A stretch of 35,144 nt of DNA from a candidate division WOR-3 bacterium. Its GTDB lineage: Bacteria > Hydrothermota > Tepidihabitantia > SM23-42. A program made the position numbers and the translations under genes. The notes beneath the pieces are model-generated. The model did not search any database and had not been told where the DNA came from. It saw only the letters and a program-made list of their open reading frames with translations. The stretch is from the NCBI GenBank assembly GCA_011052815.1, contig DRIG01000100.1, positions 1 to 35,144 of the forward strand, written 5' to 3'. Below are positions 1 to 35,144 of this stretch, one piece after another. Each line of letters starts with the position of its first letter. Position 1 is the stretch's first letter.

Positions 1-2
1 TA

Positions 3-1919
3 ATGAAGATAAAGTTCTTAAGAGAGGGTGGTGTTGACACATACTATTTTACAAAAGATGTTATCAGGGAGGTGGTCTATCAGCGGATGAATCAGGTGAA
101 GTTGAGGCACTATCACCAGCGGGTAGGTGAGCAGTTATTGGTGGCTCATAAAGAGAGTATTGAGGAGCTGGCACACCATTTTTATTTAGCAGGAGATTGG
201 GAGAGGGGGTTAAAGTACAGCATGGAGGCTGCAGAGCGGGCTAAGGGTTCCTATGCAAATCAGGATGCGATAAGGTTTTACAGTTGGGCATTGGAGTGTT
301 TAGCACATGGTGAGATTAAAGGCAAAGAGACAAAAGAGGTTAATTGTATAAGAAAGCGGGCAGAGGTTTTGAAACTTTTGGGAGAGAATGAGAGGGCAGT
401 TGAAGATTTAAAGGTAGCGGTTGAGAAGGCAGAAAGGGCAGATAACAAAGAGGCGATGTCCGATTGTTTCAATCTACTTTCCAGTGTTTACGGGTCTTTA
501 TCCCGGTATAAGGATGCTGAGACTGTGGCAAGGAAGGCGGTTAGAATTGCGCAGAGTGTTGGGAACAGAAGGTATGAAGCCACAGGTCTCAACAACATCG
601 GTAGTGTTTATTACTATCTAGGTGAATATGATAAGGCATTGGATTTTTACAGACAGTCATTAGAGATAAGAAAGGAGATTGGAGACCGCCGGGGCGAAGC
701 CTTTAGTCTCAACAACATCGGCATTGTTTATAGTAATCTGGGTGAATATGAGAAGGCATTGGAGTTTCTCAAGCAGTCATTAGAGATAGACAAGGAGATT
801 GGCAACCGTCAGGGCGAAGCCGCAAGTCTCAACAACATCGGCATTGTTTATAGTAATCTGGGTGAATATGAGAAGGCATTGGATTTTTACAGACAGTCAT
901 TAAAGATAGACAAGGAGATTGGAGACCGCCGGGGCGAAGCCTTGATTCTCAACAACATCGGTAATGTTTATTACTATCTAGGCAAATATGATAAGGCATT
1001 GGATTTTTACAGACAGTCATTAAAGATAAGAAAGGAGATTGGGAATCGTCAGGGCGAAGCCGCAAGTCTCGACAACATCGGCATTGTTTATAGTGATCTG
1101 GGTGAATATGATAAGGCATTGGATTTTTACAGACAGTCATTAAAGATAGACAAGGAGATTGGAGACCGCCGGGGCGAAGCCTTGATTCTCAACAACATCG
1201 GTAATGTTTATTACTATCTAGGCAAATATGATAAGGCATTGGATTTTTACAGACAGTCATTAAAGATAAGAAAGGAGATTGGGAACCGCCGGGGCGAAGC
1301 CTTTAGTCTCAACAACATCGGCATTGTTTATAGTGCTCTGGGTGAATATGATAAGGCATTGGATTTTTACAGACAGTCATTAAAGATTAGTAAGGAAACT
1401 GGTGGCCGTGAAGGTAAGGTAGAAAGCCTTATGGGAATGGGTGATGTATGCATTGAAAAGGGAGAACTCTCTCTGGCTGAGGAGTATTATAACAAGGCGC
1501 ATCCAATCATCAAAGAGATGAATTCAAGGCCTCTACTATCCATTGTGCTTTGTCGTCGTGCAGAAATCTATTTGGGGAAGGATAGCCTTGATGAGGCAGA
1601 AAAGACTTTAGAACAGATTTTATCCCTTGCTGATGAACTGGGTTCAAAGGAGATTAGGGCCGATTTATCTTCTCTTTATGGTCGGCTCTGGACAAAAAAG
1701 AGAAACTGGGATAAGGCACGATCATCATTTAAAAAGGCAATAAGAATTTTTAAGGGATTGAAGAGAAAGTTTGACCTTGCTAAAGTTTACTATTATTACG
1801 GATTCCTTCTTAAAGAATCTGGGGATGACGCCAATGCTCAGAAATATTTTAGTGAGGCGAAGAAAATATTTGAAGAAATAGGTGCCAGAGGTTGGCTGAA
1901 GAAAATGGCAAAGTGCTAA
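3..1919 (+). CDS. TPR-repeat protein, C-terminal part (5' truncated by window edge), probably an AAA/STAND-type ATPase regulator
   Basis: The first ~90 residues (YYFTKDVIREVVYQ..., then HHFYLAGDWERGLKYSMEAAERA) resemble the region after the ATPase module in kinase- or cyclase-associated AAA/STAND regulators. The ATG at position 3 is therefore probably internal and the gene likely begins upstream; the frame is open to the window edge. Tetratricopeptide repeats follow. Residues ~197-476 are seven near-identical 40-residue units (NNIGxVYxxLGEYDKALDFY), and more diverged TPRs run to the C-terminus. TPRs form a superhelical scaffold for protein binding, so a signalling or sensing role is inferred; the effector domain is not in view. 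The stop codon lies inside the left terminal inverted repeat of the downstream IS remnant, so the native C-terminus may have been altered. TPR identity is secure, the ATPase assignment moderate. Confidence 0.8.
   Translation: MKIKFLREGGVDTYYFTKDVIREVVYQRMNQVKLRHYHQRVGEQLLVAHKESIEELAHHFYLAGDWERGLKYSMEAAERAKGSYANQDAIRFYSWALECLAHGEIKGKETKEVNCIRKRAEVLKLLGENERAVEDLKVAVEKAERADNKEAMSDCFNLLSSVYGSLSRYKDAETVARKAVRIAQSVGNRRYEATGLNNIGSVYYYLGEYDKALDFYRQSLEIRKEIGDRRGEAFSLNNIGIVYSNLGEYEKALEFLKQSLEIDKEIGNRQGEAASLNNIGIVYSNLGEYEKALDFYRQSLKIDKEIGDRRGEALILNNIGNVYYYLGKYDKALDFYRQSLKIRKEIGNRQGEAASLDNIGIVYSDLGEYDKALDFYRQSLKIDKEIGDRRGEALILNNIGNVYYYLGKYDKALDFYRQSLKIRKEIGNRRGEAFSLNNIGIVYSALGEYDKALDFYRQSLKISKETGGREGKVESLMGMGDVCIEKGELSLAEEYYNKAHPIIKEMNSRPLLSIVLCRRAEIYLGKDSLDEAEKTLEQILSLADELGSKEIRADLSSLYGRLWTKKRNWDKARSSFKKAIRIFKGLKRKFDLAKVYYYYGFLLKESGDDANAQKYFSEAKKIFEEIGARGWLKKMAKC
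591..1430 (+). repeat. Tandem 120-bp coding repeats (seven TPR units)
   Basis: The units repeat every 120 bp exactly, without indels. A 240-bp higher-order period is superimposed: 873-1045 and 1113-1285 are identical over 173 bp. This points to recent tandem duplication or gene conversion inside the TPR gene. Confidence 0.9.
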
Positions 1920-1936
1920 CTCGCATTATTCATACT
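1916..1936 (+). repeat. Left terminal inverted repeat of the IS remnant
   Basis: It starts CTAAC and ends ATTCATACT, matching the reverse complement of 2793-2813 at 20 of 21 positions. The TAA at 1917-1919 inside it is the stop codon of the upstream TPR gene. Confidence 0.8.
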
Positions 1937-2035
1937 AAATTTGGTTAGATTTGTTCAAATACAATACCAGCTTTACTTTGCACCATTTTTAGACCATCGT
2001 AAAATTTAACACTCTGTTTTAAAAAAGCATTAAAA

Positions 2036-2091
2036 AAAACCTCCTGATGTGTATACTACATTTATGAATATAAATAACACCAGGAGGTTTT
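2036..2091 (+). promoter_or_regulatory. Hairpin sequestering the transposase ribosome-binding site
   Basis: AAAACCTCCTG (2036-2046) is perfectly complementary to CAGGAGGTTTT (2081-2091), which contains the Shine-Dalgarno sequence of the ORF starting at 2093. GTGT (2049-2052) and ACAC (2077-2080) extend the stem past a 2-nt bulge. Transcripts entering from outside would fold and hide the site, whereas a transcript starting inside the loop would leave it free. Insertion sequences are known to use such structures to prevent expression from neighbouring promoters. Confidence 0.7.
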
Positions 2092-2092
2092 A

Positions 2093-2601
2093 ATGACTGA
2101 TAATTATACTCAAATTTCACTCTCATTTCAAGAGGGTAAAATCGTTACCATCAATTTTAATGGGGGCAATATTAGTTCTGATGCTGGTCTCTTACTAATC
2201 CGTGAATACGACAAAAAAATAAATTTCACGCCAAAAGTTGCCCAGCTACTTATTGATAAACGGACTTCCTATTTGGTTGATTATAAACTTATTGATCTTA
2301 TTCGGCAAAGACTTTACGGAATTATTGCTGGTTATGAAAATGCTAATGATGCGCGATATTTGCGGCTCGACCATTATACTACTCGGGCAAAGCGGCACGG
2401 GCGTGGTGGGATTGATTATCTTATTGGTTTGCCATGGAACCGATGTGCTTAAGGGACCGAATTGGCTCGGGCAACGATTGAGACGATTCGGCTTTAGTGA
2501 AGGAGAGCGTGCGTCGGCTCTGGTTTCATCTATCATCAGGTTGGCCATTTCGATCAATATTTATTCAAGTCTGTAATAATGTTTGTTTTGATACCAGTTA
2601 A
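2093..2601 (+). pseudogene. IS1380-family transposase, internally deleted and frameshifted
   Basis: The ORF 2093-2452 gives an IS1380-type N-terminus (NFNGGNISSDAGLLLIREYD, then DLIRQRLYGIIAGYENANDARYLRLDH). After about residue 92 the expected catalytic region is missing. Just past the TAA at 2450-2452 the same frame reads GTELARATIETIRL. After a further stop and frame change, ~2502-2601 reads RLWFHLSSGWPFRSIFIQVCNNV. Both resemble the C-terminal end of these transposases. The gene is thus two ends joined by a large deletion, with at least two more disruptions. The family call rests on motif memory, not a search. Confidence 0.75.
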
Positions 2602-2792
2602 GTGGTAATTTTCTTCTGCTTTCACATCGGTTTTTTCTCACCGATTTCTGGGTTGGGAGAGGTCTATTCAAATTTTGCAAAATACGATATTTTTAATCTA
2701 AAATCAGACAACAAATTTCAAAGTAAAGAACACACTTCTGATAAACTATTAAAAAATTCTACTTTGGAGGAAAAAATCTAAATTTTAAAATC

Positions 2793-2813
2793 AGTATGAA
2801 TAATGCGGGTTAG
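2793..2813 (-). repeat. Right terminal inverted repeat of the IS remnant
   Basis: Reverse complement of the left repeat with one mismatch at the sixth base. Its outer 4 bp (2810-2813) overlap the end of the 175-bp repeat copy 1. Confidence 0.8.
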
Positions 2814-2984
2814 ACCAGTGATAATCTTCCGCCCCCATCTTTAACGATGGGAGCGGGGCTGAACAAATTTTATAAATTTTAAATAGAAATAACTTTCCTG
2901 ATTTAGTAAAAACTGCACAAAATTTACAAGGTAGACCTTCACAGCCTAATGATATTCGGATTTTTTTAATTGTCAACTTACTGT
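2810..2984 (-). repeat. 175-bp dispersed repeat, copy 1
   Basis: Read on the minus strand it matches 16539-16714 from ACAGTAAGTTGAC to GGTCTAA with only a handful of differences (~96% identity). It carries a promoter-like TTGACA-N16-TATCAT (2949-2976, minus) and a strong hairpin with arms CCGCTCCCATC and GATGGGGGCGG. The loop is GTTAAA here but TTCAACC in copy 2. The promoter points toward the IS remnant. With the IS end, it fills the gene-free stretch 2602-3010, where nothing else was recognised. Confidence 0.85.
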
Positions 2985-3010
2985 AGTGGATGCAAAAAAT
3001 CAGTCAGTCT

Positions 3011-3874
3011 CTAAAAAATCTCAGCGGCGTGATATGAAGAACGTACCAGGGGTCCGCTTATCACATATTTTACACCAAGCTCTTCGCCGATCTTCTTGAA
3101 CTCATCGAACTCCTCAGGTGTATAATATTTCTGGACATAATGGTGCTTTTTCGTCGGCTGAAGATACTGACCGATGGTAATGATGTCGACCCCGCTCTCT
3201 TTCAGTTCCTTCAGGGTCTCGATGACCTCTGACCGCTTCTCACCCAGTCCCAGCATGAAACCGCTCTTGGTGAGTATCGAGTCATTGAGTTTTTTTATCG
3301 TCCGCAGGACAGTAAGTGACCCTTCATAACTGCAGCGGCGGTCCCTAATATACGGCGTAAGGCGCCTCACGGTCTCGATGTTATGACCGATCACAAAAGG
3401 AGCCGATTCCGTCACGTTCTTCAAATACTCCTCTCGGCCGGAAAAATCAGGAATGAGCGCCTCGACTTTGATCTGAGGATTCTTTTCTTTAATACACTTG
3501 ATGGTCCGGGCATAATGATTACTGCCGAAGTCTTCCAGATCGTCACGGTCTACCGAAGTGACGACGACATATTTCAAACCCAGCTTTTTCACCACCTCTG
3601 CGACATGTTCCGGCTCTTCAGAATCAACAACACCTCCGGGATCACCTGAAGCGACGGCGCAAAATCGACAGGCACGGGTGCAGATCTTACCGAGGATCAT
3701 AATCGTAGCGCTCTTCTTAGCCCAGCACTCGTTTATATTAGGGCAGCGCGCCTCCTGACATACGGTCGAAAGATTGTACTTCTTCAATAATTTGAAGACT
3801 TCCGCGAACTCGTCGCCTGCCGGCAGTTTTATCTTGAGCCAGGAAGGTTTTTTCAGATAATCTCTTCTAAACAT
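3011..3874 (-). CDS. lipA: Lipoyl synthase (radical SAM)
   Basis: LipA inserts two sulfur atoms into the octanoyl chain carried by lipoyl domains of 2-oxoacid dehydrogenases and the glycine cleavage H protein. Both Fe-S sites are visible: auxiliary-cluster cysteines C39, C44 and C50 (CQEARCPNINEC), and the radical-SAM triad C65, C69 and C72 (CTRACRFC). The RSSY motif that supplies the serine ligand is near the C-terminus (278-281). Length (287 aa) is normal for the family. Its start lies inside the end of lipB with a 22-bp overlap, indicating translational coupling. It is the last gene of the BFD-lipB-lipA transcription unit. Confidence 0.97.
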   Translation of the reverse strand: MFRRDYLKKPSWLKIKLPAGDEFAEVFKLLKKYNLSTVCQEARCPNINECWAKKSATIMILGKICTRACRFCAVASGDPGGVVDSEEPEHVAEVVKKLGLKYVVVTSVDRDDLEDFGSNHYARTIKCIKEKNPQIKVEALIPDFSGREEYLKNVTESAPFVIGHNIETVRRLTPYIRDRRCSYEGSLTVLRTIKKLNDSILTKSGFMLGLGEKRSEVIETLKELKESGVDIITIGQYLQPTKKHHYVQKYYTPEEFDEFKKIGEELGVKYVISGPLVRSSYHAAEIF

Positions 3875-4512
3875 TTCATCACCGCCTCTTTTTTGAACAC
3901 CCGGCAGAATTTTTCTATCACGCTCCTTTTGACTTCATCCAGGGGAACGGTTCTTTTCAAAATCCGCTGCATCGAAGTCATGGTTATGTTCTTTAGACCA
4001 CAGGGGACGATAAGATCGAAATAGGTCAGATCGGTATTCACATTCAGGGCGAAACCATGGAAACTCACCCATCGTTTCACTGCGATTCCGATCGAACAGA
4101 TCTTGCCCGTGGCTGTCCAGACGCCCACCATCTTCTCTCTTTTTTCCGCCTTTATACCGAAATCATCCAGGATGAGAATTATCGCCTCTTCCATCTTTTC
4201 AATAAAGGGCTTTATACCGGCAAGGCCTTCTTTAATATTGAAGATCGGATAACCGACGAGTTGACCCGGTCCGTGATAAGTCACATCACCGCCGCGTTCG
4301 ATCCGATAATACGCAACCCCCTTTTCCTTCAGTAAACCCGGCGGGAACAGAAGATTTTTCTCCTTACCGCTCTTTCCCATGGTGACGACCGGATTATGCT
4401 CGACAAGAATGAGTGTATCATCGATTTCCCGGTTCACCCTTTTCTGATGAACAATCTTCTGTACATCCCAGACTTCTCTGTAGTCCCGCTTTCTTAAATC
4501 TACGACATTCAT
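3853..4512 (-). CDS. lipB: Octanoyl-[ACP]:protein N-octanoyltransferase
   Basis: LipB moves octanoate from acyl carrier protein to the lipoyl-domain lysine, giving the substrate of LipA encoded directly downstream. Recognisable motifs are RGGDVTYHGPGQLVGYP, GKICSIGIAVKRWVSFHGFALNVNTDL (with the conserved catalytic lysine) and IVPCG (catalytic cysteine). The ATG at 4512 (MNVVDLRKRDYREVWD) is preferred because family members begin a few residues before this VDL motif. A GTG at 4554 would add 14 residues and overlap the upstream gene by 20 bp. Neither start has a clear Shine-Dalgarno sequence, so coupling to the upstream gene is likely. Together lipB and lipA supply endogenous lipoate synthesis. 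Confidence 0.93.
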   Translation of the reverse strand: MNVVDLRKRDYREVWDVQKIVHQKRVNREIDDTLILVEHNPVVTMGKSGKEKNLLFPPGLLKEKGVAYYRIERGGDVTYHGPGQLVGYPIFNIKEGLAGIKPFIEKMEEAIILILDDFGIKAEKREKMVGVWTATGKICSIGIAVKRWVSFHGFALNVNTDLTYFDLIVPCGLKNITMTSMQRILKRTVPLDEVKRSVIEKFCRVFKKEAVMKCLEEII

Positions 4513-4534
4513 CCGTTTGGAAACGAAGGAAAAA

Positions 4535-4789
4535 CTATCTGTTTTTTGTGGCACTTATCGGAATAGGCTTGGTCGGAGGCCTATATGTCGGTTGTATCAC
4601 TTCTTCAATCGGGATATTCAACTCCCTGGAAATAATCCTTGCGATATGTCTGCGACAACCCTTGCCCTGACAAAGCCCCATTGTAACCCGCATAATTCTT
4701 TTAAGGTCATCCATTGTGCGGTAACCTTCACGTATTTTCTGGATGATCTCTTCTTCGGTTATATCTTCGCACCGACATATAATCTTCAT
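4535..4789 (-). CDS. BFD-like [2Fe-2S]-binding protein
   Basis: This 84-residue protein has the bacterioferritin-associated ferredoxin-like pattern C5-x-C7 and C40-x4-C45 (GLCQGKGC), expected to bind one [2Fe-2S] cluster. The domain also occurs as a small subunit or C-terminal domain in FAD-linked amino-acid and glycerol-phosphate dehydrogenases, where it transfers electrons. Here it is free-standing, first in the transcription unit with lipB and lipA, and divergent from a two-cluster ferredoxin-like gene that commonly accompanies such domains. The expected flavoprotein partner is not in the window. The start has no Shine-Dalgarno sequence; a -10 box ends 5 nt before it, implying a leaderless mRNA. 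Confidence 0.85.
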   Translation of the reverse strand: MKIICRCEDITEEEIIQKIREGYRTMDDLKRIMRVTMGLCQGKGCRRHIARIISRELNIPIEEVIQPTYRPPTKPIPISATKNR

Positions 4790-4794
4790 ACCCT

Positions 4795-4822
4795 ATTCTA
4801 TCTGAAAATCGGCCAAAGTCAA
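4795..4822 (-). promoter_or_regulatory. Promoter of the BFD-lipB-lipA unit (leaderless)
   Basis: On the minus strand: TTGACT (4822-4817), 16-bp spacer, TAGAAT (4800-4795), then only 5 nt to the ATG at 4789. Transcription should start at or next to the start codon. Confidence 0.75.
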
Positions 4823-4846
4823 GCGGGAAATATCCTGTAAAGTCTA

Positions 4847-4874
4847 TTGACTATCCCGACTTTTTGAGTAATAT
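4847..4874 (+). promoter_or_regulatory. Promoter of the ferredoxin-like gene (leaderless)
   Basis: TTGACT (4847-4852), 16-bp spacer, TAATAT (4869-4874), then 6 nt to the ATG at 4881. It is back-to-back with the lip-unit promoter; the two -35 boxes are 24 bp apart. Confidence 0.75.
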
Positions 4875-4880
4875 ATCCCT

Positions 4881-5327
4881 ATGAATTCAATTCCTTCTGA
4901 AGAACGCAGAAAAAAAAGACCCTATGTGGTGATCGAATGCCCTGAAAAGATCCCCTGTGACCCCTGTGTCGGCGCCTGTCCCCAAAAGGCGATCTCGATG
5001 CCGGGCTCGATGATTGAATTGCCTCAAGTCGATTATGACAAATGTACAGGATGCCTGCTCTGTATTCCCAAATGTCCGGGGCTCGCGATCTTCGTCATTG
5101 ATGAAACACCTGAAGACCACTCAGTCGTCTTTATCCCTTATGAATTTCTTCCCCGACCACAAAAAGGTGAGATTGCAATCGGTGTGGACCGTGAAGGAAA
5201 GGAACGCTGTGATGTCGAAATCATCAAGGTTCTGGACTCACCGAAATTTGATCACTGTGCAATCATCGGTTTTTCCGTACCCAAAGATTTAGCCGGTGAA
5301 ATAAGAGCGCTCAGACTCAAAAGATAG
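4881..5327 (+). CDS. Two-[4Fe-4S] ferredoxin-like protein
   Basis: The first cluster motif is C20-x5-C26-x2-C29-x3-C33-P (ECPEKIPCDPCVGACP). The second is the classic C55-x2-C58-x2-C61-x3-C65-P (CTGCLLCIPKCP). The C-terminal ~80 residues (FIPYEFLPRPQKGEI...) form a small extra domain of unknown role. Proteins with this unusual first motif are found next to BFD-type [2Fe-2S] proteins and FAD-dependent oxidoreductases, and a divergent BFD gene is present here. A role as electron carrier to such a dehydrogenase is inferred. No Shine-Dalgarno sequence; the mRNA is predicted leaderless. Confidence 0.85.
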   Translation: MNSIPSEERRKKRPYVVIECPEKIPCDPCVGACPQKAISMPGSMIELPQVDYDKCTGCLLCIPKCPGLAIFVIDETPEDHSVVFIPYEFLPRPQKGEIAIGVDREGKERCDVEIIKVLDSPKFDHCAIIGFSVPKDLAGEIRALRLKR

Positions 5328-5374
5328 AATATTCACAGAAAAAAAATTACGGAAGCGGATATCAAACCGGTAAT

Positions 5375-5722
5375 TCAATGATGATCAGGACAAAAAACTT
5401 TACCGGTCTGTGAATTATACTGATAAGGTGCACCAGTTACAGGGCAATAAAATTCTTCTGAAGAAAATTCTTTAAGTTCACTCAGGCCCGAAGGAAATCT
5501 TCCGTTCTCCATCAGATAAGATTGTATTGCAATTTCAAGCCGCCTCTTCTGGGCGAGGCACTGAACCTTTGACGCCCTGTCGATCGGCGAACCGCCGACC
5601 CCGGCGTCCTCACCCTTTCCCGGCTTATACACCATTAAGATCGTGAAGATCAGGATCGCCGCAATGAGCAAAGAAATCGCAATCGAAATATACGCCATAC
5701 CTTTTGAATTGTAAACCTGCAT
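5375..5722 (-). CDS. Pseudopilin-like membrane-anchored protein
   Basis: 115 residues. A short N-terminal segment ending SKG is followed by a hydrophobic helix (~10-31), as in type IV pilin and type II secretion pseudopilins. The conserved Glu+5 is replaced (GMAYIS), so canonical prepilin processing is uncertain. The globular part (CLAQKRRLEIAIQSYLMENGRFPSGLSEL, then FYCPVTGAPYQYN...GKVFCPDHH) matches the layout of short pseudopilin-like proteins with a conserved C-terminal Cys-Pro-rich end. No pilus assembly genes are nearby, so its machinery must be encoded elsewhere. The gene is convergent with the ferredoxin gene and leaderless by promoter position. Confidence 0.6.
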   Translation of the reverse strand: MQVYNSKGMAYISIAISLLIAAILIFTILMVYKPGKGEDAGVGGSPIDRASKVQCLAQKRRLEIAIQSYLMENGRFPSGLSELKEFSSEEFYCPVTGAPYQYNSQTGKVFCPDHH

Positions 5723-5728
5723 AATTAT

Positions 5729-5756
5729 ATTCTACTCAACCTATCCCATCTGTCAA
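5729..5756 (-). promoter_or_regulatory. Promoter of the pseudopilin-like gene (leaderless)
   Basis: On the minus strand: TTGACA (5756-5751), 16-bp spacer, TAGAAT (5734-5729), 6 nt, then ATG at 5722. Confidence 0.78.
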
Positions 5757-5789
5757 GCTTTTTAAGAATTCGATCAAACCGTCCCTTCC

Positions 5790-5817
5790 TTGACATCCCA
5801 GAGGTTTTGTCTATACT
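5790..5817 (+). promoter_or_regulatory. Promoter of the beta-helix protein gene
   Basis: TTGACA (5790-5795), 16-bp spacer, TATACT (5812-5817). A strong AAGGAGG precedes the ATG at 5837, so this transcript has a short leader. Confidence 0.75.
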
Positions 5818-5836
5818 TATTGAATAAGGAGGAAAA

Positions 5837-7678
5837 ATGGATTTTAATGGAAACAAAACGACTATTGTAAAAATCGGGACCACGATAAAAATCCTCCCGA
5901 TATTTTTTGTTATACTGTTTTTATCTCTCTTTTCAACGACCGAAGCAGCCACTTATACGGTCGGCACGGTTTCAGAATTTCAGAATGCACTCAATAATGC
6001 TGCTGGCAACAACGAGAATGACACCATCATAGTCCTTGACGGGACCTATAATGTTTCCTCGACCATCACCTATTCCTCTACAGAAAATTTTTCCCTCTGC
6101 ATCAACGGGCAGGGAACACCGCTATTTGAAGGCGGCGACTCAATCCAGCTCTTCAATTTTCTGACTACAGCGGGCAACGCCGACCTCTATTTAAACGGCT
6201 GCACCATTGAACACGGCAGAAGCGATTACGGAGGTGGAGCACATCTGGAAACAGTCGATGCAAATATCAGTGTTCAGGATTGCAATATAAACGACAACGA
6301 AGGAAATATCATTTGCGGCGGATTGAATCTCTATTCGGTCACGGGCAGTATTACGGTCGAAAATTGCACATTCCGCCGGAACTCTTCACCCAATACCTCT
6401 GGTTACCCTTTCGGCACGGCCGGCGGACTTTTCATCCAAACCGAGCAGGGTAATAATGAACTTCGGGTCACCGGCTGTATCTTTGAAGACAACTTCGCCC
6501 AGCGCGACGCCGCTGGTGCAATGCTCTATCCCTTAGGTACGAACAGCCAGATTACGGTCGATAGTTGTATTTTCCAGAACAACACATCGAACGAATTCTG
6601 CGGCGGCTGCTGGATGCGGGCACCCGCCGGTGACGTAACCATCCACTACACCAACAACTTAAGCAGCGGAAATGTCGCCGCTGTCGCCGGCGGCGGTGCA
6701 AGTCTCTATATCGAAATCGCATCCGGTACGGTCGAGATATCCGACAATATCCACACCAATAATACGTCTGCCTGGGAAGGCGGTGCGCTGTGGATCAGCC
6801 ACGGCGGCGGCATCATTGATATCTATAATGAAACATACACGAATAATCTTTCCGGCGGCAACGGCGGTGCGGGCAACATATACCTCGAATCAGGAATTCT
6901 GAATCTCCACCATAATATCTTCAATGAAAATGAATCGTCGGCTTCTGGAGGAGGAGTCTGCATATCGACGGCGAGTGGAACTTTAAATATATTCAACAAC
7001 ACCTTCTATTCGAATACAGGAACCGACGGCGGTGATCTCTACCTTTATTTCGACACCCCCTCATCCAGTGCCGATTTCTACAACAACATCCTGTACCAGA
7101 GTTCACTGCCCGCTCTCTCTTTTTCAGGACAGCAGACAATGGTTGCGACATACTCGGATATCGACGGCGGCACAGGCCAGCCATGGTTCGGCACCGGATG
7201 TATTGAAGCCGACCCCCTCTTTGCGGATCCAGCAGGCGGTGATTTCCATCTAACCTGGGTTAATTTTCCGATTCCCGACAGCACAAAATCTCCCTGCATT
7301 GATACCGGAGATCCTGCCTCTCCGCCCGACCCCGACGGTACGACTGCGGATATGGGCGCCCTGTACTTCAACCAGAGTTCCGGAATTGAAGAAAGATCTC
7401 AGCATAATCAAGAAGAGGGTTTCAGGCTATATAAAGACCGCTCTCATTCCTCCAGCTCTTCAATTACAATAAGATACTCCCTGCCTAAATCATCCTGGAT
7501 CACCATAGATGTCTATAATATAAACGGTCAACTGGTTAAGACCCTGGTCAACGGCTACCGCACTGCAGGTGATTACAAAGTCGTCTGGGACGCAAAAGAA
7601 TTCAGCAACGGCACTTATTTCTGCCGATTGAAAAACAATGACTGCCGCCTGACCAGAAAATTGATTCTGGTGAAGTAG
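5837..7678 (+). CDS. Secreted right-handed beta-helix protein with FlgD-like C-terminal tail
   Basis: Residues ~18-37 (IKILPIFFVILFLSLFSTTEA) look like a signal peptide. Residues ~40-510 show the Asn/Gly-rich repeating pattern of a parallel beta-helix (pectate-lyase-like fold), including VENCTFRRNSS, VTGCIFEDN and VDSCIFQNNTSN. No catalytic motif could be identified, so an adhesin or surface-layer role is as likely as polysaccharide binding. The last ~85 residues (IRYSLPKSSWITIDVYNINGQLVKTLVNG ... NGTYFCRLKNN ... LTRKLILVK) form a FlgD-Ig/Por-secretion-type tail. In Bacteroidetes and relatives such tails direct export through the type IX system. A related tail is on the amidase at 17632, and PorV-like barrels lie at the right end of the window. 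Confidence 0.85.
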   Translation: MDFNGNKTTIVKIGTTIKILPIFFVILFLSLFSTTEAATYTVGTVSEFQNALNNAAGNNENDTIIVLDGTYNVSSTITYSSTENFSLCINGQGTPLFEGGDSIQLFNFLTTAGNADLYLNGCTIEHGRSDYGGGAHLETVDANISVQDCNINDNEGNIICGGLNLYSVTGSITVENCTFRRNSSPNTSGYPFGTAGGLFIQTEQGNNELRVTGCIFEDNFAQRDAAGAMLYPLGTNSQITVDSCIFQNNTSNEFCGGCWMRAPAGDVTIHYTNNLSSGNVAAVAGGGASLYIEIASGTVEISDNIHTNNTSAWEGGALWISHGGGIIDIYNETYTNNLSGGNGGAGNIYLESGILNLHHNIFNENESSASGGGVCISTASGTLNIFNNTFYSNTGTDGGDLYLYFDTPSSSADFYNNILYQSSLPALSFSGQQTMVATYSDIDGGTGQPWFGTGCIEADPLFADPAGGDFHLTWVNFPIPDSTKSPCIDTGDPASPPDPDGTTADMGALYFNQSSGIEERSQHNQEEGFRLYKDRSHSSSSSITIRYSLPKSSWITIDVYNINGQLVKTLVNGYRTAGDYKVVWDAKEFSNGTYFCRLKNNDCRLTRKLILVK

Positions 7679-7707
7679 GCACGAAAAGAATACATCGTAC
7701 TGACTCC

Positions 7708-7735
7708 TTGACATTTATTAAATTTTGATTAAAAT
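7708..7735 (+). promoter_or_regulatory. Promoter of the rpsH-led ribosomal operon
   Basis: TTGACA (7708-7713), 16-bp spacer, TAAAAT (7730-7735). The predicted ~50-nt leader is A/T-rich and ends in a strong TAAGGAGG (7781-7788) before rpsH. It marks a true operon start at a gene normally internal to the spc operon. Confidence 0.65.
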
Positions 7736-7792
7736 AATAGTCTATGTTTAAAATTAAATACTATAGATTAAAGGATAATTTAAGGAGGCTCA

Positions 7793-8176
7793 ATGGACCC
7801 AATTGCTGATATGTTAACGATCATCCGCAACGGCTGTCGGGCGCAAAAGATGGAGGTGACTGTTCCTTATTCACGCCTGAAGACCGAAATCTTGAGAGTT
7901 CTCCTTGAAGACGGTTTCATCAATAACTTTACTCTTGATGCAAAGAAACGGAAGATTACAATTATGTTGAAATACGCCAAGAACGGTGAGTCGGTTATTC
8001 GAGATCTCAAACGGGTGTCAAAATGTTCACGTCGGGTCTACGTGTCGAAAGATGAAATTCCCTATGTCCTGGACGGTCTGGGAACGGCGATTTTAACCAC
8101 TTCGCAGGGGGTGTTGAGTGACCGCGAAGCACGCCGAAAAAAGGTCGGCGGCGAAGTAATCGCTTATGTCTATTAA
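7793..8176 (+). CDS. rpsH: 30S ribosomal protein S8
   Basis: The opening MDPIADMLTIIRNG and the C-terminal LTTSQGVLSDREARRKKVGGEVIAYVY are hallmark S8 sequences. The length (127 aa) is normal. S8 binds the central domain of 16S rRNA and, in enterobacteria, represses the spc operon by binding its mRNA. Here it is the first gene of the cluster, directly after its own promoter. The genes that normally precede it (rplN, rplX, rplE, rpsN) are absent. Confidence 0.98.
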   Translation: MDPIADMLTIIRNGCRAQKMEVTVPYSRLKTEILRVLLEDGFINNFTLDAKKRKITIMLKYAKNGESVIRDLKRVSKCSRRVYVSKDEIPYVLDGLGTAILTTSQGVLSDREARRKKVGGEVIAYVY

Positions 8177-8195
8177 GGAGAGATAAGGAGAACTT

Positions 8196-8765
8196 ATGGC
8201 GAAGAAACGATTCAGACCGATAATCATTCCCGACAAAGTTCAGGTTACGCTATCGAATTCGCGGATAAAAGTCCAGGGACCCTTAGGAACTATGGAGATG
8301 CAGCTCAGCCCCAAGGTCATCGTTGACATCAAGGAGAAAAAAATCTTCGTTAAGAACCGCGAAAACAGCAAAGAATCATCCGCTCATCAGGGAACAATGA
8401 GGTCCCTTATTTCAAACCTGATAGCCGGGGTGCTCAAAGAGTTCGAAAAAACATTGATTATTCAGGGGACAGGATACCGGGCTCAATTATCCGGCTCAGG
8501 ACTTCAGCTCTTTCTCGGCTATTCCAAACCAAAAACCATCACTCTGCCCAAAGGGATAAAATGTGAATTAAAGGTAGTCAAGAGTGCGGATAAAGGTGAT
8601 CTGACCTATATCACGGTGAAGGGAATAGACAACCAGCTTGTTGGTGACGTCGCCGCTCGAATCAAGAAGACCAGAATACCTGATCCATACAAACATAAAG
8701 GGGTCAGATATGCCGATGAAGTTCTGAGGAAGAAGGTCGGAAAACGAGCCGTTGTCCAGGGATAA
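8196..8765 (+). CDS. rplF: 50S ribosomal protein L6
   Basis: L6 has two similar alpha/beta domains near the factor-binding site of the large subunit. The family end signature [25 protein letters not shown] is intact. At 189 residues it is slightly longer than most. It lies 19 bp after rpsH with a Shine-Dalgarno site (AAGGAGAAC) before the ATG. Confidence 0.98.
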
Positions 8766-8775
8766 GGAGACTGAT

Positions 8776-9120
8776 ATGAGATTGACCGGACGAAAAAGAC
8801 GTCATCAAAGAATAAGAAAAAAGATAAAAGGAACGCAGACACGGCCGAGATTGTGTGTTTTTCGGAGCAACCGCAATATTTCAGCCCAGATAATCGATGA
8901 TACCCAACAGAAGGTGCTCTTTGGTGTCTCTTCAGCGGCTCTGAAAGAATTGAACAAGAAGAATAAAATAGAGGTCGCCATGGAAATCGGCAAACGAATC
9001 GGCAAACTTGCTCTTGAAAAAGGAATCAAACAGGTTGCTTTTGACCGGGGAGGATATCGATATCACGGTCGTGTTAAGGCTCTGGCACAAGGAGCACGAG
9101 AAGCAGGTCTAAAATTTTAG
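8776..9120 (+). CDS. rplR: 50S ribosomal protein L18
   Basis: The 114-residue protein starts at the ATG at 8776 ([19 protein letters not shown]), which has AAGGAGA upstream. An in-frame start at 8752 lies inside rplF and was not used. The typical C-terminus [26 protein letters not shown] is present. L18 binds 5S rRNA and anchors it in the central protuberance. Confidence 0.98.
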
Positions 9121-9130
9121 AGGAGGCTCA

Positions 9131-9670
9131 GTGTTGGAAAGCACGGAAAACTTTATTGAGAAAGTGGTTGAATTAAAAAGGGTGATAAAGGTTGTCAAAG
9201 GTGGAAAGAGGCTGAAGCTCTACGCCTGTGTCGTCGTCGGTGACGGAGCAGGAAATATTGGGGTGGGCCATGCCAAATCATCCGAAGTCGCGGCTGCGAT
9301 AAAGAAGGCGACCGTTATAGCCAAAAAGAATATGGTGAAAGTGGATGTAACCGAAGGTACAATACTCCATCCTGTGAAAGGAAAGTTCTCTGCCAGTCAT
9401 GTCTTGCTGAAACCCGCCTTAACCGGAACCGGAATAATCGCCTCAAGCCCTGTGCGCGCGGTCTGTGAAGCAGTAGGGATCAAGAACATTCTTACGAAAT
9501 CTCTGGGGTCGAATAATCCCACCAATCTTGCATGTGCTACAATCAATGCGTTGAAGTCCATTCGACCGGTGGCCGTAGTGGCGGAGATGCGTAATAAACC
9601 GGTGGAATATTTCAGAAGGAAGAGGTATGAAAAAGATAAAAGTGATACTCAAGAAGAGTCCAATCAATAA
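9131..9670 (+). CDS. rpsE: 30S ribosomal protein S5
   Basis: S5 contributes to decoding accuracy and mRNA unwinding at the entry channel. Visible are the double-stranded RNA-binding-like N-domain (FIEKVVELKRVIKVVKGGKRLKLYACVVVGDGAGNIGVGHAKSSEV) and the C-domain with GTGIIASSPVRAVCEAVGIKNILTKSLGSNNPTN. The GTG at 9131, immediately followed by TTG, is taken as the start because AGGAGG lies at 9121-9126. The 3' end overlaps rpmD by 44 bp. Confidence 0.97.
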   Translation: MLESTENFIEKVVELKRVIKVVKGGKRLKLYACVVVGDGAGNIGVGHAKSSEVAAAIKKATVIAKKNMVKVDVTEGTILHPVKGKFSASHVLLKPALTGTGIIASSPVRAVCEAVGIKNILTKSLGSNNPTNLACATINALKSIRPVAVVAEMRNKPVEYFRRKRYEKDKSDTQEESNQ

Positions 9671-9821
9671 AATCAAAAAACACAAACTAACCCTCAAGGC
9701 ATTGGGATTGACGAAGATCGGTAAAACAAGAGTCTTTCCCGATAATGCGGCGGTCCGGGGAATGCTCGATAAAATTTCATATATGGTTGAGATCGAGGAA
9801 TTCAAAGATGAAGCTGAGTGA
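9627..9821 (+). CDS. rpmD: 50S ribosomal protein L30
   Basis: At 64 residues it has the size and pattern of bacterial L30 ([54 protein letters not shown]). It starts within the end of rpsE, with an AGAAGGAAGAGG-type site just upstream, so translation is probably coupled. The long 44-bp overlap with rpsE is unusual for this pair. Confidence 0.95.
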
Positions 9822-10248
9822 TTTAAAACCATGCGCCGGTGCAAGAAAGAAGAGAAAACGCGTCGGACGCGGACCGGGTTCTGGACACGGAAAGACCTCG
9901 ACCAGAGGTCAAAAAGGTGATCGATCGAGATCCGGGTATCGCGTGAAATTCGGATATGAAGGCGGTCAGATGCCCCTTACGCGGCGTATTCCCAAAAGGG
10001 GTTTCGTTAATATATTCAAGGAAGACTACGAGACAATCAATATCAACGACCTTGCTGCGTTTGAACCCGACACAGTGGTAACTCCGGAATTATTGAAAGA
10101 GAGAAAGTTAATCAAAGGCAAAGCAAAACTGAAGATTCTCGGTCAGGGTGAAATAAAGATCCCACTTACCGTAAAGGCACATAAATTTTCGAAAAGCGCC
10201 CAGGAGAAGATCATAAAGGCAAGTGGCAAAATAGAAGAGATTAAATAA
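9808..10248 (+). CDS. rplO: 50S ribosomal protein L15
   Basis: The ATG at 9808 gives [37 protein letters not shown], the standard L15 N-terminus; an upstream in-frame ATG at 9745 is inside rpmD and was discarded. 146 residues. L15 is a late-assembly protein with an extended Gly/Arg-rich N-terminal arm penetrating 23S rRNA. It overlaps rpmD by 14 bp and its TAA shares an A with the secY ATG. Confidence 0.97.
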
Positions 10249-11561
10249 TGATTTCAACATTTCAGAACATCTTCAAGGTCCCTGATTTAAAAAAGAAATT
10301 AGGATTCACGCTGTTTGCAATCGCCGTATACCGTCTCGGTGCCCACCTGCCGTTACCGGGCATCAACGCCCAGGCACTCGGGCTCTTGATGCAGCAGCTG
10401 AAACAGCAGGGATCGATATTCGGGATGTACGACATATTCGTAGGTGGAGCCCTCTCAAGGGCGGCGATCCTCTTCTTGGGGGTTATGCCCTATATCTCCG
10501 CTTCGATTATTTTCCAATTACTCGGTTCGGTATTTCCCCAGATCGAAAAACTCCAGCGCGACCAGGCCGGCAGACGGAAGATCACCCAATATACCAGATA
10601 TCTGACGGTCGGACTCGCCGCGTTTCAGGCGATCGGAATTGCGATATTCCTGGAGACCCAGAAGTTCACGAGTGCAGCAGGAACTATGGCGATCGTCTAT
10701 CATCCGGGCTGGGCATTCCGTCTCACGGCAATGCTCACCCTCACCTGCGGAGCGATATTCGCAATGTGGATCGGTGAACAGATCACGGAAAAAGGTATTG
10801 GAAACGGAATATCTTTCATCATCTTCATCGGATGTCTTGAAGAATATCCATTATATTTTCTCAGAACCCTTCAGCTTGTGGTGACGCAGGGGTTGTCAAT
10901 AATCAATCTCGTCCTTGTTATTATAATAATGATCTTGATCGTCGCCGCGGTCGTCACAATGACCCAGGCGATGCGGCGTATCCCGGTTCAATATCCCAAA
11001 CGGATCGTGGGCCGGCGGATGTACGGCGGACAGTCAACCTTCTTACCGATAAGGGTGAATACTGCTGGAGTTATCCCGATAATCTTCGCCCAGTCACTCG
11101 TCGTCTTTCCCGGAACCGTATCCGCCTATGTTCCGAGCCTTAAAAGAATAACCGAGATCTTCAGACCGGGGTTCTGGGGATACGACATCCTTTTCTTCAC
11201 CCTGATTGTCTTCTTTACCTATTTCTACACCTCTATCGTCTTCAATCCCGCCGAGATGGCGGACAATATGAAACGGTACGGCGGTTTTATTCCGGGAATA
11301 AGACCCGGGCCTCGAACAGCGAATTATATCGATGAAGTATTATCAAAGGTGACTTTACCCGGTGCCCTGTTTCTGGGATTCATCGCTTTGGTTCCCTGGT
11401 ATCTGATCAATTTCTTGAATGTTCCTTTCTATTTCGGCGGAACCACTCTCTTGATCATCGTGGGAGTTGCACTGGATACACTGCAACAGATTGAATCACA
11501 ATTGATGATGTACCATTACGAAGGATTCATGAAGCGAGGTAAGATCCGGGGCAGGCGATGA
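10248..11561 (+). CDS. secY: Protein translocase subunit SecY
   Basis: SecY forms the channel through which unfolded proteins cross or enter the inner membrane. The 437-residue sequence has the expected ten hydrophobic segments. Family motifs are LGVMPYISASIIFQLL, the cytoplasmic loop RRIPVQYPKRIVGRRMYGGQSTFLPIRVNTAGVIPIIFAQS and the C-terminal GLFLGFIA-like and MYHYEGFMKRGKIRGR segments. It overlaps rplO by 1 bp and adk by 4 bp, so the genes are tightly coupled. Confidence 0.98.
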   Translation: MISTFQNIFKVPDLKKKLGFTLFAIAVYRLGAHLPLPGINAQALGLLMQQLKQQGSIFGMYDIFVGGALSRAAILFLGVMPYISASIIFQLLGSVFPQIEKLQRDQAGRRKITQYTRYLTVGLAAFQAIGIAIFLETQKFTSAAGTMAIVYHPGWAFRLTAMLTLTCGAIFAMWIGEQITEKGIGNGISFIIFIGCLEEYPLYFLRTLQLVVTQGLSIINLVLVIIIMILIVAAVVTMTQAMRRIPVQYPKRIVGRRMYGGQSTFLPIRVNTAGVIPIIFAQSLVVFPGTVSAYVPSLKRITEIFRPGFWGYDILFFTLIVFFTYFYTSIVFNPAEMADNMKRYGGFIPGIRPGPRTANYIDEVLSKVTLPGALFLGFIALVPWYLINFLNVPFYFGGTTLLIIVGVALDTLQQIESQLMMYHYEGFMKRGKIRGRR

Positions 11562-12214
11562 TGGCTCTTCTGTTCGGGCCTCCGGGCGTCGGCAAAGGAA
11601 CTCAGTCCGATCTACTTTCTCAAAAATATGAGTTCGTCAAATTTTCCATGGGTGACATTCTACGTCAGGAGGTCGCCCGGCAGAGTGAAGTCGGTTCCAG
11701 AATCAAGGAATTCCTTGACAGCGGCGTTCTTGTGCCGGATAAGTTGATATTTGAACTTGTTGAAAACTTCATTAGAGAAAACAGAAATAAACATATTCTC
11801 TTCGACGGCTTTCCCCGAAATCTGAATCAAGCACAAAGACTGGAACTGACTCTATCCCAATTGAAATTGAAACTCGAAGTGGCAATGGAAATGTATTTGA
11901 GCGAAGAACATATTATCGAACGATTGACAAATCGTCGCTACTGCCCTGAATGCGGAGCGATATACAACCTGTTGACCGCTCCTCCGAAACAGGATAAGAG
12001 GTGTGATAAATGTCAGTGTCCTTTAATGAGAAGAAACGACGACAGCGAAGAGATCATCAAAAAACGTCTCGAAGTCTACAGGAAAGAGACCTCACCGCTG
12101 GTTGACTATTATAAATCACGCGGCATATACACCCGCATCGATGCCCACGGTTCTCAAGATGAGGTCTTCAAAAAAATCTCGAAAATAATCAATGGCTATA
12201 TCACTGAAGAATGA
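11558..12214 (+). CDS. adk: Adenylate kinase (zinc-LID type)
   Basis: It catalyses reversible conversion of ATP plus AMP to two ADP. The P-loop GPPGVGKGT is at residues 7-15, with FDGFPRN and the LID NRRYCPECGAIYN following. A second C-x2-C (CDKC) completes the four-cysteine zinc site typical of many Gram-positive and thermophilic enzymes and absent from E. coli Adk. 218 residues. The start at 11558 (ATGATG) overlaps secY by 4 bp; the second ATG, 3 bp on, is an alternative. Confidence 0.97.
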   Translation: MMALLFGPPGVGKGTQSDLLSQKYEFVKFSMGDILRQEVARQSEVGSRIKEFLDSGVLVPDKLIFELVENFIRENRNKHILFDGFPRNLNQAQRLELTLSQLKLKLEVAMEMYLSEEHIIERLTNRRYCPECGAIYNLLTAPPKQDKRCDKCQCPLMRRNDDSEEIIKKRLEVYRKETSPLVDYYKSRGIYTRIDAHGSQDEVFKKISKIINGYITEE

Positions 12215-12950
12215 AGCAGCGATTAAAAAGATTGCGATTGCCGGGAATATCATATTTGAAGTCTTCTCTATGATAGATAAAATGGACTTGAATAATATGG
12301 AAACCATTGAATTGAACGACAGAATCGATACATTCATCCGAGAACACGGAGCAATACCGGCGTTTCTCCATTACCGCGGTTTTCCGAAAAGCTGCTGTAT
12401 TTCACTGAACAACGAAGTGGTGCACGGCATTCCCGATCATCGGAGGATTGAAAACGGCAATCTGGTGAAGATCGACATCGGGGTCAAATATCAAAACTAT
12501 ATCGCCGATGCGGCAAAGACATACGCTGTCGGAGAAATTTCCAGGGAAGCGCGGCGTTTGCTCGAGGTGACGAAGACCGCCTTACGCAATGGAATTAAAA
12601 TGGCGAAAAAAGGAAATAGAATATCGGATATTTCACGTTCTATTCAGAATACGGTTGAAGAAAACGGATTCAGTGTGGTCCGTGAGCTCACCGGCCACGG
12701 CGTCGGTGAAGCCCTGCATGAAGAACCTATTATACCGAACTTTGTGAGTAAAGGACCAGACCCCGTCATTAAAGCGGGGATGGTCTTTGCGATCGAACCG
12801 ATGGTTAATATCGGCACATATGAGGTAAGAACCGCAAGCAACGGCTGGACGATCACCACCGACGACGGTTCTTTATCGGCTCATTACGAAGATACCATTG
12901 CGGTTCTTGAAAAGGGCAACATTAACCTCACAAGGGTGGTGGAAGATTAA
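12192..12950 (+). CDS. map: Methionine aminopeptidase, type I
   Basis: Removes the initiator methionine from nascent proteins. The five metal ligands of the pita-bread fold can be placed in DIGVKYQNYIADAAKT (two Asp), the His of GHGVGEALHEEP, the Glu of FAIEPM and the Glu of AHYEDTIAV. The substrate-contacting His is in NNEVVHGIP. Length 252 aa is typical of the short type Ia enzyme. It overlaps the end of adk by 23 bp in a different frame. Confidence 0.97.
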   Translation: MAISLKNEAAIKKIAIAGNIIFEVFSMIDKMDLNNMETIELNDRIDTFIREHGAIPAFLHYRGFPKSCCISLNNEVVHGIPDHRRIENGNLVKIDIGVKYQNYIADAAKTYAVGEISREARRLLEVTKTALRNGIKMAKKGNRISDISRSIQNTVEENGFSVVRELTGHGVGEALHEEPIIPNFVSKGPDPVIKAGMVFAIEPMVNIGTYEVRTASNGWTITTDDGSLSAHYEDTIAVLEKGNINLTRVVED

Positions 12951-12953
12951 ATT

Positions 12954-13172
12954 ATGGCGAGAAAAGATTTAATCCAGACAGAGGGTACGATTCTTGAAAC
13001 CCTTCCCAATGCAATGTTCAGGGTTGAACTGGACAACGGCCATAAGGTGCTTGCTCATGTCTCCGGCAAAATGAGAATGAGTTATATAAAAATTCTACCC
13101 GGAGACAGGGTTTTGCTGGAACTCACGCCTTATGACCTTTCACGGGGAAGAATCGTCTGGAGATATAAATAA
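12954..13172 (+). CDS. infA: Translation initiation factor IF-1
   Basis: A single S1-like OB-fold of 72 residues with the family signature [55 protein letters not shown]-1 occupies the ribosomal A site during initiation. It follows map after 3 bp and precedes rpmJ, the usual order. It is the last gene before an internal promoter. Confidence 0.98.
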
Positions 13173-13248
13173 TCAGAATACCTGGATATAGATCAGATGA
13201 TAATAAAAGATTCTATCTGCAGGAGAAAGAAAATCTGCAATAAAAGAC

Positions 13249-13276
13249 TTGATTTTTTTTCGAGAATATGTATAAT
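13249..13276 (+). promoter_or_regulatory. Promoter of the alpha operon (rpmJ-rpsM-rpsK-rpsD-rpoA-rplQ)
   Basis: TTGATT (13249-13254), 16-bp spacer, TATAAT (13271-13276) in the 127-bp gap after infA. It would give a ~17-nt leader containing AAGGAGG before rpmJ and separates alpha-operon control from the spc part. Confidence 0.7.
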
Positions 13277-13299
13277 AAAGTTTATCTTAAGGAGGAAAA

Positions 13300-13413
13300 T
13301 TGAAAGTTAAGGCATCAGTTAAAAAGCGGTGCATTTCTTGTCGGATCATCAAACGCAAAGGTGTGGTGATGGTTATCTGCAAAAACCCTCGACACAAACA
13401 GCGTCAAGGGTGA
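13300..13413 (+). CDS. rpmJ: 50S ribosomal protein L36 (zinc-binding form)
   Basis: A 37-residue gene translated from a TTG start at 13300 with AAGGAGG just upstream. The protein [20 protein letters not shown]...[13 protein letters not shown] has the C11-x2-C14, C27-x4-H32 zinc ribbon of the C+ form of L36. It was located by its position between infA and rpsM and by the motif. The zinc-containing form suggests growth without severe zinc limitation, or a separate zinc-free paralogue elsewhere. Confidence 0.95.
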
Positions 13414-13460
13414 AAGATGGAGGCGGTAACCATTAATAACTGCTTCAGGTAAGGAGGTTT

Positions 13461-13844
13461 ATGGCAAGAATTGCAGGTGTTGATTTGCCACCTAATAAAA
13501 AGGTTGAATACGGCCTTACAGCAATCTTCGGCATAGGACTGCATACAGCCCAGAATATTGTTGCGAAGGTCGGAATAGACCCTTCAAAGAGGATAAAAGA
13601 TCTGAGTGACGAAGAGGTCACCAAGATAAGAAAATTGATCGAAGCTGAATATAAAGTAGAAGGTGCTCTGAGGGCGGATATCGCAGCCGACATCAAACGA
13701 TTGATCGACATCGGTTCTTATCGGGGTCTGCGGCATAAATATGGGTTACCGGTAAGAGGACAGCGGACAAGGACCAATGCGCGTACCAGAAAAGGTAAGA
13801 AGAAGACCGTAGCCGGAAAACCGCGGCCAGGAGGTAAGAAGTGA
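13461..13844 (+). CDS. rpsM: 30S ribosomal protein S13
   Basis: S13 sits in the 30S head and contacts the P-site tRNA and the intersubunit bridge to L5. [26 protein letters not shown] and the C-terminal [29 protein letters not shown] are diagnostic. 127 residues; AAGGAGG at the normal distance. It overlaps rpsK by 4 bp (GTGA). Confidence 0.98.
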
Positions 13845-14260
13845 AGCAGAAAAGGAGACAGAAGACCGGAAGAGGCAGACCACGGGCAGGAAAACGGAAA
13901 AAAGTCGCGCGCACCGGAACAGTCGGAATCGCCTATATCTTTGCTTCATTCAATAATACCATCGTTTCGATATGTGACCACAAGGGAAATGTCCTCTGCT
14001 GGTCTTCCGGTGGAAAGATCGGTTTCAAAGGAACTAAAAAAGGAACTGCCTACGCCGCCCAGCAATGCGCTGACGCCGTTGCACGGGAAGCCCTGAATCT
14101 TGGAGTCAAAAAAATTGAGGTGCGGATAAAAGGTCCGGGACCTGGTCGGGAGGCTGCGATCAGAACGCTCCAGACAGTAGGTCTGATCATCACGGCGATC
14201 AAAGATGTCACCCCCCTTCCCCACAATGGTTGCAGACCCCCAAGACGAAGGAGAGTTTAA
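13841..14260 (+). CDS. rpsK: 30S ribosomal protein S11
   Basis: S11 forms part of the platform near the E site. The core [51 protein letters not shown] and the end [17 protein letters not shown] are canonical. It uses a GTG start overlapping the rpsM stop, with GGAGG at 13830-13834. The N-terminal ~20 residues are strongly basic ([20 protein letters not shown]). Confidence 0.98.
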
Positions 14261-14261
14261 G

Positions 14262-14891
14262 ATGGCTCGGTATATCGGTGCGAAATGTAAAATCTGTCGG
14301 CGTGAAGGTGAAAAACTGTTTTTGCGCGGCAGTAGATGCTATACAGATAAATGTTCGTTCGCAAGAAGAGGTTATCCCCCCGGCAGTCACGGCAAAGGCG
14401 GAAGGAGAAAATTAACATCATACGCGATCCAATTGAGGGAAAAACAGAAAGTGAAGGCGATCTACGGCGTACTGGAAAGACAATTCCGTAAAATCTTCAA
14501 TGATGCAACAAGAAAAGCCGGTAATCCCGGTGCCAATCTTCTTATCGCACTGGAAAGACGACTCGACAATACCGTTTATCAACTCGGAATAGCCTCTTCC
14601 AGGACCCATGCCCGACAGCTCATCCGACACGGCCATATCCTCGTCGACAATAAAGTGGTCGACATCCCTTCTTATCTGGTGAAGGTCAACCAGGAAATCA
14701 AAGTGGTCGATGCCCAGAAAAAGAATGCGTTGATAAAAAAGTCGCTTGAAGAACGGGACCCTGAAAGGATCGTCGGTTGGTTGAAACTTGATAAAGAAAA
14801 AGTTTCCGGAACGGTCGTACGATTGCCGAAACGTGAAGATATAACACTCCCGATTCAGGAAAATTTAATAGTTGAGTTATATTCAAAATAG
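14262..14891 (+). CDS. rpsD: 30S ribosomal protein S4 (zinc-binding form)
   Basis: S4 nucleates 16S rRNA 5'-domain assembly and autoregulates the alpha operon in enterobacteria. The ATG at 14262 (MARYIGAKCKICRREG) is preferred over an upstream in-frame start inside rpsK, and GAAGGAGAG precedes it. Cysteines C9, C12, C26 and C31 form the zinc site of the C+ form. The S4 RNA-binding domain is at residues ~97-157 (RRLDNTVYQLGIASSRTHARQLIRHGHILVDNKVVDIPSY). 209 residues. Confidence 0.97.
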   Translation: MARYIGAKCKICRREGEKLFLRGSRCYTDKCSFARRGYPPGSHGKGGRRKLTSYAIQLREKQKVKAIYGVLERQFRKIFNDATRKAGNPGANLLIALERRLDNTVYQLGIASSRTHARQLIRHGHILVDNKVVDIPSYLVKVNQEIKVVDAQKKNALIKKSLEERDPERIVGWLKLDKEKVSGTVVRLPKREDITLPIQENLIVELYSK

Positions 14892-14902
14892 AAAGGATAG
14901 AT

Positions 14903-15886
14903 ATGGCTTTAAAACCACTTGTGATGCCAAAAAAGATTGAAGTCGATAAAGAAGCGACAACAGACAGCTATGGTAAGTTTATTCTTTCGCCGTTAGAGCG
15001 GGGTTTCGGTGTAACTATCGGTAATTCACTGAGAAGAATTCTGTTGTCCTCGATCCAGGGTGCAGCGATAACCCGTGTCAGAATCGACGATGTACTCCAG
15101 GAATTTTCAACAATACCCGGTGTATACGAAGATGTCGTGGAGATCATCCTGAATCTAAAACAGGTGAAGGTGAAATTACTCTCTGACACCCCCCGCACAA
15201 TCAATCTTAAAGTCAAAGGAAAAAAAGAATATCTTGCCGGCGACATCGAAAAGAATCCTGATGTCGTGATCGCCACGCCGAAGCAGAAGATTTTGACTGT
15301 CACGGAATCAAAAGTCAATTTTAACATGGAAATGTTCGTGGAGGCCGGCCGCGGTTATGTACCGGCTGATATGTTGAAACATGAAGAGGTACCGATCGGA
15401 ACAATCTTCATCGATGCGATTTTCACACCTATCTTATCTGTGAACTTCGAAGTCAAAAACACCCGTGTGGGGACAAAGACCGATTACGACAATCTGGTAA
15501 TCGAAATAAAGACCGACGGTACCATCACCCCCGTCGAAGCGATTGTCGAAGCCGCAAGTCTTATGAAACACCACCTCTCCTTTATCACCAGCCTCGGCGT
15601 GGAACCGCAATTTACTTCAAAAGAACAGCTTGACGCCGAACACCGACGTATCCGTGAAATTCTTAAAAGAAGCATCGACGAACTCGAAATATCGGTGCGT
15701 GCTTCAAACTGTTTGAAGAACGAAAATATAAAAACAATCGGAGATCTTGTGAAAAAGAGCGGTAAAGAACTCCTCACCTATGAAAACTTCGGCCGTAAAT
15801 CTCTGAAGGAATTGGAGAAAAATCTTGCAAAGGTCGGTCTGCATCTTGAAATGGATGTCGACAAATATTTGAAAGAAGATATATGA
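14903..15886 (+). CDS. rpoA: DNA-directed RNA polymerase alpha subunit
   Basis: Alpha dimerises to start RNA polymerase assembly and its C-domain contacts UP elements and activators. The N-terminal domain shows LSPLERGFGVTIGNSLRRILLSSIQGAAI and EFSTIPGVYEDVVEIILNLK. The C-terminal domain (~255-320) has the helix-hairpin-helix segment SIDELEISVRASNCLKNENIKTIGDLVKKSGKELLTYENFGRKSLKELEKNL. 327 residues, full length. It overlaps rplQ by 4 bp. Confidence 0.98.
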   Translation: MALKPLVMPKKIEVDKEATTDSYGKFILSPLERGFGVTIGNSLRRILLSSIQGAAITRVRIDDVLQEFSTIPGVYEDVVEIILNLKQVKVKLLSDTPRTINLKVKGKKEYLAGDIEKNPDVVIATPKQKILTVTESKVNFNMEMFVEAGRGYVPADMLKHEEVPIGTIFIDAIFTPILSVNFEVKNTRVGTKTDYDNLVIEIKTDGTITPVEAIVEAASLMKHHLSFITSLGVEPQFTSKEQLDAEHRRIREILKRSIDELEISVRASNCLKNENIKTIGDLVKKSGKELLTYENFGRKSLKELEKNLAKVGLHLEMDVDKYLKEDI

Positions 15887-16497
15887 GACACGGTAGAAGA
15901 GTTAAAAAATTAGGAAGGAAAAAAGAGCATCGCCTTGCGTTGCTTAAAAATTTATGCCGAGCGTTATTCATATATGAAAAGATTGAAACCACACTGCAGA
16001 AGGCAAAAGAAGCCCGAAGACTGGCTGAACATCTGATTGAATTCGCCAAAAAGAATGACCTTGCCGCAAAGAGACGAATCTACCGATTCATTCCCGACCA
16101 CAAACTGGTCAAAATAATCTGTGATGAGATCGGTCCGAGATTCAGTGAACGACAGGGCGGTTACACCCGAATTTACCGCCTGGGACCGAGACTCGGTGAT
16201 GGTGCGGAAATGGCGATACTGGAACTCGTTGAACAGAGTGAACCTGATGCCATCGATGCTCGGCGGAAATTAATTGAACGCCGGGCTCTTGTTGAAGAAA
16301 AACCGAAAAAAGAGAAGAAGAAGAAAGAAAAACCGAAAAAAGAGAAAAAAGAGAAGAAAGAGAAAAAGACCGAAAAGCCGAAAGAAAAGAAAGAGAAAAA
16401 AGAAAAGAAGCGCCCGAAAAAGAAAGAAGCAAAGAAAAAGGCGAAAAGAGTTAAAAAGAAAGCAAAGGCGAAAAAGAAGAAAAAACGCAAGAAGTAA
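15883..16497 (+). CDS. rplQ: 50S ribosomal protein L17 with long lysine-rich C-terminal extension
   Basis: Residues 1-~120 are a standard L17 (MRHGRRVKKLGRKKEHRLALLKNLCRALFIYEKIETTLQKAKEARRLAEHLI ... RIYRLGPRLGDGAEMAILELVE). L17 lies at the peptide exit tunnel. About 65 extra residues made almost only of Lys and Glu follow (from ~139 to 204), ending in a run of Lys and Arg. The DNA here is nearly pure A/G on the plus strand. Bacterial L17 is usually 115-150 residues, so the tail is a lineage-specific addition, probably disordered and RNA-binding. Confidence 0.95.
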   Translation: MRHGRRVKKLGRKKEHRLALLKNLCRALFIYEKIETTLQKAKEARRLAEHLIEFAKKNDLAAKRRIYRFIPDHKLVKIICDEIGPRFSERQGGYTRIYRLGPRLGDGAEMAILELVEQSEPDAIDARRKLIERRALVEEKPKKEKKKKEKPKKEKKEKKEKKTEKPKEKKEKKEKKRPKKKEAKKKAKRVKKKAKAKKKKKRKK

Positions 16498-16538
16498 CAC
16501 CGCGAATATCCGTTGACTCCCTCTATTTTTTTGTCTTA

Positions 16539-16714
16539 ACAGTAAGTTGACAATTAAAAAAATCCGAATATCATTAGGCTGTGAAGGTCTACCTTGTAAA
16601 TTTTGTGCAGTTTTTACTAAATCAGGAAAGTTATTTCTATTTAAAATTTATAAGATTTGTTCAGCACCGCTCCCATCTTCAACCGATGGGGGCGGAAGAT
16701 TATCATTGGTCTAA
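16539..16714 (+). repeat. 175-bp dispersed repeat, copy 2
   Basis: Matches 2810-2984 in inverted orientation (~96% identical, one 1-nt length difference, in the hairpin loop). From 5' to 3' it holds TTGACA-N16-TATCAT, a ~100-nt conserved stretch and the CCGCTCCCATC/GATGGGGGCGG hairpin (16668-16696 region). It ends 27 bp before the start of the downstream gene. It thus looks like the promoter and untranslated leader of the two-gene unit that follows. No transposase is encoded. Confidence 0.85.
16547..16574 (+). promoter_or_regulatory. Promoter carried by repeat copy 2
   Basis: TTGACA (16547-16552), 16-bp spacer, TATCAT (16569-16574). The same boxes are present in copy 1 on the minus strand (2976-2949). 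It is the best promoter candidate for the propeller-amidase unit. Confidence 0.6.
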
Positions 16715-16742
16715 AATAGTAAAACCAACAAAGGAGGAGTGA
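16581..16742 (+). other. Possible leaderless 53-codon leader ORF within repeat copy 2
   Basis: A GTG lies 6 nt after the -10 box, the spacing seen at the leaderless genes in this window. The frame is open for 53 codons to a TGA (16740-16742) sharing its A with the ATG at 16742 of the next gene. In copy 1 the same frame stops after about 33 codons because of the loop difference. The deduced peptide resembles nothing I recognise. It may be a leader peptide or chance. Confidence 0.25.
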
Positions 16743-17635
16743 TGATTAAGAAGATAATAACAATAATGATAGTAAGCATTTTACCTCTACTTGCCCAGGA
16801 AGGTTTCTTAGAGGGAGTAAGGGCAGAGGATTTGATGCTGGATAGAATTGAAGCAGTGCCGGTTGAAACTGCAAAAGAGATTGAAAATAGTGGTTTTGAT
16901 TACTGGTTTGAGCCAGTCCTGTCCGTTGCTTATTCACCCAATACTACATTGATTGCTGAGGAACGTACTGAAAAACCTGGGGGAAGAATAATCGGCGTAT
17001 GGATTGTGGATTCTGCGACAAATACAGAAAAAAGGATTATAGAAGGCATAGCTTATGACTTAAAGTGGTCTGCTGATGGTAAATTCTTGGCCTTTAGGAA
17101 AATGGTGCCCAAAAAAGAACTTTTCCATGGAAGACGAGTTTATGGCGACGGTGGTCTCTGGTTATATAATGTTGAAACCGATGAGATGCAACCAGTCCCT
17201 TTAGGTTCCTATTTTGAGTGGTCTCCACAAGGAAATTATCTGGCGGGTAAACATCTAGATTCAACAGGTTTATGGGCGCTTGCTATTTATAACGCTGAAA
17301 GAGAAGAGACAAAAGTACTTGATAGAGTATTGTTCTTCGAACCTTGGAATTTTTGCTGGTCTCCTGATGGCGAAATGCTAACATATGTTGTTGCTACAAA
17401 AACATCTGGTCATATTGAATGTTCACCAATTGAATCTGAAGTTTTCATAATTAATCGAGATGGTACTGGAAAAACTCAAATTACCTATACCATGCAACCT
17501 GAAATTCTTGTAAAATGGCTACCTGATGGTAAAAGTATTATGGTGGAAAGATTTAAAGAAATGCCAGATCCTGTAACCGGTGGTAGTGATACAGAAATTG
17601 TTATCTTGAAACTTAAAAAGAGGAGGCGAAAATGA
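16742..17635 (+). CDS. Secreted TolB/WD40-like beta-propeller protein
   Basis: 297 residues starting at the ATG at 16742 (GTG at 16739 is the alternative), with AAGGAGG 5 nt upstream. The N-terminus IKKIITIMIVSILPLLAQ is a likely signal peptide. PD40-type blades are recognisable by W-S-x-D/Q-G-x-x-L/M: LKWSADGKFLAF, FEWSPQGNYLAG, FCWSPDGEMLTYV and VKWLPDGKSIMVE. The fold is as in TolB, with no catalytic residues, so it probably binds protein or cell-envelope ligands. It overlaps the amidase gene by 4 bp, arguing for a shared envelope role. Codons are richer in A/T than in the ribosomal genes just upstream. Confidence 0.75.
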   Translation: MIKKIITIMIVSILPLLAQEGFLEGVRAEDLMLDRIEAVPVETAKEIENSGFDYWFEPVLSVAYSPNTTLIAEERTEKPGGRIIGVWIVDSATNTEKRIIEGIAYDLKWSADGKFLAFRKMVPKKELFHGRRVYGDGGLWLYNVETDEMQPVPLGSYFEWSPQGNYLAGKHLDSTGLWALAIYNAEREETKVLDRVLFFEPWNFCWSPDGEMLTYVVATKTSGHIECSPIESEVFIINRDGTGKTQITYTMQPEILVKWLPDGKSIMVERFKEMPDPVTGGSDTEIVILKLKKRRRK

Positions 17636-20379
17636 GAAGGCGTCTTATTTTCTTACAATTATTTACCTGCTTGTTATTTGCTGGTCAAGTAGATATATGT
17701 ATTGACCCAGGTCATGGAGGTAAATGGCCAGATGGTGACCCAGGTGTAGTTAACGAAAGTCACGGGCCGTATCCTGATGGACCATTTGAAAGCGATTTTA
17801 ACAAATATATTGCCTGGTCAATGGAAATGGATTTAGTGTGGGGGTTAGGCTATTCTATCTCAATGACCAGGACAGGTGATGAGAATCCATCACTTGAAGA
17901 AAGAGTCAAAATGGCAAATGGTGAGATTCCCAATCATTATACTGGCCAAAAAGACACATGTCAATTATTTGTGAGTGTTCATAATGATGGTCCTCCTGAT
18001 AAGGATAGCACAATACACGGCACTAAAACGTACTATTACAGAACTGCAGATGAAACATTTGCTGGTTTAGTACATTCTAACATGTTTTATTATATTTCTA
18101 ATTTTCCTTTTGCAAATGATATGGGGGTTCGACGAGCTGAACTTCATGTGCTTATAAAAACTAAAATGCCTGCTGTTCTAACGGAATCTGCATACGTTAC
18201 TCATGACATTCATCCAAATGCACAATGGTTTCAACTGAAAGACAATCACCAATCATTTAAGGATAAGATCGCCTGGGGAATAGATGATGGAATTGATGCT
18301 TATTATAAATTCCCAAGTCCCAGATGGCTGAGAATATTGTGGATGATGCAAAAATCAAGGTCAGTTAATCTTGAGTGGGGTTCTTGTCCTGTTAGTGTAA
18401 CAGGTTATAATATTTATCGGCGAACTTATCCTGATGATAATTATGTTTTGATTGAAAACAACTTTGCTGAGACAATCTATTCTGACAACAGTGTCTCTGC
18501 AGGTGGTGCTTATTCTTATTATGTAAAAGGTGTAAGAAGTGGCGGTCAAGAAGGGAATCGATCTGAGATTGCTACAGTTCAAGTTCCCCCATTTTCTTCG
18601 AACTTTTCGAGAGCAACCGGAGTGAATAATGCCAGAAGGATATTATTTGATGACGATGGTATTTCGCATCTTACCTGGACAAATAAGCTCGAAAATGAGG
18701 AATTAAGTGAAGATGTATGGTATTCCAAGAGTACAGATTATGGTAGTGATTGGTCAATAGGACAAAAATCTGATTATGGTTGGCAACCAACGATAGACTT
18801 TAATTCATCCGAGGAAGAAAACTTCTGCTATATGAGTACTCTGGGTTTGCCAGATTCTGGTGCTAGTGATACTATGATTTATACAGTGAATTATGCCTAT
18901 CGTGAAAATGGCTTCTGGTATTCTGAAGTGCTTTATGATACGCCTGATTCCATTTTATCGGTCTCTTTTGCGATTGATCCATTGGATACCGGATGGGTGG
19001 TATTTAACACCCTGGATGATGCCGGCAACAATCGATTAAAGATTGGTCAGTTTTATACCCAGGAAATGCCGGAGAGTCTTGAGAATGTTATTGTATTAGA
19101 TACATATTCGTCATCAGGAGTTGGGGCTGTAGCGGTGCGGTCTTCAGACAGAAGTATTTGGTTGGTTTATGAGAAAAATGGTAATATAGAATGTAAATGG
19201 CGTAGTAATACAGGAGTCTGGCATAACCTTCACATTCAGAATGAAGGAAGACTACCGTCGGTTTCTATAGCTGGTGATTTAATCTACTTTATCTGGGAAA
19301 AATTCTGGAGTGAAGTTGAGAAGAAAGAAATTCAGACTAACTATACCTTAAATGGATTGTTCCTATCTGCCCCACAGACGATTGCTTTAGTTCACAGTTC
19401 TTATAACTATCCCTATCTCGAAAATGGTTCAATTGCGGTGTGGTCGGATTTTCAGAATAATCAGTGGGATATTTATGCGAGCGAGCGTAATGAGCTCGGT
19501 GGTTGGACAACTCCTCAGAACATAAGCCAATCAGGAGTTGATTCGAAATATCCTCAGGTGGCAATGTATCAGACTGTTTCTCAAACAAATATTCTGTATC
19601 TTTGGACCGAAGGAAATTCTACCCCTTACGAGGTAAAAATATATCCTACTACTACATTACGCTCAAGAGCGCTTCCACTTTACGCTTTTAATTTAGGTAA
19701 ACGAGAAACATCTGTTTTCAACACTCAGCGGCTTGGATATATTGCTTATGGTGAAGGTCCGGAGAAAAGCGTGGATTACGACACTTCTTTCCTCAGTTAC
19801 AAAATCACTGGTCTTGATTCCACAAAGAGCTATCATCTTGGTTTGTGTTTTTATCAAGACGAAATGAGTAATAGCTGGAATCAGGAGATAGAAATTGATG
19901 ATTTTCTTATTGATAGAGTAGAAATTCCGCGAAAGACCGTTGTTTTCAAAAAGATTATTCTTTCGAAAGAATTACTCAAGGATGGAGTGATTAACTTGCT
20001 TATCAAGAGGTCGCCGAAAGTGGTTTGCAGTGCTTTAGCACTTTGGGAATTTTCAAAAGAAGATCGGAATATGACTTCGGTTAAAGAACTTAACAGCAAT
20101 GCATTACGGGAATTCAATACATATGCTTCACCAAATCCGTCAAAGAAGAGAATACGATTCGATTGCCAATTGCCTGAACCTGGCGAGATTAGGATCAAGA
20201 TTTATACAGCGACTGGTCGGTTGGTGCGGGAAATAGGGGGCTATAGATCTGCTGGCTCGCATACGATAACCTGGAATGGAAAGGACAATTTGGGACGCGA
20301 TATCTCAACCGGAATCTATTTCTATCGTGCTGAGTTGAAGAATAGAGTAAAGACGGGTAAATTGATTCTTATACGATAG
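17632..20379 (+). CDS. Multidomain N-acetylmuramoyl-L-alanine amidase with FN3, sialidase-like repeats and FlgD-like tail
   Basis: Signal peptide at 1-18. Amidase_3 domain ~20-232: zinc ligands H28 (DPGHGG), E53 and H117 (SVHND) and catalytic E185 (PAVLTESAYVTH). It cleaves the bond between MurNAc and the stem peptide. Residues ~235-320 form a fibronectin-III-like module (SRSVNLEWGSCPVSVTGYNIYR). Residues ~325-660 contain BNR/propeller-like strands (GISHLTWTNK, DVWYSKSTDYGSDWS, SIWLVYEKNGNIE). The C-terminal ~85 residues (EPGEIRIKIYTATGRLVREI ... STGIYFYRAELKNRVKTGKLILIR) form the FlgD-like secretion tail. At 915 residues it is far longer than housekeeping amidases. Surface or secreted cell-wall remodelling, or attack on other cells, is inferred. 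Confidence 0.85.
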   Translation: MRRRLIFLQLFTCLLFAGQVDICIDPGHGGKWPDGDPGVVNESHGPYPDGPFESDFNKYIAWSMEMDLVWGLGYSISMTRTGDENPSLEERVKMANGEIPNHYTGQKDTCQLFVSVHNDGPPDKDSTIHGTKTYYYRTADETFAGLVHSNMFYYISNFPFANDMGVRRAELHVLIKTKMPAVLTESAYVTHDIHPNAQWFQLKDNHQSFKDKIAWGIDDGIDAYYKFPSPRWLRILWMMQKSRSVNLEWGSCPVSVTGYNIYRRTYPDDNYVLIENNFAETIYSDNSVSAGGAYSYYVKGVRSGGQEGNRSEIATVQVPPFSSNFSRATGVNNARRILFDDDGISHLTWTNKLENEELSEDVWYSKSTDYGSDWSIGQKSDYGWQPTIDFNSSEEENFCYMSTLGLPDSGASDTMIYTVNYAYRENGFWYSEVLYDTPDSILSVSFAIDPLDTGWVVFNTLDDAGNNRLKIGQFYTQEMPESLENVIVLDTYSSSGVGAVAVRSSDRSIWLVYEKNGNIECKWRSNTGVWHNLHIQNEGRLPSVSIAGDLIYFIWEKFWSEVEKKEIQTNYTLNGLFLSAPQTIALVHSSYNYPYLENGSIAVWSDFQNNQWDIYASERNELGGWTTPQNISQSGVDSKYPQVAMYQTVSQTNILYLWTEGNSTPYEVKIYPTTTLRSRALPLYAFNLGKRETSVFNTQRLGYIAYGEGPEKSVDYDTSFLSYKITGLDSTKSYHLGLCFYQDEMSNSWNQEIEIDDFLIDRVEIPRKTVVFKKIILSKELLKDGVINLLIKRSPKVVCSALALWEFSKEDRNMTSVKELNSNALREFNTYASPNPSKKRIRFDCQLPEPGEIRIKIYTATGRLVREIGGYRSAGSHTITWNGKDNLGRDISTGIYFYRAELKNRVKTGKLILIR

Positions 20380-20386
20380 ATTTTAA

Positions 20387-20409
20387 GGCGGGAGGACATC
20401 ATCCCGTCC
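20387..20409 (+). terminator. Possible terminator after the amidase gene
   Basis: GG-CGGGA (20387-20393) pairs with TCCCG-T-CC (20402-20409), leaving one bulged T and an 8-nt loop. There is no clean T-tract, so factor-independent function is uncertain. Confidence 0.35.
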
Positions 20410-20482
20410 TGAATAAATTCTCTACTGTTCCATAGTAAATTTATCCACCTCCCCTGATAACGATGTGCTGAGGCATCCACTC

Positions 20483-20510
20483 TTGACATCTTTTGATATT
20501 CCCCTATAAT
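20483..20510 (+). promoter_or_regulatory. Promoter of the HD-GYP gene
   Basis: TTGACA (20483-20488), 16-bp spacer, TATAAT (20505-20510): consensus at both boxes. The predicted leader is ~95 nt. Confidence 0.75.
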
Positions 20511-20513
20511 ATA

Positions 20514-20529
20514 ACGTTGATTACAACGT
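20514..20529 (+). promoter_or_regulatory. Perfect dyad ACGTTG-ATTA-CAACGT at the predicted transcription start
   Basis: A perfect 6-bp inverted repeat with 4-nt spacer starts 3 nt after the -10 box. Its position suits an operator for a dimeric repressor or a 5'-end hairpin that stabilises the mRNA. Confidence 0.4.
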
Positions 20530-20611
20530 GAACACATTATAATACGGAACTTTGCCACACTTAAGTTTCACCGGCAGGATTAAACAATTATCTACAATAT
20601 TGAAAGGATAT

Positions 20612-22384
20612 ATGGATAAAGAAGATAAATCAAAACAAGATTTAATACAAAAAATCGCCGAGCTTCAGGAACGTATCGCCGTCCTTGAAAACGAATTACA
20701 GCAAGAGACTGATTTCTCCATGAAAATAATTCAGGCATCGCCAACTTTCTTCATTACTCTCACCCCCCAAATGAAAATACTCTTAATGAACGAAACAATG
20801 CTAAAGGCATTGAACTACAAAACCACTGAAGTTGTAGGTAAAGATTATATTGAATCTTTTGTTGCTGAAGAGGATCGCCGAAAAACAGCAGAACTTTTTC
20901 AAAAACTTCTAAGCGGAAAAACAACCCAGACAATCACCACTGATATATTGAGCCGCGACCGGCAGAAAATATCCATTGAATGGTATTTTAACCCGGTACT
21001 CACCAAGGACAATCTCATTGATTACATCTTCGGAATCGGCATCAAGCTCGGTAAAACAGCCGCAAAACAGGAATCATCTGAAGTGACATTCCGAATCCTC
21101 GCCGAGCAATCACCAAACATGATATTTATCAACAGGGGTGGCAGAATAATGTATGCGAACAAAAAATGTGAAGATATAATGGGATACACAAGGGAAGAAT
21201 TCTATGCACCGGATTTTGATTTTTTCTGTCTCATTGCACCAGAGTCAATAGAATTGATACGATCAAATTTTGCTCGACATATGCTCGGAAAAGAAATTGA
21301 GCCATTCGAATACACCCTTCTGACAAAAAATGGTGAAAAAATCGAGGCATTGGTTACGACAAAGTTGATTGACTATAATCAGGAAAAGGCGATCCTTGGA
21401 ATAATAACGGACATCACGGAACGTAAAAGGGTGAAGGAAGCCTATCGTTCATTTGTCGACAACGCACTCGTCGGTGTCTATAAGAGCACCCTTGATGGAA
21501 AAATAATCTATGCGAATGAAGCACTTGCGACTATGTTCGAATTCGACTCACCGGAAGAGATGATGAAACAAGGAGCCCTTTCTTTGTATAAAAATGAAGC
21601 AGACAGAGAATTATTCCTGACTTCAATAAAAAAAACCGGCAAGATCAACTATTACGAAGTTGAACTTCTTACGAAAAAAGGAAAGCCCAAGAATGTTCTA
21701 ATAAGTGCAACACTGACGGGTAATATTCTTTCGGGTATGATTATGGATATCACAGAACGTAAGAATATGGAAAAGGCACTCCGTGAAAATATTGAAAAGT
21801 TGAGGCGCCTTATGGAGAATACCGTCGACAGCATGGCGAGTATCCTTGAAACGAGGGACCCATACACAGCAGGCCATCAACAGAGGGTCGCTCATCTGGC
21901 ACTTGCGATCGCGAACGAGATGCAACTCTCGGAAGACCAGATTATGGGACTCAATATGGCGGCGGTGATCCATGACATCGGGAAAATATATATCCCGGCT
22001 GAAATCCTTACCCGTCCCACCCACCTCACTGAATCTGAATTCACGCTTATTAAGATCCATCCGGAAGTGGGCTATGATATTCTCAAAAAAGTAGAATTCC
22101 CCTGGCCCGTGGCGCAGATCATCCTCCAGCATCATGAACGTCTGAACGGTTCTGGTTATCCCCACGGATTAAAAGGTGATGAGATCATGATAGAAGCCCG
22201 CATTCTGGCTGTCGCCGATGTAGTGGAAGCAATGTCTTCCCACCGACCTTATCGACCGGCGAGAACGCTGGATGAAACGCTTGAAGAGATAACCAAAAAC
22301 AAAGGTATTCTCTATGATGCGGATGTCGTGGATGCATGTTTGAAATTGTTCAAGGAAAAAGGGTTCAAATTTAAAGAAATTTAA
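20612..22384 (+). CDS. PAS-PAS-PAS-HD-GYP protein (cyclic-di-GMP phosphodiesterase type)
   Basis: The ATG at 20612 has GAAAGGA 5 nt upstream and is preferred to a TTG at 20552. Residues 1-30 form a short coiled coil. Three PAS domains follow (~33-145, ~160-275, ~280-385); the last two end in the PAC-like sequences GIITDITERKR and GMIMDITERKN. The HD-GYP domain occupies ~415-580 with GHQQRVAHL, VIHDIGKIYIP, HHERLNGSGYPHGL and VADVVEAMSSHRPYRPA. HD-GYP enzymes hydrolyse cyclic di-GMP. No membrane helix is seen, so this is a cytoplasmic sensor, its ligand or redox cofactor unknown. 590 residues. Confidence 0.92.
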   Translation: MDKEDKSKQDLIQKIAELQERIAVLENELQQETDFSMKIIQASPTFFITLTPQMKILLMNETMLKALNYKTTEVVGKDYIESFVAEEDRRKTAELFQKLLSGKTTQTITTDILSRDRQKISIEWYFNPVLTKDNLIDYIFGIGIKLGKTAAKQESSEVTFRILAEQSPNMIFINRGGRIMYANKKCEDIMGYTREEFYAPDFDFFCLIAPESIELIRSNFARHMLGKEIEPFEYTLLTKNGEKIEALVTTKLIDYNQEKAILGIITDITERKRVKEAYRSFVDNALVGVYKSTLDGKIIYANEALATMFEFDSPEEMMKQGALSLYKNEADRELFLTSIKKTGKINYYEVELLTKKGKPKNVLISATLTGNILSGMIMDITERKNMEKALRENIEKLRRLMENTVDSMASILETRDPYTAGHQQRVAHLALAIANEMQLSEDQIMGLNMAAVIHDIGKIYIPAEILTRPTHLTESEFTLIKIHPEVGYDILKKVEFPWPVAQIILQHHERLNGSGYPHGLKGDEIMIEARILAVADVVEAMSSHRPYRPARTLDETLEEITKNKGILYDADVVDACLKLFKEKGFKFKEI

Positions 22385-22422
22385 ATCAGGTGTGGTTCTA
22401 AACTTCCATGAGTAAAGTAAGA

Positions 22423-22450
22423 TTGACAGCCAGTTCTTTTGGAATATAAT
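22423..22450 (+). promoter_or_regulatory. Promoter of tldD-pmbA
   Basis: TTGACA (22423-22428), 16-bp spacer, TATAAT (22445-22450), then AAGGAG and the ATG at 22466. The predicted leader is under 10 nt, so the Shine-Dalgarno site lies almost at the 5' end. Confidence 0.75.
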
Positions 22451-22465
22451 AAACAAGGAGTTCAG

Positions 22466-23830
22466 ATGTTTGATAAATTGAAAACCATTCTCAGCCGCAC
22501 AGCGGTTGATTACGCTGATATCCGCTATGAAATCAAAAACGAAGTGAAGATCGTTTTTAAAGGTAAAGAACTCGTGCAGGTCAGTTCCAACTCGACGGAC
22601 GGCTATGTTCTTAGAATCTTGAAAGACGGCGGTCTGTCATCCGTTTCCGTCACCAAAGAGATCGATATTGAAAAAGCGATAAAGACCGCTTGTGAAAACA
22701 GCAGTCTGATCGCCGGAAATCTCGCACGGCCCGTGAGATTTGCAAGGGGCGAAACAGTAAAGGAAACTTTTACGCCCGAACTCAAAGAAGATCCCCGACA
22801 GATTCCGCTCGACGAAAAACTGGCGCTTGTCCGAAAGTATAACAACATAGCCCTTCAACAGGAAAAGATTTTAACGACCAATATATCCTATTTAGAGGTC
22901 ACAAGAGAAAAGTATTTTGTCAACACCGAGGGAAATGAGATTAAAGAAGAATTGATTACCACAAAAATAAATGGATTAATCATCGGAAAAGACGGATCTC
23001 TTATTCAATCCGTAAGAGTGGGGGTCGGCGGCAGTAATGGTTTTGCGGTATTACGAAACAGAGAAGAAGAATTTGAAAAAAGAAGTTCCCTCGTCCTCCA
23101 GCTGTTGGATGCCGAACCGGTTAAAGCCGGAGAATACGATGTAATCCTCAATCAGAATCTCGCGGGTGTCTTCACCCATGAAGCATTCGGCCATTTCTCT
23201 GAAGCAGATCTCATTGAAGACAACCCTTCTATGAGAAAAAAGATGAAACTCGGTGCGAGGCTGGGAAATGACGCCCTGAATATTATCGACGACCCGACGA
23301 TACCGGAACAACTGGGCTTCTATCGCTATGATGACGAAGGGGTCAGGGCGAAGCCGACTCAATTAATGAAGAACGGCGTCCTCGTCGGCAGACTCCACTC
23401 AAGGCGGACCGCCGCCGCATTTGACGAACCCCTGAACGGCCATTGTGTGGCGGAAGATTACCGTTATCCCCCGATCATAAGAATGGGAACAATCTTTATT
23501 CAACCAGGTGATGTAAAGTTCGAAGAACTTCTGGATGAATTAGGAAACGGTTTATATATTCTCGACAGCCGGGGAGGCCAAACAAGCGGTGAAAATTTCA
23601 CATTCGGTGCCCAATATGGATTTATAGTGAAAAACGGAAAGTTGAACAAAATGGTGCGCGACATTAATATTTCCGGTAATCTATATACAACATTGAAGAA
23701 CATCAAAAAAATAGCGGATGACCTGAAATTGAGTGAAACCGGCGGTTGTGGAAAAGGTCAAATAAATATACGTTCCTGTCATGGAGCGCCCCATATTCTT
23801 ATACAGAATGTAATTATAGGAGGTGTATAG
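22466..23830 (+). CDS. tldD: TldD-type metalloprotease subunit
   Basis: 454 residues from the ATG at 22466. The HExxxH zinc motif is in FTHEAFGHFSEADLIEDN, and the GGQTSGENFTFGAQYGFIVKNGK and GGCGKGQINIRSCHGAPHILIQNVIIGG segments are typical of TldD. TldD pairs with PmbA/TldE as a heterodimer that degrades unfolded peptides and, in some bacteria, matures microcins or other peptides. Its partner gene follows at once. No modified-peptide precursor was recognised nearby, so the general protease role is more likely. Confidence 0.93.
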   Translation: MFDKLKTILSRTAVDYADIRYEIKNEVKIVFKGKELVQVSSNSTDGYVLRILKDGGLSSVSVTKEIDIEKAIKTACENSSLIAGNLARPVRFARGETVKETFTPELKEDPRQIPLDEKLALVRKYNNIALQQEKILTTNISYLEVTREKYFVNTEGNEIKEELITTKINGLIIGKDGSLIQSVRVGVGGSNGFAVLRNREEEFEKRSSLVLQLLDAEPVKAGEYDVILNQNLAGVFTHEAFGHFSEADLIEDNPSMRKKMKLGARLGNDALNIIDDPTIPEQLGFYRYDDEGVRAKPTQLMKNGVLVGRLHSRRTAAAFDEPLNGHCVAEDYRYPPIIRMGTIFIQPGDVKFEELLDELGNGLYILDSRGGQTSGENFTFGAQYGFIVKNGKLNKMVRDINISGNLYTTLKNIKKIADDLKLSETGGCGKGQINIRSCHGAPHILIQNVIIGGV

Positions 23831-23831
23831 C

Positions 23832-25145
23832 ATGGAAAAACTCCTGGAAACGGCGAAGCAGAAAGTCGAACAGGCGGAAGTCTATTTCCTGGAAGAAAAC
23901 ATCAATCTTATTCAATTTGAGAATGCAAGATTGAAAAATATCGAAACTTCTCTCCAATCCGGGTTCAGTCTGAGAATTATAAAAGACAATAGACTCGGAT
24001 TCGCCTACACCAGGAATCTGAACGACCGCGAAGGTTTGATCCGAAACGCTCTGACGACCCTGAAGGCGAATGTAAAGGCATCCTTTGAGTTTCCTCTCAA
24101 CACAAAGCAGTCTTTGCTCGATACGTATAATCCCGCAATTGAAAAAGTCACCTCTTCTGTGGTTGTGGAAGAATGTAATCGAATAGCAGATATCCTTTCT
24201 TCAAAAACAAAAGGGCAGGTTAATCTCAGGGCGGCGTTCTCCGTTAAAACATTGAAACTCATAAATAATAAAGGAACCGATCTTTCTTTGAAAACCTCAA
24301 ATTATCTTATTTATGGCACTATCTTATATCCGAACAGCTATGCAGCAATCCATCGTATTTTGTCTTTCAAAAATTTTGAAAAAGCTCCTGACGACTATCT
24401 GGACTTTCTCTCATCTCTTTATAACCGCTCGGTGAAAGAAATAAAACCGGAGAGTGGAAGGATGAAGGTTCTCTTTATGCCTGAAACAGTATATGTGTTG
24501 ATGTGGAGGTTCCAGAGTGCGACAAGCGGCGAAGCCGTGTACCAACAGGAATCACCGTTGATCGGAAAGATCAATGAAAAGATATTCAATGAAAAAATAA
24601 CCATCGTCAACGATCCTTTAAATGAAAAATTTCTGGAAGCAAGACCTTTTGACGACGAAGGGACATCCTGTATTTTCTTCCCGCTTGTTGAAAACGGAAT
24701 TTTAAAAAATTACTACTTTGATCTGGATTATGCAAACAAGATGAATGTCAAACCGACCGGCCATGGGTTCAAGAACGCCCAGTGGTCCAGTGAAAAGATT
24801 GCATTAAAACCGACGCCATCTTTACAACACCTTTATATCCAACCGGGTGCCAAATCTTTTTCCGAACTTCTGAAATCGATCGATAAAGGCATTATAATAG
24901 CGGGCGCCCTGGGAGCACACAGCGGGAATATCCTCAACGGTGACTTCTCCATAGGGCTATCTCCAGGAATTTATGTGGAGAACGGTGAAATAGCCGGCTA
25001 TGTAAAGGATGCCATGGTCGCGGGCAACATCTATCAAATACTGCAGAATGTCGTTGAACTCGAAAATGAAGTTCATTTTACAATCGGAGGGATGTTTCCA
25101 GCCGTTCTCATCGACGACGTCAGTGTTGTGATTAAAAACAGATAG
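23832..25145 (+). CDS. pmbA: PmbA/TldE-type protease partner subunit
   Basis: 437 residues. The ATG at 23832 is used because AGGAGGTG sits 6-7 nt upstream, overlapping the end of tldD; a GTG at 23823 is the alternative. The protein follows the TldE pattern (FSLRIIKDNRLGFAYTRN ... GTSCIFFPLVENGILKNYYFDLDYANKMNVKPTGHG ... GFSIGLSPG-like end) and lacks HExxxH, as expected for the non-catalytic subunit. It acts with TldD. Confidence 0.92.
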   Translation: MEKLLETAKQKVEQAEVYFLEENINLIQFENARLKNIETSLQSGFSLRIIKDNRLGFAYTRNLNDREGLIRNALTTLKANVKASFEFPLNTKQSLLDTYNPAIEKVTSSVVVEECNRIADILSSKTKGQVNLRAAFSVKTLKLINNKGTDLSLKTSNYLIYGTILYPNSYAAIHRILSFKNFEKAPDDYLDFLSSLYNRSVKEIKPESGRMKVLFMPETVYVLMWRFQSATSGEAVYQQESPLIGKINEKIFNEKITIVNDPLNEKFLEARPFDDEGTSCIFFPLVENGILKNYYFDLDYANKMNVKPTGHGFKNAQWSSEKIALKPTPSLQHLYIQPGAKSFSELLKSIDKGIIIAGALGAHSGNILNGDFSIGLSPGIYVENGEIAGYVKDAMVAGNIYQILQNVVELENEVHFTIGGMFPAVLIDDVSVVIKNR

Positions 25146-25200
25146 TAAATCTGGCTTCGATAATCATCGGCAGGAGTAATGTCTTTACGATAATCTTACC

Positions 25201-25320
25201 ATGACCATTAAGCAGTTGGTTTTAGATAAGTTTGAAACTAACTGTTATATCATGGAAGCGGGAAAGAATGTGGATTATCCTAAACCTTTTGGATCATCTA
25301 TGAAAACAGGGCTTCAATGA
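25201..25320 (+). pseudogene. N-terminal scrap of an MBL-fold hydrolase
   Basis: An ATG at 25201 gives MTIKQLVLDKFETNCYIMEAG, which resembles the first strand of glyoxalase-II-like metallo-beta-lactamase-fold hydrolases (family pattern ...xFxxNCYIV). The similarity ends after ~23 residues and no metal-binding HxHxDH motif follows. The frame closes at 25320, overlapping the 3' end of ftsY on the other strand. A gene remnant is the simplest reading, but the match is short. The rest of 25146-25297 shows nothing else. Confidence 0.4.
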
Positions 25321-26137
25321 ATTTACGGGGTTCAAACTCAACGATATCCTCTATCCCCTCCCCGACTCCTAAATAAAGGACCGGAAGTTTCAATTCATTA
25401 CATATCGGAATGATTGCTCCCCCTTTGGCCGTACCGTCGAATTTCGTCAGGATCAAACCATTGATCCCGATTTCGTCGGCGAAGATGCGTGCCTGCTGAA
25501 TACTGTTCTGTCCCAAATTGGCGTCGATCGTAAGGAGATTTAAATCCGGACCACCGGGTTTTAATTTCTCTATGACACGTTTTATCTTCTTCAACTCAGC
25601 CATTAAATCAGTCCGTGTATGGAGTCTTCCCGCCGTATCAACCAGGACGGTGTCCATTGCTCTTGCATACGCCTTTGAAATGGTGTCATAGACAACCGAA
25701 GCTGCATCCTGTCCTTTCTGAGAAGCGACAATCTCAACATCAGCCCTTTTCGCCCACACATTGAGCTGCTCGCTTGCGGCGTCACGGTAGGTATCGCCGC
25801 ACGCGAGTATCACCTTACCGTTTTTACTGTAAAGGTAAGCAAGTTTTGCCACAGTGGTCGTCTTGCCTGAACCGTTCACTCCGCTGATCATGATGATCTG
25901 TGGTTTCTCGGTATCCATGACAGGTGCGGGCAGATTGAGAAGGGTAAAAAGCTCTTCTTTCAAAATTTCGAATAAATCACCGCGTTTCTTCTTTATCTGT
26001 TCGATTATTAATTCCGTGTATTTAACCCCGACATCCGCCCTCAACAGGTTCTCTTCAATCTGTTCGATCGTTGTATTCTGACTGCGTGAAAATAAAACAG
26101 CGGCTTTCTGTAACGCCTGCTTCAGTCTGTTAAGCAT
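25298..26137 (-). CDS. ftsY: Signal recognition particle receptor FtsY
   Basis: FtsY docks SRP-ribosome complexes at the membrane by pairing its GTPase with that of Ffh. The 279 residues comprise a short N domain and the G domain. Motifs: G1 SGVNGSGKTTTVAKLA, GDTYRDAASEQL, G3 DTAGRLHT, G4 LTKFDGTAKGG, and the closing GVGEGIEDIVEFEPRKFI. The acidic A domain of some FtsY proteins is absent. The insertion-box region reads TIDANLGQN instead of the more common DATTGQN. Its start overlaps the end of smc by 8 bp. Confidence 0.96.
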   Translation of the reverse strand: MLNRLKQALQKAAVLFSRSQNTTIEQIEENLLRADVGVKYTELIIEQIKKKRGDLFEILKEELFTLLNLPAPVMDTEKPQIIMISGVNGSGKTTTVAKLAYLYSKNGKVILACGDTYRDAASEQLNVWAKRADVEIVASQKGQDAASVVYDTISKAYARAMDTVLVDTAGRLHTRTDLMAELKKIKRVIEKLKPGGPDLNLLTIDANLGQNSIQQARIFADEIGINGLILTKFDGTAKGGAIIPICNELKLPVLYLGVGEGIEDIVEFEPRKFIEALFS

Positions 26138-29100
26138 CCAGATCCCATTTTTCCAAATCAGCGAGTTTTGCGGAAATAATCTTGCTCTGTCCCGGCTTTT
26201 CCATGGTCAGACCATAGAGATAATCAGCATATTCCATGGTCGCACGATTATGGGTGATGATAACCACCTGGGTTCTCTGGGAAAGGTCGCGCAGGAACTT
26301 ATTGAATCTGACGACGTTTGCGTCGTCAAGAGGGGCGTCGATTTCATCAAGAATACAGAAAGGAGCCGGTTTTACAAGATAAAAGGCAAGCAGCAGACTG
26401 ATCGCCAGAAGCGTCCGTTCACCGCCCGAAAGTTGATTGATCGTCTTCAAACGTTTCCCTTTCATCCGTACCACAATATCAACCTTGGAAGTCAAAGGAT
26501 TGTCTGGATCGCTCAGAACCAGATCAGCGGCTCCGCCTTCAAAGAAATTGGCGAAGACGAAATTGAACTCTTTCTTCACCCGTTCAAAAGTGGTGACAAA
26601 CCTCTCCCGCGCCCGGGTATCGAGCTCTTCAATCGAACCCAGCAGATTTTTCTTCGCGGCGATCACATCATCCCGTTGAGCGAGGAACTCGTCAAGCCGT
26701 TTCTTTTCTTTATCATAGAGTTCCAGACTCAAAGGATTGACTTCACCGAGCTTCTCCAATTTCCCTTTGGTCTCCGCCAATTTTGTTTCGGCTTCCGGTA
26801 TTTCTTCTTCGGGAAGATACTCATTCAGATCCACTTTAAAATCATCCAGGGCTTTTTTGAACGCCTCATCCCTTTTATGCTTCAGCTGGAAAGATTGATA
26901 TCTGAACTGCATCACCTCATTCTGAAGTTCTTCATGAAGTTTTTGACTTTCGGCAAGGCTGTCGAAAACTTTATTCAGTTTTTGGGTAAGTTCTTCCATC
27001 ATCTTCTCCGGCAGAAGTTTTTCCAGGTTCGTCCGTTCCTCTTTTTTCAAAATCAACTCTTTTTTCAAAACATCGATTTCCGTTTGAATCTGTTCCAGGT
27101 TTTCCGCGGTTCTGTTCTGTCTAAGGATATCAAGTTCATCCTCCACTTTTTTGATTTCAGCCTGTAACTGCTCAATACTTCCCCGTACGCTCTTCCGCCG
27201 CTCTTCCATCGCGATCAGATCCATCCGCTTTTTATTGATGACCGTTCCTTTCTCCTCAAGTTCTCCCTCCATTGTCTTAATCTTCTCCAATAAACCCTTT
27301 TTCTGCTCTTCGATATCAGAAAATTCCCTTTCCGCCGTTCTTATCTTTTCCTCAAACTCTTCTATCTGTGATTTCAACCGCTCGATTTCTTTTAAAATAT
27401 TATCCCGGTCGTTCTTGACACCTTCATAATATTTGACTGTCTTATCGACATTCCTCTCTGTCTCGTTTAATTTCAAAGAACATTCTGACTTCTTGACGTT
27501 TACGGCGAAAAGTCTGTTTTTCTTTTCTTCAATCTTTTCATTGATCGCCTCAATCTCTTCCTGCAGCCTTTTCTTATCTTCGTTGATGAAAATTACTTCA
27601 TTCTTTAAGTCTTCCAGCTTCTTCTCATACTCCTGAAGACTCTGACTTATCTTGAAGTATCCGATCTCACCCTTTTCGACAATGATCAATCCATTCTTGA
27701 AAAGGATACCGTTCTTTGTAATAAAACCACAGTCAGGGTGTTTCCGCGACAACTCATTCGCCTTTGCGAAATCATCAACCAGAAAATAATTATTTATATA
27801 TTTCTGGACAAACCCGTGCGACGATTTGAATTTCACGAATTGTGCCACTGATGTCAGTTCTTTGTCTAATTCTTCCGCCGCTTCTTTTTTCTCGCCGGTG
27901 TCGGCGTTTATGAAACCGAACCTTCCTTCGGGCAAACGATTGAAATCTTCTTCTGAATATTCGGTGAGGATATAAAAATGGAGCAGGTCGCCGAGACAGA
28001 TATCAACAACCAACTCATAACCAGGATTCACCTCTATATTATCGCGGAGCAATCCTCTATGTTTCTTGCTGAAGATATCGTCGATCTCCCTGATTCCCTC
28101 TTTCTCTTTAAGTCGACGTCTCAAAGTGTCGATGACAACCTTGCAATCGGTCAACGCCTCCTGTCTCTCTTTTAAATCTATTTCCAATGTATGTATACTA
28201 TCTTCATGTTCCTGGCGTATTTTATTATCCTCTTCCAATTCTTTTGAGAGGCTCTCCTGCTGCACGATGATTTGCTCCAGCTCTTCCTCCAATTCTTTCT
28301 TCCGCCTCTGCCCGCCTTCGATCTCTTCCTTTTTGCTCTGATATTCTTCATTAATGCGCGTGAGGATTTCCTCCTTATTCTCCTTCTCAAATTTCAGTTT
28401 GGTAATGGCATCTTTATATTCCCTGATTTTATCCGACAACTCCGCCGCGGTGTCATCATATTTTCTGAGGTCGGTCTTTAATGAAAAATAGAGATTGTTC
28501 TTCTCACCGACGGCTCGTTCCTCCTCTTCGATCTCGGTTTTGATCTTGTTGATCTGCTCGATAAAGGACTCTTCTTTGCTCTGGTAATCAACAAGCCTTT
28601 CCCGGGCATTCCTGAGCGATTCCTCTTTTTCACGAATGACTGTTATCGTCCTTTCATTGGAAAGAATTATCTGTCTGCTTTCCTCTTCCTTGGACTGAAT
28701 GGCGCTTGAGAGTTCGGCGATCGATTTATCGACTTCAGCTATCCGCTCAACCGTATCTTTTTTTCTAACTTCGATCTCAGACATCTTATTCTTCAGTTCT
28801 TCTCTCTCCGCCTCCAGCCTTTTGATCTCCTGCGAGACCGTCTGCTTCCGGCTCTCTTTTTCCTGAATCTCTTCTTCTATCTTATGTAATTCTTCCTGTG
28901 CCTTTGTATATTCATCTTTCAGTAGGAAAAGGGTCAACCTCTTATATTCTTCTCTCAATTCCTGATATAATCTGGTCTGCCGAACCTGTCTTCGCAGACT
29001 CCTTAAAGAACGTTGCATTTCATGTATTATATCTTCAAGGCGCAATAAATCTTGTTCTGTGGCTTCAAGCCTTCGACGGGTCTGCTCCCGCCGCTCCTGA

Positions 29101-29591
29101 TATTTCAAGATTCCGGAAACATCATCAAACATCTGTTTGGTCTCACCATGAATTATTTTTTCTATTTCGGAAAGTTCCAGAAAAGAATAGGAAAGGGTGC
29201 CGGAATTCAAAAACAACGCCTGAATATCAAGAAGCCGGCATTTCACCCTGTTCAGAAAAAATTCACTTTCACCCGTCTTGTAAAAACGGCGTTTGATCTC
29301 AAACTCACCGCCGAACTGCGGAAAATAATCCTCGTTGTCTATCGTCACCGAAACTTCAGTGAAGTTCGCATCGTTCTTTAAATCAGGTGACATATAGATA
29401 AGATCTTCGATCTTTTCGCAACGCAGGGCCTTCATACTCTGTTCACCGAAAACCCATCTCAGGGCGTCGAAGATATTTGATTTACCGCTTCCATTGGGTC
29501 CGACAAAAGCGGTGATGCCGGCATTGAGTATGATATCCGTCTCTTCTGGGAATGATTTGAAACCGTACAGTTTAATCTTCTTTATTTTCAT
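26130..29591 (-). CDS. smc: Chromosome segregation ATPase SMC
   Basis: SMC dimers extrude and organise DNA loops with ScpA/ScpB. The 1153-residue protein has the Walker A motif FVGPNGSGKSNIFDALRW (~30-47) and long coiled coils at ~165-500 and ~670-960. The hinge lies between (~505-665, including GYELVVDICLGDLLHFYI and GFITKNGILFKNGLIIVEKGE). The C-terminal ABC signature LSGGERTLLAISLLLAF starts at ~1054 and Walker B FCILDEIDAPLDDANV follows. scpA/scpB are not in the window. The start has only a weak ribosome-binding site (TATAGAAG). Confidence 0.97.
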   Translation of the reverse strand: MKIKKIKLYGFKSFPEETDIILNAGITAFVGPNGSGKSNIFDALRWVFGEQSMKALRCEKIEDLIYMSPDLKNDANFTEVSVTIDNEDYFPQFGGEFEIKRRFYKTGESEFFLNRVKCRLLDIQALFLNSGTLSYSFLELSEIEKIIHGETKQMFDDVSGILKYQERREQTRRRLEATEQDLLRLEDIIHEMQRSLRSLRRQVRQTRLYQELREEYKRLTLFLLKDEYTKAQEELHKIEEEIQEKESRKQTVSQEIKRLEAEREELKNKMSEIEVRKKDTVERIAEVDKSIAELSSAIQSKEEESRQIILSNERTITVIREKEESLRNARERLVDYQSKEESFIEQINKIKTEIEEEERAVGEKNNLYFSLKTDLRKYDDTAAELSDKIREYKDAITKLKFEKENKEEILTRINEEYQSKKEEIEGGQRRKKELEEELEQIIVQQESLSKELEEDNKIRQEHEDSIHTLEIDLKERQEALTDCKVVIDTLRRRLKEKEGIREIDDIFSKKHRGLLRDNIEVNPGYELVVDICLGDLLHFYILTEYSEEDFNRLPEGRFGFINADTGEKKEAAEELDKELTSVAQFVKFKSSHGFVQKYINNYFLVDDFAKANELSRKHPDCGFITKNGILFKNGLIIVEKGEIGYFKISQSLQEYEKKLEDLKNEVIFINEDKKRLQEEIEAINEKIEEKKNRLFAVNVKKSECSLKLNETERNVDKTVKYYEGVKNDRDNILKEIERLKSQIEEFEEKIRTAEREFSDIEEQKKGLLEKIKTMEGELEEKGTVINKKRMDLIAMEERRKSVRGSIEQLQAEIKKVEDELDILRQNRTAENLEQIQTEIDVLKKELILKKEERTNLEKLLPEKMMEELTQKLNKVFDSLAESQKLHEELQNEVMQFRYQSFQLKHKRDEAFKKALDDFKVDLNEYLPEEEIPEAETKLAETKGKLEKLGEVNPLSLELYDKEKKRLDEFLAQRDDVIAAKKNLLGSIEELDTRARERFVTTFERVKKEFNFVFANFFEGGAADLVLSDPDNPLTSKVDIVVRMKGKRLKTINQLSGGERTLLAISLLLAFYLVKPAPFCILDEIDAPLDDANVVRFNKFLRDLSQRTQVVIITHNRATMEYADYLYGLTMEKPGQSKIISAKLADLEKWDLDA

Positions 29592-29633
29592 CTTCTATAT
29601 TTCATCCGGACATTCGTGATACGATTGATTTTT

Positions 29634-30578
29634 TTATCGAAGATAAAGTTCCCGTTCTAGATACTGGTGATAATCGCTCCATTCTCTTTCCTTACCCCTA
29701 TTTTTCTTCAACTCTTCTCTGATCATCGCCACTTTGGAATCAAGATTATCAATAAAATGAAGAACGAGTGCTTCCAAAAACATCGGTTCACGGGGAGAAC
29801 CCCACTCAAACTCTCCGTGATGGGAGATTATCATATGGAGCAGTTTCCACCGCAGTTCTTTCGGGAAACCGTCGATCAACCCGATCTTCTCCACAATCAT
29901 CTCATAACCGAGCATGATGTGACCGAGTAATTTCCCTTCTGTCGAAATATCGATCTTTTTGGCATAGGCGTATTCTGATATCTTTCCGACATCATGCAGT
30001 ATACCCGCTGTTATCAACAAATCAATATCAAGAAAATCATATACAGACTGAATATGCATCAGGAGTTTAAGAATATTGAGGGTATGAACCGCCAGACCAC
30101 CGAGGTAAGCATGATGCGCCCTCTTTGCAGCCGGCGCCAGCTTAAAATTCTTCAGGAATACGGGGTCATCGAAGAATAAAGACAGCAACTTTTTCAGATA
30201 AACATTATTCACTCTCGTCTTATATGCCTGTATTTCAGCGATGATCTTCTCGACATCATCAGGGCACCGCGGCATAAAGTCAAGGGCGTCTGCTTCTTCA
30301 TCAGGGATGCGCCGTATCGAATTCAAAACCACCTGCAATCTATCGTTGTATTCACCGACCGTGCCGGATATAAAAACGAAATCGCCCACTGACACCGCAT
30401 TCAAACTCTCAACCACATTGTCCCAGGCGATGCCTTCAATACTGCCTGTCCGATCAGTAAACTCAAGGACAGCGTAATTACCCCCGCCTTTTTTCTCTTT
30501 CAATATCTTTCTGGTAAGCACGAATTTTTCTTTTACTGTCTCACCGGCCCGCAACTCCTCCACATATTGACTCTTCAT
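29634..30578 (-). CDS. yhaM: YhaM-type 3'-5' exoribonuclease (OB-fold plus HD domain)
   Basis: 314 residues, the same size as YhaM of Bacillus. An OB-fold covers ~15-95 (YAVLEFTDRTGSIEGIAWDNVVES ... VGDFVFISGTVGEYNDRLQVVLNSI). The HD domain follows, with HHAYLGGLAVHTLNILKL, the metal-binding ILHDVGKISEY, and MIISHHGEFEWGSPREPMFLEALVLHFIDNLDSK. YhaM degrades RNA, and single-stranded DNA, from the 3' end with manganese. Location inside the smc-ftsY operon is consistent with a housekeeping role. Confidence 0.88.
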   Translation of the reverse strand: MKSQYVEELRAGETVKEKFVLTRKILKEKKGGGNYAVLEFTDRTGSIEGIAWDNVVESLNAVSVGDFVFISGTVGEYNDRLQVVLNSIRRIPDEEADALDFMPRCPDDVEKIIAEIQAYKTRVNNVYLKKLLSLFFDDPVFLKNFKLAPAAKRAHHAYLGGLAVHTLNILKLLMHIQSVYDFLDIDLLITAGILHDVGKISEYAYAKKIDISTEGKLLGHIMLGYEMIVEKIGLIDGFPKELRWKLLHMIISHHGEFEWGSPREPMFLEALVLHFIDNLDSKVAMIREELKKNRGKEREWSDYHQYLERELYLR

Positions 30579-30617
30579 TTCACTCCGATCATCTTCTTGG
30601 TCGTATTTTTTTTATTG

Positions 30618-30637
30618 AAGTAGCCAATGTGCTACTT
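30618..30637 (+). other. Hairpin between the coiled-coil membrane gene and yhaM
   Basis: AAGTAGC (30618-30624) and GCTACTT (30631-30637) form a 7-bp stem with a 6-nt loop. A T-rich run follows only on the plus strand, where no gene ends, so on the operon strand it may be a processing or stability element rather than a terminator. Confidence 0.3.
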
Positions 30638-31632
30638 TATTTTTTCGGTGTTTCCAGATGGAGAATTTTCTTTTTAATTAAATCCAATTTCTCGTGTAAT
30701 GTGCGCTCTTCTTTCTTTTCCGCCTCCAAAGCGCTCCGTACTTCTTCTCTTTTCTGCGTGATCAGGGAAATTTCTTTATTCAACTGCTGTTCTTCCTCCT
30801 TCAATTTTTCAAGTCGTTTAAGCAACTCGGCTTCACTCTCCTTCAACTTCTCTATCGACTGCATCACAGGGTTCGCTTCGATCTCTCTCTTCCTCGCCTC
30901 GTAGTCTTCATTCAACTGTTCAAGAGTTCTCCGCGCTTCTGCAATCTGATTATTCAACTCGTCAAATTCCTGCTGAGCCTTCTCCTGCTCCTTTCTTAAA
31001 GATTCGATCTTCGGAGAAAAGACCTCTTCCTGCCGTTTGTTGATATCCTCCACTATCTTTGCTTCAAGGTTCCGCTGCATGGCGAACATAATAAAGAATG
31101 TGATAATTCCGACAATGATACCGACGACTAAAATAATCGGGTTGGAGGAAGTCGTCACTTTAACGACAGGCATCAAGGGTTTTGCTCCGAAATAGAGAGC
31201 GCCGATTAAGCTTTTGCCGATCGTGATATTGAATGCTCCGTTGAAAACACCCCCCTCTTCTTTTACGGTGTTCTTACCTGACTTCAGCAGTGAAGAACTG
31301 TATGTCTTTCCGATAAGAGCGGAATCGGTCGATGCGATAACTTTATTCTTGGAGTCCGTGAAATGTATGAATTGAATCTCGGGCTCGTCACGCCGCAACT
31401 GGGTGATAATTTCATTGAGCTTTGAGGTCTCCTCCATAATAATGGCATCCTCCACAAAGGTAGCATGGGAAATGAGGTTACCCACAGTCATGAATCTCTT
31501 AACCATTATTTCAGTCAATGCGGCACCGCTATCCGCAGTCTTTTTGGCTAAGAAATTCGGGCTGAGGAAGAAGAAGACAGAAAGAAGAACGATCAAAATT
31601 AAAGGAATTATTGCAAAAGTGACCTTTGACAT
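30637..31632 (-). CDS. Membrane protein with Cache-like extracytoplasmic sensor and cytoplasmic coiled coil
   Basis: 331 residues. TM1 is at ~5-28 and TM2 at ~167-190 (IILVVGIIVGIITFFIMFAM). The ~135-residue extracytoplasmic loop has the look of a single Cache domain (EIQFIHFTDSKNKVIASTDSALIGKTYS ... GVFNGAFNITIGKSLIGALYFG). After TM2, residues ~195-325 are almost continuous coiled coil (KIESLRKEQEKAQQEFDELNNQIAEARRTLEQLNEDYEARKREIE). No kinase, cyclase, HAMP or methyl-accepting signalling domain is present, so the output partner is unknown. The start directly follows the upstream stop (TAAATG), with AGGAGG inside the end of the previous gene, showing tight coupling. Confidence 0.7.
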   Translation of the reverse strand: MSKVTFAIIPLILIVLLSVFFFLSPNFLAKKTADSGAALTEIMVKRFMTVGNLISHATFVEDAIIMEETSKLNEIITQLRRDEPEIQFIHFTDSKNKVIASTDSALIGKTYSSSLLKSGKNTVKEEGGVFNGAFNITIGKSLIGALYFGAKPLMPVVKVTTSSNPIILVVGIIVGIITFFIMFAMQRNLEAKIVEDINKRQEEVFSPKIESLRKEQEKAQQEFDELNNQIAEARRTLEQLNEDYEARKREIEANPVMQSIEKLKESEAELLKRLEKLKEEEQQLNKEISLITQKREEVRSALEAEKKEERTLHEKLDLIKKKILHLETPKK

Positions 31633-32484
31633 TTATCCTCCTATACTTACAGACAATCTATGGCATTCCCCCAGATCAAAATAAGGGGAATAGCTGTAAT
31701 CAACGGAAATTGTATTCAACTTCAAGCCAAAACCCAAGCTTAACCCCGTCAGAAAATCGAGTCCGTTGTTTCCGGTTCTCAACGAAGATAAAAGAGTGTT
31801 ATAAGAACCCCTGAGTTCAAAATTTTCGAATATTGAATAAGCGCCTCCTATCCTTAAACCTAAATTCATCAGTGAATGAAAAACCAGGTCCATTCCGACC
31901 CAACCTTCGTCGGAATACATCATCGCTCCGAAATCTACTTCATAAGGGAATAATTCCCTTGCCTCAATAAAAGGTCTTATTCCCACTCCGATGTTTTTAA
32001 CCGCCAGTCCCAGTTGAATTTCATATTCTGATAAAAGATAAAGGGCGCCGAGATCCACACCTGCTCCCGCAGCATACAGGGTATCGATATTTGCATAAAC
32101 ACCTTTTACTGTAATCCCCAGGGCAAAATCCTGATAAAAAAATCCTTTTCCGATGTTTAAATCCAAAAAATGAACCCCGAAACTTCCATACTCCTGACCG
32201 AATTCATCAGTCTTTTTTAAAGACCCTCCATTAAAATATTTAATACCCATACCGAACTGATCTTTCTCATAACCGACATATCCGAAATGTGTATCAGCAA
32301 TGTAATGAAGATAAGAAGCTGAGTAGTAAGAACCGACTGTATACGCCAAGCCTGCAGGATTATAGGAAACACTGTAACCATCTCCCACCTGTGCATAACC
32401 CATACCCACCCGCTGGGCGATCGGATCCACACTCAAATACTCAAATCCTATAGTTGCACTCAGCATCAAGATATATATCGCCAT
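31633..32484 (-). CDS. PorV/PorQ-family outer-membrane beta-barrel protein
   Basis: 283 residues. A short hydrophobic start (MAIYILMLSATIGFEYL) could be a minimal signal peptide. VDPIAQRVGMGYAQVGDGYSVSYNPAGLAY corresponds to the family N-terminal pattern (A-R-x-x-G-x-G-x-A ... Y-N-P-A-G-L). Alternating strands run to the end (LGLAVKNIGVGIRPF, MNLGLRIGGAYSIFENFELRGSYN, VDYSYSPYFDLGECHRLSVSIGG). The family contains PorV and PorQ, barrel shuttles of type IX secretion, and many uncharacterised relatives. It heads the operon with the coiled-coil sensor, yhaM, smc and ftsY and has its own promoter. Confidence 0.75.
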   Translation of the reverse strand: MAIYILMLSATIGFEYLSVDPIAQRVGMGYAQVGDGYSVSYNPAGLAYTVGSYYSASYLHYIADTHFGYVGYEKDQFGMGIKYFNGGSLKKTDEFGQEYGSFGVHFLDLNIGKGFFYQDFALGITVKGVYANIDTLYAAGAGVDLGALYLLSEYEIQLGLAVKNIGVGIRPFIEARELFPYEVDFGAMMYSDEGWVGMDLVFHSLMNLGLRIGGAYSIFENFELRGSYNTLLSSLRTGNNGLDFLTGLSLGFGLKLNTISVDYSYSPYFDLGECHRLSVSIGG

Positions 32485-32501
32485 TGCTTCTCCAACAAAA
32501 G

Positions 32502-32529
32502 ATTATATTAACAATTAATAGAAAGTCAA
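32502..32529 (-). promoter_or_regulatory. Promoter of the barrel-sensor-yhaM-smc-ftsY operon
   Basis: On the minus strand: TTGACT (32529-32524), 16-bp spacer, TATAAT (32507-32502). The -35 box overlaps the TGA stop of the upstream RseC-like gene. A GGAGAAG site precedes the ATG at 32484. Confidence 0.75.
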
Positions 32530-32957
32530 GAGCTTTCTGGCTCTACTTCCGTCTCTCCAGAAAGGCGGCATACCACACGGGGTAAGAGTTTCTGCTTTTT
32601 AGCCGCCGCATTATTTATAATCTTGGCGAAGATAAGTCCCAAGCCGAACCCCACCAACCCGAAAATTACGGTATAGAGGTCATTAAGACTGTTCCCGATA
32701 AAAATCCCGATAAGCGCCATGATAACCGGTATCCCGAAAAGCAGAAACATCGCCGTCAAACCGCTTCTTGGGGAAACCTCAATAACGACTTCATCACCGA
32801 CATCCAATTTCAAACTGCTCTTTGCTTCAACAATTCGAAGGTCTCCGGCAGGATGGCATAGTTCAGCCGCAGGACATTTTTTACAGGCGTCGCCGGGTTC
32901 AATGTTTATCTTCACCACCTGTTCTCCAACCTCAACCACCTTCCCTTTCTCACGCAT
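32526..32957 (-). CDS. RseC/MucC-like (SoxR-reducing system) membrane protein
   Basis: 143 residues from the ATG at 32957 (MREKGKVVEVGEQVVKINIE). A longer reading from 32990 would start within the -35 box of its own promoter and is rejected. A cysteine cluster (GDACKKCPAAELCHPAG), a beta-rich segment (LDVGDEVVIEV) and two membrane helices (GLTAMFLLFGIPVIMALIGIFIG and LYTVIFGLVGFGLGLIFAKII) match RseC. RseC proteins take part in sigma-E control or in the Rnf/Rsx electron-transfer system that reduces SoxR; no rnf genes are in the window. The mRNA is predicted leaderless. Confidence 0.82.
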   Translation of the reverse strand: MREKGKVVEVGEQVVKINIEPGDACKKCPAAELCHPAGDLRIVEAKSSLKLDVGDEVVIEVSPRSGLTAMFLLFGIPVIMALIGIFIGNSLNDLYTVIFGLVGFGLGLIFAKIINNAAAKKQKLLPRVVCRLSGETEVEPESS

Positions 32958-32962
32958 ACAAA

Positions 32963-32990
32963 AGTATATACCAAACATAGATAATGTCAA
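32963..32990 (-). promoter_or_regulatory. Promoter of the RseC-like gene (leaderless)
   Basis: On the minus strand: TTGACA (32990-32985), 16-bp spacer, TATACT (32968-32963), 5 nt, then ATG at 32957. Confidence 0.78.
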
Positions 32991-33026
32991 TGGTGGTCCC
33001 GGCAGGAAGGATGTTCACAAAGTATA

Positions 33027-33054
33027 TTGACACTGGGGTTGAAATAGTTATAAT
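33027..33054 (+). promoter_or_regulatory. Promoter of the PorV-type barrel gene
   Basis: TTGACA (33027-33032), 16-bp spacer, TATAAT (33049-33054). It is divergent from the RseC-like promoter; the -35 boxes are 36 bp apart. Confidence 0.78.
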
Positions 33055-33074
33055 ATAAACCATGGAGGTTTTTG

Positions 33075-34082
33075 ATGCATAGAGTTTGGATTTTTCTTTT
33101 TTTAATAAGCTCTTTACTCTCCGGAGCTAAACGGCCCGGCGCGGTCTTCCTTATGATCTGGCCGGGTGCCCGACCAACATCATTCAGCGGTGCCTTCACT
33201 GCGATTGCTGATGATCCCACTGCATGTTATTATAATCAGGCGGGTCTCGGATTCATCGAACACACAATGGTCACCCTCCAGCATGCAAACTGGCTGCCGG
33301 GTCTGCATCCTGATATGTACTATGAATTTGCAGGCGTGACCAAACCGTTCAAATTCGGCACACTCGGATTTGACATCATCTATTTGACAACCGGTGAAAC
33401 AGAAGTCCGCGATGAACAGGGCAGATATCTTGGGGAGTACATCACTTTCGACATCGCCGTCGGTCTGAATTACGGATTTAAATTAAACCCTAAATTGAGT
33501 ATGGGCATGGGGTGGAAATTCATCTATTCCTTTCTCGTGCCGAGCTGGGTATTTGAAAAGATGCCCGGCCTGGGAATCGACCAGGGAGGTACAGGAGTTA
33601 CATATGCCTTTGATCTCGGAGTATTATACAAACCGTTCAAGATTCTTTCGATCGGCGGTGCCATTCAGAATATCGGACCAAATATCAGTTACACAGAAAG
33701 TGGTTCTTCAGACCCCCTTCCATACACACTACGGACAGGAATGAAATTCGAGCCGATAAATTCCAGAATTATCCGTATCGCCCTGACTGCGGATATAATA
33801 AAAATCCTTGTGGGTATGTTCGCCCAGGAAGAAAACTCTTTCTTTGAGAATCTTGCCTATGAACTTGATGAAGCGTGGAAGTCCGTGGGGCTTGAGATCG
33901 ACTATTACAACTTCATCAAATTAAGAGGCGGATATTTTCTGGATAAAGAAGGTAAAAGGGAAGGATTCACTTTCGGCGGTGGAATCCAAGCCGCTGGTTT
34001 TTCCCTTGATGTCGGAATCGATCAGGCAATCTATGATTTCAAGACCACAAACAGAAAATTCTCCCTTTCTTATCGTTTTTAA
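33075..34082 (+). CDS. PorV/UPF0164-type outer-membrane beta-barrel protein
   Basis: 335 residues starting at the ATG at 33075, with GGAGG at 33064-33068. A signal peptide (MHRVWIFLFLISSLLSGA) is followed by the family hallmark GARPTSFSGAFTAIADDPTACYYNQAGLGF. Amphipathic strands continue to the terminal SLSYRF, a typical barrel end with a final Phe. PorV, in type IX secretion, carries cargo with C-terminal signal domains from the translocon to the attachment complex. Two proteins with FlgD-like tails in the window are plausible cargo. Whether this copy is a true PorV or a related barrel cannot be told from the sequence alone. Confidence 0.85.
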   Translation: MHRVWIFLFLISSLLSGAKRPGAVFLMIWPGARPTSFSGAFTAIADDPTACYYNQAGLGFIEHTMVTLQHANWLPGLHPDMYYEFAGVTKPFKFGTLGFDIIYLTTGETEVRDEQGRYLGEYITFDIAVGLNYGFKLNPKLSMGMGWKFIYSFLVPSWVFEKMPGLGIDQGGTGVTYAFDLGVLYKPFKILSIGGAIQNIGPNISYTESGSSDPLPYTLRTGMKFEPINSRIIRIALTADIIKILVGMFAQEENSFFENLAYELDEAWKSVGLEIDYYNFIKLRGGYFLDKEGKREGFTFGGGIQAAGFSLDVGIDQAIYDFKTTNRKFSLSYRF

Positions 34083-34119
34083 TTCCTAATAATCCGTTGT
34101 TGTCATTATCCGCGGACCG

Positions 34120-35082
34120 ATGATACTCTTGACTGGTGCAACCGGCTTCATCGGGAAAAATCTTGTCCCTGAATTAGCAGGGGACCACGCACTGAAAATC
34201 CTCGTGAGAAAGACATCTAACATTACCCCCTTCCTAAATCTTAAAAATATCAAAATAGTCTACGGTGACTTGGAAAAAAATATGGGAATCGATGACGCTT
34301 TGAATAATACCGAGCTCGTCATCCATTGCGCGGCAAGAACCATAGGCAGGAATTACATTGAATACTACCGAATGAACACCCTCGGAACCGCATATCTCGT
34401 ACAGGCGATGAAAAAGAAGGGGATAAAAAAAATACTCTATTTGAGCAGCCAGGCAGCCTGCGGACCTGCTACTGGTAAAGCGCCGTTGGACGAATCCGCA
34501 ACACCTGAGCCGGCTTCTTTCTACGGAATAACAAAAAAACAAGGTGAAGAGATTATCATCAGGAACGGTCTGGATTATATCATCCTGCGACCCGCTGCAG
34601 TATACGGACCTTATGACACTGAAATCTTGAAATATATAAAAATCCTGAACCGCGGAGTCTGCCCGATCATCGGCAAAAGTGGAAAACACCTGAATTTCAT
34701 ATATATCAAGGACCTGGTGCAATTGATAATCCGACTCATCTCTGTTCGTCGTTTTGACAAAAAGCTCTATTTTGTGAATGATGGAAATTGTTATTCGGAC
34801 GAAGAAATATTCGGACAGATCTCGTCCCTGCTTAAAAAGAAAAGCATCAAAATTCATATATCTGAATCCATAGCCTTCTTGTGCGGCCTCTTCAATGATC
34901 TATTCCTTCCGCCATCCCGAAGGCTCATCTGGCGGGATAAGATAAAAGAGCTCTCAAAAAAATACTGGCTCTGTTCCAATGAAAGATTAGTAAGGGAATA
35001 TGGATTCACGCCGGCTTATACTTTCAAAGACGGCATACGCGAGACAATAGAATGGTATCAAAAGAACGGTCTTTTGCGGTAA
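34120..35082 (+). CDS. NAD-dependent epimerase/dehydratase family protein (extended SDR)
   Basis: 320 residues. The Rossmann motif GATGFIG is at 5-11, with VIHCAARTIGRNYIEYYRMNTLGTAYLV, LYLSSQAACGP (catalytic Ser region) and YGITKKQGE (the Y-x3-K pair). ILRPAAVYGPYD is the usual substrate-side segment. Such enzymes epimerise, dehydrate or reduce nucleotide sugars or sterol-like substrates; the exact substrate cannot be read from the sequence. It begins 37 bp after the barrel gene without a clear Shine-Dalgarno site or own promoter, so co-transcription is likely. Confidence 0.85.
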   Translation: MILLTGATGFIGKNLVPELAGDHALKILVRKTSNITPFLNLKNIKIVYGDLEKNMGIDDALNNTELVIHCAARTIGRNYIEYYRMNTLGTAYLVQAMKKKGIKKILYLSSQAACGPATGKAPLDESATPEPASFYGITKKQGEEIIIRNGLDYIILRPAAVYGPYDTEILKYIKILNRGVCPIIGKSGKHLNFIYIKDLVQLIIRLISVRRFDKKLYFVNDGNCYSDEEIFGQISSLLKKKSIKIHISESIAFLCGLFNDLFLPPSRRLIWRDKIKELSKKYWLCSNERLVREYGFTPAYTFKDGIRETIEWYQKNGLLR

Positions 35083-35091
35083 AATCTCCTC

Positions 35092-35119
35092 TTGACAGAG
35101 GACAAATTGTAATTATAAT
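35092..35119 (+). promoter_or_regulatory. Promoter for a gene beyond the window
   Basis: TTGACA (35092-35097), 16-bp spacer, TATAAT (35114-35119). No start codon follows before the end of the window. Confidence 0.7.
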
Positions 35120-35144
35120 TAGATAATAATAATATTCAGATAAA

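Follow-up and report, generated by a model that had tools for sequence, protein, structure and literature searches.

Repeat copies and their gene surroundings

The window analysed here is one whole contig (C100, 35,144 nucleotides) of a 2.39-Mb genome comprising 111 contigs. Among its features are a TPR-repeat gene, a decayed IS1380-family element, lipA, a ribosomal operon, rplQ and a gene pair for a PD40/TolB-like beta-propeller protein and an N-acetylmuramoyl-L-alanine amidase, together with two copies of a ~176-nt repeat that lie ~13.5 kb apart (Table 1). The copies are 96% identical, and TTGACA-N16-TATCAT is present in both; their first ~110 bases are the same and all differences are confined to the last third.

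Table 1. Coordinates of the repeat copies, the insertion element and the associated genes in the window
Feature	Position	Strand	Remarks
Left 5 bases, proposed target duplication	1912..1916	+	AGTGC
Decayed IS1380-family element	1917..2812	+	inverted ends; transposase fragment; same ends in three relatives
Left inverted repeat	1917..1936	+	TAACTCGCATTATTCATACT
IS1380 transposase N-terminal fragment	2093..2452	+	119 aa; PF13701, NF033539
Right inverted repeat	2793..2812	-	TAACCCGCATTATTCATACT (minus-strand reading)
Copy 1, 172-bp leader fragment carried with the IS (proposed)	2813..2984	-	reported as 2810-2984; 2810-2812 are the IS end
Hairpin, copy 1	2829..2856	-	loop GTTAAA
Right 5 bases, proposed target duplication	2985..2989	+	AGTGG (4 of 5 identical)
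Copy 2 (presumed native locus), control region of the PD40/amidase pair (promoter, 5' leader)	16539..16714	+	
Promoter-like TTGACA-N16-TATCAT	16547..16574	+	11/12 consensus matches
Hairpin, copy 2	16667..16695	+	11 pairs, loop TTCAACC
Start of the PD40/TolB-like gene: AGGAGG (Shine-Dalgarno) region and ATG at 16742	16732..16744	+	read from sequence
Gene for a beta-propeller (PD40/TolB-like) protein, predicted to be driven by copy 2	16739..17635	+	
N-acetylmuramoyl-L-alanine amidase gene (second of the pair; product with a type IX-type sorting tail)	17632..20379	+	

The sequence-only reading had described a dispersed repeat and proposed a search of the genome and its relatives as well as a check of the genes that follow each copy. 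Both copies are real, but they are the only two in the genome and both lie inside the window. A search of 146 further genomes of the phylum, including 22 from the same family, gave no significant match; the weak matches of 24-32 nt are at the chance level. Nor was the repeat found among GTDB contigs, phages, plasmids and viral contigs: an exact 17-mer scan of the GTDB contigs returned 16 matches of 17-29 nt at most, again the chance level, and the viral scans gave nothing homologous. A sequence that the genome contains just twice, and that was found in no other collection searched, is a poor fit to a repeat family. A protein-coding role was considered and rejected, since the frame at 16547-16714, open for 55 codons in copy 2, is frame-shifted in copy 1; its protein reading has no relative among 84,980 genomes.

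Copy 2 is located between rplQ and the PD40/amidase pair. The promoter-like site named in the sequence-only reading is confirmed here with its 16-nt spacer, and is followed by a leader of ~160 nt, the Shine-Dalgarno sequence AAAGGAGG and the ATG, so that the leader is complete. Its proposal of a regulatory leader for an envelope gene pair thus fits copy 2, where the predicted promoter, leader and Shine-Dalgarno sequence precede the propeller and amidase genes. TTGAC-type promoter-like sites also occur shortly after rplQ in several to many relatives, and after lipA in several. Most likely, the 175-base repeat is the control region of one gene pair and does not constitute a separate mobile or regulatory family.

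Two neighbours of copy 2 are themselves unusual. The PD40 gene, situated between rplQ and a PAS-HD gene, has weak matches only in the family and no close counterpart; together with the amidase gene (16739-20379), it gives the impression of having been inserted locally or of evolving rapidly. In rplQ (16260-16497 in the window), a lysine/glutamate-rich C-terminal tail extends ~60 or more residues beyond the part common to most relatives, in most of which the matches stop near residue 134-147.

Copy 1 lies ~26 nt past the lipA stop. No gene lies downstream of its promoter in the promoter's direction, which would read into antisense IS sequence; under the account favoured below, copy 1 would be an orphaned piece of promoter and leader. 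An origin through inversion of the intervening 13.5 kb, duplicating the breakpoints, was rejected: the order lipA (minus strand), ribosomal operon (plus strand), pmbA-like pair is conserved in the family and ancestral, so the segment between the copies has not been inverted. Homology to the region downstream of lipA in relatives was likewise rejected, the short matches in G005 and G022 being confined to the promoter-like site.

The insertion element beside copy 1

The IS1380-family remnant had been missed by the sequence-only reading; copy 1 abuts its terminal inverted repeat. Its fragment of an IS1380-type DDE transposase matches PF13701 at 80.6 bits (E 9.5e-23, cut-off 34.7) and NF033539 at 61.5 bits (E 5.4e-17), the latter below the full-length cut-off of 180 because the gene is truncated. 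The inverted repeats are 89% complementary over the arms 1916-1942 and 2787-2813. An identical end sequence is present in three other genomes of the family (G001, G013 and G015), and the DNA similarity of the relatives' elements to the window IS mostly starts at base 1917. A 279-bp derivative with these ends, located in L128, has AGATT on both sides, a perfect 5-bp duplication, which supports both the ends TAACC...GGTTA and a 5-bp duplication. Another relative of the IS with two ends (L122) is without a clear duplication, so a missing duplication around the window IS alone is weaker evidence than it appears.

Several short MITE-like elements (~210-280 bp) with IS1380-type ends and no transposase were noted as well (L124:4861-5075, L126:1728-1986, L127:4679-4957 and L128:175-452); those of L124-L126 contain an internal TCATTGCGAGGGAGTGAAACGACCGAAGCAATCT-type repeat. 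In the window IS, a 15-bp inverted repeat, AAAACCTCCTGATGT/ACACCAGGAGGTTTT (2036-2091), lies just before the transposase start and includes its Shine-Dalgarno sequence. Such an inverted repeat could hide the ribosome-binding site of the transposase; a similar one is found in L123.

Copy 1 starts at the right end of the IS, with the three bases TAA common to both. The 172 bp beyond the true right end (2813-2984) also occur at 16539-16711 without the IS, while the left end is kept. Members of the IS1380 family generate target duplications of 4-5 bp (PMC12116815, PMC12589106). Around the IS alone, the flanks are AGTGC and GACCA and none of the five bases is duplicated. Around the IS together with copy 1 (1917-2984), the flanks are AGTGC and AGTGG and four of five are identical, an agreement that two random places would reach in 1.9% of cases. 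The outer edge of this composite was set independently, where homology to copy 2 stops, and was not chosen to fit. The missing duplication around the IS alone would be explained if the transposed unit reaches to 2984, or if a deletion came after insertion.

On the left side, the first three bases of the IS are also the stop codon of the TPR-repeat gene (3-1919 in the window), which was probably cut short by the insertion. This gene contains ~7 copies of a 120-bp tandem DNA repeat that are 79-84% alike. When the flanks are joined at one AGTG, the gene gains ~16 codons and its stop overlaps the end of lipA, which makes the joined sequence a plausible empty site.

Origin of copy 1

The most economical account, and one that we consider probable, is a one-ended transposition of leader DNA by the IS1380-family element. 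A precedent is ISEcp1, which transposes with adjacent DNA and makes 5-bp duplications; its substitute right ends are only weakly similar to the true end and may have as few as 3 bases in common with it (PMC12116815, PMC12589106). On this view, the repeat supplies the PD40/amidase pair, 3' of rplQ, with its promoter and 5' leader (copy 2), and an IS1380-family element would formerly have been inserted in this leader at the TAA of 16712-16714. In a later jump, the transposase may have used the regular left inverted repeat but, in place of the true right end, a substitute lying beyond it, ACAGTAAG..., that now ends at 2984, as ISEcp1 does. The jump would have carried 172 bp of adjoining leader to the 3' side of lipA and duplicated the target bases AGTGN, after which the transposase would have decayed. 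Along with the jump itself, we infer that it ran from copy 2 towards copy 1, and that copy 2 once contained an IS which was later lost.

Three observations bear on this account from the other side. The duplication is 4/5 rather than 5/5; copy 2 now lacks an IS, which would have to have been lost; and the similarity of the substitute right end to the true one is at the chance level, which is allowed, yet gives no support. The main rival is that the leader was first duplicated 3' of lipA by another route, perhaps with its gene, and that an IS1380 element later inserted into that copy at a TAA and the part beyond was deleted, the edge of the repeat being merely the insertion point. Such a history explains the abutment too, and agrees with the several relatives in which a promoter-like site 3' of lipA serves the next gene, as well as with the mismatch of AGTGC before the IS and GACCA after it, as expected after a deletion. 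We regard it as a possible but rather unlikely course of events, given that it takes three events (duplication, insertion and deletion) where a single jump would do, and leaves the AGTG on either outer edge of the composite unaccounted for. Nor is there a continuation of copy 2 on the far side of the IS.

The sequence-only reading had named as counter-evidence the discovery that a known transposon has the repeat for its tail. This comes close to the situation of copy 1, which lies directly against an IS1380-family end, the two looking like one transposed unit. Alternatively, the 176 bp could be an independent, small mobile element without a transposase, MITE-like or IS200/IS605-like with an end hairpin, next to which the IS1380 element came to lie by chance. 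Each copy does follow a gene in that gene's direction and after a T run, with a strong hairpin close to one end. This option is nevertheless improbable: there are two copies only, no terminal inverted repeats were seen, no relatives were found in any collection searched, and a coincidence is needed for its end to meet the IS end. The IS200/IS605-like end hairpin suggested from the sequence is not supported; elements of that kind have hairpins near both ends and rely on a Y1 (HUH) transposase in the genome, and one strong hairpin only is seen here.

The hairpin as a candidate RNA structure

The 11-bp stem of the sequence-only reading is borne out in both copies: CCGCTCCCATC/GATGGGGGCGG form 11 pairs, including one G-T wobble, around a loop of 7 nt in copy 2 and 6 nt in copy 1. 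With 8 G-C pairs (script count), it ranks first among all window stems of at least 10 pairs, while stems in ten block shuffles of the window reached at most 6. Folding energies of the two stems are -20.3 and -21.8 kcal/mol. The hairpin itself exists and stands out within the window, but that selection acts on it is unproven. Outside the loop and arms, the copies differ by 3 substitutions in ~147 nt or more, which corresponds to ~0.4 expected changes in the 22 arm bases. The observed absence of arm changes, previously taken as a sign of selection, is expected at this divergence even without it and is uninformative.

The loops do differ by several letters, as the description "hypervariable" implied; this is a single comparison, and one inversion plus two changes suffice for it. 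Palindromes are known to mutate in this way, with the loop inverted while the perfect inverted arms around it stay in place. TTCAACC and GTTAAA are separated by an edit distance of 2 as reverse complements and of 4 directly, and a random 6-mer matches the former closeness in 1.7% of cases. One loop inversion together with two small changes is thus a likely cause of the difference.

A reading of the repeat as a regulatory RNA or attenuator, selected and working at two loci, would agree with the hairpin's first rank in G-C pairs, with the identical arms and with a leader folding z-score of -2.3. We consider this reading highly improbable. Rfam 15 at the gathering score gave no match in the window, and no terminator-like site was found at 16450-16800, where no T run follows the stem as it would in an intrinsic terminator or attenuator. 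Copy 1 has no gene downstream, and the identity of the arms needs no selection. The related proposals of a selected RNA or single-stranded DNA structure, or of a small RNA, are not supported either; two copies with identical arms cannot show covariation. In copy 2, the hairpin would belong to the pair's 5' untranslated region, where a role in mRNA stabilisation is a guess. A broader scheme, in which the IS1380-family elements of this lineage spread promoter/leader segments by one-ended transposition and so rewire genes, the hairpin serving as a preferred end or structural aid, seems to us highly improbable. As a caution, a striking hairpin in a sequence that occurs twice does not by itself point to an RNA family.

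Compared with known systems, the repeat resembles IS200/IS605-type end hairpins and REP-type repeats in having a G-C-rich hairpin in repeated intergenic sequence. It differs from them in that it occurs twice only, once beside a different transposon, and has a strong hairpin near one end only. The IS1380-family elements and deletion derivatives of G001, G013 and G015, from the same bacterial family, have the TAACCCGCATTATTCATACT ends, and the G001 element is 69-83% identical in DNA to the window IS over much of its length. Unlike the window IS, none of those examined has the 176-bp repeat alongside. The closest parallel is offered by the ISEcp1 (ISEc9) transposition units of the IS1380 family, which likewise combine an IS1380-type transposase and inverted ends with adjacent DNA carried on the right-end side, and an outer edge without a true inverted repeat; they also have a 5-bp duplication around the composite, which the proposed one here approaches. 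In contrast to these units, the window composite has a decayed IS, 172 bp of promoter/leader as cargo in place of a resistance gene, a match of 4/5 in the proposed duplication and a host of another lineage. The proposed event is of a known kind, in an uncommon and poorly studied bacterium. If the one-ended jump is correct, the ISEcp1-like uptake of adjacent sequence, familiar mainly from resistance plasmids, would extend to a natural chromosome in a little-studied lineage, and the cargo would be a promoter.
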